Source: Maribacter sp. PR1 (GTDB taxonomy: Bacteria > Bacteroidota > Bacteroidia > Flavobacteriales > Flavobacteriaceae). Taken from it: a DNA stretch of 64,000 bases. This document shows, in pieces, positions 1 to 64,000 of the stretch. Within the stretch, counting starts at the first letter, position 1, and each line of letters starts with the position of its first letter. The notes under the pieces were generated by a model. The model made no database searches. It was given only the letters and a program-made list of their open reading frames with translations, and was not told the DNA's origin. The DNA lies in the NCBI RefSeq assembly GCF_028464145.1, contig NZ_JAQPCG010000006.1:62001-126000 (forward strand), written 5' to 3'. The translations under genes and the position numbers were made by a program.

Positions 1-1514
1 TATCGGCGGTCAAAGAATAATTCTTGCCATTGACGCACCATACCTAAGTGATCATTGTTAAGTACCACAATTTTTACAGGGATATTATGTTGAAAAATAA
101 CCCCCAATTCCTGAATTGTCATTTGGTATCCACCGTCTCCTATTATTGCAACCACTTCCCTATCCATAGCACCCATTTTGGCACCGATAGCAGCCGGTAA
201 GGCAAACCCCATGGTTCCCAGACCCCCAGAAGTTATGTTACTTTTAGACTCTTTAAACTTAGCATATCTACAACCAATCATTTGATGTTGTCCTACATCC
301 GTTACTATAACTGCCTTTTGGTCAGATGCTAAATTTATCTCCTCGATTACCTCGCCCATAGTAAGTCCTTCCTTAGTAGGGTGAATATCATTTTTTATTA
401 CCGTATCGTATTCAATTTGATATTTTTCCTTAAAGATATTATGCCATGATTCATGACTTTTAGAATTGATCATAGGCAAAATTAATCCCAAAGTTTCTTT
501 GGAATTACCAAGAACCGCAACATCGGCATGTACATTCTTATTTACTTCGGCCGGGTCAATTTCAAAATGAATAACCTTGGCTTGTGTTGCGTAATCTTCC
601 AACCTTCCCGTTACACGATCATCGAAACGCATACCTATGGCGATTAAAACATCACACTGATTGGTCAATAGATTTGGGCCGTAATTCCCATGCATTCCAA
701 CCATACCTACATTTAGGGGATGTTCGGAATCCAAGGCAGATGCACCCATTATAGTCCACGCCGCAGGTATTCCTGCCTTTTCAACCAACTCCTTTAATTC
801 TTGTTCCGCTTTTCCAAGTATTACTCCCTGGCCCCAAACGATAAAGGGTTTTTTTGCTGAATTAATAAGATCTGCCGCCTGTTTTAAAGATTCTATATCT
901 GGCGTTGGAGCTGGTTTATAGCTTCTAACTCCGGTACACGGTGTATAACTAAAGTCCAATTCATCAAATTGTGCGTTTTTAGTGATATCCACTAAAACAG
1001 GACCTGGACGTCCCGATTTTGCAATATAGAAAGCCTTGGCCATAATCTCAGGAATTTCAGAAGCCTTCGTCACTTGATAGTTCCATTTGGTAACCGGTGT
1101 TGAAATACCAATGATATCCGTTTCCTGAAAGGCATCGGAACCCAATAATTCCCTTGTTACCTGTCCCGTAATACAGACTAATGGGGTAGAATCTATTTGG
1201 GCATCCGCTAAACCTGTCACCAAATTAGTAGCACCTGGTCCGGATGTTGCCATTGCAACCCCTACCCTACCAGATACCCTTGCATAACCTTGTGCCGCAT
1301 GTGCCGCACCCTGTTCATGTCTTGTAAGGATATGGGTGAGTTTATCTTGAAATTTATAAAGCTCGTCATAGACAGGCATAATGGCCCCTCCTGGGTATCC
1401 ATAAAGCAAATCGACACCTTCGGCAAGCAAACAGTGTATAATTGCCTCCGCTCCACTTATCTTAATTGATTTCTTGGTCTTTTGTGCTGTCTTTTGTTCT
1501 TTCAATGTTTCCAT
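1..1514 (-). CDS. ilvB: Acetolactate synthase large subunit (partial, C-terminus outside window)
   Basis: Thiamine-diphosphate enzyme that condenses two pyruvates, or pyruvate with 2-oxobutyrate, in the first common step of Ile/Val/Leu synthesis in the cytoplasm. About 504 codons are visible on the minus strand, starting at the ATG at 1514; the gene runs off position 1 without a stop. Seen in the translation: the N-terminal ThDP-binding half with GYPGGAIMPVYDEL and the catalytic-Glu context THILTRHEQGAAHAAQGYAR, then SGPGATNLVTGLADA, the central FAD-type domain, and the C-terminal ThDP motif GDGGYQMTIQEL followed by NNDHLGMVRQWQELF. The missing end should be only the last 60-70 residues. It lies 27 bp behind ilvD, so the two are one operon under the upstream attenuator. 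The small subunit ilvN and ilvC would be expected just outside the window. Confidence 0.97.
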   Translation of the reverse strand, partial: METLKEQKTAQKTKKSIKISGAEAIIHCLLAEGVDLLYGYPGGAIMPVYDELYKFQDKLTHILTRHEQGAAHAAQGYARVSGRVGVAMATSGPGATNLVTGLADAQIDSTPLVCITGQVTRELLGSDAFQETDIIGISTPVTKWNYQVTKASEIPEIMAKAFYIAKSGRPGPVLVDITKNAQFDELDFSYTPCTGVRSYKPAPTPDIESLKQAADLINSAKKPFIVWGQGVILGKAEQELKELVEKAGIPAAWTIMGASALDSEHPLNVGMVGMHGNYGPNLLTNQCDVLIAIGMRFDDRVTGRLEDYATQAKVIHFEIDPAEVNKNVHADVAVLGNSKETLGLILPMINSKSHESWHNIFKEKYQIEYDTVIKNDIHPTKEGLTMGEVIEEINLASDQKAVIVTDVGQHQMIGCRYAKFKESKSNITSGGLGTMGFALPAAIGAKMGAMDREVVAIIGDGGYQMTIQELGVIFQHNIPVKIVVLNNDHLGMVRQWQELFFDRR

Positions 1515-1541
1515 ATCAACCTATTAATAATATGCCAATTA

Positions 1542-3224
1542 TTAAAATTCGTCCGTAACACATCCTTTGGATGCCGACGAAACACTTTTTGCATATTTAT
1601 ATAAAATACCTCTTTTAGCCTTTAATTCCGGTGCTACCCATTTTGAGCGTCTTTCATTCAATACTTCGTCGGAAATTTCGATATCAATCGTATTGTTTAC
1701 GGCATCAATAGAAATGATATCCCCGTTCTCGACCAAGGCAATATTACCACCTACTTGAGCCTCGGGAGCCACATGGCCAACCACAAATCCGTGAGAACCC
1801 CCAGAAAAACGACCATCTGTTATTAGGGCAACTTCCTTACCCAGACCAGCACCCATAATGGAAGACGTTGGTTTTAACATTTCTGGCATACCTGGTGCGC
1901 CTTTGGGTCCCTCATAACGAATAATAACAACATCCCCCTTCTTCACTTTACCCGTTTTTATACCTTCGTTTACCGCTGTTTCACTATCAAAAACATTAGC
2001 AGTTCCTTTAAAGGATAAGCCTTCTTTACCTGTAATTTTAGCAACTGCACCTTCTGTTGCAAGATTTCCAAATAAAATTCTAATATGTCCAGTTTCCTTA
2101 ATTGGTTTATCCAAGGTGCTTACTATATCCTGACCTTCAATCAAATTTGGTACATCCTGTAAGTTTTCAGCCAGAGACTTACCCGTAACCGTCAAACAAT
2201 CGCCATGAAGCATATCATTATCCAACATATATTTTAAAACACCTGGAATTCCACCAACTCCATGAAGGTCTTCCATTGAATATTTACCACTCGGCTTTAA
2301 ATTGGCTAAAAGTGGTGTGTTATCACTTATTCTCTTGAAGTCCTCTAGTGTAAATTCAATTTGCGCGGCCTTTGCAATTGCTAAAAAGTGGAGCACGGCA
2401 TTCGTAGAACCTCCTAAAACAGTAACCAATCTAAAGGCATTCTCCAATGATTCTTTGGTTACAATATCCAAGGGTTTAATATCCTTCTCCAATAAAAAAC
2501 GTAATGCTTCACCTGCCTTAACAGATTCTTGCTCCTTTAAATTTCCATCGCTTATTGCAGGATTGGAAGAGTTGAAAGGAAGAGACATCCCTAAAGCCTC
2601 TATGGCCGATGCCATAGTATTGGCCGTATACATACCGCCACAAGCACCTGCCCCGGGACAAGCTTTATGAATTACTTCTTTATATTCCGTTTCATCAATA
2701 TTTCCAGCAACTTTTTGTCCATAGGCCTCAAAAGCAGAAATTATATCCAATTTCTTACCGTTATGACACCCCGACGCAATAGTTCCACCATATACCAAGA
2801 CGGAAGGCCTATTTAACCTAAGCATGGCCATTAGCGCTCCGGGCATATTTTTATCGCACCCTACAACGGTAACCAAGCCATCATAACTCATAGCCTCTAC
2901 CACGGTTTCCATGGAATCCGCGATAATATCCCGAGATGGCAATGAAAAACGCATTCCCGGAGTTCCATTGGAAATGCCGTCACTAACACCAATAGTATTA
3001 AATATCAAACCAACCAGACCAGCATTATCAGCTCCTTTCTTAACATGGACTGCCAAATCATTCAAGTGCATATTACAGGGATTTCCCTCATAACCAGTAC
3101 TTGCAATTCCGACTAGCGGTTTCTTTAAATCGTCATCGGTTAAACCAATAGCATGCAGCATAGCTTGTGCCGCAGGCAATGAAGGGTCTTGGGTTACACT
3201 TTTACTGTATTTGTTTAATTCCAT
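1542..3224 (-). CDS. ilvD: Dihydroxy-acid dehydratase
   Basis: Dehydrates 2,3-dihydroxy-isovalerate and 2,3-dihydroxy-3-methylvalerate to the 2-oxo acids, the third step of Val/Ile synthesis. Its 560 residues match the usual family length. Three cysteine contexts that bind the Fe-S cluster are present: GNPCNMH (Cys50), GCDKNMPGA (Cys123) and [13 protein letters not shown] (Cys195). The C-terminal [12 protein letters not shown] signature is intact. The ATG at 3224 gives the normal family N-terminus. It is the first structural gene of the visible ilv operon, about 200 nt downstream of a predicted attenuator terminator, with ilvB following after 27 bp. The leader peptide implies control by charged tRNA-Ile/tRNA-Val. 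Confidence 0.98.
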
Positions 3225-3423
3225 AATAATATTGTAGTCTGGTAATCTTAAAATTTAAGTCGGTTTATTTCAAAGATAAAAGTTTAATAATCGTTGTTTT
3301 TTTAACAAAATTTCTGGGTTCAAATTCAATGCGATAAAATTTTATTTAAATAATTGATTTTCAATATTTTAACCTTTGTTTTTATATCATATTCAATACA
3401 TATAAGATTTGATTGCAGCATAT

Positions 3424-3462
3424 AAAAAAACCTGTATCGGACGCGTCTGATACAGGTTTTTT
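3424..3462 (-). terminator. ilv attenuator: rho-independent terminator hairpin
   Basis: A perfect 14-bp inverted repeat (AAAAAACCTGTATC / GATACAGGTTTTTT) encloses a loop with its own palindrome GACGCGTC. Read on the minus strand it ends in a run of seven U, so it is a classic intrinsic terminator; the A/T tails make it look bidirectional. It lies 20 nt after the stop of an Ile/Val-rich mini-ORF and 200 nt before ilvD, the position of a transcription attenuator. It would also stop or gate read-through from the pxp operon, which has no other terminator between 3607 and here. Confidence 0.85.
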
Positions 3463-3482
3463 AAGTCAATGAAAAATCTATA

Positions 3483-3539
3483 TCATTTCCAACAGGAAAT
3501 AATGACGACCACACTGACTATAATGTATTTCAAATTCAT
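3483..3539 (-). CDS. ilv operon leader peptide (18 aa)
   Basis: This 18-codon ORF, missed by ordinary gene callers, encodes MNLKYIIVSVVVIISCWK. Eight of its 18 residues are Ile or Val, in two clusters. That is the signature of ribosome-mediated attenuation, established for the enteric ilv operons: a ribosome stalled on Ile/Val codons prevents the downstream terminator (3424-3462) from forming. It ends at a TGA inside a small hairpin (ATTTCC/GGAAAT, loop TGTT), and the terminator follows 20 nt later. No clear Shine-Dalgarno is present, and a possible -7 element ends only 4 nt before the ATG, so the peptide may be translated from a leaderless RNA. The function is inferred from composition and position. 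Confidence 0.75.
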   Translation of the reverse strand: MNLKYIIVSVVVIISCWK

Positions 3540-3543
3540 AAGG

Positions 3544-3573
3544 CAATAGTACATAAAATTTTTAGCTAGCCAA
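3544..3573 (-). promoter_or_regulatory. Candidate promoter of the ilv leader
   Basis: On the minus strand a TTG at 3573-3571 is followed after 19 nt by TACTATTG at 3551-3544. This matches the Bacteroidota arrangement TTG-N17-23-TAnnTTTG with one mismatch in the -7 box. It lies immediately upstream of the leader peptide ATG at 3539. Prediction only. Confidence 0.4.
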
Positions 3574-3606
3574 AAAATAGTTTCATAAAATAAAAATCCT
3601 CAAAAT

Positions 3607-4446
3607 TTATATAAATTTAAAAGAAACGGTATTGCCCTCCCGCTTTTGCGCTAAAATGGAGATTGATTTATCGGAGAGTTGCAAAATCCTTGGGTACCCC
3701 CCTGTGGTCTGCCCATCTTTCATAAGAATAATCAATTTTCCCGAAGGTGTTAACTGAACCGTTCCAGGTAAGGTGGCCGACGTTAAAATGCTGATATTAT
3801 GCTTTTCTATCTGTTCAACCAATTGGTAGGCCATTCGATTATTTTCCTTTGAAATGGTAAATTCTTTTGAAAACAATATTTCGAGTTGTCTATCTGTCAG
3901 CAATTCATATTCCGGTGCCTTGTACACCTCCAAGACCACCTCATCCAAAAAACTATCAACTTTTATTTCCGATATTTTGGGTTCATAGGAATTAACGGCT
4001 TTATAGGGGATAGTGTCACCTTCCTCTATTCGGTTATTATTTGTGATTGGAAGATAAAAAGACCTACTACCTAATATTTCCTTTGTTTTAAAACCACCTT
4101 TTAAGGCTAAGTACGTTCTAAATCCTTTTTCTAGTTTGCCATAAGACAATATATCACCCACATGTACTTTGTACACCTTGTAGTTATGAACAGGTTCATT
4201 ATTTAATGTGACCGATATTATTGCTCCTGCCAAAACAATATAGGTTTCCTCCTCAAAAATTAGCGTGGGACCGGTCATGGTAACTTCCAAAACCGCACAA
4301 TTAACGTCGTTTTCCAATAACGTATTCGCCTTGTGAACTGATAGTTGGTCCATAGAGCCGGATACCGGAACACCTTTGTTTCTATGATGAAACCTCCCAA
4401 CATCTTGGACGCTAGTAAAAAAACCCGCCTTTAGAACCTTAAGCAT
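3607..4446 (-). CDS. pxpC: 5-oxoprolinase subunit C (biotin-dependent carboxyltransferase-like, KipA family)
   Basis: One of the three subunits of the prokaryotic ATP-dependent 5-oxoprolinase, which opens 5-oxoproline (pyroglutamate), a metabolite damage product, to glutamate. The 279-aa protein has the family N-terminus (VLKAGFFTSVQDVGRFHHRNKGVPVSGSMD split as GFFTSVQDVGR and GVPVSGSMDQLSVHKAN), the core LKGGFKTKEILGSRSFY, and the C-terminal MKDGQTTGGYPRI. It is somewhat shorter than the roughly 310 residues usual for the family. Its start overlaps the end of pxpB by 8 bp, showing translational coupling. It is the last gene of the transporter-pxpA-pxpB-pxpC operon. The order and company match the experimentally assigned pxpABC cluster of E. 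coli and the ycsF-ycsG-kipI-kipA region of Bacillus. Confidence 0.93.
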   Translation of the reverse strand: MLKVLKAGFFTSVQDVGRFHHRNKGVPVSGSMDQLSVHKANTLLENDVNCAVLEVTMTGPTLIFEEETYIVLAGAIISVTLNNEPVHNYKVYKVHVGDILSYGKLEKGFRTYLALKGGFKTKEILGSRSFYLPITNNNRIEEGDTIPYKAVNSYEPKISEIKVDSFLDEVVLEVYKAPEYELLTDRQLEILFSKEFTISKENNRMAYQLVEQIEKHNISILTSATLPGTVQLTPSGKLIILMKDGQTTGGYPRILQLSDKSISILAQKREGNTVSFKFI

Positions 4447-5176
4447 CTAAAACAACTTTTTCTGGTTTATATATGCCTACTTCGGCTTCAATTTTATGTA
4501 GCTCATGCTCGCCCTTGGATACTTGTTGAAATTGAATTCTATCACCAACATTAACGAAGCATGGGTCATCTTTGGCCTTATCAAAAAGTGGTACAGGGCA
4601 ATTTCCTATAATATTCCAACCTCCTGGAGACTCTTGCGGATATATACCGGTTTGTTTTCCGGCAATACCAACAGCACCTTTTGCTACTTTTAATCTAGGA
4701 GTAGCCTTCCTAGGAGTTTCCAAATCCTTGTGAACACCACCCAAGTACATGAATCCGGGTAAAAACCCTATACCATAAACAGTATAAATGTTTGAAGTGT
4801 GAAGTTCAATAACCTCCTCCACAGACTTCCCGATATTTTTGGACACTTCTTCCAAATCGATACCGAAGGAGACATCATAGCTTACCGGGAGTTTCCATAA
4901 CAATTGCGGTCTTTTAGGGGCTTCTTTCGATTGTTCATACCATTCATAAATTTTTGATTCAAAATTTTCGTAATCGATTTCGACTGATGGATTAACCAAT
5001 AACAATGAATTATAGGCGGAGATGGTTTCCCACTCAGCTTCCTCTAGACAGTCTTTTCTTAGAAAGTCCTCAAAGTCCAAGATACTATCTAAAATAATTT
5101 CGCTCACTTCATTGGGCCATTCAACCAATAAGGCATGATTTCCATAAGGTTTCAATGATATGGGGGGATGAATCAT
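4439..5176 (-). CDS. pxpB: 5-oxoprolinase subunit B (KipI family)
   Basis: Partner of PxpC in the 5-oxoprolinase complex. The open frame extends to 5263, but the ATG at 5176 is preferred. It starts MIHPPISLKPYGNHALLVEW, the usual N-terminus of the family, and its ATGA overlaps the pxpA stop (TGA 5175-5173) by 4 bp. This gives 245 aa. Family motifs are visible: YTVYGIGFLPGFMYLGG, LATPR-like LETPRKATPRLKVAKGAV, then GIAGKQTGIYPQESPGGW and IIGNCPVPLFD. The longer frame would overlap pxpA by about 90 bp and has no family resemblance there. Translation is probably coupled to pxpA on one side and pxpC on the other. Confidence 0.93.
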   Translation of the reverse strand: MIHPPISLKPYGNHALLVEWPNEVSEIILDSILDFEDFLRKDCLEEAEWETISAYNSLLLVNPSVEIDYENFESKIYEWYEQSKEAPKRPQLLWKLPVSYDVSFGIDLEEVSKNIGKSVEEVIELHTSNIYTVYGIGFLPGFMYLGGVHKDLETPRKATPRLKVAKGAVGIAGKQTGIYPQESPGGWNIIGNCPVPLFDKAKDDPCFVNVGDRIQFQQVSKGEHELHKIEAEVGIYKPEKVVLDA

Positions 5177-5916
5177 TTCTTTAAGGCTATTTGGTGTTTT
5201 GGCAATTCTTCCGAAATATACATCAATATTTGTAAAGCCCCAGAAGTGTCCCCATGGATACAATAAGTATCCGCATTCAAGGGTTTAAATTCCTTGGAAA
5301 TGGTCAACACTCTTTTCGTCCTAACTATGCGCATAAGATGGTTTAATACTTCTGAAGGTTTTTCTATGAGCGCATGTGGCTCGGAACGGGATACAAGACT
5401 TAAATCACTATTGTAGTTTCTATCGGCAAAAGCTTCAATTTTTGTCCTGAACCCATTCATTTTGGCCAATCTTTGAATCAAGGCACCATAGGGAACAAAC
5501 AACTCTAGATCCGTTTTATATTCAGAAATAGCATCTAAAAATAGTTCTGCCAAAGACCTATCCCTTGCAACATCATTATATAGTGCGCCATGTGGCTTTA
5601 TATGTGTTACCACAGCCTTCTCTTGATTACATATATCAATTATAAGAGAAATCTGTTCCTTTATACTACTTGTAAGTTTTTTATCAGAAATTTTCATGGT
5701 CTCCCTACCAAAATTCTTTTTATCGGGATATGAAGGATGAGCGCCTATTTTTACCTTATGCTTAATAGCCAAACGAGCCGTCTTGGTCATCGACTCACTA
5801 TCCCCTGTATGTCCACCACAAGCAATGTTACATGAAGAAATAAAGGGAAAGAGTTGTGACTCATTATTTACGCCTTCGCCTACATCACAATTAATGTCAA
5901 TTAATATTACTCCCAT
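5173..5916 (-). CDS. pxpA: 5-oxoprolinase subunit A (LamB/YcsF family)
   Basis: Third subunit of the 5-oxoprolinase, a TIM-barrel LamB/YcsF protein of 247 aa. Diagnostic motifs are present: IDINCDVGEG at the N-terminus, SSCNIACGGHTGD around residue 30, KIGAHPSYPDKKNFGR, THIKPHGALYN, EAFADRNY, and CIHGDTSGA near the C-terminus. The ATG at 5916 abuts the stop of the Nramp-like gene at 5917, so the four genes read as one transcript. The presence of all three Pxp subunits supports a complete enzyme. Confidence 0.95.
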   Translation of the reverse strand: MGVILIDINCDVGEGVNNESQLFPFISSCNIACGGHTGDSESMTKTARLAIKHKVKIGAHPSYPDKKNFGRETMKISDKKLTSSIKEQISLIIDICNQEKAVVTHIKPHGALYNDVARDRSLAELFLDAISEYKTDLELFVPYGALIQRLAKMNGFRTKIEAFADRNYNSDLSLVSRSEPHALIEKPSEVLNHLMRIVRTKRVLTISKEFKPLNADTYCIHGDTSGALQILMYISEELPKHQIALKK

Positions 5917-7110
5917 TTAAAAAATTTCAAAAACCTTCAATATACTTTTTGCGCCTAACAAAATTGATAGCAAAACGATAGTTAAACCCATTGTATTCTG
6001 TATAATGGTATTCCTATTTTCACCCATTACCCGCACCCTATTTACAACCCAAAGGAGAAATATAGCTATAAAAGGTAAAAGAATACCATTGGCGACTTGC
6101 GCAAATTTAATTACTTCAATGGGTCTTATTTCAAAGGAGAGAAAAAATACACCCAAGATTAAAATTAATATCCATACCAATCTAAATTTAAAATCCTTAA
6201 AGCCGTTTTTCCAACCGAAACAACTCGCCGCGACATAAGCGGCAGCCAAAGGAGCGGTGATAGCTGAAGTAACCCCTGCAGCAAACAGACCAATACCCAT
6301 AAAATACTTAGCACCCGCTCCATATAAAGGTTCCAACGCTTTTGTCATATCCATTACATTTGTCACCTCGATCAAATCTATAGAAGCTGCGGAAATTATT
6401 ATACAAATAGAGACGAATCCACCAAAAAGTATAGAGATAAAGGTATCTCGCCTACAATATTTTAAATCACTTTTAGAATTCCATTTCTCACTGACCAAAG
6501 AAGCGTGCAAGAATAAATTATAGGGAACAACAGTAGTTCCCACCAGCGCAATAACCGTTAATAAACTTTCACTATCAACTTTGGGTACAAATAGTCCTTT
6601 AAGTACTTGACCAATATTTGGCTGTGTAAGCAAGGCAGTTAATACAAATGAAAAACTCATTAGAATAACCAATGAAATGAATACCTTTTCCAACAACTTA
6701 TAATTGCCAATATATAAGAGTACAAATGCAATTATTCCAATTACAAAAGGAAAGTATGATGTGTAGGTATTCCCTAAAATTGCCTCCAATCCTAAGATAC
6801 CTCCTCCAATATTTCCCGCCTCATAAGCGGCATTTCCAATTACTATTGCCGATAGTATAATAATTACAACCAGTGTCCTTAAATATTTATTAGAAATTTC
6901 CTGTTTTATGACCTCTGCCAACCCTTTTTGCGTTATTATTCCAAGTCTAGCAGACATTTCCTGTAACACCATTGTGGCCAAAACTGATAACAGCATGGCC
7001 CATAAAAGGGAATATCCAAACGATACACCGGCCAAGGTACATGCGGTAACGGTACCCGGTCCTATAAAAGCAGCCGCAACCAATACTCCAGGACCCATTT
7101 TTCTGAACAT
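5917..7110 (-). CDS. Nramp-family transporter with non-canonical metal site, in the oxoprolinase operon
   Basis: Polytopic membrane protein of about 397 aa with the Nramp/LeuT-type hydrophobic pattern of about 11 segments. The frame is open to a TTG at 7146, but the ATG at 7110 (MFRKMGPGVLVAAAF) is preferred because it gives the normal Nramp N-terminus. The TM1 motif that is DPGN in Mn/Fe transporters reads GPGT here (AFIGPGTVTA). The TM6 motif MPH reads VPY (TTVVPYNLFLHAS). The Asp, Asn and Met that coordinate the metal are therefore all absent. The fold is recognisable but canonical Mn2+/Fe2+ transport is unlikely. Being first in an operon with pxpABC suggests uptake of 5-oxoproline or a related substrate; that is inference. 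A TATATTTA element at 7139-7132 could be its -7 box. Confidence 0.85.
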   Translation of the reverse strand: MFRKMGPGVLVAAAFIGPGTVTACTLAGVSFGYSLLWAMLLSVLATMVLQEMSARLGIITQKGLAEVIKQEISNKYLRTLVVIIILSAIVIGNAAYEAGNIGGGILGLEAILGNTYTSYFPFVIGIIAFVLLYIGNYKLLEKVFISLVILMSFSFVLTALLTQPNIGQVLKGLFVPKVDSESLLTVIALVGTTVVPYNLFLHASLVSEKWNSKSDLKYCRRDTFISILFGGFVSICIIISAASIDLIEVTNVMDMTKALEPLYGAGAKYFMGIGLFAAGVTSAITAPLAAAYVAASCFGWKNGFKDFKFRLVWILILILGVFFLSFEIRPIEVIKFAQVANGILLPFIAIFLLWVVNRVRVMGENRNTIIQNTMGLTIVLLSILLGAKSILKVFEIF

Positions 7111-7328
7111 TGATAAAAAATTTAGGTTTTGTAAATATACCCTCAAATGATTTAAAAAAATTTCCCTTTAAAAAAATTGAATTTCACCACAGTTTTAACA
7201 TTTTCGAATACCGTTTATCTAAAAAAATGTCGTTCGTCTAAAATCAGGATGTCATACATCGATTCTTAATACTAAACCTAAAAAATTGATGTTATTAATA
7301 TCCCCGAACCAAAAATTTAACCTACTTA

Positions 7329-7775
7329 ATGACTTGTTTAGAATGTAAAAAAGAACTTGGATATCTTGATCATAAAAATGCCATTGAAAGTATTGGTGTT
7401 GAGCTTTGCGCCCATCACCAAGAACTTATTAAGGAGTTGATCAAAAAGAACAAAACCCCCTTAGAGGCTATTCAATTATATTATGGCCTTAAAGAAGCCG
7501 GTGTCCATGGCATGCTAGAATGGTGGGACGGTAAAAAGTCCGTAGACATCGCTATTTCTAGAGTAAAATTAAACATTGAAATCGACTGCGGTTATGAAAA
7601 GTTAACCGAAGAAGAGGCAATCAACAACCTGGAAGAAGCTATGCATTCTTTTAAGAATGGTTTTACCACCATCCGAATTCCACATATATTGGTTCGTTAT
7701 TATTTGAACGAAACCATTAAAAACATTATAGGAATTATGGAAGGTTTAAAATCCAACATCAAAGTAATCAATTAA
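7329..7775 (+). CDS. Small protein with N-terminal Cys/His cluster and possible PD-(D/E)XK-like core
   Basis: A 148-aa cytoplasmic protein not assigned to a named family with certainty. The N-terminus has CLECKK at the start and CAHH around residue 27, a CxxC...CxxH arrangement that could bind zinc. The middle reads KKSVDIAISRVKLNIEID, followed by an acidic helix, then TTIRIPHILVRYYLNET. This order (Asp, then a hydrophobic strand ending ExD, then a later strand with basic residues) recalls DUF559/Vsr-like endonuclease folds, where the Asp and the Glu of EID would be catalytic. The GldL-like gene follows after 9 bp. Divergent from the Nramp-pxp operon across 218 bp. The nuclease idea is inference; a non-catalytic relative is equally possible. 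Confidence 0.7.
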   Translation: MTCLECKKELGYLDHKNAIESIGVELCAHHQELIKELIKKNKTPLEAIQLYYGLKEAGVHGMLEWWDGKKSVDIAISRVKLNIEIDCGYEKLTEEEAINNLEEAMHSFKNGFTTIRIPHILVRYYLNETIKNIIGIMEGLKSNIKVIN

Positions 7776-7784
7776 AAATGTGTT

Positions 7785-8348
7785 ATGAGCAAATCTAACA
7801 AAACCCTAAAAACTCCCCTTAGAATATCATTAGCTTGTTTGGTTGTTGGAATGCTTACCCGTATTATAAATTGGCCGTATTCCGGAGGAATTATTTTAGT
7901 ATCGTTTTTGGCTATAGGTATTCTTTACGCAATCAGGTTTGCCAAAAAAAAGGAAAAGAAACCGGTAGATTATATTAAAATGATATTGGTTCTTTTTTGG
8001 ACTACCAATGGTCTTCTAAGAATCATGGATTTTCCGTATACTATATTATTTCAAATTGGTACCGCAATATCCTTTATTGTTTGGTTTGCGATGGAAGGAA
8101 CCGCCTATTTTATGGACAACGATAAAAAATCGACCAATACCCTTATAGAAATTGGATGGAACTTTGCTATGGTCATAGGTGTTCTTGTCATCATTGCTGG
8201 GGGATTAATGCATCTTTTAAAGTGGGATTATTCCATACCTACCCTTACAACCGGTTTAACTATAGTTACGGCTTATATTTTGAAAGATATTTTCAATTCC
8301 ACCAAAAAAGAGAATAAGGATAACAACAACGAAGAATATCAACTTTAG
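7785..8348 (+). CDS. GldL-like small integral membrane protein
   Basis: A 187-aa protein with about five to six predicted membrane segments and a charged, Asn-rich C-terminal tail (KKENKDNNNEEYQL). Three short stretches resemble each other and the 'hydrophobic-x-WP' signature of GldL-related flavobacterial proteins: LTRIINWPYSGG near residue 24, LLRIMDFPYTI near residue 76, and LMHLLKWDYSIP near residue 144. GldL itself is a cytoplasmic-membrane motor protein of gliding and type IX secretion. This one is isolated from gldKMN, so any role there is unsupported. It follows the 148-aa gene by 9 bp and is probably co-transcribed with it. Confidence 0.65.
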   Translation: MSKSNKTLKTPLRISLACLVVGMLTRIINWPYSGGIILVSFLAIGILYAIRFAKKKEKKPVDYIKMILVLFWTTNGLLRIMDFPYTILFQIGTAISFIVWFAMEGTAYFMDNDKKSTNTLIEIGWNFAMVIGVLVIIAGGLMHLLKWDYSIPTLTTGLTIVTAYILKDIFNSTKKENKDNNNEEYQL

Positions 8349-8384
8349 TATAAGATCTTCTTAAATAATATCCCCGAATAAAAA

Positions 8385-8396
8385 ACTTCCGGAAGT
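8385..8396. repeat. 12-bp palindrome between genes
   Basis: A perfect palindrome ACTTCCGGAAGT with flanking A5 and a nearby T5 (AAAAACTT...AAGTctaaGTTTTT) lies 37 bp after the GldL-like gene and 37 bp before the next start. It could be a weak terminator or an operator for the downstream aminotransferase gene. No further evidence. Confidence 0.3.
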
Positions 8397-8432
8397 CTAA
8401 GTTTTTGTACCTTATAAATCAAATACAAAGGT

Positions 8433-9551
8433 ATGAATCATATAGATCGAAGAAACTGGTTAAAGACTTTTGCGCTCAGTAGTGGTTTTACAGTTTTGGG
8501 AGGTACGGCCCAACTGGCATGGGGTAATACCTTAAAAGGAAGTAACAATACCGCGCTAAAAATTGCCAAGCTTAATAGCAATGAAAATCCGTTCGGACCT
8601 TCGGATAAAGTAAGGAAAGCCATTACTGCCGCTTTTGATAAGGCTTGTAGGTATCCATCCATGGTCTTTAAACCACTCTTGGAAAAAATAGCAGAGACCG
8701 AGGGAGTCTCAACAGATCATATCGTTGTCACCGGTGGGTCCACGGAAGGACTTAAGGCAGTGGGTCTTACCTACGGTTTAAATGGTGGTGAGTTGATTGC
8801 TGCCGACCCAACCTTTCAATCCATGCTTACTTATGCCGAAAACTTTGGCGCCTACGTACACCGAGTTCCTGTGGACGAGAATATGCAACACGATTTAAAG
8901 GAAATGGAAAACCGAATCAATAGTAAAACCCGACTCATATTTATCTGTAACCCCAACAATCCCACCGGGACCCTTTTGGACAAAAACGACCTGAAATCCT
9001 TTTGCGAAAGCACCAGTGAAAAAGCCATGGTTTTTAGCGATGAAGCATATTACGATTTTATCACGGAACCGGATTATCCTTCTATGGTCAGTTTGGTAAA
9101 GGAAGGTAAGAACATTATTGTGTCCAAAACTTTTTCCAAAGTGTATGGTATGGCGGGCATGCGTATTGGTTATTTGGTAGCACGGCCGGATATTGCAAAA
9201 CGTTTAAGAAAGAATATCATGGCAATGACCAATGTTTTGGCCATTGAAGCTGCAAAGCAAGCCTTGGATGATGATGAGTTCTACAAGTTCAGTATTGCCA
9301 AAAATGTTGAGGCAAAAGAATCCATATATAAGACTTTGGACGATTTAGAGCTTCCATATATTAAATCCCATACCAATTTTGTCTTTTTTAAAACCGGTAA
9401 ACATATCAGTGGACTTATGCCGGCCATGGAAAAAGAGAATGTTTTTATCGGAAGACCGTTCCCTCCTTTTTATGATTGGGCACGAATTAGTACCGGAACT
9501 ATGGAGGACATGAAGCAATTTGATGTGGCTTTAAAAAGGGTCTTTTCCTAA
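8433..9551 (+). CDS. Tat-exported, HisC-like class I/II PLP aminotransferase
   Basis: A fold-type I PLP enzyme of 372 aa, closest in motif to histidinol-phosphate aminotransferases: NSNENPFGPSDKVR at the N-terminus, the cofactor segment CNPNNPTGT, and the Schiff-base lysine in SKTFSKVYGMAGMRIGYL (about residue 235). Unlike biosynthetic HisC it begins with a twin-arginine signal, MNHIDRRNWLKTFALSSGF, with a hydrophobic stretch and Ala-rich end near residue 30. It should therefore be folded with PLP in the cytoplasm and exported to the periplasm. The substrate cannot be told from sequence, and the gene is not in a his operon. Directly after its stop (9549-9551) begins a decayed fragment of the yifB 3' end in antisense. 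Confidence 0.85.
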   Translation: MNHIDRRNWLKTFALSSGFTVLGGTAQLAWGNTLKGSNNTALKIAKLNSNENPFGPSDKVRKAITAAFDKACRYPSMVFKPLLEKIAETEGVSTDHIVVTGGSTEGLKAVGLTYGLNGGELIAADPTFQSMLTYAENFGAYVHRVPVDENMQHDLKEMENRINSKTRLIFICNPNNPTGTLLDKNDLKSFCESTSEKAMVFSDEAYYDFITEPDYPSMVSLVKEGKNIIVSKTFSKVYGMAGMRIGYLVARPDIAKRLRKNIMAMTNVLAIEAAKQALDDDEFYKFSIAKNVEAKESIYKTLDDLELPYIKSHTNFVFFKTGKHISGLMPAMEKENVFIGRPFPPFYDWARISTGTMEDMKQFDVALKRVFS

Positions 9552-9705
9552 CCAACCCTCCCGTTACAAACTTATACATTGAATTGCTTAGCTAAATATG
9601 ATCTCCGTTTACCCCAGGGAATGGTCTAAATCGGCCATAGTTCTTGTAACTTTTAAGATTCGGTCATACAGCACGAATTGAATAGATTAAGGCTTTAATC
9701 CGGAA
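9551..9705 (-). pseudogene. Decayed yifB 3'-end fragment (copy A)
   Basis: Read on the minus strand, this stretch translates (after one extra base) to YDRILKVTRTMADLDHSLG, then stops and further pieces AIQC-ISL and REGWL. That matches the last 45 or so residues of intact YifB (YDRILKVARTISDLDNSQ ... AIQYRSLDREGWLG at 12752-12900). Several stop codons and a frameshift show it is dead. It is the most decayed of three yifB 3' ends in the window, and all three lie in the same orientation. It ends exactly at the stop codon of the aminotransferase gene. Confidence 0.85.
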
Positions 9706-9758
9706 GGATTTGAATGCGTAAAATACTTATATTTATATTCAGCATAAACTTTATCTTG

Positions 9759-10619
9759 ATGAAAACTATGAAAGTCTCAATTTTTAGCTATTTGATTTTT
9801 ACTTCACTAATTGCGTTTGCACAACCAAAAGAAGCAGTTGAAAACTGGAAGGGAAAGAAAGTGCTATTGATTGGGGCTCATCCCGATGATGATCATCAAT
9901 CCCATGGCACATTGGCTATGCTAAATAAAAATGGCAATGAAATATATATCCTGACCATGAGTACCGGGAATGTAGGAACAAAGGACACAAAACTTGGAAA
10001 GGATGACCTTGCCAAGATTAGACGGATTGAACAACTCGATGCAATGAAACAAATTGGTTTATCTGAAGATCGGTACATTAATTTGGGTTATGATGATGGT
10101 AGACTGGAATTTGCGAATAAGGAGGAAGCTATTGGTAAATTGGTATATTATATAAGAAAGCTAAAACCCGATGTATTAATGGCTTTTGATCCTGGTTATA
10201 ATTATCAGGTTTGGCACAAAAGTGATCATCGTGCGGCGGCATATTTGGCCGCTGATGCTGTAAGAGCAGCCGAATGGCCTTTGATGTATGAAGGGCATAT
10301 CATACAGGACAAATTAGAGGCGCATGTTATTCCTGAATTCCTTTTCTATGGAGGCAATGTGTCGGACAAAAACACTATTGTAGATATTACTGACTTCGTA
10401 GATCAGCGCGTAAACGCAGGCTCCAAATATGTGAGTCAATGGACATCAGGATGGAATAATTATCTGGGACATGATATTGAAAACTATCCCGCCGCAGAAA
10501 AGGAAAAATTATTTAACAAAATCAAGGGTCGTATTAAAGTAATTGATGGAAAATTTGTTGAGAGATTTAGATACCACCAAGGAGCACCAGACTCCATGGG
10601 TCATGGGCCAAGGGATTAA
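9759..10619 (+). CDS. Secreted PIG-L family deacetylase
   Basis: Zinc-dependent N-deacetylase of the PIG-L/LmbE fold, acting on GlcNAc-type or other N-acetyl groups outside the cytoplasm. The zinc motif AHPDDDHQSHG is present (His and Asp ligands), with the later KSDHRAAAYLAADAV supplying the third histidine. The frame opens at 9714, but the ATG at 9759 starts a normal signal peptide, MKTMKVSIFSYLIFTSLIAF-AQ, so about 286 aa are expected. The substrate is unknown; sugar conjugates or small thiols are the family range. It sits alone between two decayed yifB fragments, which suggests acquisition together with a yifB 3' end. Confidence 0.88.
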   Translation: MKTMKVSIFSYLIFTSLIAFAQPKEAVENWKGKKVLLIGAHPDDDHQSHGTLAMLNKNGNEIYILTMSTGNVGTKDTKLGKDDLAKIRRIEQLDAMKQIGLSEDRYINLGYDDGRLEFANKEEAIGKLVYYIRKLKPDVLMAFDPGYNYQVWHKSDHRAAAYLAADAVRAAEWPLMYEGHIIQDKLEAHVIPEFLFYGGNVSDKNTIVDITDFVDQRVNAGSKYVSQWTSGWNNYLGHDIENYPAAEKEKLFNKIKGRIKVIDGKFVERFRYHQGAPDSMGHGPRD

Positions 10620-10858
10620 TGCCGCTCTTTCAAAATCGGAGCTGCTGCAAATCCTTTGTAAAATGAAACTCTGATGTTCTATAGCGTAAATTAAATATTT
10701 CTTTACCTTGATGAGGAAACCACAACAATTACTTCAATTGATAAAATTCTTAGGAAAAGTTCGCTGATGTCTGCTCATTGCAAATAAGTTCAGCAAATAC
10801 ACCAAGCGGACACCAAACAGAAACTCGTGGCAAAATTAATCACTGAAAACTACCCTAA

Positions 10859-11418
10859 TCACCCTTCTCTATTTAAAGAACAATATTGTATCGCTTCCGA
10901 AATATGATTCCCGTTCAAATCCTTTTCATTAGCTAAATCGGCAATGGTACGGGCGACTTTTAAAATTCTGTCATAGGCCCCGGCGGAAAGATTCAAGTGC
11001 TCCATAGCATTTTTAAGTAAGGCTTTCGAGGTTTCGTCTAGCCTACAAAACTTCCGGATCTGTTTGGTATTCATTTGTGCATTGTAATGCACATTTTCCA
11101 AATCCTCAAAACGCTTGGTCTGTTTTTCCCCTGCTGCAGTTACCCGTTTGCGGATGTCCACACTGCTCTCCCCTTTTCTATCTTCGGAGAGTTTCTCAAA
11201 GGGTACCGGTGTTACTTCAATATGAATGTCAATTCGATCTAACAGTGGTCCGGAGACCTTGCTTAGATAGCGTTGCATTTCTGCAGGAGAAGAGGTAACC
11301 GGGGCATCCGGATCATTAAAGTAACCACACGGACTACGATTCATACGGGCCACAAGCATAAAACTAATGGGATAGCTTACTAAAAAACGAGCTTTTAAAG
11401 AGTGACCTTTCTATCCCT
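10859..11418 (-). pseudogene. Partial yifB duplicate, C-terminal third (copy B)
   Basis: A frame from 11359 to 10859 encodes the last 166 or so residues of a YifB protein, and recognisable homology continues to about 11418. There is no AAA+ core. Key residues of the intact gene's SMNPSPGGYFNDPD are altered (RMNRSPCGYFNDPD), two conserved Arg are Gly (TAAGEK, LSAGAY), and the terminal TGG codon is TGA. Between about 11060 and 11345 it is nearly identical to the intact gene at 12962-13247 (roughly ten differences by hand comparison), whereas the terminal 200 bp are much more diverged, so the copy is a mosaic. No start, no Walker motifs: not functional as an ATPase. Confidence 0.9.
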
Positions 11419-11729
11419 AATAGTCTGTCATATCATTCGAAAAAAATCTTTATCAAACTCTAGTTACTAGTCAAAATAAAACGCTGATTTCTAAATAGTA
11501 TTTCGCTCCAAGTTAATAAGAGACCTCTCCACGAGCTTAGTCAATTTATAAGTCGCTATTTATTGGGAAAATATGTCCTAATTCTTGTAATCTGGATAAT
11601 CTAGGACATTGTTAAATAGCAATCAAATTAGATTAGTGAATATCATCTGCAGGTTTGCACATTAATGTATTTCAAATTAATGACAAGTCGATTGATGAGG
11701 GAACAATTAAACTTCTTAATAACAAACTA

Positions 11730-12614
11730 ATGAACGAAAAAGACTTAAAAAACAAAATAGTTTGGGTCACGGGCGCATCCTCCGGAATAGGAGCTTCCCT
11801 AGTTACCCAATTAAACAACCTAGGTACAATAGTAATTGCTTCAGCTAGACGAAAAGAAAAATTAGTTAAACTGAAGAAAAAGAGTAGCAATCCAAAAAAT
11901 ATCATCATTATTCCACTTGACATAACGAATACTAATTCAATTAAAAAGGCGATGGCAAAAATACAGCAGCTTGACAAACTTGATCTAGTAATTCATAATG
12001 CAGGAATTTCACAGAAAGGATTGGTGATTGAAAACGAAATGAAAATTGATAGAACTATTATGGAAACAAATTATTTTGGAACCATATCTCTTACAAAAGC
12101 AGTAATGCCTATTTATTTAAAACAAGGTTTTGGTTCGTTCGCAGTAGTATCAAGCTTTGCAGGTGTTATGGGTCTCCCTGGAAGGTCAGCCTATGCGGCA
12201 TCAAAACATGCCCTACATGGTTTTTTTGAATCATTAAGAGCTGAAAATATAAGATGTAAAATACATATAAGCTTTATTATTCCTGGCTTTATAAATACTA
12301 AGATAACGGCAAAAGGTCTATGCGGTGATGGTATACCACATGGTAGAGTAGAAACGTCCCATCAAATGGGTATGACTCCGGGGCAATGTGCTGATAAAAT
12401 CATTAAAGGGTTAAGCAAGCGAAAATCGAGAATTTTAATTGGAAAAATCGAAGTGTTCTTACTTTATATACATAAAATTTCCCCAAGATTAAGTCATTAC
12501 ATTATAAAAAATCATCCTATGAAAAGAATTCGCAATATTAAGTCTAAAATTAAACGCCCTATTAGGTTTAAGAGAACTTCAATGATTGAAAAGGTAAATG
12601 AAGAATTCAAATAA
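11730..12614 (+). CDS. Short-chain dehydrogenase/reductase (DHRS7-like)
   Basis: NAD(P)-dependent oxidoreductase with a classical SDR core: TGASSGIG cofactor loop, HNAG (HNAGIS), and the catalytic YAASKHA (Tyr-x-x-x-Lys) with the upstream Ser in VVSSFAG. The open frame begins at 11655, but the ATG at 11730 (MNEKDLKNKIVWVTGASSG) is the natural family start, giving 294 aa. A basic C-terminal extension with a hydrophobic segment follows the core and could bind membranes. The gene is visibly richer in A+T, with AAA/ATA/TTA codons, than the flanking genes and lies between yifB copy B and intact yifB; both point to horizontal acquisition. Substrate unknown. Confidence 0.88.
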   Translation: MNEKDLKNKIVWVTGASSGIGASLVTQLNNLGTIVIASARRKEKLVKLKKKSSNPKNIIIIPLDITNTNSIKKAMAKIQQLDKLDLVIHNAGISQKGLVIENEMKIDRTIMETNYFGTISLTKAVMPIYLKQGFGSFAVVSSFAGVMGLPGRSAYAASKHALHGFFESLRAENIRCKIHISFIIPGFINTKITAKGLCGDGIPHGRVETSHQMGMTPGQCADKIIKGLSKRKSRILIGKIEVFLLYIHKISPRLSHYIIKNHPMKRIRNIKSKIKRPIRFKRTSMIEKVNEEFK

Positions 12615-12751
12615 TCCTTGCTAAAATAAAATTATTTATTCCAGAATCATAATGATTTATAATTTCTAAGTAGATAAAACTTATCTATGCGTCTATATTT
12701 AAAACATTAAATTACAATTAGTTACAACAAATCTATTAATTTGATATAAGA

Positions 12752-14287
12752 CTATCCCAACCAACCCTCCCTATCCAAACTCCGATATTGAATCGCTTCG
12801 CTGATATGGTTTCCATTTACTTCCTGCGAGTTATCCAAATCTGATATGGTCCGCGCAACTTTTAAGATTCGATCATAAGCACGAGCTGAAAGGTTTAATC
12901 GCTCCATCGCATTTTTAAGTAGAGATTTAGATTTTTCGTCCAGCTTACAATATTCCCGTATTTGTTTGGTATTCATTTGTGCATTGTAATGCACATTTTC
13001 CAAATCCTCAAAACGCTTGGTCTGTTTTTCCCTTGCTGCAGTTACCCGTTTGCGGATGTCCACACTGCTCTCTCCTTTTCTATCTTCGGAGAGTTTCTCA
13101 AAGGGTACCGGTGTTACTTCAATATGAATGTCAATTCGGTCTAACAGTGGTCCGGAAATCTTGCTTAGATAACGTTGCATTTCTGCAGGAGAAGAGGTAA
13201 CCGGGGCATCCGGATCATTAAAGTAACCACCCGGACTAGGGTTCATACTGGCTACCAGCATAAAACTACTGGGATAGGTAACCGTAAAGCGTGCTCTTGA
13301 GATAGTCACCTCCCGGTCCTCCAAGGGCTGACGCATAACTTCCAAAACACCTCTCTTGAACTCTGGTAATTCATCCAAAAACAGTACTCCATTATGGGAA
13401 AGGGATATTTCACCTGGTTGCGGGTATGCTCCTCCACCAACTAAGGCTACATCGGAAATCGTATGGTGAGGACTTCTAAAAGGTCTTTGACTCATTAGTC
13501 CCATATTTTTTATTTTCCCTACAACACTATGAATTTTAGTAGTTTCCAAGGCTTCATGTAAGGTCATTGGTGGTAAAATAGAGGGCAACCTCTTGGCCAA
13601 CATCGTTTTTCCGGCACCTGGCGGACCAATAAGAATTATGTTATGTCCCCCGGCTGCAGCGATTTCCATACAGCGTTTAATGCTCTCCTGACCTTTAACA
13701 TCGGAAAAATCAAATTCTGGAAAGTCAAGGCTTTTATAAAATTCGGCACGGGTATCTATGATGGTTTGCTCTAAAGGTGTTCCCTGGTCAAAAAACTCCA
13801 ATACCTGTTTGATGTTATCCACACCATAAACTTTCAGATCGCTTACAATAGCCGCTTCCCTAGCGTTATCATTCGGTAATATAAACCCTGTAAAACCTTC
13901 TTCCTTAGCTTTAATGGCGATGGGCAAAGCACCCTTTATGGGCTGTAAACTTCCATCCAAGGAAAGTTCCCCCATAATGATGTACTTCTCAATATCCTCT
14001 GATTGTATTTGGTTGGACGCCGCTAAAATCCCCAATGCCAAAGTCAAATCGTACGCAGAACCCTCCTTTCTTAAATCGGCCGGGGCCATATTAATCGTAA
14101 TTTTCTTTCCTGGAATTTTATACCCGTTATTTTGTAATGCAGCGGCTATTCGGTAATTACTTTCTTTAATTGCGTTATCGGGAAGACCTACCAAATGATA
14201 ACCAATTCCTTTATCAATATTAACCTCAACGGTTATCGTAGTTGCCTCCACGCCAAAGACGGCGCTCCCGTAAACTTTTGTAAGCAT
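12752..14287 (-). CDS. yifB: YifB/ComM family Mg-chelatase-like AAA+ ATPase
   Basis: A full-length 511-aa AAA+ protein: N-terminal ChlI-like domain (residues 1-170), Walker A GPPGAGKT at 221-228, Walker B GVLFLDELPEF near 304, sensor region SMNPSPGGYFNDPD, and the C-terminal helical lid ending SLDREGWLG. Relatives such as ComM are helicases that promote branch migration during natural transformation in some bacteria. That this copy does so is inference. The ATG at 14287 gives the standard MLTKVYGSAVFGVEA start. Two partial copies of its 3' end lie downstream. comM is also known as an insertion target for resistance islands in Acinetobacter, although by a different geometry. Confidence 0.96.
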   Translation of the reverse strand: MLTKVYGSAVFGVEATTITVEVNIDKGIGYHLVGLPDNAIKESNYRIAAALQNNGYKIPGKKITINMAPADLRKEGSAYDLTLALGILAASNQIQSEDIEKYIIMGELSLDGSLQPIKGALPIAIKAKEEGFTGFILPNDNAREAAIVSDLKVYGVDNIKQVLEFFDQGTPLEQTIIDTRAEFYKSLDFPEFDFSDVKGQESIKRCMEIAAAGGHNIILIGPPGAGKTMLAKRLPSILPPMTLHEALETTKIHSVVGKIKNMGLMSQRPFRSPHHTISDVALVGGGAYPQPGEISLSHNGVLFLDELPEFKRGVLEVMRQPLEDREVTISRARFTVTYPSSFMLVASMNPSPGGYFNDPDAPVTSSPAEMQRYLSKISGPLLDRIDIHIEVTPVPFEKLSEDRKGESSVDIRKRVTAAREKQTKRFEDLENVHYNAQMNTKQIREYCKLDEKSKSLLKNAMERLNLSARAYDRILKVARTISDLDNSQEVNGNHISEAIQYRSLDREGWLG

Positions 14288-14342
14288 TTGATTTTCCTTT
14301 GGGCTAAATGTAATATTTTTCGACCAAAGTTTATTTTTCCAT

Positions 14343-16091
14343 TTATTCTATAGTGAATCGACTTGTAAGAAGAACAGGTTTACCAGAAAGTGTAAACCCT
14401 TCTACGACCACCTCGAATTCCCCCTTGATATCCGAGCTGTAAAAATCTATTTCCTGTACTTTCTGGGTTATTTGATACTTAGGTAGCCAAAGTAATTGAT
14501 ATCTAAAATCCGGTAGGCGATCATATTTTTCCCTGGCAGCACCCTGATAGGATTGACGATAGTAATTCTTACTCTCATTGGGTTTAAAAAGTTCTTGCGA
14601 GAACAGATTATCCGTATAGTAGTTTTCGAAATAGTCGTTTTTAAATGTTGTAATATCTACTACGCCTTGAAATGTTTTGGTACCATAAAAATGATTGTTT
14701 CTGGAAATGCTTATCGTGTTTATCCTATTGGATGGCAAATTTAAGAGTCGGCCATGATCTAAAACCAAAATCCCATCTACGATGACTAAAGGTAACTGAC
14801 CAGAATCAACATAGGGATCTTCCGGTCTAACGTGAAACTGCATTTCACCATTTTTATCGGCCTGTAACCACACATGCTCAACAATTTCCACAAAAGTTTC
14901 TTTTACTGTTGAAAATCGGGTGTATTCATCCAAAACATATTTCTTTACATCGGGACCATAAAACCTTGCATTCCCATTTCCCAATAATATAGTGTCCGGT
15001 TTACTACTGTAATAGGCATTTTCAATTTGATTATGAATACTACGTTCTTTAATAACCGGCTCCATTTCCTTATCCAATTTAAATGAGTGATAATTAAGTT
15101 GGGAAAAGTCTAATGATTTTTCTGGATAAAATACTATATCATATTTACTTTCACCTCCTCCTAAAGGTTGCAAGTAAATATCCTGTGCTGTATAGTCTTT
15201 ATCCACATTAACAAAAAACTCGCCATTATCATCGGTATTTACAATTTTCAGAAGATAATCCTCGCCCGGGAACGAAGCTGCAAGTAAAACTTCCTTTTTA
15301 TCACCTGCATCTTCTGTTTTTGAGACCTTGCCACTGATCAGTTCACCTCTAAGTTCTGGAAGAATTAATTCTTGAACAATCTGTTCTGATGGATACACCG
15401 TTTGATAATCCATAACAGAAAGGTTTTCCGGGGCTTTCAACTCATTAACCCTTCTCACTGAAATTACATAGTTTCCTAGACCTTCCTGATAGCCCTTCGA
15501 AATAAGTTCTAAATGAATGGAATCCCTTATTCCATAGGTATTCTTATCCAATTGCATTTCTAATGGTATACTCCCATATGTAACTGCTTTTCCTTTTCCC
15601 TTATATTCATCATGGTTCTCCAATAACTTGGCTTGCCTAAAAACCGCTTGGTCACTGGTGTATGGATTTATTATGGTAAGGTCCTGACTGAAAAAATAAC
15701 CTTTACCATTATTTAACATCCATTGTGTATAGGCAACCAACTTATAATTCCCGGATGGGATGTTGGATGGAATAAAAAAGTTACTATCCCCTATCCCTTT
15801 ATTCAATTTAATTTTATGGTTAAGTACGATGTTGCCATTTTCGTTTACCAATTTTAAATAGGCAATTTTACTTACACCACTCAATTGTCCGGTTTTTGCC
15901 TTAAGGTTATATAGGGTGTAATAAAGGTATTCGCCAACGAAGCCTAAACTCGTATTTGTTTTTAAGTACACTTGCTCTTGGTAAGGTACTTTAGTTTCGT
16001 TGATAAAGGTATTGGTAGAAGTACCTTGGGCTGTTATGCTTAGCATACTGATATATAGTACCCCAAAAAAAATAAACCTAATTTTTCTCAT
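14343..16091 (-). CDS. Secreted MG2-like protein with TonB plug-like domain
   Basis: A 582-aa exported protein with a signal peptide (MRKIRFIFFGVLYISMLSIT-AQ). Residues about 27-140 resemble the macroglobulin MG2-type beta sandwich common in Bacteroidota surface proteins (EQVYLKTNTSLGFVGEYLYY, IPSGNYKLVAYTQWMLN). A region near 430-490 reads like the plug of TonB receptors (PLVIVDGILVLDHGRLLNL, YGTKTFQGVVDITTFK), but no 22-strand barrel follows. It is the last gene of the operon with the TonB receptor and three DUF4249 lipoproteins, 11 bp after the last of them, so it probably works at the outer membrane with them. The ligand is unknown. Confidence 0.75.
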   Translation of the reverse strand: MRKIRFIFFGVLYISMLSITAQGTSTNTFINETKVPYQEQVYLKTNTSLGFVGEYLYYTLYNLKAKTGQLSGVSKIAYLKLVNENGNIVLNHKIKLNKGIGDSNFFIPSNIPSGNYKLVAYTQWMLNNGKGYFFSQDLTIINPYTSDQAVFRQAKLLENHDEYKGKGKAVTYGSIPLEMQLDKNTYGIRDSIHLELISKGYQEGLGNYVISVRRVNELKAPENLSVMDYQTVYPSEQIVQELILPELRGELISGKVSKTEDAGDKKEVLLAASFPGEDYLLKIVNTDDNGEFFVNVDKDYTAQDIYLQPLGGGESKYDIVFYPEKSLDFSQLNYHSFKLDKEMEPVIKERSIHNQIENAYYSSKPDTILLGNGNARFYGPDVKKYVLDEYTRFSTVKETFVEIVEHVWLQADKNGEMQFHVRPEDPYVDSGQLPLVIVDGILVLDHGRLLNLPSNRINTISISRNNHFYGTKTFQGVVDITTFKNDYFENYYTDNLFSQELFKPNESKNYYRQSYQGAAREKYDRLPDFRYQLLWLPKYQITQKVQEIDFYSSDIKGEFEVVVEGFTLSGKPVLLTSRFTIE

Positions 16092-16102
16092 CTTTCTATT
16101 TT

Positions 16103-17365
16103 TTATTCAATCCAAAATTCTGGAACAACATTACTGCCGTATACAGTACAATCGCCACAAGGTGTAGGTACCATTAAAAAAGGGCCGTACTCACTAAAAT
16201 TCAAAGGATTGGTTTCTTGGTCATAATCTTCAACATATTTCAAGAGTTCCAATTCAATGGCAATCAGTAAAGGTGATGCTCCCGTTTCCGTAATAATTGG
16301 AGGAGAAACCAAATCACAACTTATTGGATAATCCGGTAAATTTTCATTGGGGAAAAAATCATTATAATCGAAAAAAATTCTTTTCTCCGAAACCGTACTG
16401 ACTTGAAAAAAACCAATAACATCTTCATTAGGTTCGGATAAGCTTCGAATGTTACCTTCCAAAAAACCGGTTTGTAACTGAGAAAAGAAATTTTCGGAAC
16501 CAGCCATGGATTCCAAGGTTTCATAATAGGTGAAGGCGGCCCTCGATTGTACATATTGTCTCACCAAAATGCTATATCTATGGGAAAGGATATAATTGTC
16601 CCTATTTATAAAACGAACGGGGAATTTACTAATACGGTCTTCACCAAATTCCGTTGTACTTTGTTGAATTATAGTATTCGAGGGTACGGTTTGATAACAA
16701 ATTTGCTCCTCTTGCTCCTTTGGACGTGTTCCCACTTCAGGTTCCGGTAGTGGAGAAACAATATAGGCATCCAAGCCACTCCAAAACGGTGCAATTATTT
16801 TATAGGTTTCCTCGTATTCGTACCTATAGTAATTAGATTGTCCCGTGGGATCATAGCTGTCTACATAAATAAACATACCTTCATTTTCCGCCACGTCATT
16901 AAAATCGCGCTCGGCATATAAATTATCTATTGTTGTTTGGGTGGGTACATTAGTTTCATCCGATCGGTATTCCTTTCCATCTTGTGTAAGGATACTTAAA
17001 GTGTATGTTCTGCCGGGCACCACCGAAAAGGCTTCATTTGACCGATATTCGCCATCAGATGCCTCTGAAAATGAATAAACGCTCCCATCACTATCCAAAA
17101 CAGATACATTGGCACCACTGACCCCAGACATTAATACAGTATCCAGCGGAAAGGTGCGGGACACCCTAATTTTCTGAACTTCCTCTTGATCTGTAATGGT
17201 TCCCTCTACGACCAAGGCACTTTTAAATTCGGTGCTCTCAAAATCAAAGGCATCTATGCAAGACTGGAAGGTTAACATAATGGCCATGTTAAGCAAAAAG
17301 ATTAAAACAACCTTACTATGTCTTTTTCTCATCAAGTTATTTATATTTTTTAAAATTTCCTTCAT
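16103..17365 (-). CDS. DUF4249 lipoprotein (paralogue 3 of 3)
   Basis: A surface or periplasmic lipoprotein of up to 420 aa. The lipobox is in MLTFQSCID (Cys near residue 36 from the first ATG). The inner ATG at 17332 gives a shorter signal peptide and may be the true start. The body starts with an Ig-like unit (SALVVEGTITDQEE, SRTFPLDT, YRSDETNVP) and ends with the DUF4249 signature PCGDCTVYGSNVVPEFWIE. Two homologues lie directly upstream in the operon with 6 and 15 bp gaps. DUF4249 proteins usually sit beside TonB receptors in this phylum. No biochemical role is known to me. Confidence 0.88.
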   Translation of the reverse strand: MKEILKNINNLMRKRHSKVVLIFLLNMAIMLTFQSCIDAFDFESTEFKSALVVEGTITDQEEVQKIRVSRTFPLDTVLMSGVSGANVSVLDSDGSVYSFSEASDGEYRSNEAFSVVPGRTYTLSILTQDGKEYRSDETNVPTQTTIDNLYAERDFNDVAENEGMFIYVDSYDPTGQSNYYRYEYEETYKIIAPFWSGLDAYIVSPLPEPEVGTRPKEQEEQICYQTVPSNTIIQQSTTEFGEDRISKFPVRFINRDNYILSHRYSILVRQYVQSRAAFTYYETLESMAGSENFFSQLQTGFLEGNIRSLSEPNEDVIGFFQVSTVSEKRIFFDYNDFFPNENLPDYPISCDLVSPPIITETGASPLLIAIELELLKYVEDYDQETNPLNFSEYGPFLMVPTPCGDCTVYGSNVVPEFWIE

Positions 17366-17371
17366 ACTTTT

Positions 17372-18601
17372 TTACTGTTCTATCCAAAAATCAGGAGCTA
17401 TATTGCTGCCCAATTTTGTACAATCTCCACAGGCTGGGGTAACCATAACAAATGGTGCTGCTTCACCTAATTCTTCAGGGTTTTCAAGGTCTGCACCCTC
17501 ACCAAACTCATAAAATTTATAGCCATTTTCAATTGTAAAATTCAGAAATTCATAATTATCAATAGGAATTGGATAAAAGGTGCATTCGCTGATATATTTC
17601 GGTAATTCCAAATCCGGAAAATAATCTACATAATCAAAAAACAATCTTTTTTCCGAGACGCTGCTCACCTCAAAAAAACCGATGACCTGCTCCTCCGGAT
17701 TATCTAGTGCTGTTATGCTACCTTCGAGAAACCCGGTCTGTATTTGTGATAATACTCCATTGGAGGCAAAAAGTTCCTCTAGAGCCTTATAATAGGCATA
17801 GGCCTCCTGTGACTGTACATGTTGCTTTACCAATATGCTGTACCTATGGGAAATAATGAAATTATCTTTGTTGATAAAACGTACCGGAAACTTGGTAATT
17901 CGATTGTTGCTAAAATTACCGCTATTTTGCTGAATGATTTCGGATGACTTTTCAAACCCGAAGCAGACCCTTTCCTCTTGTTCCTTAAGCTTAAAAGCAA
18001 CTACTAAATCCGGTAAAGGCATCCTTATATAAAGGTCCACGGCGTTCCAATAGGGTGCAATTATTTTATAGGTTTCCTCATACTCGTACCTAAAAAATTT
18101 GTTCTGGCCTGTAGGGTCAAAGCTATCGGCATAAATAAATATGCCCTCATCCAAATCCCCGTCCCTAAAGTCACGCTCCGTATAAAGGCTATCGATTTGG
18201 GTAGGGGCGGGGGCAATCTCCTCCTCGGAAATATATTCCTTGCCATCCGAGGTTATAAAATTCAGTCGATAACCGATTCCTGTCCTTGCCGCAAACGAAG
18301 CGCTGGAAACATACCTGCCTTCTCCCTGGTATGTAAAATCATACATACCCCCATCGGAATCCGTTACCTGCACCATAGCTCCGCCCTCCCCATAAATACC
18401 GGTGGTATCCAAAGGAAAGGTCCTTGAAAGACGCACTTCCTGTAACTTGTTTTCGTCCGTAATAGTTGCCTGTACCACCAACATACTCTCAAATCCCGAT
18501 TCCTCATGTTGCAGTTCCAAAGGTTCCACACAATTCTGCATACAGAGACCTATGGCGATGGCCATCAAGCTTTTATCAGAAATTGTTATAGAACCTTTCA
18601 T
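17372..18601 (-). CDS. DUF4249 lipoprotein (paralogue 2 of 3)
   Basis: A 409-aa lipoprotein whose signal peptide MKGSITISDKSLMAIAIGLC leads to a lipobox cysteine in MQNCVEP. It shares with its two neighbours the order VVQATITDENKLQEVRLSRT, DFTYQGEGRYVSSASF, YRYEYEETYKIIAPYW, FPVRFINKDNFIISHRYSI, QIQTGFLEGSI and ACGDCTKLGSNIAPDFWIEQ. Tandem duplication with strong divergence suggests several related ligands or stacked partners of one receptor. Confidence 0.88.
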   Translation of the reverse strand: MKGSITISDKSLMAIAIGLCMQNCVEPLELQHEESGFESMLVVQATITDENKLQEVRLSRTFPLDTTGIYGEGGAMVQVTDSDGGMYDFTYQGEGRYVSSASFAARTGIGYRLNFITSDGKEYISEEEIAPAPTQIDSLYTERDFRDGDLDEGIFIYADSFDPTGQNKFFRYEYEETYKIIAPYWNAVDLYIRMPLPDLVVAFKLKEQEERVCFGFEKSSEIIQQNSGNFSNNRITKFPVRFINKDNFIISHRYSILVKQHVQSQEAYAYYKALEELFASNGVLSQIQTGFLEGSITALDNPEEQVIGFFEVSSVSEKRLFFDYVDYFPDLELPKYISECTFYPIPIDNYEFLNFTIENGYKFYEFGEGADLENPEELGEAAPFVMVTPACGDCTKLGSNIAPDFWIEQ

Positions 18602-18616
18602 TCTTTTTAAATCAAT

Positions 18617-19804
18617 CTATTCTTCCCAAAATTCAGGGACCTCGTTACTACCCAGTACAGTGCAATCCCCGCATTCTACAGGAACCACTATATAGGGGGA
18701 CGGCTTCGAAAAATTACCGTACTGTCCGTTATTGTCATCCCAATAGGTTGTGGCATGCCTTTCTATGTCAGTGATTAAAGCGTTTATATTCGATAGAAAA
18801 GGACATTCCACGATATACTGAGGCCTATCCTCACCTCTAAAAAAATCCACATAATCAAAGAAAATTCGTTTTTCGTCATAAGAACTCACACCAAAATACC
18901 CCACAACGTTCTCGTTTTTATCAGTAGATGTTATATTCCCCTCCAAAAAACCTGTCTGTATCTGAGAAAAAACGGATTCACTGCCACTTAGTTCGTTCAA
19001 CGTATTATAATAAACATAGGCCTCCCTAGTTTGTATCCATTGTTTTACCAAAATGCTGTATCTGTGGGAAATACTGAAATCGTTCCTATTAATAAACCTA
19101 ACTGGAAATTGGGTTATTCTTACTTCGTTGAAATCATCCGTCTTGGCCTGTAAAATATCTGCAGAACGGTTTGTCTTAAAACAAACCTGTTCTTCTTGTG
19201 ACCTTATTCTCACATCCACAAGATTGTCCGGAGGTATTAAATAGAGTTCCTTATTTGTCCAAAATGGAGCTATAATCTTGTAGGTCTCTTCATATTCGTA
19301 CCTATAGTATTTGTTCTCACCTGTTGCATCAAAAGAGTCCAAATAAATGAACATACCTTCCTCAGCACCATCATCCTTAAAATCCCTTACCGCATAAACA
19401 CTATCAATTTGCGTAGGGTTTGGAGCAATTTCCTCCGTGGATGTATATGTTACCCCTTCTGTAGTAACAATATTAAGCCTATACCCTATACCCGACTGTG
19501 CCGCAAAGGACATATTAGACACATATCTTCCCTGCCCCTGATCACTGAAATCATAGGCACCCCCGTTGGAATCCAGAACCTGTACCTTGGCACCGCTCTC
19601 TCCATAAACACCGGTGGTATCCAAAGGGAAGGTCCTAGTGATGAAAATCTCCTGTTCCTTATTCTCGTCCGTTATGGTTGCTTCTACTACCAATGCACTT
19701 TTAAAATTTATTATTTGTGGTTCAAAGGGTTCTATGCAAGAAATCACAAAGATTAGCAAGCAAATCCACAGAAAGCCAAGTCGTAATAATTTGGTCATAC
19801 CCAT
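18617..19804 (-). CDS. DUF4249 lipoprotein (paralogue 1 of 3)
   Basis: A 395-aa lipoprotein, the first of three tandem DUF4249 genes. It starts 6 bp after the TonB receptor stop. The signal peptide is MGMTKLLRLGFLWICLLIF, with the lipobox cysteine in VISCIEP. Shared blocks: SALVVEATITDENKEQE, YRYEYEETYKIIAPFW, FPVRFINRNDFSISHRYSIL and the terminal VECGDCTVLGSNEVPEFWEE. Being closest to the receptor gene, it is the best candidate for direct partnership with it. Confidence 0.88.
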   Translation of the reverse strand: MGMTKLLRLGFLWICLLIFVISCIEPFEPQIINFKSALVVEATITDENKEQEIFITRTFPLDTTGVYGESGAKVQVLDSNGGAYDFSDQGQGRYVSNMSFAAQSGIGYRLNIVTTEGVTYTSTEEIAPNPTQIDSVYAVRDFKDDGAEEGMFIYLDSFDATGENKYYRYEYEETYKIIAPFWTNKELYLIPPDNLVDVRIRSQEEQVCFKTNRSADILQAKTDDFNEVRITQFPVRFINRNDFSISHRYSILVKQWIQTREAYVYYNTLNELSGSESVFSQIQTGFLEGNITSTDKNENVVGYFGVSSYDEKRIFFDYVDFFRGEDRPQYIVECPFLSNINALITDIERHATTYWDDNNGQYGNFSKPSPYIVVPVECGDCTVLGSNEVPEFWEE

Positions 19805-19810
19805 TCATTA

Positions 19811-20767
19811 TTAAAACTTAAAATTATACGTAATCGTGGGTACCGGAATGGAGAAAATTGAACTTTGGTACGCCTTTAAGTCTCCATTTTCGGTCACAAA
19901 AAATACGGAATAGGGATTGTTTCTCCCCAAAACGTTGTACACAGAAATATTCCAAAAACTATGGGCCAATTTTTTTAGCTTATGATTTCCTTCTATGTTA
20001 AAACCAAGGTCCAACCTATAATAATCCGGTATACGAAATTCATTTCGATTACTATAGACCACGTATTCAGAATTATTAAAATTGTAACGGGCCACGGGAT
20101 AGGTTACTGGGCGTCCCGTCTGATAACTTAAATTGGCAGAAGCACTAAACCTTTTCGTAAATTTATAATTTAGGACCGCACTAAAATCATGTGGTTTATC
20201 ATAATTGGTAGGGAAAAATTCTCCGTTGTTTACACGTTCCTCAGCATATTGACTATCCAATTTTAAGAAGGAACGAGCGTAGGTATACCCCAACCAACCA
20301 TTTAATCTCCCCGAATTTTTGCGAATCAAGAATTCAATTCCGTAAGCCTTGCCATCTCCTTGTAAAGTTTCTGTCTCTATGGTTTCGTTCAGCAGTAGTT
20401 CTGACCCGACCTTAAAATCCAACAGATTATCCGCTTCCTTATAATACCCTTCCAAGCTTATTTCATAAATATTGGCATCCAAGTTTTTGTAGAATCCAAG
20501 CCCTACTTGTCTTCCTCGCTGGGGTTTTATATTGTTATCCGATAGTTTCCAAGTATCTATAGGACTTATGGTAGTTGTATTCGATAACCTATGGATGTAT
20601 TGATAGGTACTGTTGTAACTAGCCTTAACGGAAAAATCTTCACCGAGAAAATATCTTGCGGAAAAACGAATTTCTGGCCCACCGTAGGTTTCTACAAACT
20701 CGTTATTATCATAGGACACGGTTTCAACCAAAGTCTCCTCGTTCTTTGGCACCCCTTCCTCGTACAC
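19811..20767 (-). CDS. TonB-dependent receptor, 3' part (beta-barrel) after a frameshift
   Basis: This frame (opening with a GTG at 20767) encodes 318 residues of outer-membrane barrel: VSYDNNEFVETYGGPEIRFS, RGRQVGLGFYKNLD, YTYARSFLKLD, SYQTGRPVTYP, YRLDLGFNIEG and the terminal VPTITYNFKF, which ends in Phe as outer-membrane barrels do. It is not a gene of its own. Adding one base to the A-run at 20826-20829 (four T on the minus strand) joins it to the upstream frame through LIDVGLRYSIFATLGETEAR, giving one receptor of about 923 aa. The break is either a sequencing slip in a homopolymer or a real inactivating or phase-variable frameshift. Confidence 0.85.
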   Translation of the reverse strand: MYEEGVPKNEETLVETVSYDNNEFVETYGGPEIRFSARYFLGEDFSVKASYNSTYQYIHRLSNTTTISPIDTWKLSDNNIKPQRGRQVGLGFYKNLDANIYEISLEGYYKEADNLLDFKVGSELLLNETIETETLQGDGKAYGIEFLIRKNSGRLNGWLGYTYARSFLKLDSQYAEERVNNGEFFPTNYDKPHDFSAVLNYKFTKRFSASANLSYQTGRPVTYPVARYNFNNSEYVVYSNRNEFRIPDYYRLDLGFNIEGNHKLKKLAHSFWNISVYNVLGRNNPYSVFFVTENGDLKAYQSSIFSIPVPTITYNFKF

Positions 20768-20823
20768 CCTTGCTTCTGTTTCCCCCAGCGTAGCAAATAT
20801 GGAATATCGAAGTCCGACATCTA

Positions 20824-22581
20824 TTAAAAGTTGGTCGTCACCTCAAAATTATCCGACAAATAAATAGCGCCTTCCAAGGCCTTTTCCTTTGCTATCGTTT
20901 GGGGAACCACGATGGAATTATCTCCGTTAGGCTCTAAATAACCAGGTTGAACATTGTAGAGTTTCGTGGAAAGGCCATAGTCAAATTTATGGGCTTTACT
21001 ATGTAGATAGGTGAATTTAAACTTAGCTTCGGTCTCATCCACTACAAATCCCAGGTCAAAATTGTTGTCCGAGTTTCCTTCATAGCCGATGTTGAATTTA
21101 TAATTACTATTCGCAACAATTAAGCTACCGGCATTCTTATCATTAAATTGATGGTCCCATTGGAAGGACAGTAGTCTGTTGTTGTATCCATAGACGGAAT
21201 CAGAAGTTATACTAAACGCATCATCACTATAATATCCCATAGCCCTGACCGTATTTTTTTCATTTATGGTGTGCGTATATTTTGCAATGGCATCATAAAA
21301 GGAAGCTTTACTATTGTTAAGGGATTCATCTTTTAATGACCTTAATATCCAACCCGAATAAGTTCCCCTTCCCCCTAACATAAGTCCGGATTTTCCTTTA
21401 ACAACCGGAATTTCCAATGCCAAATTACTGGTGACCGGTCCTATAGCGGCTTCGCCCGCTATTTTTTCCGTGTTGGCATCCTTGGAGGTAATATCAAATA
21501 CCGAGGAAAGTCTACCCCCATATTCAGCAGGAATACCTCCCTTTAATACTTTAAGATCTTTGGTCGTAAATGGATTTATAGCCTGAAAAATGCCAAAGAA
21601 GTGAGAGGGATTATAAATTACGGCATTATCCAAGAGTATTAGGTTTTGGTCCGTACTACCGCCACGCACATTAAACCCGGCGGCTCCCTCGCCTGCGGTT
21701 GAAATTCCGGGAAGTGTGGTTGCAACTTTTAAAACATCCCTTTCTCCTAAGACCAGAGGAATGTTTTTGGTTTCCTCGACGACCAACTCCGTACTACCCG
21801 ATATAGCTTCCTCAACATTTTTTGCCGCATTCGCCTCGACGGTAACCTCATCTAAAAACTCTACACTTTCAGCCAACTGAAAATTTAGGTTTCCATCATT
21901 ATAAACAATTACTCTGGTCGTTGTAGGCTCAATACCCAAAGAGCTTGTTTTAATTATACTTGTTCCTGCAGGAACTTCCAATTCAAAATAGCCATTATCA
22001 TCGGTAACAGCTCCCGAATTCCTATTGTTTAAAATGATAGATAAGTTTGAAATAGGTTGATTTTGATCTTTTGTAGTTGCATAACCGCTTATTTTAAAGC
22101 TTGATCTAGAATCCGCGAGATTCTCTTTTCCAATCCTAACGGTCCTCGAAATTTCGCTACTTTTATTCGCTTCGATATTTGAAAATACGGGGCTACTGGT
22201 TACCCGGATATTATTTGAAGCTATTTGGACAGTATCAACCTCCTTACCAAAAAAACCTTCTGGCAGGTCTTTATAAATAATACTGTTCTGAGTTAGGATA
22301 ATTTTAGTATTATCGTATTTAAAGAAGTTTAAGGTGGTTTCCTCAAAAATACCCTCAAGTATTTCTGTTAATGTTGCCTCGGTAAATGCTCCTGAAAAAT
22401 TTTGTCCAGAAAACCAAGCTTCGTCATAATAAAACCTGACCTCCGCTTTTTGTTCAATGATGTTTAAAACCGTAGTAATACTCTGGTCGGTAAATTGAAA
22501 ACTATATTTTGGTTCATTCTCCTGACCAAAGTTTGCCACACAAGACAGCAGGACAAAAATGTATATTATTCTCCTTATCAT
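20824..22581 (-). CDS. TonB-dependent receptor, 5' part (STN, carboxypeptidase-like domain, plug, first barrel strands)
   Basis: 585 residues ending prematurely at DNFEVTTNF. Order of domains: signal peptide (MIRRIIYIFVLLSCVAN), STN domain at about 25-105 (YSFQFTDQSITTVLNIIEQK, LTEILEGIFEETTLNFF), carboxypeptidase-regulatory-like domain at about 165-245 (ISGYATTKDQNQPI, GAVTDDNGYFELEVPAGT), plug at about 265-385 (AAGFNVRGGSTDQNLILLDN, PSHFFGIFQAINPFTTKD, GGIPAEYGGRLSSVFDI), then barrel. STN domains usually let a receptor signal to an anti-sigma factor, but no sigma/anti-sigma pair is adjacent. It starts 2 bp after an unknown secreted protein gene and heads the DUF4249/MG2 operon. Confidence 0.9.
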   Translation of the reverse strand: MIRRIIYIFVLLSCVANFGQENEPKYSFQFTDQSITTVLNIIEQKAEVRFYYDEAWFSGQNFSGAFTEATLTEILEGIFEETTLNFFKYDNTKIILTQNSIIYKDLPEGFFGKEVDTVQIASNNIRVTSSPVFSNIEANKSSEISRTVRIGKENLADSRSSFKISGYATTKDQNQPISNLSIILNNRNSGAVTDDNGYFELEVPAGTSIIKTSSLGIEPTTTRVIVYNDGNLNFQLAESVEFLDEVTVEANAAKNVEEAISGSTELVVEETKNIPLVLGERDVLKVATTLPGISTAGEGAAGFNVRGGSTDQNLILLDNAVIYNPSHFFGIFQAINPFTTKDLKVLKGGIPAEYGGRLSSVFDITSKDANTEKIAGEAAIGPVTSNLALEIPVVKGKSGLMLGGRGTYSGWILRSLKDESLNNSKASFYDAIAKYTHTINEKNTVRAMGYYSDDAFSITSDSVYGYNNRLLSFQWDHQFNDKNAGSLIVANSNYKFNIGYEGNSDNNFDLGFVVDETEAKFKFTYLHSKAHKFDYGLSTKLYNVQPGYLEPNGDNSIVVPQTIAKEKALEGAIYLSDNFEVTTNF

Positions 22582-22583
22582 TA

Positions 22584-23315
22584 TTATCCTTTATTTTCAG
22601 TGTTAATTACGTCGGCTAGCTTGGAAAAGAAACTGGTCCAAAAAGTATCTTCATTTATTTTTCGCAAGGAAGAATTAAAATTTTCATTAATGAATGCTTT
22701 CTGTTCCGGCCAAATACGAAGGACATCTTTTTTATTTGAAATTTCATAAAACTCCCCTTCATAATTTAGGGCGTAACTATCCTCAGGGATAAATTCGTAA
22801 TAAAGCGTATTTCCCCTTATCCGTTTAAATCTCTTTTTTGTATTCTTTTTTAATAGCGTAATCGCCTTTTCCTTAAAAAGAACTTGATAAAATCCGGTTG
22901 CGCCCAATGCTTCGGTATCTTCGGGAACCTGAACAAAATCAGCATCCTGTAAATTAAAGGATTGAATTTTAGATTTAATTAGAATTAGGATAGGATAGGG
23001 ATAGTTATAACCCACGCTGAGAAGTAGATTATCAGCATCTAAATCATATTTTAATGGGACTTGATCAAAAAATTGACCGTCATATACCAAAGACCCCATT
23101 TGAAAGTCACTATTACCAAAAAATTTGTGCTTATCATTAATGGTTCTATAAAGCTCTATATATTCGACCCCATTGTAGAGTGACGTATTTTTTCGCTGGA
23201 CTTCCTTATCGAACCAATTAAAGTATTCGGGTTCAATTTTAGCATTTTGGCCAATACATATATTTAAAAAAAATAGGAATATTAAAGAAAAGAAAGCGCG
23301 GTTGGTATTTTTCAT
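22584..23315 (-). CDS. Secreted protein of unknown function heading the TonB/DUF4249 operon
   Basis: A 243-aa protein with a clear signal peptide (MKNTNRAFFSLIFLFFLNIC-IGQ). The rest is mostly beta-rich, with aromatic and charged residues (YNGVEYIELYRTINDKHKFF, DNLLLSVGYNYPYPILILI). No domain is recognised. It is separated from the TonB receptor by 2 bp, so it is co-transcribed and probably serves the same outer-membrane complex. The segment upstream (23316-23452) contains TATTTTTA, one mismatch from a -7 box, and should hold the operon promoter. Confidence 0.7.
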   Translation of the reverse strand: MKNTNRAFFSLIFLFFLNICIGQNAKIEPEYFNWFDKEVQRKNTSLYNGVEYIELYRTINDKHKFFGNSDFQMGSLVYDGQFFDQVPLKYDLDADNLLLSVGYNYPYPILILIKSKIQSFNLQDADFVQVPEDTEALGATGFYQVLFKEKAITLLKKNTKKRFKRIRGNTLYYEFIPEDSYALNYEGEFYEISNKKDVLRIWPEQKAFINENFNSSLRKINEDTFWTSFFSKLADVINTENKG

Positions 23316-23452
23316 TGAGTTAGCTATTAGCTAAAAATAACAAAAAACCTTTGAGGTGTGCTAAATTAATTCGGCTTCTTTTTGAATTTTAATAAATCAC
23401 TAAAATATGATCAAAAACTAATACATCTACTTCATTTTTTTTCCTTCAATTA

Positions 23453-25843
23453 TCAATTCTGGAAAATGAGAACTGATGCTGCTTTATTTTTAATCTCCTC
23501 CTCATTCATCATCATCTTTCTAAATTTCCCATTTATATACATTTCCGCCTGGTCCTTGTAATGGGGACTAAACGGGTTACCGGATTGTCCTGTAGGCAGA
23601 ATACTACTACTGTTCTCAATATCCGAAAAGTCGATAATTCTACGTGTAGAAGGGCCAGAACTAACCTTATAAAATCCTGTACTATCATAAGGAAACGCCA
23701 TATTATTAATAACCTCCCTAGTACCATCAACCGGAAATGGACCCACATTAAAAAATGACCGAAGTGCTGCTACTTGTCCAATGGGGTGTCCATGTTCCAA
23801 GGTATGCACCTTTTGCCATTTCCAATCGTCTATTTTAGTACCAAAATCTGCTTCCAGTGAAGCTAGAGCATCTTTAAAGGATTCTATCAGGATAGTTTTC
23901 CTATTTTCCTGAATACGTTCCGTATTTACATTATCCCACCAAATTGAATTTTCATTTGATATCATTGGTGCTATTGTCCTTTTAATTAGATGTGTGGACA
24001 ACAATTGATTGAACATTTCCTTCCCAAGCTCATCCTGAAAAGTATTGACCAAAAAGTAATAGATCAAACGAGTATAGATAGTTCCATCTACATTCTCAAG
24101 GGAATAGGTTCCATCCCATGAACTCAATTCATCCAAAACCTCTTTCTCAACCGCCGATAAGTCAGCTTCACCTATCAACAACAATAAACTATGCAACACC
24201 TCCAAATGCACAGGGGAATTGACATCCAAAATCATTTCGGCAACATCCTCTTTATCCCAATCATTTTTGGGGTCCAAAAGACTTACAATTCTCTTCGCCC
24301 TGTTCTCGGGTAAGTAATATCCTGGATATAACAAACCAGCAATGGAATCCGGTTGATTGTTTGCCGAATAGACATAATTCCATGGAGGGTTAACTGCTTG
24401 TGGATTTTTTTCAAAAGGCAAAAAATCTTTTTGTAAACTAGGTCTTCGTTCAAAACCATAGACCAATTTGGTATTGACGCTATCCGGAATATCCCATAAT
24501 TTGGCCGTGGCAAACCAGCCGATATTGCCCTTGGCATCGCCATACATAATATTTAGTCCGGGTGCATGGATTTTTGGCAAGGCCGATGTAAACTCGGAAA
24601 GCTTTGTGGCATGGCTTATTTCGTAAAAGGCATCGACCACCGTATTTTTCTCTTGGGTATAAATCCAGGACATCGCTATTGGCGTCTCATTTTGAATTTG
24701 ATCGGCAATTCCGTTTAGGATTGGTCCATGGACGGACTGTTTGAAAGTGAAATCAACATCCTTGGCATCTTTTACCTTTATCTTTTTTGTAATAATAACA
24801 TAATCTACCCAATTCCCGGCTAGTTTATATTGGTCGTCGTTTGCAGGATTATTTTCTTCGTAATAGAAATCCACATCGTCATTCTCGAACATCGTCATAC
24901 CGTAGGCAATCTCCCTATTATGACCCAGTACGGGAAATGGAATACCAGCAATATGATAACCGTATTTTGAATACGTAGGTGTTTCTATATGGGCCTCATA
25001 CCAAACCGATGGTTGCGCAAAACCAATATGGGGGTCATTGGCGAATATAACTTGACCATTCTTTGTCTTTTGGGGAGCCAACACCCAGCTGTTGCTACCT
25101 TCGAATAAAGGTAGTTTAAGTTTGTTTAGAGATTCAGTGACCATAGCGGTTACTGAATTACCAATAGCATTCCCTTCACCATGCCTATGGTTTTTAATCC
25201 ATACCGTATTCGGGTTGGAGTGTATTTCCAAATCTTCCAAATACTCGGGACCAAGCTTGATCTCAATATTGCTCAACAAGGGGTCCGTTTTATGACCCAT
25301 CGCAAAACTAAAGGCCATATACCCCATTATATTATAAACATCCTTTACAGTGAACTTTGTTTTCTCTATACCTGTAAGATAAAATTCTACGGGAGTAGGT
25401 CCTTCTTCAACAAATTGATTAAGACCTTCCAAGTAGGCATTAATGATAGTAACCGCCTCACTATTCTTATTCAAGTTTGAAACAGTCAATTTTGAAGCCT
25501 CATCTATTCCCAAGGAAATAAAAAACTTATCTGTACCTATTAAATCTTCCCCAAACACTTCGGATAAACCTCCGCTGCCAATTCTCCGGAGCAATTCCAT
25601 TTGCCATAGCCTATCTTGGGCATGTACGTAACCTAATGCCTTAAAGGCATCTGTTTCTGACTTCCCATAAATATGGGGAACCCCATAATTGTCGAAATAT
25701 ACCTCTACCTGATTTTCTAGACCGGCCATTACCTTCTCACCGGAGTAATCAGGTTTGTGTAACCGGACAAAAATAAACCCTGAAATAATCAATAGGAGAA
25801 TTAGGACAAGCAGAAATAGCCCCAGCTTCTTTAAAAACTTCAT
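23453..25843 (-). CDS. Penicillin acylase family (peptidase S45) hydrolase
   Basis: An N-terminal-nucleophile hydrolase that matures by self-cleavage. The frame opens at a TTG (25855), but the ATG at 25843 starts MKFLKKLGLFLLVLILLL, an export signal or membrane anchor, giving 796 aa. The A-chain segment has VHAQDRLWQMELLRR. The expected autocleavage site is EGSNSWVLAPQKT near residue 250, with Ser as nucleophile, followed by ANDPHIGFAQPSVWYEAH. The conserved Asn region PWNYVYSANNQPD is present. The natural substrate could be acyl-homoserine lactones, beta-lactams or other N-acyl amides and is not decidable here. A single gene with its own upstream gap. Confidence 0.92.
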   Translation of the reverse strand: MKFLKKLGLFLLVLILLLIISGFIFVRLHKPDYSGEKVMAGLENQVEVYFDNYGVPHIYGKSETDAFKALGYVHAQDRLWQMELLRRIGSGGLSEVFGEDLIGTDKFFISLGIDEASKLTVSNLNKNSEAVTIINAYLEGLNQFVEEGPTPVEFYLTGIEKTKFTVKDVYNIMGYMAFSFAMGHKTDPLLSNIEIKLGPEYLEDLEIHSNPNTVWIKNHRHGEGNAIGNSVTAMVTESLNKLKLPLFEGSNSWVLAPQKTKNGQVIFANDPHIGFAQPSVWYEAHIETPTYSKYGYHIAGIPFPVLGHNREIAYGMTMFENDDVDFYYEENNPANDDQYKLAGNWVDYVIITKKIKVKDAKDVDFTFKQSVHGPILNGIADQIQNETPIAMSWIYTQEKNTVVDAFYEISHATKLSEFTSALPKIHAPGLNIMYGDAKGNIGWFATAKLWDIPDSVNTKLVYGFERRPSLQKDFLPFEKNPQAVNPPWNYVYSANNQPDSIAGLLYPGYYLPENRAKRIVSLLDPKNDWDKEDVAEMILDVNSPVHLEVLHSLLLLIGEADLSAVEKEVLDELSSWDGTYSLENVDGTIYTRLIYYFLVNTFQDELGKEMFNQLLSTHLIKRTIAPMISNENSIWWDNVNTERIQENRKTILIESFKDALASLEADFGTKIDDWKWQKVHTLEHGHPIGQVAALRSFFNVGPFPVDGTREVINNMAFPYDSTGFYKVSSGPSTRRIIDFSDIENSSSILPTGQSGNPFSPHYKDQAEMYINGKFRKMMMNEEEIKNKAASVLIFQN

Positions 25844-25913
25844 TGTATAGTTCAAATTAACCCTTCTAATTTAGGTTTAAAATCCCTAAGGAAAAAAAGA
25901 GTGATTTAGATTC

Positions 25914-27899
25914 TTATGGGTTACTTGAAATCACTTTTTTTTCAAAAGCCCTTAACCCCTCTTCCAACCAAACTTTATAAGAATTTGCGTCCGTGTTTTG
26001 TATCGATGTATTCAACACCTCCAAATCAGGTGAAAGGAGTACGTAAAAAGGTTGGGATACCGCATTAAAGTTGACATCCTGGAATGTACCCCATTTCTGC
26101 GCTATATTTCCAATGCGTTTAATTCTACCAGAATCATACTGAAAATTAAACTGTTCTTCCTCTGGAAGTTCCTTTCTATCATCAACGTATAATGAGATTA
26201 GGACATAATCATTGTTGAGGATTTCATAGACATCGGGTTCACTCCACACATTTTCCTCCATTTTTCTACAATTTACACATGCCCAACCCGTAAAATCCAA
26301 CAAAATGGGTTTATTGTTTTCTTTGGCATACGCCAAACCTGTATCAAAATCCTTAAAGCAATCGATACCTAGAGGACAATCCGATTCCTTTTCGAAAATG
26401 CTATAAAAATCCGGTGGTGGAAAACCGCTCAACAATTTCAAACTAGTCACGTTAGCCAATCCCAGTACTAAGTATAGACTGAAAATAGCACTGACGGCCC
26501 CTACAATAATTCTACCCTTTGATAATTTAGCTTTTGGACCATCGTGTGGAAATCTGAATACTCCGAATAAATATAAGGTCATCAAAAGTCCTATAAGAAT
26601 CCATATACCCAAGAACACCTCTCTTTTTAGTATTCCCCAATGTCCCACCAAATCTGCATTGGACAAAAATTTCAATGCAAGTGCAATTTCCAAAAATCCG
26701 AGAACCACTTTCACCGTTGTCATCCAACCTCCAGATTTTGGTAAGGAATTTAACCAAGCAGGGAACAAAGCAAAAAGTGCAAATGGAAAAGCCAAGGCAA
26801 CCCCGAAACCTGTCATCCCTGCGGTAAGGTTCATCGCCACATCGCCCTCCGCTAAAGTGGTTCCCCCTAGTAGCCCTCCCAATATGGGTCCGGTACATGA
26901 GAACGATACAATGGCCAAGGTAATCGCCATAAAGAATACACCTAACACCCCTCCTATTTTAGAGGAGGCCGCATCCATTTTATTGGCCCAGGAACTCGGT
27001 AAGGTAAGTTCATAGTAACCGAAAAATGAAAACGCAAAGAACATGAAAATGGCAAAAAATATAATGTTTAGCCAAACGTTCGTTGCGATGGTATTTAATA
27101 TTTGAGAATCTACAGAATCAAATAAGTGGAAAGGCACGCTCAACAGAAAATAAATAAGGACGATAAAAAAACCATATAATAGCGCATTGGCTATCCCTTT
27201 CGATTTTTTCTTTGAATGCTTAGTAAAAAAAGAAACCGTTAGCGGAATCATAGGAAACACACAAGGGGTTAACAAAGCTATAAGCCCCCCGAGGAATCCT
27301 AGGGCAAAAATCACCCATAAATTGGAACCTGAACCAATGTTTTCTTGCCCTTGGCTAAGCAATGCCTTGTTCTTAAGATCTAGCTTAAGGTTTGAGGTCA
27401 GTAGTTTACTTTTCTCATCCAGTACAATCTCATCTACAACGGCTTCCGAACCGTCTAAAGAGAAAACAAAATCTACATCAGCTGGAATACAAACTTCTTT
27501 GCAAACCTGATAAAATAAATTAACCTTGACTTGTTTTGTACTTGGGTTCAAAAGTTTTATTCGCTGTGTAAAGATGGCTTCTTCCTTAAAAAAGGTTTCC
27601 TCTACCTCAAAAATATCGCTGTATTCCTTTACGGTTTTGCTCTCCTCAGTACCACCAACCAATTCAAATTCTTCACCTACTTTACTGAACGTAAACTCAC
27701 TAGGCAATGCACCACCTTCATCAGTAAATTGTGAGTATACATGCCATCCCTCATAGATATCTCCTTTGATTATTAACTCATATTCCGTGTCCGAAATCTT
27801 ATTTACCTCGTGGCTCCATAGTACTGGATTCTCATCATCTTGGGAAAAGCTCAAAAACTGAATCGCAAGAAGAAAAAACCCTATTATTATATGTCTCAT
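25914..27899 (-). CDS. DsbD-family thiol:disulfide interchange protein
   Basis: Carries electrons from cytoplasmic thioredoxin across the inner membrane to periplasmic thiols. The 661 aa are in the normal DsbD order: signal peptide, an N-terminal periplasmic beta domain (about 20-180, with VCKEVCIPADVDF), eight membrane segments (about 190-500) with the redox pair in LTPCVFPMIPLTVSFF and SFSCTGPILGGLLGG, and a C-terminal thioredoxin domain with WACVNCRKMEENVW near residue 545. Its start overlaps the tilS stop by 4 bp, so it is translated from the same message. Confidence 0.93.
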   Translation of the reverse strand: MRHIIIGFFLLAIQFLSFSQDDENPVLWSHEVNKISDTEYELIIKGDIYEGWHVYSQFTDEGGALPSEFTFSKVGEEFELVGGTEESKTVKEYSDIFEVEETFFKEEAIFTQRIKLLNPSTKQVKVNLFYQVCKEVCIPADVDFVFSLDGSEAVVDEIVLDEKSKLLTSNLKLDLKNKALLSQGQENIGSGSNLWVIFALGFLGGLIALLTPCVFPMIPLTVSFFTKHSKKKSKGIANALLYGFFIVLIYFLLSVPFHLFDSVDSQILNTIATNVWLNIIFFAIFMFFAFSFFGYYELTLPSSWANKMDAASSKIGGVLGVFFMAITLAIVSFSCTGPILGGLLGGTTLAEGDVAMNLTAGMTGFGVALAFPFALFALFPAWLNSLPKSGGWMTTVKVVLGFLEIALALKFLSNADLVGHWGILKREVFLGIWILIGLLMTLYLFGVFRFPHDGPKAKLSKGRIIVGAVSAIFSLYLVLGLANVTSLKLLSGFPPPDFYSIFEKESDCPLGIDCFKDFDTGLAYAKENNKPILLDFTGWACVNCRKMEENVWSEPDVYEILNNDYVLISLYVDDRKELPEEEQFNFQYDSGRIKRIGNIAQKWGTFQDVNFNAVSQPFYVLLSPDLEVLNTSIQNTDANSYKVWLEEGLRAFEKKVISSNP

Positions 27900-29200
27900 A
27901 AAATTGCTACTCTTAGTATTTTTTTTGTTTTATTCTGAACTTTAAATCGCTCGTCCGCCCGTCTACCAATAACCCAGACAATTTCATTATCGGAGCATAA
28001 TAACCATTGTTCCCTTTTGGAAAAAAAGTCCATTTTTTCATCCTTGAAAAATTTGGACAATTTCTTTTTTCCATTTAATCCTAATGGATAAAAATAGTCG
28101 CCTTGCTTCCATTTCCTTACGGTTAACGGAAACTTTAACGCATTTTTATCGATATAAATTATATTCGGAGTGTTATCCTTTCTTTCGGATACCTGCCTTA
28201 ATTCTAAATTTAAAGGTGTCGTAACTTTTTCTTGACCTTCTTCAATTTGAAATTCAACCTCTACTTTCGCTTTATTCTTTGCCAAAATGAGATTGTCCCT
28301 GTTCTTAAGTAAGGTGTATTTATTGGAATGAAGACTTTTACCACTCATGCCATGTAATAAATCGCGAACATTGTCCCATTCCGTAAATCCATATGCTTGG
28401 AAGATTGTATATAAGTAAGCATCCAACGGTTCCAATTCTTCCAATTCGGCGATGCCTATTTTTATATATCCATTTTCCTTTATGAACAAACCGTCCTTAA
28501 TCTTTTTTATTTCATTTTCAGAAATATCTTGTGTTTGGCTTAGGAATTTCTGTGTTCTTTTAAAATTCTCTAAAAAAGTTGGATGCAACTCCTTTAATTT
28601 GGGAACAATTTCCAAGCGGATTTTATTACGTAAATATTTAGTATCCCTATTACTTTCATCTTCTCGCCATTCTAAATTTTTCTCCAGGGCATATTTCGAA
28701 ATTTCTACTCGGGAATATTTAAGTAAAGGCCTGCGGATATTTCCGAAATTTGCAGGAATTCCCGTTAAACCCTCTATCCCGGTTCCTCGGGAAAGATTAA
28801 TTAAAAACGTTTCCAGATTATCATCAGCATGATGAGCCGTCACCAAAAAATTAATATGATGTTCTTCCAATTGATTCTTAAACCAAGAATATCTCAAATC
28901 CCGTGCCGCCATCTGTACAGAAACATTCTTATTATTTACATATCCCATGGTATCAAAATGAGCTACCAAGACAGGCTTATCTAAGGATTTGGCCAATGAT
29001 TTAACAAAGGATTCATCTCCATCACTAGCATCCCCTCGTAACCTAAAATTACAATGTGCCAAGATAAAATCCATACCACATTGATTACATAAATAAGAAA
29101 GCAAAACGCTATCCAAACCTCCACTGCAGGCCAATAAAAATTTGTGCTTTAACAGTTCTGGGAAATTATGGGATATATGCGATTTGAAATCCTTGAGCAT
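27896..29200 (-). CDS. tilS: tRNA(Ile)-lysidine synthase
   Basis: Converts C34 of the CAU-anticodon isoleucine tRNA to lysidine so that it reads AUA codons; essential in most bacteria. The 434-aa protein has the PP-loop ATP motif ACSGGLDSVLLSYL at residues 24-37, HCNFRLRG, TAHHADDNLETFLINLSRGTG and LRYSWF. The C-terminal tRNA-binding domain includes VRKWKQGDYFYPLGLNGKKK. A perfect -7 box TAACTTTG (29212-29205) stops 4 nt before the ATG, so the transcript may be leaderless. The gene also lies 40 bp after pabB and may be read from upstream as well. Confidence 0.96.
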   Translation of the reverse strand: MLKDFKSHISHNFPELLKHKFLLACSGGLDSVLLSYLCNQCGMDFILAHCNFRLRGDASDGDESFVKSLAKSLDKPVLVAHFDTMGYVNNKNVSVQMAARDLRYSWFKNQLEEHHINFLVTAHHADDNLETFLINLSRGTGIEGLTGIPANFGNIRRPLLKYSRVEISKYALEKNLEWREDESNRDTKYLRNKIRLEIVPKLKELHPTFLENFKRTQKFLSQTQDISENEIKKIKDGLFIKENGYIKIGIAELEELEPLDAYLYTIFQAYGFTEWDNVRDLLHGMSGKSLHSNKYTLLKNRDNLILAKNKAKVEVEFQIEEGQEKVTTPLNLELRQVSERKDNTPNIIYIDKNALKFPLTVRKWKQGDYFYPLGLNGKKKLSKFFKDEKMDFFSKREQWLLCSDNEIVWVIGRRADERFKVQNKTKKILRVAIL

Positions 29201-29204
29201 GGGG

Positions 29205-29212
29205 CAAAGTTA
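29205..29212 (-). promoter_or_regulatory. -7 promoter element before tilS
   Basis: TAACTTTG fits the Bacteroidota consensus TAnnTTTG exactly and is followed by CCCC and the tilS ATG. The transcription start would fall at or next to the start codon. No convincing -33 TTG at the right distance was found. Confidence 0.45.
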
Positions 29213-29240
29213 ACTAATTAAGTCCTTTCACTTAACCCTA

Positions 29241-30539
29241 TTATTCCTCCAAGACCTGTCTCATCGCCTTGGCCTTAAGAAGGCATTCCAAATATTCCTT
29301 TTCAGGAACAGATTTTGCTGTAATGGCCCCACCCACTGCATACGAAAGATATTTCTTTGAACTATTGTATAGGATACTTCTAATAACCACATTAAAGTCA
29401 AAATCACCTTCCGGGGTAAAATAGCCCACCGCACCGCTGTACAGTCCCCTTTTAAAGGATTCCAATTCTTCGATGATAGTCATGGCAGAAACTTTGGGAG
29501 CTCCTGTCATGCTTCCCATGGGAAAATTATTTTTGATGATATCTACGGGGTTCTCCTGACTATCAACTTCGCACGTCACCGTTGAAATCATTTGATGTAC
29601 TTGATCAAAAGAATATACACTACAAAGCTCTTCTACTGCCACACTGCCTCTTAATGCATTTTTTGAAAGGTCATTTCTTACTAGGTCCACTATCATAATA
29701 TTTTCCGAACGCTCCTTTTCATCATTCTTTAGATGTCGTTTTAGCAGTTCATCCTCTTCAAAAATTGGAGATCTAGCTGCCGTACCCTTGATGGGTTGAG
29801 AAATCACTTTATTGGTCATTTTTTTTAGAAATCGCTCTGGACTTGCGCAAAACAAATACTTATCAAAAATCTTTACATAAGAAGCAAAAGGAGGTTTGGA
29901 GATTTCATTGAGTCGATTATAGGTTCTTAAAACGTCAATTTTATGACCTTCACAATAAAATTCCTGACAAAAATTTACTTCGTAAATATCTCCTTGATGA
30001 ATATGGTCTAGAATACGTTCAATCTTTTCAAAATATTCATCTTTGAATATTCGCATTTTAATAGGGGGCTTCTCATTTTTTCGTTGCCCTGCGCTGGTGG
30101 TTTCCTTAAAATTTGAAATTGATATAAAATCGGACGAAATTTCATCAGCAACCATATTCAGGTAGTCAAATATAATTTGATCACCTTTTAAACGGATAAT
30201 CTTTTTTGGTTGAAAAAAAAATAGTTCTGGAAACCCCGGACCATCAAAGTTTTGAGAAACAAGATTTTCGGTGTCATTTTTTAGATCATAGGACAAATAC
30301 CCGAATATCCAATCGTTTACTTGAGATTGATATTCCTTTAAATCATCGAATGCCTTATAGGAGTCAGTAGAAATACCTGTTAGACCATCTACCGCAAGTA
30401 GTGCGTCAAATGAACTGTATTGGTTCTTGTGCCCATTGTTATCCAACCAGACCATTTCGTCAAACTGTTGGGCCCAACATAACATCGATTTTTTGTATTC
30501 CTCGATATCAATCAAAGTATGGACGACCTGTTCCCTCAA
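29241..30539 (-). CDS. pabB: Aminodeoxychorismate synthase component I
   Basis: Chorismate-utilising enzyme that makes 4-amino-4-deoxychorismate for p-aminobenzoate and folate. 432 aa. The family motif PIKGTAARSP near residue 255 contains the Lys characteristic of PabB (anthranilate synthases have PIAGT), which separates it from TrpE. Other blocks: GDIYEVNFCQEF, SPERFLKK, ENIMIVDLVRNDLSKNA, PMGSMTGAPKVSAM and LYSGAVGYFTPEGDFDFNVVIRS. The start is a TTG at 30539, 4 bp after the upstream gene; no upstream ATG exists and the next Met (residue 19) would cut into the domain. Confidence 0.94.
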   Translation of the reverse strand: MREQVVHTLIDIEEYKKSMLCWAQQFDEMVWLDNNGHKNQYSSFDALLAVDGLTGISTDSYKAFDDLKEYQSQVNDWIFGYLSYDLKNDTENLVSQNFDGPGFPELFFFQPKKIIRLKGDQIIFDYLNMVADEISSDFISISNFKETTSAGQRKNEKPPIKMRIFKDEYFEKIERILDHIHQGDIYEVNFCQEFYCEGHKIDVLRTYNRLNEISKPPFASYVKIFDKYLFCASPERFLKKMTNKVISQPIKGTAARSPIFEEDELLKRHLKNDEKERSENIMIVDLVRNDLSKNALRGSVAVEELCSVYSFDQVHQMISTVTCEVDSQENPVDIIKNNFPMGSMTGAPKVSAMTIIEELESFKRGLYSGAVGYFTPEGDFDFNVVIRSILYNSSKKYLSYAVGGAITAKSVPEKEYLECLLKAKAMRQVLEE

Positions 30540-30543
30540 AAGT

Positions 30544-31080
30544 CTATTGTATGGCCTTTAAAAAATTGTTCAGTAGTGATTGGTGTTGTTCTGCCAAATC
30601 CGAATTCAAAATGCCCTCATCCACTTTGAAATTTTCTTTATAGCGAGACAATGAAAATGTCGCTACAATATTGGCGCCAAACCTGGTCAATAGCTTATCC
30701 GTTACCTCAAGGGCTCCTATAGCCCCTCGTCCCCCATTAGAGGTCGCCATTAACATAACCTTTTTATCCCTAATAAAATCCCGGTCTAATCTGGACAACC
30801 AATCGATTAAGTTTTTAAAATATGCAGAAGGATAACTGTTGTGTTCGTTGACAGATATAATAATCCCTTTAGACAATTGAATATCCCTTTTTATTTCATT
30901 CAAGGAATTCGAGTATCCATGCTCACGTTCATGATCTTCACTATACATCGGAAAGGGACGGTCATACATGTTCATTATTTCCACCTTTTCAGAAATTATT
31001 AGTGAACCGGTATGTTTTACCAATTCAAAATTTATGGATGTAGAGGAATTGCTTCCGGCAAAGGCTAAAATAAAGGACAT
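30544..31080 (-). CDS. NADPH-dependent FMN reductase-like flavoprotein
   Basis: Flavodoxin-fold oxidoreductase of 178 aa. The phosphate-binding loop is AGSNSSTSIN at the N-terminus, followed by MYDRPFPMYSEDHE, GIIISVNEHNSYPSAYFKNLIDWLSR (split here as IIISVNEHNSYPSAYFKN and IDWLSR), and KVMLMATSNGGRGA, all typical of NAD(P)H:FMN or quinone reductases. It lies 4 bp before pabB and is divergent from the acyltransferase gene at 31210. The electron acceptor is unknown. Confidence 0.88.
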   Translation of the reverse strand: MSFILAFAGSNSSTSINFELVKHTGSLIISEKVEIMNMYDRPFPMYSEDHEREHGYSNSLNEIKRDIQLSKGIIISVNEHNSYPSAYFKNLIDWLSRLDRDFIRDKKVMLMATSNGGRGAIGALEVTDKLLTRFGANIVATFSLSRYKENFKVDEGILNSDLAEQHQSLLNNFLKAIQ

Positions 31081-31209
31081 AAAAGCAAACTAAAGTGATG
31101 GACTAAAATAGATCAAAACCGAATGAGTTACCAGTATTTTATCTAATTTCGCGCTATAAAACATCCAACAAGGCTGTAAATTAAGTATATAGGGTATTTA
31201 CGTTTCTAT

Positions 31210-32394
31210 ATGAACAAAAATACAACACGTTTATTTTTTATAGATGCCATACGAGCATGGGCCATTCTAATGATGCTGCAAGGACATTTTATAGATGGGC
31301 TACTCGATCCAATATACAGGGATAATTCCAATATGGTTTATTCCGTTTGGAAATATTTTCGAGGTATAACAGCACCTGTTTTCTTTACCGTATCCGGATT
31401 TATTTTTACTTATCTCTTGATAAAAGTCCCTCAAACTGGATTGAACAATCCAAGAGTGCAAAAGGGGATTAAAAGGGGTGTACAGCTTATTTTTATTGGT
31501 TATTTGTTACGCCTTAATCTGTGGGGGTTGTTTAAAGGAGAAATCTATAGTTCCTTCTATTTTGTAGATGTACTCCATTGCATTGGACTTTCCATCCTTA
31601 GTATTATTGTTATTTATCTTATTACCTCCAAATCAAAAAAATGGCTTTTCCCCACCTTAATGCTTCTAGCCACTTTAGTATTGTTCATTTTTGAACCTTA
31701 TTATAAAACTTTGGACTATAGCTTTCTACCGCAATGGTTAGCCAATTATTTCACCAAAAGCAGTGGTTCTGTTTTTACGATAATACCATGGTTGGGATAT
31801 ACCGCATTTGGAAGCTTTGTCTCTATATTATTCTCGAAAAACAAAGAGTATAAATACCTTTACACGATTTCCATACCTTTATTTGCAATTATAGGCCTAA
31901 TTCTAATATACTTCTCATCGGATTTCTTTTTAACCTTGTCCAGGGTCACTGGAGTGAAGTTGTTTTCCGATATATTTTTCAACAATTATCTTTTTATTCG
32001 CTTGGGCGATGTCCTCGTAGTATTTTCTGTTTTTATGCTTTTTAGACAATTCTTGACAAATAGAACAGGTCTTAGGTTGGGACAAAGTACCTTATCGATT
32101 TATGTAATACATTTTATAATCTTATACGGTAGTTTTACCGGTCTGGGGCTTTATGCATTCTTTCACCATACCCTCAACCCTTGGATTTCAGTTACTGGAG
32201 CCATAGCCTTTATGATTGTTTGCTCTTTTCTTGCTCTGAAATATGAAGATAGAAAGACTGAAATAAAAGCGGGGGCAAATCAATTATTGAACCTACTAAA
32301 ACTTCAATTAGAACGCTTTTTAATAATTGGTTTTAGTCATGTTAGAACTCTGTCTTATCAGTTATTTCAATTATTAGGCTTAATTAAAAATTGA
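31210..32394 (+). CDS. DUF1624/HGSNAT-type membrane acyltransferase
   Basis: A polytopic inner-membrane protein of 394 aa with about ten membrane segments. The N-terminus RLFFIDAIRAWAILMMLQGH followed by FIDGLLD is the signature of heparan-alpha-glucosaminide N-acetyltransferase-like (DUF1624) proteins, where a conserved Asp and His lie in the first segment. Later blocks: YFRGITAPVFFTVSGFIF, FYFVDVLHCIGLSIL, IPWLGYTAFGSF and STLSIYVIHFIILYG. It probably acetylates or acylates an envelope glycan, but no glycan cluster is adjacent. It is a single gene facing its own 129-bp divergent promoter region, where TAATTTCG near 31143 is a one-mismatch -7 box. Confidence 0.82.
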   Translation: MNKNTTRLFFIDAIRAWAILMMLQGHFIDGLLDPIYRDNSNMVYSVWKYFRGITAPVFFTVSGFIFTYLLIKVPQTGLNNPRVQKGIKRGVQLIFIGYLLRLNLWGLFKGEIYSSFYFVDVLHCIGLSILSIIVIYLITSKSKKWLFPTLMLLATLVLFIFEPYYKTLDYSFLPQWLANYFTKSSGSVFTIIPWLGYTAFGSFVSILFSKNKEYKYLYTISIPLFAIIGLILIYFSSDFFLTLSRVTGVKLFSDIFFNNYLFIRLGDVLVVFSVFMLFRQFLTNRTGLRLGQSTLSIYVIHFIILYGSFTGLGLYAFFHHTLNPWISVTGAIAFMIVCSFLALKYEDRKTEIKAGANQLLNLLKLQLERFLIIGFSHVRTLSYQLFQLLGLIKN

Positions 32395-32452
32395 TTGCCG
32401 AATTCTTTTTTCGCTTTATTTCCATTAAATTGAAACTAAAATAAATAGCTAT

Positions 32453-32683
32453 ATGAGCGATAAATCGTATTCCCCTATTGCAATTGAATTAGAAAAGGAT
32501 AAGAAATATGCATGGTGTACCTGCAGTCATAGTAGCAATCAACCCTTCTGTGATGGTTCACATAGAGCACATAACAAACCGCCATCGTTAGGTTTTAGTG
32601 TGGATGAAAATAAAGAGGCATTTTTATGTACGTGTAAAAGAACCGATAATCCGCCCTATTGCGACGGGAGTCACAATAAGTAA
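32453..32683 (+). CDS. Double CDGSH iron-sulfur domain protein
   Basis: A 76-aa protein made of two CDGSH domains, each of which binds a [2Fe-2S] cluster through three Cys and one His. Domain 1: Cys22, Cys24, Cys33, His37 (WCTCSHSSNQPFCDGSH). Domain 2: Cys59, Cys61, Cys70, His74 (LCTCKRTDNPPYCDGSH). Two domains in one small soluble chain resembles the human CISD3/MiNT type. The likely role is electron transfer or cluster transfer. The stop codon is part of a 20-bp terminator repeat. Confidence 0.95.
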   Translation: MSDKSYSPIAIELEKDKKYAWCTCSHSSNQPFCDGSHRAHNKPPSLGFSVDENKEAFLCTCKRTDNPPYCDGSHNK

Positions 32684-32726
32684 CAAATGAAAAAGCAGCT
32701 AATTTTAGCTGCTTTTTCATTTGTTA
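32681..32726. terminator. Bidirectional terminator with perfect 20-bp stem
   Basis: TAACAAATGAAAAAGCAGCT at 32681-32700 and its exact reverse complement at 32707-32726 enclose the loop AATTTT. It starts at the stop codon of the CDGSH gene and ends 11 bp before the end of lpdA, so it serves two convergent genes. T-rich stretches on both arms fit intrinsic termination in either direction. Confidence 0.85.
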
Positions 32727-32736
32727 CTATTCAATT

Positions 32737-34143
32737 TTAAATGTGTAATGCACGGTCATCCGTGGCCGCCAATGCAGCTTCCTTAACTGCCTCGGCATAA
32801 GTTGGGTGAGCATGACTCATTCGAGAAATATCCTCTGCAGATGCCCTAAATTCCATAGCTGTAACTGCTTCAGTAATTAAATCGGCACATCGCGCCCCAA
32901 TCATGTGTACGCCCAATACCTCATCGGTTTTCTTATCTGCCAATATTTTTACAAAACCATCTATATCCATACTCGCCCTAGCTCGCCCCAAGGCCCTCAT
33001 TGGAAATTGCCCTGACTTGTATTCCACACCGGCCTCTTTTAACTCTTCTTCCGTTTTACCTACGGCAGCGACCTCTGGCCAAGTGTAAACTACACCAGGG
33101 ATTAAGTTATAATCTATATGTGGCTTTTGTCCTGCTATTTGCTCGGCCACCAAAGTTCCTTCTTCTTCAGCCTTGTGGGCCAGCATGGCGCCTTTTACCA
33201 CATCTCCAATAGCATAGATGTTATCAACGTTTGTTTTTAAATGGCCATCGACCTCAACTCTGCCCCTATCATCCATTTTGACTCCTGCCGCTTCTAAGTT
33301 AAGCCCTTCTGTGTAAGGTCTTCTTCCAACAGAAACTAAGCAATAATCGCCTTCAAAAACAACCTCTATACCCTTTTTGTCATCGGCTTTAACCGTAACC
33401 TTATCTCCTTTACGCTCAACGGATTTTACTTTGTGCGATAAAGCAAATTTAACTTTCTGCTTCTTAAGAACTTTCATTAATTCTTTGGATAAGGCACCGT
33501 CCATTCCGGGAATAATTCGGTCCATATATTCCACAACGGTAACATCTGCACCTAACCGCTTATATACCTGTCCCAATTCCAGACCTATGACACCGCCACC
33601 AATAACAATCATATGTTTTGGAATCTCTTTTAGCTTTAATGCTTCCGTTGAAGTAATGATTCTTTCCTTGTCTATGTCGATGAAAGGTAAACTTGAAGGT
33701 TTAGATCCTGTAGCTATAACAATGTTTTTAGCTTCGATGGTTTCCGTTTTACCATCGCTTTTTTTGATAGCTACATGAGTTGCATCCTTAATACTTCCGA
33801 CACCCTCAAAGACATCAATCTTGTTTTTATCCATTAGAAATTGGATACCCTTTGTAGTTTGATCTACAACACCTTGCTTTCTGGCTATCATTTGCTCAAG
33901 GTTTATCTTTATCTCTCCAGGAATTTCAATACCGTGCTCCTCAAAATGTTTTACGGCATCCTCGTAATGATGTGAAGAATCCAACAAGGCTTTGGATGGA
34001 ATACACCCAACATTTAAACAAGTACCCCCTAATGTGGAATATTTTTCAATTATTGCTGTTTTCATTCCTAACTGGGCACAACGAATTGCACTTACATATC
34101 CTCCGGGCCCTGACCCAATTATGGCCACATCGTATTGATTCAT
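32737..34143 (-). CDS. lpdA: Dihydrolipoyl dehydrogenase (E3)
   Basis: FAD-dependent E3 component of the pyruvate, 2-oxoglutarate or branched-chain oxoacid dehydrogenase complexes. 468 aa, usual length. FAD-binding GSGPGGYVSAI at 10-20, redox-active disulfide GGTCLNVGCIPSK (Cys42/Cys47), NAD-binding VIGGGVIGLELGQVYKRLGA near 182, FAD motif NIYAIGDVVKGAMLAHKAEE, and the active-site His-Glu context SHAHPTYAEAVKEAAL at the C-terminus. It is not next to genes for E1 or E2, as usual for a shared E3. Confidence 0.97.
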   Translation of the reverse strand: MNQYDVAIIGSGPGGYVSAIRCAQLGMKTAIIEKYSTLGGTCLNVGCIPSKALLDSSHHYEDAVKHFEEHGIEIPGEIKINLEQMIARKQGVVDQTTKGIQFLMDKNKIDVFEGVGSIKDATHVAIKKSDGKTETIEAKNIVIATGSKPSSLPFIDIDKERIITSTEALKLKEIPKHMIVIGGGVIGLELGQVYKRLGADVTVVEYMDRIIPGMDGALSKELMKVLKKQKVKFALSHKVKSVERKGDKVTVKADDKKGIEVVFEGDYCLVSVGRRPYTEGLNLEAAGVKMDDRGRVEVDGHLKTNVDNIYAIGDVVKGAMLAHKAEEEGTLVAEQIAGQKPHIDYNLIPGVVYTWPEVAAVGKTEEELKEAGVEYKSGQFPMRALGRARASMDIDGFVKILADKKTDEVLGVHMIGARCADLITEAVTAMEFRASAEDISRMSHAHPTYAEAVKEAALAATDDRALHI

Positions 34144-34183
34144 AAATTTTAAGTTTTTTACTCGATATCCGAGTATTATATAC

Positions 34184-34201
34184 TCCGAAGCAAGCTTCGG
34201 A
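34184..34201. repeat. Hairpin between lrp-type gene and lpdA
   Basis: TCCGAAG / CTTCGGA with loop CAAG lies in the 141-bp gap between the Lrp-type gene and lpdA, both on the minus strand. On the minus strand it is not followed by a U-run, so termination is doubtful. It could be a leader structure of lpdA. Confidence 0.3.
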
Positions 34202-34284
34202 TTTTCGATTTTATTTCTTATTGAATACCTCCAGGAGTTCCACCGGATAGTTTTCTATCGTAAAATTACTGCTTTTTTAAATTT

Positions 34285-34743
34285 TTAAAGTGGTATTACG
34301 GTAGAATGCTTTACTTCTTTAATAGTAAAGGAACTTTGCGTACTACCTATATGCGGTATTGCAGTTAATTTGGAAACCATAAAATTCCTATAATCCTCCA
34401 TATCCTTTACATGAATTTTCAGAATATAGTCGAAATCCCCACTTAAATGATGGCATTCCACCACCTCTTGTAGTTTAAGGATTTCACGCTCAAAATGACG
34501 TATATTCTCCCTTGTGTGCTGTACCAGTTTTACGTGGCAGAATGCGGTAAAGCCTTTGTTTACTTTAACCTTATCGATTAGGGCAACATAAGAAGTTATA
34601 ACATTGGAACGCTCTAGACGTTTTATTCGTTCATAGACAGCCGTAGTGGATAGCCCAAGGGTCCGAGCGTATTCCTTGGTAGTTTTTTTACAATCGGATT
34701 GCAATAACTCCAATAATCTACCATCAATCTCATCAAACTTCAT
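34285..34743 (-). CDS. Lrp/AsnC family transcriptional regulator
   Basis: A 152-aa protein with an N-terminal winged helix-turn-helix (IDGRLLELLQSDCKKTTKEY, LGLSTTAVYERIKRLERSNV) and a C-terminal RAM/Lrp ligand domain (GFTAFCHVKLVQ, ECHHLSGDFDYILKIHVKDM). Proteins of this family form octamers and sense amino acids. It is divergent from the methionine gamma-lyase-like gene across about 154 bp, which makes that gene and nhaC the likely targets, with methionine or another amino acid as effector (inference from position). Confidence 0.94.
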   Translation of the reverse strand: MKFDEIDGRLLELLQSDCKKTTKEYARTLGLSTTAVYERIKRLERSNVITSYVALIDKVKVNKGFTAFCHVKLVQHTRENIRHFEREILKLQEVVECHHLSGDFDYILKIHVKDMEDYRNFMVSKLTAIPHIGSTQSSFTIKEVKHSTVIPL

Positions 34744-34897
34744 AGCTGAATATCATTCTAAAATTTAACCTTCTGATATCTTACTTGTAGGTTTAAAATC
34801 TAAAAATAAACAATTATTAGTTAATTAAACTATATTGTATATTATGTATTGACAATCCATCTACAGAATGCTATTTTTGATGATAAATACTATAAAT

Positions 34898-36118
34898 ATG
34901 GGTCATAAAGAAGCAAACGATTTACAGGATTTACAATACTTTGGAGAATACGGTGGAGTAAATCCCTCTATTTCAGATTCTTCAACGTATACGTTCCTTT
35001 CCGCAAAAACGATGTTCGATACCTTTGAAGGTAATACAGAAGGCTGTTATTTGTATAGTCGACACTCCTCACCTTCCAACTTATACTTAGGGGAAGCTTT
35101 GGCGGCCTTGGAGGGAACAGAAACAGCAAACGTTACAGCTAGCGGAATGGGAGCCATTACGGCTGTTATCCTTCAACTATGTGATACCGGTGACCACATA
35201 ATCAGTAGTAGAACCATTTATGGGGGCACCTACGCCTTTATGAAGAACTTTTTAAAGAAGTTCGATATACATATCTCCTTTTTGGACATTACTGATTTGG
35301 ATGCAGTGGCACATGCGATGACTTCAAAGACCAAAATGATTTATTGCGAAAGTGTAAGTAACCCATTGCTAGAGGTTGCCGATATTTCCGCTCTTGCCAA
35401 GATTGCCAAGAATAACAATATACCTCTGGTAGTAGACAATACCTTTTCGCCTCTTTCTATTACCCCGGCCAAATTGGGTGCGGATATTATCATCCACAGT
35501 CTTACCAAATTTATAAACGGATCCAGCGATTGTGTGGCTGGCGCGGTATGCGGCACCAAGGAGTTTTGTTTAAGCTTAAAGGATGTCAATAATGGGGCTG
35601 GAATGTTATTAGGTAGTACTTTGGATAGTTTGCGTGGTGCATCCATTTTAAAGAATATGCGCACTTTGCACATTCGCGTAAAAAAACATAGCGAAAATGC
35701 TCAGTTTTTAGCAGAAAAGTTCGAACAAGATGGGCTAAGGGTTGTATATCCCGGATTACCCTCCCACCCCGGTCACTTAATTATGGAGGACCAAATGAAT
35801 CCACAGTATGGCTATGGCGGACTTTTAACTATAGATGTTGGGTCTTTAGAAAATGCAAACGCTTTAATGGAAATGATGCAAGACAAGAAACTTGGTTATT
35901 TGGCCGTCAGTTTGGGGTTCTATAAGACACTTTTCAGTGCTCCAGGTACTTCTACCTCTTCTGAAATACCTTTGGAAGAACAAACAGAAATGGGATTAGG
36001 TGGTGGTTTAATTCGTTTCTCAATTGGACTGGATAACGACATTGAGAGAACTTATGAATTAATGAAAAGGTGCATGCTCGATTTAAAAATTCTGACAACT
36101 GATGCGTTAAATACATAA
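34898..36118 (+). CDS. Cys/Met-metabolism PLP enzyme, methionine gamma-lyase-like
   Basis: Fold-type I PLP enzyme of the trans-sulfuration family. The open frame begins at 34868, but the ATG at 34898 (MGHKEANDLQDLQYFGEYGG) gives a family-like N-terminus, 406 aa. Motifs: YLYSRHSSPSNLYLGEALA, TASGMGAITAVILQL, RTIYGGTYAFM, VDNTFSPLSITPAKLGADI and the PLP-lysine IIHSLTKFINGSSD near residue 204. The most likely reaction is cleavage of methionine to methanethiol, 2-oxobutyrate and ammonia; cystathionine or homocysteine lyase activity cannot be excluded. It is divergent from an Lrp regulator and followed by an NhaC-type antiporter after 69 bp. Confidence 0.85.
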   Translation: MGHKEANDLQDLQYFGEYGGVNPSISDSSTYTFLSAKTMFDTFEGNTEGCYLYSRHSSPSNLYLGEALAALEGTETANVTASGMGAITAVILQLCDTGDHIISSRTIYGGTYAFMKNFLKKFDIHISFLDITDLDAVAHAMTSKTKMIYCESVSNPLLEVADISALAKIAKNNNIPLVVDNTFSPLSITPAKLGADIIIHSLTKFINGSSDCVAGAVCGTKEFCLSLKDVNNGAGMLLGSTLDSLRGASILKNMRTLHIRVKKHSENAQFLAEKFEQDGLRVVYPGLPSHPGHLIMEDQMNPQYGYGGLLTIDVGSLENANALMEMMQDKKLGYLAVSLGFYKTLFSAPGTSTSSEIPLEEQTEMGLGGGLIRFSIGLDNDIERTYELMKRCMLDLKILTTDALNT

Positions 36119-36187
36119 CGAGGCATTAGGTCAGTTGCACAGCATTATCATAAATCGTAATATTACGGCCAACCAAACCAAAAATCA

Positions 36188-37681
36188 ATGGCGAAACAGA
36201 ATTCCAATAAGCATAGGGAGAATGAAAATATTGTTGAAAATAGAGAGCTTAATATTTGGGAGGCCTTAATACCGGTAATTGCCCTAGTATGCATGTTGGC
36301 CTATAACGTATACGTCTTTGGGGATGATGCCCTTAGCGGGTCTAATCAATTTATTTTATTGTTGGGTGGAGCTGTTGCAGCCATCGTAGGATTTTTAAAC
36401 AAAGTATCCTATAAGCAAATGATTGCAGAGGTAGCAGAAAACGTGAAATCTACAACGGGTGCCTTACTTATTCTCTTAATGGTAGGGGCTTTGGCCGGCA
36501 CTTGGCTTATTAGCGGGATAATTCCTGCAATGATATACTACGGTTTGCAAATTTTGAATCCAACCATTTTTCTAGCTGCATGTGTGATTATATGTGCCAT
36601 CATATCGATTGCAACGGGTAGTAGTTGGACAACAGCGGCCACAGTAGGCATTGCACTAATTGGTATTGGAGATGCTTTAGGGATATCTCTTGGAATGACC
36701 GCAGGTGCAGTTCTCTCTGGCGCCTATTTTGGGGACAAACTTTCCCCTTTAAGTGATACAACTAATTTGGCTCCGGCCATGGCAGGTGGGGAGCTTTTTA
36801 GCCATATTAAGTATATGTTATGGACTACCATACCTACCATCACAGTAACGTTAGTGGTATTTATAATTATTGGTCTTAATCTTGAAACCAATGGAGAAGC
36901 GGATATTGACACCCTATTATCTTCTATTGAAGAGTCTTTCAATATCAATGGATGGTTATTTATTGTTCCATTGGTAGTGATCGCCCTAATCGTAAAAAAA
37001 ACTCCACCACTTGCCGCATTGTTAATTGGAACTTTACTTGGGGCCGTTTTCGCATTAATTTTTCAACCAGGAGTTGTTGCAGGGATTACAGGGAACACTG
37101 CCCTTAATTTTGAGTCGGCCTACAAAGGCGTTTTAAAAGCAATCACCGTCAATACTTCTATTCCAACCGATAATGAAGCGCTGAACGATTTGTTTATGGC
37201 GAAGGGAATGGCAGGAATGTTAGGAACTATTTGGTTAATCGTTTGCGCCATGGTATTTGGTGGAATCATGGATGGCATAGGGGCACTTTCTAGAATTAGC
37301 AGTGCGCTTTTAAGTCTTGCTAAAACAACTTTTGGTCTTTTTGCCAGTACCGTAGCTAGTTGCCTGGCATTGAACGTCACGGCTTCTGACCAATATTTGG
37401 CTATAGTAGTGCCGGGTAAAATGTTTTCCAAAGCCTATTCGGATAAAGGTTTGGCACCAGAAAATTTGAGTCGTACCTTAGAGGATTCTGGTACGGTTAC
37501 CTCTGTATTGGTCCCTTGGAATACCTGTGGAGCTTACCACAGCGGTGTTTTGGGAGTAGGCGTTGGTGAATATTTCATGTATGCGATTTTCAACTGGCTT
37601 AGCCCGATCATGACACTAATTTTTGCGGGTCTCGGCATTAAAATTAAACAATTGGTAACTGCAAGCACAGTAGAAGCATAG
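36188..37681 (+). CDS. nhaC: NhaC-family Na+/H+ antiporter
   Basis: Inner-membrane secondary transporter of 497 aa and about 12 membrane segments. The NhaC-type core is visible: ATGSSWTTAATVGIALIGIG, GAVLSGAYFGDKLSPLSDTT and SLALNVTASDQYLAIVVPG-like CLALNVTASDQYLAIVVPG, then LSRTLEDSGTVTSVLVPWNT. The first 20 residues are polar and cytoplasmic. Some NhaC-family proteins exchange organic substrates (for example malate/lactate in MleN). The link with the lyase gene upstream therefore leaves open a role in exporting a product of amino-acid breakdown. Confidence 0.9.
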   Translation: MAKQNSNKHRENENIVENRELNIWEALIPVIALVCMLAYNVYVFGDDALSGSNQFILLLGGAVAAIVGFLNKVSYKQMIAEVAENVKSTTGALLILLMVGALAGTWLISGIIPAMIYYGLQILNPTIFLAACVIICAIISIATGSSWTTAATVGIALIGIGDALGISLGMTAGAVLSGAYFGDKLSPLSDTTNLAPAMAGGELFSHIKYMLWTTIPTITVTLVVFIIIGLNLETNGEADIDTLLSSIEESFNINGWLFIVPLVVIALIVKKTPPLAALLIGTLLGAVFALIFQPGVVAGITGNTALNFESAYKGVLKAITVNTSIPTDNEALNDLFMAKGMAGMLGTIWLIVCAMVFGGIMDGIGALSRISSALLSLAKTTFGLFASTVASCLALNVTASDQYLAIVVPGKMFSKAYSDKGLAPENLSRTLEDSGTVTSVLVPWNTCGAYHSGVLGVGVGEYFMYAIFNWLSPIMTLIFAGLGIKIKQLVTASTVEA

Positions 37682-37792
37682 TTCCCGGTTTATTCTTGTT
37701 CCAATAAATAATTTCTTTGCTGTTTTTAAGCGTTTCCCTTAGTTATCATTGCTATATTTTATAATTTCACAATCCATTTAAAAAAATTAGAT

Positions 37793-38299
37793 ATGGCCAC
37801 CGTTACATTAAAAGGAAGTGAGATACATACTTTAGGAAGTTTACCAAATACAGGTAGTAAAGCTCCCGAATTCCAATTGACAAAAAATGATTTGTCTTCC
37901 GTTAATCTTTCAGACTACGAAGGTTCCAGATTGGTTTTGAATATATTCCCAAGTGTGGACACAGGAACTTGTGCACAATCCGTTAGGCAGTTCAATGAAG
38001 AAGCAGCGGAATTGGATAACACGATAGTCCTATGTATTTCTAAAGACTTACCATTCGCCCAGGCTCGTTTTTGTGGAGCCGAAGGAATAGAGAATGTAGA
38101 GTTATTGTCCGATTTTAGGGACGGTAATTTTGGAAGAGCTTACAATTTGGAATTTAAGGATGGTCCATTGGCCTCTCTTCATTCTAGAGCTGTTGTGGTT
38201 TTGGATGAAAATGCAAACGTACTATATACAGAACAAGTTCCAGAAACTGTTGATGAACCCAATTACAAAGCTGCTCTTGAGGCTTTAATGGATTCTTAA
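37793..38299 (+). CDS. tpx: Thiol peroxidase (Tpx-type peroxiredoxin)
   Basis: Atypical 2-Cys peroxiredoxin of 168 aa that reduces hydroperoxides with electrons from thioredoxin. Peroxidatic Cys60 is in SVDTGTCAQSVRQFNEEA and resolving Cys94 in AQARFCGAEGIENV, the spacing characteristic of Tpx. The start MATVTLKGSEIHTLG is the standard one. dgkA follows after 10 bp, so the two are probably co-transcribed. Confidence 0.96.
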   Translation: MATVTLKGSEIHTLGSLPNTGSKAPEFQLTKNDLSSVNLSDYEGSRLVLNIFPSVDTGTCAQSVRQFNEEAAELDNTIVLCISKDLPFAQARFCGAEGIENVELLSDFRDGNFGRAYNLEFKDGPLASLHSRAVVVLDENANVLYTEQVPETVDEPNYKAALEALMDS

Positions 38300-38309
38300 A
38301 TCCAAGATA

Positions 38310-38675
38310 ATGCCAAAAGAATCTTTTCTGGTAAACAGAATTAAAAGTGTTGGATTTGCCATTCGTGGTGCCATTTTATTGGTCAAATCAGAAGCGAGTA
38401 TAAAGATACAGGTATTTATCACCATAATTATGACCGCTGCCGGTTTCTATTTTGAAATATCCAATACCGAGTGGATTTTGCAGATATTCGCTATAGCCTT
38501 GGTTCTAGGTATCGAGGGTATGAATACCGCTGTTGAAAAACTATCGGATTACGTTCAACCTGAGTTTGACAAAAAGATAGGTGTCATAAAGGATATATCG
38601 GCAGGTGCCGTGATGCTCGTTTCCATAGCCTCCAGTATCATAGGCTGTATTATCTATTTCCCAAAAATATTTTAA
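38310..38675 (+). CDS. dgkA: Diacylglycerol/undecaprenol kinase family protein
   Basis: A 121-aa membrane kinase with three membrane segments, phosphorylating a membrane lipid alcohol (undecaprenol in many bacteria). The DgkA signature GIEGMNTAVEKLSDYV with its catalytic Glu is near residues 70-85. The amphipathic N-terminus NRIKSVGFAIRGAILLVKSE followed by ASIKIQ is also typical. It follows tpx by 10 bp. Confidence 0.92.
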   Translation: MPKESFLVNRIKSVGFAIRGAILLVKSEASIKIQVFITIIMTAAGFYFEISNTEWILQIFAIALVLGIEGMNTAVEKLSDYVQPEFDKKIGVIKDISAGAVMLVSIASSIIGCIIYFPKIF

Positions 38676-38709
38676 AAATATTAGCAAGATGGCTTAGGGT
38701 GTAAATTTG

Positions 38710-38717
38710 TATTTTTG
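38710..38717 (+). promoter_or_regulatory. -7 promoter element before ftsK
   Basis: TATTTTTG (consensus TAnnTTTG), followed by CCCCC, lies 19 nt upstream of the ftsK ATG at 38737. A second match, TAAATTTG, overlaps immediately upstream (38702-38709). It explains why the frame open from 38707 should not be used as the start. Confidence 0.55.
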
Positions 38718-38736
38718 CCCCCAGAATATAGTTTAC

Positions 38737-41118
38737 ATGGCAAAAAAGGCATCCAAATCAAGGCCGAAGGCAAAATCTACCAAAAAGAAAAATCCACTTA
38801 GGATATCCAAACAAAATAAGATAATCCTAGGAAGCCTCTTAATTCTATTCAGTATTGCCCTATTTTTCTCTTTCGTATCTTTTTATTTCACTTGGGAACA
38901 TGACCAAAGTTTACTTTCCGAATTTAAAGACAGAAATGAGGAAGCTAAAAATCTTCTAAATAAATTTGGGGCCAGTATAAGTCATTTCTTTGTTTATAAA
39001 GGGTTTGGTATATCCACCTTAATTATACCCTTTTTATTATGCCTTTCGGGCATTTATATGTTTTTAGGACTTAACAAAAAAGGCTTGTTGAACAAGTGGA
39101 TTTGGGGTCTTCTCTTTTTAATTTGGTTTTCTATAGCATTTGGTTTCTTCGCTACGGAAAGTCCATTGTTAGGGGGGCTTGTAGGTTATGAGATGAACGA
39201 TTTTTTACAAGATTATACCGGTAAGATTGGTGTATTGTTATTACTTCTTTTTGGATTGGTATTTATTATGGTTCGTCTTTTCAACCTAACGCCCGAAGGA
39301 GTTGCAGCCTATTTTAAATCCAAGAGAAACGAACTTTCTGCCGATTTTAAGAATACCAAAAGTGATAAAGGTTCGGATAACCCCGAAGAAATAACCAAAA
39401 GTGGAGAAGATGAGGAGCCTGTCATTATAGATACGTATACACATAAAGAGGAAATACCACATTTAAATAAAGAAACCGATAAGAAAGAATTGGAGGTTAC
39501 AGTTCCAGAGAATCTGGAAGAAGAACAATTGGCCATGGAAGTGGAACAAATTGTAGAGGAACCAGAAGAGGTAGATGTATTGGCCAATAAATTAGTAGAT
39601 GATTTTGGGGAGTTTGACCCTACCCTTGAATTGGGGAACTATAAATTTCCGACCATTGATTTATTGGATGCACATGGAGTTACGGGAGGTATTACCATAA
39701 ACCAGGAGGAATTAGAGGAGAACAAGAACAAAATTGTCGACACCCTTAAAAACTATAAAATTGGAATTGCCCAAATAAAGGCAACCATTGGACCCACGGT
39801 TACCCTTTACGAAATAGTTCCAGAAGCAGGAATTAGAATTTCCAAAATAAAAAATTTAGAGGATGACATTGCACTATCCCTCGCGGCATTGGGAATAAGG
39901 ATAATCGCTCCCATTCCAGGAAAAGGTACAATAGGTATAGAGGTTCCAAATAAAAATGCAACAATAGTATCCATGAGATCCGTAATTGCTTCTAGTAAGT
40001 TTCAAAAAGCGGAAATGGAACTTCCCATAGCCTTTGGTAAAACTATTAGCAATGAAACGTTTGTGGTGGACTTGGCAAAAATGCCACACCTCTTAATGGC
40101 CGGCGCTACGGGCCAGGGGAAATCAGTTGGTTTAAATGCTGTTCTAACATCACTACTATATAAAAAGCATCCGGCTGAGGTAAAATTCATTTTGGTCGAC
40201 CCTAAAAAAGTGGAGCTTACACTTTATAATAAAATAGAGCGACATTTCCTCGCGAAACTACCAGATTCTGAAGAAGCCATAATAACGGACAATACCAAGG
40301 TGATAAATACTTTGAATTCCCTCTGTATTGAAATGGACAATAGGTACGAACTTCTAAAACTAGCTATGGTTAGGAACTTGAAGGAATATAACACCAAGTT
40401 CAAGGCCAGAAAACTGAACCCAAATGATGGTCACAAATTCTTGCCGTATATCGTCCTAGTTATTGATGAATTTGCGGACTTGATTATGACGGCAGGAAAA
40501 GAAGTTGAAACCCCAATCGCAAGGTTGGCACAATTGGCAAGAGCAATTGGTATACATTTAATTGTAGCCACACAAAGACCATCTGTAAATGTAATTACAG
40601 GTATAATAAAAGCGAACTTCCCAGCTCGTATTGCCTTTCGAGTAACCTCAAAGATTGATTCCAGAACCATTTTGGATGCCCAAGGCGCAGATCAACTCAT
40701 AGGACGAGGAGATATGCTATATACTCAGGGCAATGATGTTACACGTATACAATGTGCTTTTGTGGATACACCAGAAGTAGCAAAAATAACCGAATATATT
40801 GGTTCGCAACGTGCTTATCCAGAAGCACATGAACTGCCAGAATATGTTGGTGAAGACTCTGGCACGAGTGTTGATTATGATATAGCCGACAGGGATAAAA
40901 TGTTCCGGGAAGCCGCTGAAGTAATTGTAACTGCTCAGCAAGGTTCAGCCTCGCTTATCCAACGAAAATTAAAACTAGGCTATAACCGAGCAGGAAGAAT
41001 TATTGATCAGTTGGAAGCCGCCGGTATCGTTGGACCATTTGAAGGAAGTAAGGCTAGACAGGTTCTAGTTACAGATTTGGTTGCCCTTGATCAATTATTG
41101 GAAAACGAAATAAAATAA
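38737..41118 (+). CDS. ftsK: DNA translocase FtsK
   Basis: Septal DNA pump that resolves chromosome termini at division. The ATG at 38737 (MAKKASKSRPKAKSTKKK) is chosen over the 30-nt longer frame because the promoter box lies in that extension. About 793 aa: basic N-terminus, four membrane segments (about 35-210), an acidic linker (about 215-300), the alpha/beta ATPase with Walker A GATGQGKSVGLNAVL near 455 and Walker B VLVIDEFADLI near 575, and the C-terminal gamma winged helix (ASLIQRKLKLGYNRAGRI). First gene of the ftsK-lolA-lptF-ribB block. Confidence 0.97.
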   Translation: MAKKASKSRPKAKSTKKKNPLRISKQNKIILGSLLILFSIALFFSFVSFYFTWEHDQSLLSEFKDRNEEAKNLLNKFGASISHFFVYKGFGISTLIIPFLLCLSGIYMFLGLNKKGLLNKWIWGLLFLIWFSIAFGFFATESPLLGGLVGYEMNDFLQDYTGKIGVLLLLLFGLVFIMVRLFNLTPEGVAAYFKSKRNELSADFKNTKSDKGSDNPEEITKSGEDEEPVIIDTYTHKEEIPHLNKETDKKELEVTVPENLEEEQLAMEVEQIVEEPEEVDVLANKLVDDFGEFDPTLELGNYKFPTIDLLDAHGVTGGITINQEELEENKNKIVDTLKNYKIGIAQIKATIGPTVTLYEIVPEAGIRISKIKNLEDDIALSLAALGIRIIAPIPGKGTIGIEVPNKNATIVSMRSVIASSKFQKAEMELPIAFGKTISNETFVVDLAKMPHLLMAGATGQGKSVGLNAVLTSLLYKKHPAEVKFILVDPKKVELTLYNKIERHFLAKLPDSEEAIITDNTKVINTLNSLCIEMDNRYELLKLAMVRNLKEYNTKFKARKLNPNDGHKFLPYIVLVIDEFADLIMTAGKEVETPIARLAQLARAIGIHLIVATQRPSVNVITGIIKANFPARIAFRVTSKIDSRTILDAQGADQLIGRGDMLYTQGNDVTRIQCAFVDTPEVAKITEYIGSQRAYPEAHELPEYVGEDSGTSVDYDIADRDKMFREAAEVIVTAQQGSASLIQRKLKLGYNRAGRIIDQLEAAGIVGPFEGSKARQVLVTDLVALDQLLENEIK

Positions 41119-41121
41119 AAA

Positions 41122-41766
41122 ATGAAAAAAGTACTATTAATATTAGCAATTGTTTTGTCGGGGAATGCCTTAAGAGCGCAAACACCAGAAAAGGCCAAAG
41201 CCCTATTGGATGAAGTTTATAACAAAGTAAAGAGTTATGACAACATTTTTGTAGATTTTAAGTTTGATCTCAAAAATACTGAGGCAGGCATAAATCAAGA
41301 AACTAGAGGGGATGTGACCTTGGCGGGAGAAAAATATGTTTTTAACTATTTAGGTTCCAAACAGCTTTTTGATGGAAATAAGGTTTACACGATAGTTCCA
41401 GAGAATGAGGAAGTAACTATTGAAGATCAGTCGGAAGATGAAAATGCTATGACCCCTTCAAAAATGTTGACATTCTATAAAGAAGGACATAACTACGAAT
41501 GGGATATACTTCAAGATGTTCAGGGAAGAAAAATTCAGTATGTAAAATTAACTCCGATAGATTCAAATACAGAAATTAAGTCTCGTTTGTTGGGTATAGA
41601 TATGGGCACTAAGCATATTTATCGACTCATTGAAACTGGAAAGAACGGAACAAAGACAACGATAACTGTTAATTCTTTTAAAACCGACCAATCTTTATCC
41701 TCAACCTTATTTACTTTTGATGAGGCGAAATATAAAGACGAAGGTTACTACATCTTAAGAAATTGA
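41122..41766 (+). CDS. lolA: LolA-type outer-membrane lipoprotein carrier
   Basis: Periplasmic carrier that takes lipoproteins from the inner membrane to the outer membrane. 214 aa with a signal peptide (MKKVLLILAIVLSGNALR-AQ). The open hydrophobic half-barrel is visible as alternating strands: IFVDFKFDLKNTEAGINQ, TRGDVTLAGEKYVFNYLGSK, QLFDGNKVYTIVPENEEV and TTITVNSFKTDQSLSSTLF. It begins 3 bp after ftsK and ends 4 bp before the LptF/G gene. It is somewhat longer than proteobacterial LolA but normal for this phylum. Confidence 0.92.
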   Translation: MKKVLLILAIVLSGNALRAQTPEKAKALLDEVYNKVKSYDNIFVDFKFDLKNTEAGINQETRGDVTLAGEKYVFNYLGSKQLFDGNKVYTIVPENEEVTIEDQSEDENAMTPSKMLTFYKEGHNYEWDILQDVQGRKIQYVKLTPIDSNTEIKSRLLGIDMGTKHIYRLIETGKNGTKTTITVNSFKTDQSLSSTLFTFDEAKYKDEGYYILRN

Positions 41767-41770
41767 TCAT

Positions 41771-43282
41771 TTGAGAATTCTAGACCGGTATATATTAACT
41801 AGGTTCACCTTTAATTTTGTCAGTTCGTTTGTAATATTGATGTTCATCTTCATTTTTCAAACGATTTGGCTTTTTATAGATGATTTGGCCGGCAAAGGTT
41901 TAGATATCATTATTATTGGAAAGTTTCTTTTCTATTTAATGCCGGACTTGACTGAAAAGGTTCTGCCCCTAACCGTGTTACTATCGTCAATCCTTACCTT
42001 TGGTTCTTTCGCAGAAAACTATGAGTTCGCGGCAATGAAGGCGTCGGGTATCTCCTTGCAAAGAGCTATGCTTAGCCTTATCGTATTTGTGGTACTTCTT
42101 GGTGGGGTTACTTTCTTTTTTGCCAATTCAATTATCCCACTATCCCAAAGAAAAATTTACAACCTTAGAAAGAATATTGCTAAAGTAAAACCAGCTGCCG
42201 TGGTAGCCGAGGGTGTATTTAGTGATTTCGAAGGTATGAATATCAAGGTTGATGAAAAATATGGGGATAACGACAGGTACTTGAAGAATGTAATTATTCA
42301 TCAAAAGAATAATCAAAGTAAAAATAATGTCGTTATTAAATCCAAACAAGGAGAGCTGGTAAGTAGTGAAGATTCGGACATTGTTCAACTAATACTTACT
42401 GACGGACATTACTACGATGATATTGAATCTAAAAAGAACAAGTTAAAATATCCTCATGCAAAAGCCGATTTCGACACCTATATAATGAATATAGAAATAC
42501 CTGAATTGAATAATGAAGACTTAGAGGCCGAGCGGGACATCAGCACTGATAAGATGAAAAACATATCTCGTTTGAAAAAGGATATCGACTCTCTAAAAGA
42601 TGATAATTATAGGATTGTAAGGGCGTTTTCCAAAAGTATTAGCAACCGTATAGGAATGTTTCAACCATTGGATCCCAATGACACAACAGAAACAAGAACC
42701 TCACTTCAAAGAAAACAAGACTCGATAAGGCAAATTAAACTGGACCTTTTGAGGAAAAATCCAGCTAGGCAAGACTCCATAAAGCAGGACTTAATTTATT
42801 TATTCCCTGAATATTTAAAAGTGCAGGTAATTAATTCTGCGAAGAATGCAACTACAAATATTCTAAATTCGGTTAGGGGCAAAAAGGAAGAAATGCAGAA
42901 ACGATATAAAATTTATAACATGCATATCCTGTCCATGCATAATAAATATGCTCTAGCATTCTCCTGTATTATATTATTCTTTGTTGGGGCTCCACTTGGA
43001 GCTATTATAAGAAAAGGAGGACTTGGTCTTCCTATGGTAATTGCAATTGTCTTATTTTTGGTCTATTATTTTATCGGAGTTTTTGCTGGAAATTATGCCA
43101 AAGAAGGGAATATTCATCCCATGCTAGGAGCTTGGCTCTCCACATTAATTATGTTACCCTTAAGTGTTTTCTTGACAAAAAGGGCAACAGAAGATAAAGG
43201 GTTGATGAGTTTTGGAGTGGTAACCGATTTTTTCAAGAATTTAGTTAAGAAAAAAAGTAAAAATGAAGATGATGACAGCTAA
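41771..43282 (+). CDS. LptF/LptG family LPS export permease
   Basis: Inner-membrane permease subunit of the Lpt machine that extracts lipopolysaccharide. 503 aa. The N-terminus MRILDRYILTRFTFNFVSSF with two to three membrane segments (to about 120) is typical, then a long periplasmic beta region (130-390) and three C-terminal membrane segments (NKYALAFSCIILFFVGAPLG, GGLGLPMVIAIVLFLVYYF). The start is a TTG at 41771, 4 bp after lolA; no ATG is available before the first membrane segment. A charged stretch at about 240-330 is longer than in E. coli LptF. The gene overlaps ribB by 20 bp. F and G cannot be separated by eye. Confidence 0.9.
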   Translation: MRILDRYILTRFTFNFVSSFVILMFIFIFQTIWLFIDDLAGKGLDIIIIGKFLFYLMPDLTEKVLPLTVLLSSILTFGSFAENYEFAAMKASGISLQRAMLSLIVFVVLLGGVTFFFANSIIPLSQRKIYNLRKNIAKVKPAAVVAEGVFSDFEGMNIKVDEKYGDNDRYLKNVIIHQKNNQSKNNVVIKSKQGELVSSEDSDIVQLILTDGHYYDDIESKKNKLKYPHAKADFDTYIMNIEIPELNNEDLEAERDISTDKMKNISRLKKDIDSLKDDNYRIVRAFSKSISNRIGMFQPLDPNDTTETRTSLQRKQDSIRQIKLDLLRKNPARQDSIKQDLIYLFPEYLKVQVINSAKNATTNILNSVRGKKEEMQKRYKIYNMHILSMHNKYALAFSCIILFFVGAPLGAIIRKGGLGLPMVIAIVLFLVYYFIGVFAGNYAKEGNIHPMLGAWLSTLIMLPLSVFLTKRATEDKGLMSFGVVTDFFKNLVKKKSKNEDDDS

Positions 43283-44414
43283 TACAGTGGACCAAATTCA
43301 ACTTAACACTATTGAGGAAGCAATTGAGGACATTCGCCATGGGAAGGTGATTATAGTTGTAGATGATGAAAACAGAGAAAACGAGGGTGATTTTTTAGCT
43401 GCTGCAGAACTTGCAACACCTGAAACCATTAATTTTATGGCAACCCACGGAAGAGGACTTATATGCGCACCATTAACCGAAGGTAGATGTGAACATCTAG
43501 GACTTCAACGTATGGTAAACAATAATACGGACCCTCTGGAGACAGCTTTTACGGTTTCTATAGACTTAAGGGGGCAAGGGGTAACAACCGGTATATCTGC
43601 TTCCGATAGATCAAAGACTGTTTGTGCACTTACAGATGACAACATTAAGCCTCATGATTTTGCCAGGCCAGGACATATCTTTCCGTTGGTTGCAAAGGAA
43701 GGCGGTGTTCTCAGAAGAACTGGTCATACCGAAGCTGCCATTGATTTCGCAAGACTAGCAGGTTTAAAACCAGCCGGTGTAATAGTAGAAATCATGAATG
43801 AGGATGGTAGTATGGCAAGACTACCGGAATTAGTTGACGTAGCTAAGAGATTTGACCTTAAGATAGTCTCCATCGAAGATTTGGTAGCCTATAGAATGGA
43901 GCATGACAGTCTTATTCATAAAGAATTGGATTTTGATATAAAAACAAGGTTTGGGGATTATAGGATACATGCCTACAAACAAACCACGAATAACCATATC
44001 CATATTGCTTTGACCAAAGGCTCTTGGAGTTTTGGAGACAATATCCTAACCAGAATTAATTCTACACTAGTAAATAATGATCTTCTAGGAACCTTGACCA
44101 ATAGTGTAGACTCCCAACTGGAAAATATGTTCAATGCCATAAACGAAGAAGGTAAGGGCGCCATTGTCTTTATTAATCAAGATTTGGAGTCCTTGAATCT
44201 ACTTTCCAGACTTTCGGAACTAAAAGAACTCCAAAATAAGGGAATTTATAAAGCACCGAAAATAGAGATGGATTCAAAGGATTTCGGAATTGGCGCACAA
44301 ATACTCCATGATTTGGATATATCTAAAATGCGTTTACTTACCAATAGTCAGCAATCCAAAAGGGTGGGTATTGTAGGTTATGGTCTTGAGATTGTGGAAT
44401 ATGTATCTTATTAG
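43263..44414 (+). CDS. ribB: 3,4-dihydroxy-2-butanone-4-phosphate synthase with degenerate GTP cyclohydrolase II domain
   Basis: Makes the four-carbon precursor of riboflavin from ribulose 5-phosphate. The RibB half (1-210) is complete: VDDENRENEGDFLAAAE, RTGHTEAAIDFARLAG and VIVEIMNEDGSMAR. The second half occupies the place of RibA (GTP cyclohydrolase II), but the zinc-binding and catalytic block, normally with three Cys (consensus GDxxGSxxCDCG), reads NNDLLGTLTNSVDSQLENMF, with no cysteine. The ring-opening activity is therefore almost certainly lost and a separate RibA is expected elsewhere. The start overlaps the LptF/G gene; Met3 or Met4 are alternatives. Its stop abuts the stop of the convergent DegT gene with no gap. 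Confidence 0.93.
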   Translation: MKMMTANTVDQIQLNTIEEAIEDIRHGKVIIVVDDENRENEGDFLAAAELATPETINFMATHGRGLICAPLTEGRCEHLGLQRMVNNNTDPLETAFTVSIDLRGQGVTTGISASDRSKTVCALTDDNIKPHDFARPGHIFPLVAKEGGVLRRTGHTEAAIDFARLAGLKPAGVIVEIMNEDGSMARLPELVDVAKRFDLKIVSIEDLVAYRMEHDSLIHKELDFDIKTRFGDYRIHAYKQTTNNHIHIALTKGSWSFGDNILTRINSTLVNNDLLGTLTNSVDSQLENMFNAINEEGKGAIVFINQDLESLNLLSRLSELKELQNKGIYKAPKIEMDSKDFGIGAQILHDLDISKMRLLTNSQQSKRVGIVGYGLEIVEYVSY

Positions 44415-45614
44415 TTAAGCATGTAGAACCTCGGAAACAATGTTTTTCATTTTTTCCGCTCTTTCCTTTACCTCTTTTTCTGTCCAACTCAATTTTATTA
44501 GACAGGAAATTGTTCTACCGATCCAATAATCAGAAGCTGAAAAATCGGATTTAGAATAATCGGGCAATTGTTCTTTTATTTCTTCGGGAAGTTTGCCCAA
44601 ACTATGCATGTGGGTAAGATGCTCCCATTTGCGATAATAATGCCAGTTATTATCAAACCAGTAAAAACAGGCATCCACTCCCCTTTCACTTAAAGAAGAA
44701 TGCACTTTTTTGGTTAATTCTTCGGTTGGCAGAAAAAAGCTAAGAAAAGAATAATTCTGTTTGCCACCCTGTGGAATTCTTCTAAAGGTTACACCATCCA
44801 AAGTTTTTAGGGCATTATATATTACTTCAAAATTTCGTTCTTGTATCCCCAAAAATTCATCGAGTCGTTGAATTTGAGCACATCCTACAGCTGCATTTAA
44901 CTCTGATATTCGGTAGTTATACCCTAGAAATGGATGGGATTCTGTGCCTCTATTATTTCCCACATGGTCGTGTCCATGATCGGAATAGTGGTCGGCATGT
45001 ATATAAAAATCTTCATTATTGGTTATTAATGCACCACCTTCCCCACAGGTAATGGTTTTTACATAATCAAAAGAAAAACAACCCAAATCCCCATAACTAC
45101 CTAAAGGTTTACCTTCAAAACTTCCCCCAATGGCTTGGCAAGCATCTTCTAAAAGTATCAATTTATGTTTATCACAGATTGCTTTTAAGCTTTTTAAATC
45201 TGCCATAGAGCCACACATGTGAACAGGCATAATCACTTTCGTTTTTTGGGTAATCGCCTTTTCTACAGCCGATGGACTTAAGGTCAAAGTATCATCTACA
45301 TCAACGAGTATTGGGACGGCCCCAATAGCAAGAATGGACTCAAAACTTGCAACAAAGGTAAAAGTTGGCATAATTACCTCATCCCCTGCTCCAACACCAG
45401 CACTTGCCAAAGCTACCGTTAAGGCAGCAGTACCGCTGCTGACCACTTGGGCATATTTGGTCTGCATTCGTTCACACAAGGCTTGTTCCAACGCTTTGGC
45501 CTTCCAATGGCCATTTCGCATACCGTCAAAACCATATCGCATAAGGACCCCAGAGTCCAATACTTCATTAACATTTTGTTTTTCCTGTTCACCAAAAAGT
45601 TCGAATCCGGGCAT
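44415..45614 (-). CDS. DegT/DnrJ/EryC1/StrS family aminotransferase (KdnA-like candidate)
   Basis: PLP-dependent sugar aminotransferase of 399 aa. Motifs: SSGTAALTVALASAGVGAGD, MPTFTFVASFESILAIGAVP, LLEDACQAIGGSFEGKPLGS and the PLP-lysine SFDYVKTITCGEGGAL near residue 187, then NYRISELNAAVGCAQIQRL. The N-terminus MPGFELFGEQEKQNVNEVLD resembles what I recall of KdnA, which makes 8-amino-3,8-dideoxy-octulosonate for lipid A cores; this is a suggestion only, since no kdnB is adjacent. Convergent with ribB, with zero intergenic bases. Confidence 0.9.
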   Translation of the reverse strand: MPGFELFGEQEKQNVNEVLDSGVLMRYGFDGMRNGHWKAKALEQALCERMQTKYAQVVSSGTAALTVALASAGVGAGDEVIMPTFTFVASFESILAIGAVPILVDVDDTLTLSPSAVEKAITQKTKVIMPVHMCGSMADLKSLKAICDKHKLILLEDACQAIGGSFEGKPLGSYGDLGCFSFDYVKTITCGEGGALITNNEDFYIHADHYSDHGHDHVGNNRGTESHPFLGYNYRISELNAAVGCAQIQRLDEFLGIQERNFEVIYNALKTLDGVTFRRIPQGGKQNYSFLSFFLPTEELTKKVHSSLSERGVDACFYWFDNNWHYYRKWEHLTHMHSLGKLPEEIKEQLPDYSKSDFSASDYWIGRTISCLIKLSWTEKEVKERAEKMKNIVSEVLHA

Positions 45615-45640
45615 ATATAAATTTTAGTTTTAGAAGTTAC

Positions 45641-45991
45641 TTAATTTCGTTTGGATTTAAAGTACTTATAGATTTCCACTTTTTCTTTAACGGTAAACTC
45701 ATGAGCTTCGAACCAATCGTAAGCAGCAATTTTTTCGTTTTCAATTTGTGCTTTTCTAATAGCCTCCAAAGAAACCATGTGCCAGTGCGAACCTTTTTTC
45801 CTGGAAACGGAATAGCCGATATCTTCCGTTATATAGGACGTCTTTGGCTGATTAATTAAACGAATGCCATTTTTCAATACCGCCAATGTTTTGGTCAAGG
45901 AAACGACTTCAGAAAATGAGTATCTTACAAAATCGGCAAAGCCATTCTGTCTCGTATTATAAACCTTATCTCCTACTTTAAGTTGTTCCAT
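45641..45991 (-). CDS. Small conserved cytoplasmic protein of unknown function
   Basis: The ATG at 45991 gives a 116-aa protein beginning MEQLKVGDKVYNTRQNGFAD. A frame open to 46063 exists but contains a perfect promoter box (46014-46007), so it is not used. The first 60 residues look like a small SH3-like barrel (VGDKVYNTR, YSFSEVVSLTKTLAVLKNGI, RLINQPKTSYI). The rest is helical, with HWHMVSLEAIRKAQIENEK and FTVKEKVEIYKYFK. No family name recognised. It lies 26 bp before the DegT gene and could be co-transcribed with it. Confidence 0.75.
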   Translation of the reverse strand: MEQLKVGDKVYNTRQNGFADFVRYSFSEVVSLTKTLAVLKNGIRLINQPKTSYITEDIGYSVSRKKGSHWHMVSLEAIRKAQIENEKIAAYDWFEAHEFTVKEKVEIYKYFKSKRN

Positions 45992-46006
45992 GTGCTCAAA
46001 AATGTG

Positions 46007-46014
46007 CAAAAATA
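46007..46014 (-). promoter_or_regulatory. -7 promoter element of the 116-aa gene
   Basis: TATTTTTGCAC on the minus strand is a perfect TAnnTTTG box, 15 nt before the ATG at 45991. It decides the start codon of that gene. The -33 region was not identified. Confidence 0.55.
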
Positions 46015-46159
46015 CATGTTGATAATAGTTAATAGGAGCACTTAAAAATGAAATTATTAACATTGATCAGGGATTATTTAAGAACTAGTTGAATTTAGAC
46101 TGAATTCAATTAAGCCAGTTAGGGCCGTAATTCGAATTGCTTTTACTAAATTTGGATTG

Positions 46160-46558
46160 GTGAATAAGTTTATTTCCATATCGATTGCTTTTTTAACCCT
46201 TTTTCAAAGTTTTGGTCTACATGTCGATGATATAGCCCAAATTGATGAATTTGTGGAACATGCCAGATTTCATAGCGAGGAATATGGTGACAATGTACTT
46301 GTCTTTATTTCAAAACATTATGGCGAATTAAAGGCGAGTCATAATAAGGAACATCAAGAGGAAAAGGATGACCATGAGCAATTACCTTTTCAAAATCATT
46401 CGCATATGGGTTCCTTGGTCGTTTTTAACACCAATCCGTTTCATGCGGCTTTAATTACACCAACCCTTCCAGAGTTTAGAAAAGCTAATTTTCACTATCA
46501 GGCACCCTCATCATCTTCCCATACAATGGGATTACTGCAGCCTCCCCGCCATTCATAA
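46160..46558 (+). CDS. His-rich exported protein preceding the heavy-metal efflux genes
   Basis: A protein of about 132 aa starting at GTG 46160 (a TTG one codon earlier is possible): VNKFISISIAFLTLFQSFGL is a signal peptide or membrane anchor. It holds a His/Glu/Asp-rich stretch (SHNKEHQEEKDDHEQ, then QNHSHMG) and a C-terminal tail with SSSSHTMG and PPRHS. Histidine clusters suggest binding of Zn, Cu, Co or Ni in the periplasm. It lies 69 bp before the CzcA-TolC gene, the usual position of a small metal-binding companion. No family name is assigned. TAAATTTG at 46147-46154 is a -7 match only 5 nt before the start. Confidence 0.7.
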   Translation: MNKFISISIAFLTLFQSFGLHVDDIAQIDEFVEHARFHSEEYGDNVLVFISKHYGELKASHNKEHQEEKDDHEQLPFQNHSHMGSLVVFNTNPFHAALITPTLPEFRKANFHYQAPSSSSHTMGLLQPPRHS

Positions 46559-46627
46559 TTGATCACGATTATTTTTAGTACCGGTTTGTTAAACCGGAAA
46601 TTTTTAATGTTGATTATTTTATGACAT

Positions 46628-49600
46628 ATGCTATCACGTATTATTGATTTCAGTATAAAGAACAAGTTCATTGTTCTACTTTTTACATGTTTTATAATAG
46701 GGTTTGGAGTTTATTCCTTGACAAAGATTCCTATTGGAGCCGTTCCTGATGTCACCAATAACCAAGTTCAGGTAATAACGACCTCACGTAATCTCTCCAC
46801 ACAGGATATAGAACAGTTTATTACCTATCCTGTTGAATTGGAAATGGCCAATCTACCGGGCGTAGTTGAAATAAGGTCTGTTTCAAAATTCGGTCTCTCT
46901 GTAGTGACCATTGTTTTTGAAGATGATATGGGTACCTATTTGCCCAGACAATTAATTGCCGAGAAGATCAAGTCGGCAGCGGAAAAAATTCCCGATAATT
47001 TTGGAACTCCTGAGATGGGGCCCATTACCACCGGTTTAGGTGAAATTTACCAATATATATTGGATGTAAAACCGGAATATAAAGAGCAATATACAGCACA
47101 AGATCTTAGAACCATACAAGATTGGATTGTTAAAAGACAACTTTCCGGCATTCCAGGAGTAGTAGAAGTAAATACTTGGGGCGGTTTTCTAAAACAATAT
47201 GAGGTGGCTATAAGCACAGAAAAGCTTAATGCCATGAACATTAGCGCCCAAGATGTATTTAAGGCAATAGAATCCAACAACAGTGTCGCCGGAGGAGGAT
47301 ATATTGAAAAAGTGAACCAAGCTTTTTTCATCCGTGGTGAAGGTTTGGTTAATTCTTTAAAGGACATTGAAAATATTGTTGTTAAAAACGATAATGGGAT
47401 TCCCATTTATATAAAGGATGTAGCCCATGTAGGTTTTGGAAATGCTACTCGTTTTGGGGCCATAACAGGTAACGGGGAAGGAGAAAAAGTTTTGGGTCAA
47501 GTAATGATGCTCAAGGATGCCAACTCCAAAAAAGTCATAGAGGCAGTAAAGGAACGTGTCGCCAATATTTCAAAATCACTCCCTGAAGGGGTTTATATAA
47601 ATGCATTTTTAGATCGAAGCGAACTTATCGCAAAAACGACCTTTACAGTAACAGAGAACCTTATTTTGGGTTGTTTAATCGTCATTTTTGTGGTGGTACT
47701 ATTGCTAGGTAATTTACGTTCGGGGCTCGTCGTAGCATCAGTAATTCCACTCTGCTTATTATTTGCACTGTCCCTAATGTACATTTTTGGCGTGGATGCG
47801 AACTTAATGAGTTTAGGTGCAATTGACTTTGGAATTATTATCGACGGAGCTGTTATTATCGTTGAGTTCATTGCTTTTAATATTACTAAAAAACATACCG
47901 AGCTTGAAAGGTTGAACAGTATCGAACAACAAAAGTTAAGGGACGATATCACCTATACCGGTGCAACAAAAATGATGAACTCGGCCATATTTGGACAGTT
48001 GATTATTCTTATAGTCTTTATTCCCATTCTTTCCCTAAGTGGTGTGGAGGGCAAAATGTTCAAGCCTATGGCATTGACCTTTAGCTTTGCGCTAATTGGT
48101 GCCATGCTCCTTTGTTTTACATACGTTCCCGTGGTTTCTTCAATTTTCCTAAAACCTTCCAAGACAACGGATAAAAATGTCTCTGTACGCTTAATGAAGT
48201 GGTTAACCGATAAATACGATCCCATTATTGATTGGGCTTTAAGAAGTAAAAAAGTTGTTCTAGGAGTTGCCGCTTTACTGTTGGCGATTGCAGTTTCACT
48301 GTATATGTCCATGGGTGGTGAATTTGTTCCCACACTGGACGAAGGTGATTTTGTTATTCAACCGGTATTAAAAACGGGGACTTCTTTAAGTAAAACGGTT
48401 GAAATTACTACTGAAATTGAAAACATATTATTGAAACAGTTTCCGGAAGTGAATCAAGTAGTGACCAGGATTGGTGCTGCCGAAGTACCAACGGATCCCA
48501 TGTCCATGGAAGAAAGCGACGTAATCATAGTACTCAACCCTAAGAGCGAATGGACTTCGGCCTCTTCAAAAGATGAGTTAGCCGATAAGTTTAAGGAAGC
48601 ACTTTCAGTTATTCCAGGAATGGAGGTAGAATTCACCCAACCTATTGAAATGCGTTTTAACGAGCTCATTACAGGAGTTCGTGCAGATATTGCTATCAAG
48701 GTATTTGGTGAAAACCTAGATATTCTAGCTAAAAAGGGAAAGGAAATTGGGGAGTTAATTCAAAATGTTCCAGGAGCAGCAGATATTTCCGTGGAGAAAA
48801 TAGCTGGTCTTCCAGAAATGAACGTGAAGTATAATCGATCAAAAATTGCAAGGTATGGTCTCAACATTCAAGAACTGAACGACATGATTTCAATGGGCTT
48901 TGCAGGTAAGACTGCTGGAAGTGTTTTTGAAGGAGAAAAGAAATTTGACCTTGTTATAAGGCTTGATGATAGAAAGCGTAAAGACATCGAAAATCTTAGG
49001 AATCTATATGTAGATATACCATCCGAAGGTAAAATTCCATTAAGCGAGTTGGCGGAAATCACCTACCAAAAAGGTGCTGCCAAAATATCAAGGGATGATA
49101 CCAGAAGAAGAATTGTAGTAGGTATAAACGTTAGGAACAGGGATTTACAATCTGTTGTGGACGATGTAAGGAAACTAATCGATGAAAACGTAAAACTTCC
49201 TGTAGGATATTCGATCACTTATGGGGGGCAATTTGAAAATCTTCAAAGTGCAAAATCGAGATTATTGTTTGCGGTTCCTATTGCTCTTATCCTCATTTTT
49301 ATATTACTCTATTTCGCATTTAAATCCGTCAAGGAGGCCTTAATGATATATTCGGCCATACCCTTGGCGGCCGTGGGTGGCGTTTTATTGCTTTGGATAA
49401 GAGATTTGCCATTTAGTATTTCAGCAGGTGTGGGCTTTATTGCTTTGTTTGGAATAGCAGTGCTAAATGGAATAGTACTTATTGAACATTTTAAAGAGTT
49501 AAAGAGTAAAGAAATTTTTAATGACATGAACACCCTGATCAAAGAAGGTGCGAAAGACAGACTAAGGGCCGTTCTGTTAACTGCATCCGCGGCAGCATTG

Positions 49601-50962
49601 GGCTTTCTACCCATGGCCATTTCCACAAATGCAGGTGCAGAAGTTCAAAGACCTTTGGCAACTGTTGTTATAGGAGGACTAATTACCGCAACCATCTTAA
49701 CTTTAGTGGTACTCCCAGTTCTATATTCATACTTAAACAGTCATATAGAAAATGAAAAAAATAGAATCAAAAGTCCGCTAGGAGTCACAGTTATACTTGT
49801 GCTTTTTACAATGGTTGATTCAATGGCTCAGGATACCTCAAAAAATTTGCAGGAATTAATTCCTATGGCCATTGAAAATAATAAAGAGCTTAAGTCTTAT
49901 AAGTTGAGGGTAGAACAATCGGATGCTTTAGTAAATAGTGCCTTCAACCTGGAGAAAACAGATGTTTATTATCATTTTGATGAAAACAACTTGGCCATGA
50001 ACAATGAACCTTTGCGCGTTTTTGGCGTTTCACAGAATTTTAGCTTTCCAACGGTTTATTTTTCACAACGAAAAGTCAATAAGGCCCAATTGAATATTTC
50101 ACAAAGTACTTACGAAATCAAGAAAAAGGAACTGGAGCGTATGGTAACCACACGATATTTCGAATATCAATTAGCCAGGGAAAAGACTAAGGTATTTCAA
50201 ATATTGGATAGCCTTTACAATAATTTCTCCAGCATGGCGAATAGGCGTTTTGAACTAGGAGAGACCAATTATCTTGAAAAAATTACTGCAACTTCCAAGC
50301 AAAAACAGATTCAACTCAAGTATGAGGAAGCCCGAAGAGATGTACAAATTTCTTATGAAAATTTATTAAAAACGGTTCAATCTGAAGATAGATTTGAAAT
50401 TATCGAGGAAACCATCTTAAAGCTTCCCCGGGTGGACGCGGCAATTGAATCGAGTCCGGAGATTTCTTTTTTTCAAAACCAAATTGGTCTAAAACAGGCG
50501 GAAAAAAGTCTGGAAAACCAACAATTACTGCCAGATATTGGCCTTAATTATTTTCAGGGAACCAATGATGGTTTAAACGATAATCTTCATGGCTATCAAT
50601 TAGGCCTTAAGATACCCTTGTTTTTTGGAGGACAAGCCTCTAGGATAAAGTCTGCCAAAATTGCTGAACAAAGTGCGGAAGCTGCCTACAATAATTATGA
50701 AATACAACTTAGTACAAAATTGAAAACCTTAACTACCCAACTTGAGGTATTGGACCAATCCTTGGAATATTACGAAAATGAAGGAAGTCTTCTCTCCGAT
50801 GAAATTTTAAAAACTGCCAATAGTAGCTTTAAGAATGGAGAAATAGATTTTTATCAATATATACAAAGTTTGGAAAGTTCTTACGATATTAAGTTGGAGT
50901 ACCTAAATAAACTAGAAGCCTATAACAATACCGTAATTGCCATCAATTACATAACCTTATAA
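46628..50962 (+). CDS. CzcA-type heavy-metal RND pump fused to a TolC-like outer-membrane domain
   Basis: A 1444-aa fusion. Residues 1 to about 1040 are a complete HME-family RND proton antiporter: MLSRIIDFSIKNKFIVLL, the TM4 motif SLGAIDFGIIIDGAVIIVEF near 396-414 (the DFG...DGA...E pattern is of the CzcA Co/Zn/Cd type rather than the CusA Cu/Ag type), MSMGGEFVPTLDEGDF, and TM11-12 ending VVLPVLYSYLNSH. Residues about 1048-1067 form an internal signal-peptide-like segment (SPLGVTVILVLFTMVDSMA), then Gln1068 begins about 377 residues of TolC-type coiled-coil barrel (ELIPMAIENNKELKSYKLRV, LGETNYLEKITATSKQKQ, LLPDIGLNYFQGTNDGLND). Cleavage at SMA|QD would yield two proteins. The adaptor gene follows after 8 bp. 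Confidence 0.93.
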   Translation: MLSRIIDFSIKNKFIVLLFTCFIIGFGVYSLTKIPIGAVPDVTNNQVQVITTSRNLSTQDIEQFITYPVELEMANLPGVVEIRSVSKFGLSVVTIVFEDDMGTYLPRQLIAEKIKSAAEKIPDNFGTPEMGPITTGLGEIYQYILDVKPEYKEQYTAQDLRTIQDWIVKRQLSGIPGVVEVNTWGGFLKQYEVAISTEKLNAMNISAQDVFKAIESNNSVAGGGYIEKVNQAFFIRGEGLVNSLKDIENIVVKNDNGIPIYIKDVAHVGFGNATRFGAITGNGEGEKVLGQVMMLKDANSKKVIEAVKERVANISKSLPEGVYINAFLDRSELIAKTTFTVTENLILGCLIVIFVVVLLLGNLRSGLVVASVIPLCLLFALSLMYIFGVDANLMSLGAIDFGIIIDGAVIIVEFIAFNITKKHTELERLNSIEQQKLRDDITYTGATKMMNSAIFGQLIILIVFIPILSLSGVEGKMFKPMALTFSFALIGAMLLCFTYVPVVSSIFLKPSKTTDKNVSVRLMKWLTDKYDPIIDWALRSKKVVLGVAALLLAIAVSLYMSMGGEFVPTLDEGDFVIQPVLKTGTSLSKTVEITTEIENILLKQFPEVNQVVTRIGAAEVPTDPMSMEESDVIIVLNPKSEWTSASSKDELADKFKEALSVIPGMEVEFTQPIEMRFNELITGVRADIAIKVFGENLDILAKKGKEIGELIQNVPGAADISVEKIAGLPEMNVKYNRSKIARYGLNIQELNDMISMGFAGKTAGSVFEGEKKFDLVIRLDDRKRKDIENLRNLYVDIPSEGKIPLSELAEITYQKGAAKISRDDTRRRIVVGINVRNRDLQSVVDDVRKLIDENVKLPVGYSITYGGQFENLQSAKSRLLFAVPIALILIFILLYFAFKSVKEALMIYSAIPLAAVGGVLLLWIRDLPFSISAGVGFIALFGIAVLNGIVLIEHFKELKSKEIFNDMNTLIKEGAKDRLRAVLLTASAAALGFLPMAISTNAGAEVQRPLATVVIGGLITATILTLVVLPVLYSYLNSHIENEKNRIKSPLGVTVILVLFTMVDSMAQDTSKNLQELIPMAIENNKELKSYKLRVEQSDALVNSAFNLEKTDVYYHFDENNLAMNNEPLRVFGVSQNFSFPTVYFSQRKVNKAQLNISQSTYEIKKKELERMVTTRYFEYQLAREKTKVFQILDSLYNNFSSMANRRFELGETNYLEKITATSKQKQIQLKYEEARRDVQISYENLLKTVQSEDRFEIIEETILKLPRVDAAIESSPEISFFQNQIGLKQAEKSLENQQLLPDIGLNYFQGTNDGLNDNLHGYQLGLKIPLFFGGQASRIKSAKIAEQSAEAAYNNYEIQLSTKLKTLTTQLEVLDQSLEYYENEGSLLSDEILKTANSSFKNGEIDFYQYIQSLESSYDIKLEYLNKLEAYNNTVIAINYITL

Positions 50963-50970
50963 TAAAAACT

Positions 50971-52107
50971 ATGAAATCTTATATAAATAATATCCTGGCA
51001 TTCATTATTCTTATGGTCGTGACAGCTTGTGGAGGTGAATCAAAATCTACTGAAACGGTTATCGAAAACGACTCAGATTCGTTTATTAAAATCACCCAGG
51101 CACAGTTTGACAAATTGGAAATGAAATTAGGTACTATTGAGAAGAAGTCATTTCCAATTAAAGTAAGTGTAAATGGCATGATAGATGTGCCACCGGAAAA
51201 CAGGGCGGTTGTAAATGCAACCATGGGAGGTTATGTTAGAACTACGCCTTTTTTAATCGGGGATAAAGTTGTAAAGGGACAAACCTTGATAACTTTAGAA
51301 AATCCTGAATTTGTAAATCTTCAGCAACAGTATTTGGAAGTAAACGAGCAACTTACCTATTTGAAGGCAGAATATGAGCGTCATAAAATTATGGCAGCAG
51401 AGAATATTACTTCCCAAAAGAATTACTTAAAATCAGAAAGTGATTACAAATCGGCATTGGCTAAGCATACGGGCTTACAGAAACAACTGGTGATGCTTAA
51501 TATCTCCCCACAAAATGTTAAGGAAGGTAACATCGTATCCACAGTTTCCATACAGGCTCCTATAACGGGAAGTGTTACCAAAGTCAATGTTTCTAGGGGT
51601 ACTTATGTATCACCCGCTTCCTCTATAATGGAAATAATCAATAACGACCACGTACATCTCGAACTTTCCGTATTTGAAAAGGATATAATGAAAGTAAAGA
51701 AAGGACAAAAAATTACCTTTAGGATTCCAGAAGCATCCAATGATACATTTTATGCGGAAGTCCATTTGGTCGGAACCGTCATTGAGGACAATAGGACCAT
51801 TAAGGTACATGGCCACTTAGAGGAAGAAGGAGGAGAAAACTTTCTGACAGGTATGTTCGTTGAAGCTGACATAATTACGGATGATTTTGAGGCAAACTCA
51901 TTGCCCAGCACGGCTATCGTTTCTATAGAAGAAGTTCCCAATGTGTTGGTTTTAGAAAAAAAGGAAGGGGATACATATTATTTCACACAAAAAGAAGTTA
52001 GCATAAAAGAGGAACATGATGGGTATTCCATAATACAGGAAACCGAAAATTTTGGGCCCAAAACCAATTTTTTGACGAAAGGTACATATAACCTTATAGG
52101 AGAATAG
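50971..52107 (+). CDS. RND efflux periplasmic adaptor, lipoprotein (CzcB/CusB type)
   Basis: Membrane-fusion protein that links the CzcA pump to its outer-membrane channel. 378 aa, with a lipoprotein signal ending in VVTAC (Cys20) and followed by GGESKS. The barrel-sandwich (biotinyl-lipoyl) halves are GYVRTTPFLIGDKVVKGQ and STVSIQAPITGSVTKVNVSR, separated by an alpha hairpin (LQQQYLEVNEQLTYLKAEYE). The membrane-proximal domain ends GTYNLIGE. It belongs to the plus-strand operon with the fusion pump. The first gene of the thioredoxin-ApbE cassette follows after 85 bp. Confidence 0.93.
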   Translation: MKSYINNILAFIILMVVTACGGESKSTETVIENDSDSFIKITQAQFDKLEMKLGTIEKKSFPIKVSVNGMIDVPPENRAVVNATMGGYVRTTPFLIGDKVVKGQTLITLENPEFVNLQQQYLEVNEQLTYLKAEYERHKIMAAENITSQKNYLKSESDYKSALAKHTGLQKQLVMLNISPQNVKEGNIVSTVSIQAPITGSVTKVNVSRGTYVSPASSIMEIINNDHVHLELSVFEKDIMKVKKGQKITFRIPEASNDTFYAEVHLVGTVIEDNRTIKVHGHLEEEGGENFLTGMFVEADIITDDFEANSLPSTAIVSIEEVPNVLVLEKKEGDTYYFTQKEVSIKEEHDGYSIIQETENFGPKTNFLTKGTYNLIGE

Positions 52108-52192
52108 CTTTATGAAAAAGTGTTTACACAACATACTTGAAAGTTTTTGGTATGTTAATTGACTAAGTGTTTATTAAATAAGTAGTATTAGT

Positions 52193-52636
52193 ATGAATTA
52201 TTATAAAATACTGTTGGTAGCTATATTCCTAATGGGAATCAACTTCAGTTTTGCACAAGAGTGGAAAAGTGATTTTAATGTTGCCAAAGAAATTGCAAAA
52301 AAGGAAAATAAGCCCATTATCCTTGTTTTTCAGGGTTCGGATTGGTGCGCCCCCTGTATAAAATTAGATAGAGAGGTTTGGAGCACCGAAGAATTTAAAA
52401 AATACGCCAAGGGACATTATGTAATGTTACAAGCCGATTTTCCAAGAAAGAAGAAAAATGCATTACCAGAGACCCAAGCAAAAGCCAATGCCAAACTAGC
52501 CAGTCTGTATAATCAACGTGGTATTTTCCCTTTTGTGGTAGTGTTGGATGAAAATGGAGAAGTAAAAGGGGAGACCAGTTATAAAAAAATGAATCCCAAG
52601 GAGTACATAAACCTGTTGGATTCATTCTCAAAATAG
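52193..52636 (+). CDS. Secreted thioredoxin-fold protein
   Basis: A 147-aa periplasmic thioredoxin-like protein. Signal peptide MNYYKILLVAIFLMGINFSF-AQ, then the active site SDWCAPCIKLDREVW with Cys52 and Cys55. The cis-Pro context is GIFPFVVVLDENGEVKGE. It resembles the single-domain DsbD-gamma/thioredoxin_7 group. apbE starts 2 bp after its stop, so the two are one transcript with the DUF4266 and DUF3570 genes. Probably it reduces or repairs cysteines in a partner; the Cys-rich DUF4266 protein is the obvious candidate (inference). Confidence 0.92.
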   Translation: MNYYKILLVAIFLMGINFSFAQEWKSDFNVAKEIAKKENKPIILVFQGSDWCAPCIKLDREVWSTEEFKKYAKGHYVMLQADFPRKKKNALPETQAKANAKLASLYNQRGIFPFVVVLDENGEVKGETSYKKMNPKEYINLLDSFSK

Positions 52637-52637
52637 T

Positions 52638-53618
52638 TTGAAAGGTATCTTATTATCAATCGTTTTACTGTTATCCGCTGCCTCTAAAGCTCAGCAGAAC
52701 TATCAACGTACCCTAAAGTTGATGGGAAGTAGATTTGATATAACTGTTGTAGCGAATGACTCTACATATGCCAATTCCTATATAGATATCGCAGTAGCGG
52801 AGATTCAAAGGATAGAGAAATTGATTTCCTCCTGGGATTCTAATTCTCAAACTTCTGAAATTAATAGAAATGCCGGAGTAAAACCGACAAAGGTTGAATC
52901 CGAACTCTTTCAACTAATTGAAAGGGCGATTGGAATTTCAAAATTAACAGATGGAGCTTTCGATATTAGCTATGCTTCCATGGATCGGATTTGGAAATTT
53001 GATGGTAGCATGAAAGCCATGCCTACGGAACATGAGATTAAATCTTCTGTAGCTATGGTTGGTTTTCAGAATATTATTTTAAATCCAGAGGAAAAAACCG
53101 TTTTTCTAAAACTTCCCGGAATGAAAATTGGTTTTGGCGCCATTGGCAAAGGATATGCGGCCGACCAAGCCAAACAATTGTTGATGCGAAAAGGTGTAAC
53201 CGCTGGTATTATTAATGCTTCAGGTGATATGAATACTTGGGGGAAACAACCAAATGGAGAACATTGGAGAGTTGCCATAACCAACCCATTGGATAAAAAC
53301 AAAGTGTTTGCACTTTTGCCAATTACCAACGGCGCCGTTGTAACATCAGGGGACTATGAAAAATATGTAAGCTTTAACGGTAGACGATATGCACATATCA
53401 TTGATCCAAGAACCGGATATCCGTCCACAGGAATTATTAGTGTAACCGTTTTTGCCCCAAAGGCAGAATTAGCAGATGCCCTGGCAACTTCTGTTTTCGT
53501 TATGGGCAAGGACATAGGCATGGACAGAATCAATCAATTGCCAAAAGTTGAATGTATCATTATAGACGAAAAGGGTAATATTTCAAAATCCACTAATATA
53601 AAAATAGAAAAATTATGA
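52638..53618 (+). CDS. apbE: FAD:protein FMN transferase (ApbE)
   Basis: Attaches FMN covalently to Ser/Thr of exported flavoproteins, using FAD and Mg2+. 326 aa from a TTG start at 52638 (2 bp after the thioredoxin gene); the only alternatives would remove the signal peptide MKGILLSIVLLLSAASK-AQ. ApbE motifs: LMGSRFDITV, IDKLISSWDSNSQTSEIN-like IEKLISSWDSNSQTSEINR, GFGAIGKGYAADQAKQLL, GIINASGDMNTWG, HIIDPRTGYPSTG and ADALATSVFVMG. It overlaps the DUF4266 gene (ATGA). No RnfG/NqrC-type FMN-binding substrate is encoded nearby, so its target is an open question. Confidence 0.95.
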   Translation: MKGILLSIVLLLSAASKAQQNYQRTLKLMGSRFDITVVANDSTYANSYIDIAVAEIQRIEKLISSWDSNSQTSEINRNAGVKPTKVESELFQLIERAIGISKLTDGAFDISYASMDRIWKFDGSMKAMPTEHEIKSSVAMVGFQNIILNPEEKTVFLKLPGMKIGFGAIGKGYAADQAKQLLMRKGVTAGIINASGDMNTWGKQPNGEHWRVAITNPLDKNKVFALLPITNGAVVTSGDYEKYVSFNGRRYAHIIDPRTGYPSTGIISVTVFAPKAELADALATSVFVMGKDIGMDRINQLPKVECIIIDEKGNISKSTNIKIEKL

Positions 53619-53827
53619 TGAAAAGATTTATAATACTAACCTTCATGGCAATTTCTTATAGTAGCTGTGTGGTCCTAAAAGAATATGAAAAAGTGAATAT
53701 CAACGATCCCGATATGATTTTGGCGGACAAACCATGTGATAGAAATGTCACGACCATGCATTCCTACAGAGAAGCGGCCGCAGGAGCAAATGGTGGAAAA
53801 ACAGGCGGTGGATGCGGCTGTAATTAA
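53615..53827 (+). CDS. DUF4266 small Gly/Cys-tailed lipoprotein
   Basis: A 70-aa lipoprotein: signal MMKRFIILTFMAISYSSC with the lipobox cysteine at residue 18, then VVLKEYEKVNINDPDMIL, a central Cys in ADKPCDRNVTTMHSYREA, and a glycine-rich tail GGKTGGGCGCN. The family DUF4266 is recognised by this size and tail. The start overlaps the apbE stop; the second Met (53618) is equally possible. Cysteines in the tail could bind metal, be a substrate of the neighbouring thioredoxin, or be a site of modification. None of this is shown. Confidence 0.88.
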   Translation: MMKRFIILTFMAISYSSCVVLKEYEKVNINDPDMILADKPCDRNVTTMHSYREAAAGANGGKTGGGCGCN

Positions 53828-53851
53828 TACTATCGAGACAATACCTTCTTT

Positions 53852-55162
53852 ATGACAATTATTAAAAACTATATTACCATTTTTTTAGGGCTTATGAGTT
53901 TTATCACATTTGCCCAGGAAAACAAGGATGATACCTCCTATAAAAAGCGCGTTTTGGAAGCTACAGAAGTAGATTTTCTAACCAGTTATTATTCCCAAAA
54001 TGGGGACAATGCCGCCGTCAGTGGCGGTATTGGAACTGAGAAATTAACGGATGCCACTGGAACTTTCGTAGTGGCCATCCCTTTGAATGAGGATGATGTA
54101 CTTACCATAGATGCAGGCGTTTCAGCTTATACCTCGGCATCCTCTAGTAATATAAATCCATTTGATGGTGGTCAGCGTGCAGACCCTTTTGTTGCCAGTT
54201 CTGGAGCATCGAGTTCGGATGTATGGGTAAATCTCACCGGGAACTATAGCCATAGCTCGGATGATAGAAATAATATCGTATCAGGAAAAATATCCGTATC
54301 CTCGGAATACGATTATTTCTCACTGGGATTCGGTGGAAGCTATTCCAGGCTTTTCAATGAAAAAAATACAGAGCTAAGTCTCAGTGCCAACGTTTACCTA
54401 GATTCTTGGAATACCATTTATCCATTTGAGCTTCGGGCTTTTGGAAATAACGGCATTGGTTTTTTTAGACCTACAGAAATAACAGGCAATGTAAATTATA
54501 ATCCTTCATTTACTGAGTTCGACAAAACGAATAGGAACTCTTATTCCCTAGGTCTAGGTTTTTCCCAGATACTACATAAAAACTTACAAGGTTCATTGGC
54601 TCTGGATTTTGTGAAACAACAAGGGTTGTTATCTACCCCTTTTCAACGGGTATATTTCAACGACGTTGCCGATTCCTTTATTGAAGATTTTCAATTGGCC
54701 GATGATATAGAACGACTGCCAAAAAGTAGGTTTAAAATGGCTATGGGTGGAAGATTGAATTGGTTTGTAAACGAATTAATTACAGTTCGTACCTTTTACC
54801 GTTATTATTTTGACGATTGGGGAATCAGTTCCCATACGGCGAGTATAGAAGTACCTGTTAAGATAACCGATAGATTTACCCTATACCCTTCTTATCGGTT
54901 TTATAATCAAACCGCTGCCGATTATTTTGCTACCTACGAAACCCATTTGTCCACCGAAGAATTTTATACATCGGATTATGATTTGTCCGAATATCAAGCC
55001 AATCAGCTGGGATTTGGAGTTTCCTACACGGATATTTTTACCAAAATGCATATTTGGGAATTCGGTCTAAAAAGTATCGACTTAAAATTCTATAAATATG
55101 ACCGGGACACTACTTTTAGTTCCAGCATAATTACGGCTGGATTTAAGTTTGTGATGGATTAA
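53852..55162 (+). CDS. DUF3570 outer-membrane beta-barrel protein
   Basis: A 436-aa protein with signal peptide MTIIKNYITIFLGLMSFITF-AQ and a run of amphipathic beta strands ending SSSIITAGFKFVMD. It fits a porin-like outer-membrane barrel of the DUF3570 family. DUF3570 and DUF4266 genes are usually neighbours. Residues 115-122 read SSGASSSD. The core SGAS fits the [S/T]GA[S/T] consensus of ApbE flavinylation sites, which is notable beside apbE but could be chance in a Ser-rich loop. It lies 24 bp after the DUF4266 gene and is convergent with the TolC gene across 18 bp with no visible terminator. Confidence 0.88.
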   Translation: MTIIKNYITIFLGLMSFITFAQENKDDTSYKKRVLEATEVDFLTSYYSQNGDNAAVSGGIGTEKLTDATGTFVVAIPLNEDDVLTIDAGVSAYTSASSSNINPFDGGQRADPFVASSGASSSDVWVNLTGNYSHSSDDRNNIVSGKISVSSEYDYFSLGFGGSYSRLFNEKNTELSLSANVYLDSWNTIYPFELRAFGNNGIGFFRPTEITGNVNYNPSFTEFDKTNRNSYSLGLGFSQILHKNLQGSLALDFVKQQGLLSTPFQRVYFNDVADSFIEDFQLADDIERLPKSRFKMAMGGRLNWFVNELITVRTFYRYYFDDWGISSHTASIEVPVKITDRFTLYPSYRFYNQTAADYFATYETHLSTEEFYTSDYDLSEYQANQLGFGVSYTDIFTKMHIWEFGLKSIDLKFYKYDRDTTFSSSIITAGFKFVMD

Positions 55163-55180
55163 AGACCTCTTTAAACATTA

Positions 55181-56488
55181 TTAAATGACCAAATTTCCCG
55201 CCAATTGCTTAAGTATTATTTCGGACACCTTGGCTTGAAACTTGGCATTACTAAATCGGACCTTGGCGTTAATATAATTTAATTGAGCTGTTCTAAATTC
55301 TATAGTGGGTATAATACCTATTCTATATTTTTCAACGGTAATATCCAAGTTCTCCTTGGCAATCGATTCATTATTACCTTCCAATTCGATTAGGCTGATA
55401 TTGGTCAAATAGGTTTGGTAGGTTGTTCCGAGCATTGCCAATAGTTCTTGTTTTTGTTGTGCAATGGCCACCTCCGAATTTTCTATCTCCAACTTTCCAA
55501 TCTTCTCGTTTCTATTTTGATTTAATCCATCGAATAAATTTAAAGTAGCCCCAAATCCATAATTAAATCCTCTTGAATACGAGGAAGTAGTGAACCCCAA
55601 ACTTGATTCTGATTGGCTAAAATTATAACCTGTTGTGGCAAAAATGGTGGGAAATCTTGCTGCCTTGATCTGTTTTAATTCGAGTTCCGAAATTCGTTTG
55701 TTAATTTCAGACACCAATAACTGAGGGTTTTGACTAACAACCATGGATTGCAGGTTGTCCAACAATAAGGTTTCATCTACAAAAATTTCAGGCGCCACGT
55801 CAAAATCAATTTGCAAATCCCGAGCTAGTTGTCGGTTCAATTCAATTTTCGTGTTTACATAAAGTTCCTTTTGGCGTTGCATCAACGTTTCGTCCGTGTT
55901 CAAATCAACTTTAGCGTTCAAAACTTCCAATTTAGAGGCTTTTCCTATTGTAAATCTATTTTGGGCCAATTCTACGCGCTGTTTTGAAATTAGAATTGTA
56001 CTATCCAATGCGGACAATTGTTGCTTCTGCTGTACCAGGTCGTAGTAGGTAATCATTACTTCACCCACTGTGGTAAGAATTACTTGTTTCAACTCCGCAT
56101 CTCCCAACTTTTGGTTTTCCTTTAATTGCTCATAGTTCGCAAACATCCGTAAACCATCAAACAAAGTCCAATCCAAGGCAACCCCATAATTAAGACTGTT
56201 ATTTATAGCATTGTTACGTTCCTGTACCGTACCATCCAAACGTGTTTGGGAAAGGTAGAGGGTCCTATTGTTATCCGTTATACTTGCCTCCAGGGAAGGT
56301 AACATACCCGCATAACCCGGACTTATACCGTATTCATCTATTTTTAAATTGTTAGAAGCTGTAATGATCTGGAAATTATTTTCCAACGCCTGTTTAACGG
56401 TATTGTCTATCGTTAAAACTTCCTGACAGAAAATAAGTGCGACGTTGAAAACAAGAAGAGAAAAGATAATCGGGGTTCGGTTTGGCAT
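55181..56488 (-). CDS. TolC-family outer-membrane efflux protein
   Basis: Outer-membrane channel of a tripartite pump. 435 aa with signal peptide MPNRTPIIFSLLVFNVALIF-CQ. Two OEP repeats: LTIDNTVKQALENNFQIITA in the first half and QKQELLAMLGTTYQTYLTNI in the second, with RFTIGKASKLEVLNAKVDL and KYRIGIIPTIEFRTAQLNYI as the paired helices. It is the last gene of the adaptor-RND-TolC operon, 1 bp after the RND gene. Confidence 0.94.
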   Translation of the reverse strand: MPNRTPIIFSLLVFNVALIFCQEVLTIDNTVKQALENNFQIITASNNLKIDEYGISPGYAGMLPSLEASITDNNRTLYLSQTRLDGTVQERNNAINNSLNYGVALDWTLFDGLRMFANYEQLKENQKLGDAELKQVILTTVGEVMITYYDLVQQKQQLSALDSTILISKQRVELAQNRFTIGKASKLEVLNAKVDLNTDETLMQRQKELYVNTKIELNRQLARDLQIDFDVAPEIFVDETLLLDNLQSMVVSQNPQLLVSEINKRISELELKQIKAARFPTIFATTGYNFSQSESSLGFTTSSYSRGFNYGFGATLNLFDGLNQNRNEKIGKLEIENSEVAIAQQKQELLAMLGTTYQTYLTNISLIELEGNNESIAKENLDITVEKYRIGIIPTIEFRTAQLNYINAKVRFSNAKFQAKVSEIILKQLAGNLVI

Positions 56489-56489
56489 T

Positions 56490-59400
56490 TTAATAACTTT
56501 CTAAAACTTTAAACTCAGGTCTTTCCACCTTCTCCCTTGACCATAAATAGTATAGGGCAGGAATAATGAAAAGAGTTAAAATCAATGAAAACATGGTACC
56601 TCCAATAATAACTACACCCATGCCTATTCTGCTCGTTGAGGCCGCTCCAAGCGACAAGGCTATGGGTAAAGCACCCAAAGCAATGGTTAAACTTGTCATT
56701 AATATAGGTCGTAACCTCGATTCCGATGCCTTGAAAATTGCCTTATGCTTGGACATACCTTGTTCCCTGAGCTGATTGGCAAATTCAACGATCAATATGC
56801 CATTCTTGGTAACCAGACCAATTAACATAATGGTACCAATCTGACTGAATATATTCCAAGACTGACCAAACAACCATAGAGAGAACATAGCGCCCGCAAC
56901 TGCCATTGGAACGGTAAGAATAATTATGAATGGGTCAATAAAACTTTCGAACTGGGCGGCCAAAATCAAAAATATCAATAAAAGGGCAAGGCCAAATGCA
57001 AATAGGGTATTGGAGCTACTTTCCACAAAATCACGGGATTCTCCACCCAAATCTGTTGTAAATGTATCATCCAAAACTTTCGCCTTGATAGCTTCCATTG
57101 CATCGATACCGTCATTTATCGTTTTTCCAGGTGCAAGATTAGCCGAAACCGTAGCAGACATATATCTATTGTTATGATACAATTGGGGAGGACTACTATG
57201 CTCCACAGTTTCTACCAAATTGTCTAACTGAATCAGGAGGCCATCATTATTTTTAACGAATATGGACGTTAAATCCATTGGTGCATCCCTATCTTTTTTA
57301 TCAAACTGACCAATTACTTGGTATTGTTTGCCGTTCATCAAAAAATAACCAAATCTTTGACCACTGAGGGATAGCTGTAATGTTTGGGCTACGTCAAGAA
57401 CGGAAACACCTAAGCTTTCCGCTTTTTCCCTATTTATGTTTACATAAATTTCCGGTTTATCGAATTTTAGGTTTACATCCACAAAGGAGAATGTTTCGTC
57501 CTTCTCTGCTTCAGCCATAAATTTAGGAATGCTCTCCTTTAACTTATCAAAATTCTGTGCCTGGATAATAAACTGAATCGGAGGTCCCCCCCTTCTATTG
57601 ACGGAAATCGTGGGCCTTTCCGAAACATTGGATTTTCCACCAACATAGGCCTTTGCCCATCTCCCCAAATTCTGGGCAATTTCATGTTGACTACGTTCCC
57701 TTTCACTTGGTTCCACCAAGGCTACATTTGCCCTTCCACTATTCACGGAGGAAGAACCAAAACCGGGAGAAGTAAGTACCAAGCTCACCTTTTTTTCGGG
57801 TATGGAATCATTGATCAATTCGGTTATATCTGTCATTAAACGGTTCATGTACTCATAGGAAGAACCTTCCGGAGCAGTTACGTTTAAACGCACAAAACTT
57901 CGGTCGTCGTAAGGAGCAGTTTCCTTTGGCAATAGGGTATAAAACAAAGCAATAAGGCCTAAACAACCAATTAAAATTGGAAAACTTAGCCATTTCCTTC
58001 CCATAAAACTTCTTAAGGATTCTGCATAGGCCTCATTCATTTTTAGGAAATATTTCTCCGTAAAATGATAAAACTTAGATTGTTTTTGCTTCCCGGGTTT
58101 TATAAGGTAAGCGTTCAACATAGGCGTTAACGAAAGAGATACAAAAGCCGAGACCAAAACGGCCGCGCCCAAAACCACACCGAATTCACGGAATAACCTG
58201 CCTACAAAACCTTCCAAAAAGATGACAGGAAGAAATACAGCTGCCAAAGTAATGGAGATAGATATTACCGCGAAGAATATCTCATTGGAGCCTTTAATTG
58301 CGGCCTCAATGGGACTCATACCCTCCTCCACCTTTTTATAAATATTTTCAGTAACTACAATACCATCATCTACGACAAGTCCCGTGGCCAAAACAATCGC
58401 TAATAAGGTGAGAACGTTAATTGAAAATCCAAACAACCACATAATAAAGAACGTTGCAATCAAGGAAACAGGAATGTCAATCAGAGGTCTTAGTGCCATG
58501 GACCAATTTCTAAAGAAAAGATAAATAACAAGGATAACCAGTACGATTGAAATGAGGAGGGTCTCCCCAACCTCAGTGACAGCACGTTTTACGAAAACCG
58601 TGTCGTCTATAACAACATTAAGTTTGAAGCCTTCCGGAAGGTCCCTTTTTAGCTTTTCATATTCCCTGTAGAATGCATCGGCGATTTCAAGGTAATTGGT
58701 ACCTGGTTGCGGTATAACCGCCGTAGCGACCATTGGCTGACCGGAATCGCTCATCTTGGTCTCCATATTTTCACCTTCGAGCGAAGCATTACCAATATCA
58801 TTTAGGCGAACTAGCTTTTCACCGTCGGCCATGATGATAATATTATTGAATTGCTCTTCCGTTTGTAGGTTACCTATAGTTTTAACCGCTAACTCCGTAT
58901 TATCACCTGTCAGTTTTCCCGAGGGTAATTCCACGTTTTGAGCCAAAAGTGCAGTACGGACATCGGCCACTGTAAGGCTATAAGAAGCCAATTTTAGCGG
59001 GTCTATCCACAAACGCATGGCGTATCTTCGCTGTCCCCAAATTTGAACACTACTTACACCCGGAATGGTTTCTATTCGAGGGGTAATTACATTTTCAGCA
59101 TAATCAGAAAGCTCAAGGATATTCTTGTCATCACTTTGAACGGTCATGGACAAAATTCTTTGTGCATCCGCATCGGATTTTGATACTACGGGCGGAGCAT
59201 CAAGATCATCCGGTAGACTTCGTACTGCTTGTGAAACCTTATCCCTCACGTCATTCGCGGCATCCTCTAAATTTTTATCAAGATTAAACTCGATACTTAT
59301 GGAGCTTGAACCCTGCACACTCGACGAGGTAATATTTCTAATACCGTCAATAGAGTTGATGGCTTTCTCCAAAGGCTCGGTTATCTGTGATTCGATTATA

Positions 59401-59570
59401 TCTGCATTCGCACCGGAGTAACTGGTCCTTACGGAGACTTGTGCCGGGTCAATAGATGGGAACTCTCTGATTCCCAGATAAGTGTACCCAATTACACCAA
59501 ACAATACAATAGTTACATTCATAACTATAGTAAGTACCGGCCGTTTTATGCTTAAAGTTGATAAATTCAT
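56490..59570 (-). CDS. AcrB/HAE1-type RND efflux permease
   Basis: Proton-driven drug or lipophile exporter of 1026 aa, the normal length for HAE1-type RND proteins, with 12 membrane segments and two large periplasmic loops. Motifs: GYTYLGIREFPSIDPAQVSV, SGANADIIESQITEPLEKAI, the TM4 block ATGLVVDDGIVVTENIYKKV (with the paired Asp of proton relay), and the C-terminal GTIMLIGLVTKNGILIVEFA. Substrate unknown. It shares one base with the adaptor stop (TAATG) and precedes TolC by 1 bp. Confidence 0.95.
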   Translation of the reverse strand: MNLSTLSIKRPVLTIVMNVTIVLFGVIGYTYLGIREFPSIDPAQVSVRTSYSGANADIIESQITEPLEKAINSIDGIRNITSSSVQGSSSISIEFNLDKNLEDAANDVRDKVSQAVRSLPDDLDAPPVVSKSDADAQRILSMTVQSDDKNILELSDYAENVITPRIETIPGVSSVQIWGQRRYAMRLWIDPLKLASYSLTVADVRTALLAQNVELPSGKLTGDNTELAVKTIGNLQTEEQFNNIIIMADGEKLVRLNDIGNASLEGENMETKMSDSGQPMVATAVIPQPGTNYLEIADAFYREYEKLKRDLPEGFKLNVVIDDTVFVKRAVTEVGETLLISIVLVILVIYLFFRNWSMALRPLIDIPVSLIATFFIMWLFGFSINVLTLLAIVLATGLVVDDGIVVTENIYKKVEEGMSPIEAAIKGSNEIFFAVISISITLAAVFLPVIFLEGFVGRLFREFGVVLGAAVLVSAFVSLSLTPMLNAYLIKPGKQKQSKFYHFTEKYFLKMNEAYAESLRSFMGRKWLSFPILIGCLGLIALFYTLLPKETAPYDDRSFVRLNVTAPEGSSYEYMNRLMTDITELINDSIPEKKVSLVLTSPGFGSSSVNSGRANVALVEPSERERSQHEIAQNLGRWAKAYVGGKSNVSERPTISVNRRGGPPIQFIIQAQNFDKLKESIPKFMAEAEKDETFSFVDVNLKFDKPEIYVNINREKAESLGVSVLDVAQTLQLSLSGQRFGYFLMNGKQYQVIGQFDKKDRDAPMDLTSIFVKNNDGLLIQLDNLVETVEHSSPPQLYHNNRYMSATVSANLAPGKTINDGIDAMEAIKAKVLDDTFTTDLGGESRDFVESSSNTLFAFGLALLLIFLILAAQFESFIDPFIIILTVPMAVAGAMFSLWLFGQSWNIFSQIGTIMLIGLVTKNGILIVEFANQLREQGMSKHKAIFKASESRLRPILMTSLTIALGALPIALSLGAASTSRIGMGVVIIGGTMFSLILTLFIIPALYYLWSREKVERPEFKVLESY

Positions 59571-60652
59571 TATTCAGCAGGTTTGTAGTTTGGTGATTCT
59601 TCAATTTCTATGGAAACAGGTGCTCCATTTTTTAAAGCCATAACCCCATAGGTCAAAACCGTATCACCAGCATTCAAACCTTTTAAAATACGAACTTCCG
59701 AACCCGTACGTGCTCCTATTTCAACATCGATTTCTTTAGCCTTTCCATTTTCGGCAACAAAGATTTTCTTGCCATTTTGAACAGGAATCAAAGCTTCCGA
59801 AGGAACCAACAAGGCATCGTTCACGGTCTGTAAAGGCAATACTACATTGGCGTATGCCCCAGGATATAGCGTACCGTCAGAATTATCTGCCACTGCTCTC
59901 ATTTTTAAGGTTCTCGTGGCAATCTCAACCTCAGGCTCTATGGCATATATAGTTGCCATATGTTCCTTGGAATTGTCCGACGTCCTAAAGCTAAGACTAG
60001 AACCCTTCTTTATTTGTGAAGCATATTTCTCAGGTATAGAAAAGGTTATTTTTAATTTATTAGTATTTACTAGTTTCGCGACAGGAGTTAATGGAGTTAT
60101 ATAGGTTCCTTCTGAAATGGAACGAAGGCCTATTGTTCCAGAAAACGGAGCCCTGACCATGGTTTTTGATAACTGGGCGGAAATTAGGGATGACTCTGCA
60201 CGTGCAGATTCAAAATCTGCACTGGCTATGTCATATTCCTCTTGGCTTATGGCTTGTTTATCCAGTAATAATTGGGCCCTTCTCTCATTTTCCGACGCTA
60301 ATTTTTGTGCAGTTTTTGCCTTGGAAAGTTGTGCCTGTAATTCAATATCGTCAACTTTAAAAAGTACTTGTCCTTTTGAAACGTTACTTCCCTCTTGAAA
60401 GTTTATACTTTGAACAATACCGGAAACCTCGCTTCTTATCTCAATTTGTTCATTGGCCTCCAATGTTCCAGAAAGGGAAATATTGTCATTAAATTTCCTT
60501 GGCTTTAAAACCACACCTCGAACTGAAGTAATTGAGGAAAGATTCGAAGCATTTACTGACTTACCTATTTTTGAATTCGTGTTGATTCGGTATATGACTA
60601 AGCCGCCAACGCCAACAATAAGTAGACCATATATTAAATATTTTATTTTCAT
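59570..60652 (-). CDS. RND efflux periplasmic adaptor (AcrA/MexA type)
   Basis: Membrane-fusion protein of 360 aa. A single N-terminal hydrophobic segment (IKYLIYGLLIVGVGGLVIY) anchors or exports it. Lipoyl halves: IRSEVSGIVQSINFQEGSNV and RAPFSGTIGLRSISEGTYIT, with the alpha hairpin AKTAQKLASENERRAQLLLD between them. The beta barrel reads KITFSIPEKYASQIKKGS. It is the first gene of the three-gene pump operon and is preceded by a -7 box at 60694-60687. Confidence 0.94.
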   Translation of the reverse strand: MKIKYLIYGLLIVGVGGLVIYRINTNSKIGKSVNASNLSSITSVRGVVLKPRKFNDNISLSGTLEANEQIEIRSEVSGIVQSINFQEGSNVSKGQVLFKVDDIELQAQLSKAKTAQKLASENERRAQLLLDKQAISQEEYDIASADFESARAESSLISAQLSKTMVRAPFSGTIGLRSISEGTYITPLTPVAKLVNTNKLKITFSIPEKYASQIKKGSSLSFRTSDNSKEHMATIYAIEPEVEIATRTLKMRAVADNSDGTLYPGAYANVVLPLQTVNDALLVPSEALIPVQNGKKIFVAENGKAKEIDVEIGARTGSEVRILKGLNAGDTVLTYGVMALKNGAPVSIEIEESPNYKPAE

Positions 60653-60686
60653 AGGTAAAGATGGTAGTTTGTTATTTCTGGTCTCC

Positions 60687-60694
60687 CAAAGCTA
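60687..60694 (-). promoter_or_regulatory. -7 promoter element of the AcrAB-TolC-type operon
   Basis: TAGCTTTG on the minus strand matches TAnnTTTG, 34 nt before the adaptor ATG at 60652. No clear -33 TTG, and no repressor gene beside the operon. Confidence 0.45.
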
Positions 60695-60885
60695 GATCTA
60701 AAACCGTTTTTTTAAAAAAAGTTGTGCTTTATTTAACATGCCTTAACATAAGTACTTGGAAAAAGCAAAATCTAAGACCTTTAATTTTCTTGAATTGGTA
60801 TTATTCTTTCTCCCTATAATTGAATTTCAATTCGTGAACTTGCTTTATGAATTTCGCTGATTTGGAGTGGAAAAAAATTGGAAAT

Positions 60886-60918
60886 AAAAAACCCGTAACA
60901 TTTGTTACGGGTTTTTTT
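60886..60918 (-). terminator. Terminator of the tRNA-Ser gene
   Basis: AAAAACCCGTAACA, loop TT, TGTTACGGGTTTTT forms a long perfect stem just downstream (minus strand) of tRNA-Ser. It ends in a U-run on that strand, and an additional T7 on the other strand makes it look bidirectional. Confidence 0.85.
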
Positions 60919-60920
60919 CG

Positions 60921-61005
60921 CGGAGGAAGAGGGATTCGAACCCCCGGAGGTGTGACCCTCAACAGTTTTCAAGACTGCCGCATTCGACCACTCTGCCATT
61001 CCTCC
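60921..61005 (-). tRNA. tRNA-Ser (anticodon UGA)
   Basis: An 85-nt class II tRNA on the minus strand. Acceptor arms GGAGGAA / TTCCTCC pair, the D arm is GAGTGGTCGAATGC, the anticodon loop CTTGAAA contains TGA (reads UCA and, by wobble, other UCN codons), the variable arm is long (TTGAGGGTCACACCTC), and the T arm holds GGTTCGAATCC. The discriminator is G and no CCA is encoded. A perfect -7 box precedes it and an intrinsic terminator follows. Confidence 0.95.
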
Positions 61006-61015
61006 TAAGCGGGTG

Positions 61016-61023
61016 CAAATATA
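61016..61023 (-). promoter_or_regulatory. -7 promoter element of tRNA-Ser
   Basis: TATATTTGCACC on the minus strand is a perfect TAnnTTTG box, 10 nt before the first base of the tRNA (61005). Confidence 0.55.
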
Positions 61024-61152
61024 GAAAGCTTTTTCTATCTTTTAAAAACTTTTCTATTATAATTGCTAAAGTATTTTCATAGTCCAATGATAATTCATGC
61101 TCTATTAATATCCATGATGGCCATGTTATATGTATTTTCGCAGACTGCCGAT

Positions 61153-61275
61153 GTGGAAAGCGTTTTGGTTGGTATTCTTATTCTATTCAAAAAACATCTG
61201 ATTATTTACCAGAGTACTAATCCTCAATAATTACAAGGCCAACGCATGTTGGGAGGTTACTTAAGTGGTCACTAT
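61153..61275 (+). pseudogene. Decayed start of a GT2 glycosyltransferase gene
   Basis: GTGGAAAGCGTTTTGGTTGG followed by TATTCTTATTCTATTC at 61153 aligns with the first codons of the intact glycosyltransferase at 62694 (ATGGAAAGTGCCTTGGTTAG, then CATTCTTATACCCTTT). Matches continue through AAAAACA..CTGA.TATTTA, TCAATAATTA and GGGAGGTTA. After about 120 bp the likeness is lost. Small indels and a stop remove any frame. The rest of the 377-bp gap (61006-61382) shows no gene. Confidence 0.7.
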
Positions 61276-61382
61276 ATCACGAAAAGGTATTATCCAGATT
61301 TATAAAAGGCCTTTTTATGCTATAACTTGACTATGCATTTCAAAAACCTTTAGAAGAAAAAATAAACAAATTATTGGACAGG

Positions 61383-62369
61383 TCAGTTTGCTTTTATCCT
61401 ATAGGTAATTCCTCTATTTGTAATGACCGTTGCAGCCACATTTAGGGTAACTATGGCACTATCGCATAAATGGCTATTATCGATAAATTCCATACTACAA
61501 AGCGAGGGCCGAGCAGAACCACTACCGTCCATAAACTTACCTAAGAGTACATCTGTAGCAAGGCCCGTGTTCAAAGGGGAGTACTCAGGTGCCAAAGGAA
61601 AAACGGTCGTTGCCCCATTGGCCGAAAAAGTAACATTACCGGTTATTTCATCGTAATTAATAACATAAGGCACACTACCCGAAACGAAACTACCCAAATT
61701 AATAGTAAATGAATCCGGTAATCCAGTAGTGCCATTGATGACATCTACTCGGAGACCTATATTATTACCAGAGATGTGGTATACCCTTAAGTTACCACCT
61801 GTAATTATATCTGCCGTACTTTCCTGATCTTCGTATTCAAAAGACACCGTGAAACTCGTAAAATCGAAGATGCCACCGGTATTGGGAATGTTAATATCAA
61901 AACCTGTGGAACCACCAGATCCCGATGGAAAATAAGTACCACAACCCGTTTGCGCTGCTGATGGATTAATCGATGTAGCATTAGGTCCAACAGTTGCTAA
62001 GGTTAGGTCCGGATCGTCAAAATCAAATCTCGAAACAATATTATTTGGAGAACCGTCATCACAAACTTGATAAGTAAAACTATCCGTCCCTACAAATCCA
62101 TTGTTTGGTGTGTATGTAAGTCCACCATTAGCCAGTAGGGATAAGCTACCCGAGCCGGGGCCGCTTAAAGGAGTTGTTCTCACCTGCAACGTTGTACCTG
62201 CGTTAGCATCCGTGTCGTTGAACAATACACCATTTAGACCGTTCACTACCCTGGGGGTTTGAAAACCTATGTTATAGACATCATCAATGGCAACGGGGGG
62301 CACTTTTTGTGCCACAACTGTCATTGCAGCAAAAAGTATTAGAACCACAAATAATTGATTATTGCCCAT
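61383..62369 (-). CDS. Secreted cadherin-like protein with a domain inserted in the last strands
   Basis: A 328-aa exported protein (signal MGNNQLFVVLILFAAMTVVA-QK). Residues 25-110 form a cadherin-like/Ig-like repeat with the calcium-type motifs AIDDVYNIG, GVLFNDTDANAGTTL, LTYTPNNGFVGTDSFTYQVC and DDGSPNN. The repeat normally ends with ...LCDTATVTLTV; here the ending HLCDSAIVTLNV appears only at 299-311. The roughly 189 residues between (111-299) look like a concanavalin/LamG-type beta sandwich (FDFTSFTVSFEYEDQES, YVINYDEITGNVTFSANG). The C-terminus TNRGITYRIKAN lacks a recognisable type IX sorting domain. Role unknown; adhesion or glycan binding at the surface is plausible. Confidence 0.8.
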   Translation of the reverse strand: MGNNQLFVVLILFAAMTVVAQKVPPVAIDDVYNIGFQTPRVVNGLNGVLFNDTDANAGTTLQVRTTPLSGPGSGSLSLLANGGLTYTPNNGFVGTDSFTYQVCDDGSPNNIVSRFDFDDPDLTLATVGPNATSINPSAAQTGCGTYFPSGSGGSTGFDINIPNTGGIFDFTSFTVSFEYEDQESTADIITGGNLRVYHISGNNIGLRVDVINGTTGLPDSFTINLGSFVSGSVPYVINYDEITGNVTFSANGATTVFPLAPEYSPLNTGLATDVLLGKFMDGSGSARPSLCSMEFIDNSHLCDSAIVTLNVAATVITNRGITYRIKAN

Positions 62370-62693
62370 TTTTCTGTATTGTATTGCAATTTTGACCTAG
62401 AAAATCACATGGACAAAACTATGTTGTGTAATACTGAAATAGCGTTGTAAATCAAGTTTTAATGAAATCACTTCGTTTTATTCCGCCTTAAGACAGTTTT
62501 TCGAGCAATAAGAGACAAACATTTATTACTATATCCTATATACAGAGGTTACGAATGATTGGAAGTTTAGGATAACATAAAAACTTATGGCTAGCACATT
62601 CAAATTTTTCTATTTGAATATTAACAAATCATGATTCTAAAAAAGCATAATTGTATAATGATAAAGAACAACATATTTACCTAAATTGCCATT
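62370..62693. other. 324-bp intergenic region without a gene
   Basis: A+T-rich spacer between divergent genes. No ORF, RNA gene or terminator stands out, and no good -7 box was found for either flank. CAAATTTTTCTATTTG near 62610 is a short imperfect hairpin. Confidence 0.6.
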
Positions 62694-63701
62694 ATGGAAA
62701 GTGCCTTGGTTAGCATTCTTATACCCTTTAAAAACACCTCAGAATATTTAAATGAGTGCCTATCTTCAATTCTTAATCAATCTTATACCCATTGGGAGGT
62801 TATTTCGGTAGATGACCATTCCAAAGATGAAAGCTTAGAAATAGTCGAAGAGTTTTCACGTAAGGATTCGAGGATCAAAGTTTTGTTCAATTCCGGAAAA
62901 GGAGTTATCGCAGCACTAAGAACTGGCTATGCCGAGTCCCGAGGTACATTAATCACAAGAATGGATTCGGATGATATGATGACGCCTAACCGATTGGAAA
63001 CCATGGTTGTTTCGCTAAAAAAAAATGGTAGCGGGCATGTTGCCGTAGGACAAGTAAAATATTTTTCTTCCCGGGGAATAAGTAATGGCTATGATCGCTA
63101 TGAGAAATGGTTGAATAAATTAACGGCCGAAGGTAAAAATTATGACGAAATCTATAAGGAATGTGTCATCCCCTCCCCTTGCTGGATGGTCCATAGAACA
63201 GATTTTGAGAACTGTGGAGGCTTTCAACCTGACAGATATCCTGAGGATTATGACCTTACATTTCGTTTTTATGAAAAAGGTTTAAATGTAATTCCATGTG
63301 AACAAGTTTTGCTACTTTGGAGGGATTATGATTATCGTACCTCCCGGACCAGTGAGCTTTATGCACAAAACTACTTCCTGGACATAAAACTGCACTATTT
63401 TTTAAAACTGGATTATGTTCACACCCGACCATTGGTAGTTTGGGGCGCAGGTAATAAAGGTAAAAAAATAGCAAAATCTTTACTAAAGAAAGGAATTGAT
63501 TTTGAATGGATCTGTGACAACCCAAATAAAATTGGAAAAAATATCTATGGTAAGGAAATGCTTTCTTTCCAAGTATTGGAAACCATGGAAAACTCCCAAA
63601 GCATTATCACGGTTGCAAATGAAAATGCTCAGCGGGAAATAAGATCCTACTTTCAAAAAAAGGACATGTTCCATATGGCCGACTATTTCTTCTTTTGTTA
63701 A
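62694..63701 (+). CDS. GT2 glycosyltransferase with C-terminal Rossmann-like domain
   Basis: A 335-aa GT-A fold glycosyltransferase: VSILIPFKNTSEYLNECLSS, WEVISVDDHSKDESLEIVEE, the metal-binding DxD in TRMDSDDMM near residue 90, and SPCWMVHRTDFENCGGF followed by YPEDYDLTFRF as acceptor and catalytic region. After residue 238 a second domain begins with VVWGAGNKGKKIAKSLLKKG, a glycine-rich nucleotide-binding loop, and continues FEWICDNPNKIGKNIYGKEM. Such a domain is sometimes attached to sugar-modifying enzymes. Donor and acceptor are unknown. A decayed copy of its 5' end lies at 61153. Confidence 0.9.
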   Translation: MESALVSILIPFKNTSEYLNECLSSILNQSYTHWEVISVDDHSKDESLEIVEEFSRKDSRIKVLFNSGKGVIAALRTGYAESRGTLITRMDSDDMMTPNRLETMVVSLKKNGSGHVAVGQVKYFSSRGISNGYDRYEKWLNKLTAEGKNYDEIYKECVIPSPCWMVHRTDFENCGGFQPDRYPEDYDLTFRFYEKGLNVIPCEQVLLLWRDYDYRTSRTSELYAQNYFLDIKLHYFLKLDYVHTRPLVVWGAGNKGKKIAKSLLKKGIDFEWICDNPNKIGKNIYGKEMLSFQVLETMENSQSIITVANENAQREIRSYFQKKDMFHMADYFFFC

Positions 63702-63767
63702 ATTTGAAACTCCAATACATAATCAAGAATAAAACAATCACCCTCTTCGATCTAAATACAAAATAAG

Positions 63768-63775
63768 TATCTTTG
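63768..63775 (+). promoter_or_regulatory. -7 promoter element of the BatA-like gene
   Basis: TATCTTTG matches TAnnTTTG exactly, 17 nt before the ATG at 63793. Confidence 0.55.
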
Positions 63776-63792
63776 GGCAATCTTAAAAAGGA

Positions 63793-64000
63793 ATGCAGTT
63801 TAAATATCCAGAACTTCTTTGGGCCCTTCTCCTACTTATCATTCCCATAATTATTCATCTTTTTCAACTTCGCAGGTTTAAAAAAACACCTTTTACCAAC
63901 GTAAAGTTGTTGAAAAAAGTAGTCTCTGAATCGAGAAAGAGTAGTATCCTAAAAAAATGGCTGATTTTGCTAGCCAGATTAGGCATTTTTACAAGTTTAA
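63793..64000 (+). CDS. BatA-domain membrane protein (partial, runs off window end)
   Basis: The first 69 codons of a gene. MQFKYPELLWALLLLIIPII followed by IHLFQLRRFKKTPFTNVKLL is the aerotolerance-regulator N-terminal (BatA) signature: one membrane segment, then a basic FxxRRxxxxxFxNVxxL motif, then a second segment (KWLILLARLGIFTSL). Full-length relatives in this phylum are large (often about 650 aa) membrane proteins, some with a von Willebrand A-like domain. Only the start is visible, so the complete architecture is unknown. Confidence 0.88.
   Translation, partial: MQFKYPELLWALLLLIIPIIIHLFQLRRFKKTPFTNVKLLKKVVSESRKSSILKKWLILLARLGIFTSL

Follow-up and report, generated by a model that had tools for sequence, protein, structure and literature searches.

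Integrases typically target the ends of genes and leave the gene whole. In Acinetobacter, islands of the AbaR type have as their target comM, which belongs to the same gene family as yifB, and their insertion is of the transposition type. Characterized ComM-family members act in the recombination of imported DNA. Targeting of the Mg chelatase gene (yifB/comM) by large serine recombinases (LSRs) has already been published: the gene is the target of 12.4% of predicted site-specific integrases, the LSRs involved are diverse, and competence genes are enriched among LSR targets (Durrant et al. 2022, PMC10083194). In the ssrA islands of Dehalococcoides, a repeat of the 3' end of the gene delimits each island, the youngest island adjoins the gene, and the junction is marked by a short conserved motif to the left of each repeat (PMC3146451).

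We analyzed a stretch of 64,000 nucleotides from Maribacter sp. PR1 (the window). As listed in Table 1, it contains three yifB 3' ends in one orientation, as the original prediction had it, with the SDR gene between the intact gene and copy B, the PIG-L gene between copies B and A, and copy A adjoining the aminotransferase gene. Copy B reaches slightly further, to 11492, than had been proposed. Immediately downstream of copy B lies what remains of the 5' part of a DUF6090 gene, overlooked in that prediction, and the border of the PIG-L cassette (9676) is close to where copy A starts. The window yifB is unsplit at the GATGT core, its ORF being intact. No recombinase was found among the ORFs between this gene and the aminotransferase gene, and no LSR beside a yifB half.

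Table 1. Features of the yifB locus in the window
Feature	Position	Strand	Evidence or remark
Intact yifB, an AAA ATPase of the Mg chelatase-like type (by family a ComM homologue)	12752..14287	-	ORF of 511 aa; Pfam Mg_chelatase, ChlI, Mg_chelatase_C
GATGT at yifB codon 279, the LSR split core in relatives; predicted attB, unoccupied in the window	13449..13453	-	
SDR gene (cargo 1)	11655..12614	+	adh_short 4e-44; listed start TTG, in-frame ATG at ~11730
Copy B, displaced yifB 3' end (yifB nt 891-1533)	10853..11492	-	nhmmer E 5e-156
Tract of copy B (yifB nt 1081-1320), 97.5% identical to intact yifB	11066..11305	-	Approximate end points; probable gene conversion
DUF6090 gene 5' remnant (upstream region and ~21 codons, one stop)	10676..10800	+	nhmmer E 7.1e-13; tblastn 13/21 residues, E 8e-4
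PIG-L deacetylase cassette (cargo 2)	9676..10619 (gene 9714-10619)	+	PIG-L 7.7e-25
Copy A, displaced yifB 3' terminus (yifB nt 1387-1532)	9547..9694	-	nhmmer E 2.7e-16; stops and indels
Aminotransferase gene (class I/II) that bounds the variable region distally	8433..9551	+	Aminotran_1_2 3e-51

The displaced copies had been described as decaying with distance from the intact gene. Inactivating lesions do rise in this order, from one stop in 181 matched codons of copy B to three stops (TAA) in 47 codons of copy A. Identity does not follow: over the shared last 143 bp, copy A (75.4%) is closer to intact yifB than copy B (67.8%), the two displaced copies being 61.3% identical to each other, and on this comparison we rejected a monotonic decay series. 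Copy B is also a mosaic. The tract given in Table 1 is flanked by parts with 64.6% (nt 835-1080) and 70.9% (nt 1321-1533) identity to intact yifB (Fisher p 9e-17 for the middle tract against the 3' part, the latter entered as 150/213 matches where the alignment gives 151). Judging from the alignment, this 240-bp tract probably arose by gene conversion. Both copies are long and diverged, and they are not short identical direct repeats of the kind found at island borders (ssrA type).

In relatives, yifB is split near codon 279 by LSR elements. We found this in 2 of 34 Maribacter genomes and in at least 10 of 313 genomes of the family, the family counts being lower bounds: of 328 genomes, 59 were re-searched, chosen as split-looking or multi-hit, and some with two matches or low scores (e.g., G067, G092, G174, G175, G274, and G283) were not. 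The inserts measure 12.3 kb in Maribacter spongiicola (G031) and 15.9 kb in M. thermophilus (G033), where the joined yifB flanks have the length of the intact gene (1533 and, in a count one base short, 1532). In both, the LSR gene adjoins the yifB 5' half, and its domains are Resolvase, Recombinase, and Zn ribbon. A yifB half lies within 6 kb of 21 of the 23 LSR relatives obtained from a GTDB-wide scan. One genome (G051) carries a live codon-296 element together with an older codon-279 scar.

Displaced yifB 3' halves start at the codon-279 core with the CCACATTANATACTATNACA arm in G032, G005, G019, G353, G194, G354, G051, and G147, which has two. Such halves, which begin at the core with the LSR attP arm and lie downstream of an intact yifB, are attR scars; the two in G147 are eroded to different degrees. 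In G109 and G353, a yifB 5' half that is cut off at the core is found about 50 bp past the stop of the intact gene, followed by an element remnant and then a 3' piece. For G353, the attL arm does not score significantly: 94 of 414 GATGT places score as high. The scars of G199 and G247 have a different arm, which at nt 819-820 does not match the LSR attP. Cargo with no detectable scar was seen at several Maribacter loci (e.g., L052 to L056, L058, L059, L061, L062, and L064), and in 40 further genomes of the family, extra yifB pieces within ~7 kb were present in only 4. The cargo hotspot suspected at yifB is supported by recurrent insertion in relatives, where older 3' ends have been displaced outward.

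We consider it moderately probable that copies A and B are fossil traces left as LSR elements inserted again and again at yifB, accompanied by regain of the allele and erosion of the cargo. According to this model, an element would insert by attP x attB at the fixed core at codon 279 and split the gene, as seen in relatives. Intact yifB would be regained by import of an intact allele, which best explains the regain, and the broken 3' half would stay behind. The intervening element would then erode to little cargo, an end state seen in relatives, and repetition of the cycle would place intact yifB first, then cargo, a displaced 3' end, more cargo, and a still older displaced 3' end. In the window, copy B would once have been the 3' end of a functional yifB and copy A an older, shortened one, and a later conversion would have made part of copy B resemble the intact gene.

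The divergence between displaced and intact copies bears on this model. Relative to the window's intact yifB, pS/pN is 0.85/0.135 for the 3' part of copy B and 0.58/0.135 for copy A; displaced and intact copies within G147, G353, and G247 give 0.60/0.018, 0.58/0.028, and 0.57/0.038. Pairs of intact yifB genes within the genus give 0.82/0.105 for the 3' part. Since displaced and intact copies differ mostly at silent sites, both would have evolved largely as working alleles, which fits the donor-allele origin put forward in the original prediction. A DUF6090 5' remnant also lies at most ~160 bp from the stop of the intact gene in three further Maribacter genomes (G015, G019, and G032), and a neighbor shared in this way is expected of a former end of a working gene. 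Low pN at high pS and this neighbor point indirectly to copy B having once been the end of a working yifB. In a tree, each of five scars (G032, G019, G353, G147, and copy B, the last including its converted tract) is sister to its host's own yifB, and the scars of G032, G194, and G199 are 96 to 98% identical to the intact copy of the same genome. Both results would fit a history in which the yifB 3' end was duplicated in tandem once or twice long ago, after which the copies decayed and cargo entered between them; branching of this kind had been named in advance as part of the mark of one old tandem duplication. We did not adopt duplication because of the silent-site divergence: a dead duplicate would gather replacement changes, yet pN/pS is low, and we rejected a simple dead duplicate. 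Duplication also sits poorly with copy A being closer than copy B to the intact gene and with A and B being the least alike, and it leaves the exact cores and attP arms of the relatives unexplained; we regard it as improbable. The relatives are too distant to tell which copy, intact or displaced, is native, and in G353, G247, G199, G047, and G354, the distance to the relative is at least as large for the scar as for the intact copy.

We searched the window for traces of the att sites. The attR profile comprised 24 junctions, less three with another arm (G199, G247, and L142), and the attL set comprised 14, less one (G051). Significant homology of copy B stops 57 bp inside the LSR core, and its extension further left is not significant. 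Scored against the attR profile, the left edge of copy B has a z of 1.8, with 52 of 300 random window stretches scoring as high; its arm alone is matched or exceeded in score by 257 of 300 shuffles. Copy A starts at yifB nt 1387 and not at the core with an attP arm; its left part is lost, and it may be truncated. No significant att arm was detected between the window yifB and the aminotransferase gene. As this stretch holds neither a recombinase nor a significant att arm, the place of A and B in the LSR cycle, and specifically their origin from the codon-279 type, is inferred by analogy. The lack of a recombinase there would suit serial acquisition by homologous recombination alone, as originally proposed. 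In that route, a yifB 3' end with cargo would arrive on linear donor DNA, which would recombine with yifB at one of its ends and be joined illegitimately at the other, and no step in this strain would need a recombinase. That route also accommodates the mostly silent differences that separate A and B from the intact gene, the mosaic tract within copy B, and the short terminal yifB pieces of relatives, which start at varied positions (nt 1106, 1226, 1351, 1387, 1403, 1420, and 1458). However, it does not predict the long displaced ends of relatives, most of which begin exactly at a single core next to a conserved foreign arm. Homologous recombination had been judged the simplest idea because no integrase was visible; this judgment is not supported, given the dedicated LSR clade, single core, and attR scars of the relatives, and we view recombination alone as possible but rather unlikely.

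A further border was found at the very end of yifB. Seven scars in five genomes (three in G015 and the others in G029, G064, G232, and G291) suggest a second site-specific system (class 2) that restores the gene end and displaces its final ~50 bp, which carry a conserved GTTACACATTCGGGTGTATAGCC arm. Allowing up to 3 mismatches, just 1 of 397 family genomes contains this arm pattern, at a single position on the yifB strand, 2.2 kb downstream of the gene. As a source of the window's copies, such a system is very improbable: both A (146 bp) and B (640 bp) exceed the length of this class, and the GTTACACATTCGGGTGTATAGCC arm was not found in the window. No class-2 recombinase was identified in the ORF lists of the fetched loci. 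A broader reading, which we put forward tentatively and think unlikely, would make yifB of Flavobacteriaceae an accumulating array site for several unrelated recombinases (cores at codon 279, ~296, and ~23-28, plus the border within the final 50 bp). DUF6090 genes would be a recurrent passenger at a fixed distance (~85 bp) from the attP arm, and yifB would be lost at each insertion and regained by allele import, so that a gene active in the recombination of incoming DNA would hold a layered record of past insertions and rescues.

For the SDR gene, the best matches listed for the other 35 genomes of the genus are at most 40% identical. The PIG-L cassette is 89.5% identical in nucleotides to that of G005 and 87.9% to that of G015 over exactly 9676-10619. 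Compared with G015, the PIG-L protein is 93% identical and the aminotransferase 74%, so the PIG-L cargo has been transferred from one species to another. The aminotransferase border gene is common to many relatives, and in G026 yifB directly adjoins it. Two of nine high-scoring DUF6090 arms (G032 and G051) were also in the profile training set. At the Eudoraea adriatica locus, ~13 DUF6090 genes are accompanied by several displaced pieces of yifB.

The yifB elements break a ComM-family gene that the lineage seems to regain, with the broken half remaining as a dated mark. If this is true, the sequence of insertion, loss, and rescue could be read from a single locus, which would also test directly whether cells restore recombination genes by importing alleles. 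For genetic work in marine Bacteroidota, the conserved attP and attB sequences would provide site pairs ready for use as tools. The LSR catalogue, in its available parts, covers present insertions; displaced 3' ends, repeat cycles, and regained genes are not described there (PMC10083194). The sr1 prophages of phage WO in Wolbachia likewise involve an LSR split of the Mg chelatase gene, with its parts on both sides, but these are prophages in an endosymbiont, and a series of displaced ends is not part of the portions of that report available to us (PMC9203015). The Dehalococcoides ssrA islands resemble the yifB locus in that they are serine-recombinase islands arranged one after another behind a single gene. 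As far as the accessible text goes, they have a 20 bp repeat and insert at the gene's end, whereas insertion in yifB is at codon 279 and splits the gene, so that a half gene of up to 700 bp is left at yifB while a whole allele is regained (PMC3146451).

The window carries an intact yifB and, downstream of it, two displaced yifB 3' ends: B, the nearer, and A, further out. DNA alignments and protein matches placed all three in a common orientation, as originally predicted, and the genome held no yifB match beyond these three. The locus order is yifB, SDR, B, a DUF6090 5' remnant, PIG-L, A and aminotransferase. The original prediction that decay grows with distance from the intact gene held for stops (1 in 181 codons of B, 3 in 47 of A) and indels, which rise outward, but failed for identity, since over the last 143 bp A is closer to intact yifB (75.4%) than B is (67.8%). 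Over the same stretch, A and B share 61.3% identity, and B matches the sister species G001 at 74.1%. B is a mosaic, in which nt 1081-1320 matches intact yifB at 97.5% (6 differences in 240) and both sides match at about 65 to 71%; we read this tract as gene conversion.

Intact and displaced yifB sequences in the window, and places of the class-2 scars in loci of relatives
Feature	Position	Strand	Evidence
Intact yifB	12752-14287	-	ORF
Copy B, yifB 3' end	10853-11492	-	yifB nt 891-1533, E 5e-156
Copy A, yifB 3' end	9547-9694	-	yifB nt 1387-1532, E 2.7e-16
Class-2 scars, L063	2320, 6014, 7768
Class-2 scar, L060	4133
Class-2 scar, L097
Class-2 scar, L184
Class-2 scar, L188

Within the genus, yifB was matched in 34 of 36 genomes. 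It is split in Maribacter spongiicola (G031) and M. thermophilus (G033) by inserts of 12.3 and 15.9 kb, whose joined flanks restore the intact-gene length (1533; 1532 in G033, read one base short). The 5' half is adjoined by a large serine recombinase (LSR), 597 or 649 aa long, in which Resolvase, Recombinase and zinc ribbon domains were matched. Displaced 3' halves in three further genomes (G032, G005 and G019) start at one identical base, the split point of G031 and G033, and are preceded by a ACAGATGT arm without likeness to yifB. Elsewhere in Maribacter, varied genes separate yifB from the aminotransferase/TM187/DUF148 genes, some of these loci having no detectable yifB piece, and in further genomes yifB adjoins those genes directly.

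LSR elements split yifB at a GATGT core at codon 279. We extracted 24 attR-like and 14 attL-like junctions, with element-side consensus arms of about CCCCCACATTAAATACTATYACA preceding GATGT and about GATGTTACATTATATGATGTGGGGG following it; AATGT and AACGT occur as core variants. Together these arms form a predicted near-palindromic attP, which is what large serine recombinases are expected to have. Scanning an LSR alignment against GTDB genomes gave 23 loci, 21 with a yifB half in flanks of up to 6 kb. The exceptions are L141, on a 3-kb contig, and L155. Seven insert proteins from G033 and G359 included components of type III restriction-modification as well as DISARM-type DrmA and DrmMII, with one of the seven unmatched, and one more G033 insert protein was a UmuC-like polymerase.

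Across the family, yifB was matched in 313 of 328 genomes, 59 of which were covered by a re-search for split or extra yifB. Both halves, split near codon 267-288, were found in G080, G166, G291, G282, G110, G091 and G071, and on separate contigs in G193, G107 and G338; the split lies near codon 294-298 in G051 and G359. In G367, chosen for its relatedness to G353, a single yifB holds two LSR elements, one near codon 23 and the other near codon 279. Intact yifB accompanied by displaced 3' halves or ends was seen in G147, G353, G199, G247, G194, G354, G047 and G109, among others. Extra pieces (E 1e-4) were present in 4 of 40 further genomes, where about 7 kb downstream of yifB (less in a few) was examined.

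Other borders were also observed. A third target lies near codon 23-28, occupied by an LSR element in G367 (L185/L186); in G016 (L048), yifB ends after codon 28 and the remainder was not found. Displaced 3' halves in two genera (G199, L073-L075; G247, L079) begin at nt 819-820 after a common TGTTACAAATGG, which differs from the LSR arm; about 39 kb lie in between in G199, without an evident recombinase as judged by ORF list only. Displaced ends starting at nt 1351 occur twice in G354 (L080, 3443 and 7163), and those of G329 (L102) and G293 (L114), again two genera, start at nt 1420-1421 with similar left flanks. REP-like CCAGTTGCAA sequences lie near several yifB ends (G353, G051 and G029).

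How an intact yifB returns is indicated by G109 and G353. In both, a truncated 5' half ending at the core lies about 50 bp past the intact yifB stop, followed by an element remnant and then a 3' piece. Both genomes therefore once had a split yifB, upstream of which an intact copy now stands. G109 has a clear attL arm at 15.6 bits (of 414 GATGT places, 24 score 10 or more, true sites included); that of G353 is not clear (4.9 bits, reached by 94 of 414). Most differences between displaced and intact copies are silent: pS and pN were 0.60 and 0.018 in G147, 0.58 and 0.028 in G353 (nt 1020-1533), 0.57 and 0.038 in G247, 0.85 and 0.135 for B (nt 1321-1533), and 0.58 and 0.135 for A (44 codons). Medians for intact genus pairs were 0.82 and 0.105 over nt 1321-1533 and 0.79 and 0.059 over the 3' half. 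Such copies evolved largely as working genes, and one copy of each pair, displaced or intact, was therefore probably imported. Which copy is native could not be recognized from the relatives at hand, which are too distant; all five scars tested in trees were sister to the host's own yifB. In G032, G194 and G199 the displaced copy is nearly identical to the intact one, which fits recent duplication or conversion.

A second border type (class 2) comprises seven scars in five genomes (three in G015, one each in G029, G064, G232 and G291), in which a conserved arm, GTTACACATTCGGGTGTATAGCC, is followed by no more of yifB than its last ~50 bp. Of 397 family genomes searched for the arm pattern, 1 had it, 2.2 kb downstream of yifB; the sample held only three Maribacter, and the limit of 3 mismatches is exceeded by the arms of G064 and G291. 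DUF6090 genes are linked to both arm types: the codon-279 arm (at least 12 bits) lies at a near-constant distance from 9 of 30 DUF6090 starts and the class-2 arm accompanies 4 of 30, compared with a codon-279 arm of at least 10 bits at 14 of 1199 other ORFs. DUF6090 had no match in 14 control genomes and up to 56 in one genome among 13 searched. DUF6090 genes are also found well away from yifB (the window's genome has 18 matches), and yifB is therefore just one of the places they occupy. The literature searched, mostly outside subscription journals, held no mention of DUF6090. Downstream of yifB, DUF6090 genes form arrays in G291 (Eudoraea adriatica, L188/L189), L045, L047, L063 and L081, and several of these genes are preceded by an LSR attP arm at about 85 bp from the start.

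Downstream of B in the window lies the DUF6090 remnant (E 7.1e-13). In G015, G019 and G032 its counterparts lie no more than about 160 bp from the stop of intact yifB, and for this reason B looks like the former end of a working gene. The left edge of B did not score significantly as an attR (z 1.8, reached by 52 of 300 random stretches), and the attR arm alone did no better there than shuffles. Both this and the truncation of A count against reading B and A as LSR-type scars. The PIG-L stretch (9676-10619), 89.5% identical to G005 and 87.9% to G015, ends near the start of A. Protein identity to G015 is 93% for PIG-L and 74% for the aminotransferase, and the PIG-L cargo has therefore passed between species. 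Among the matches listed for the SDR gene in the 35 remaining genus genomes, none is close, the best reaching 40% identity.

The yifB/Mg chelatase gene is already a published LSR target (PMC10083194), including for Wolbachia phage WO (PMC9203015). Naturally competent species are known to undergo homology-facilitated illegitimate recombination (PMC3240628), and one member of Flavobacteriaceae is reported to be naturally competent (PMC8383284). Titles and abstract openings, mostly outside subscription journals, gave no account of yifB scars formed in series with the allele regained. A comparable known case is ssrA, where serine-recombinase islands lie in tandem and repeats of the gene end mark them (PMC3146451).
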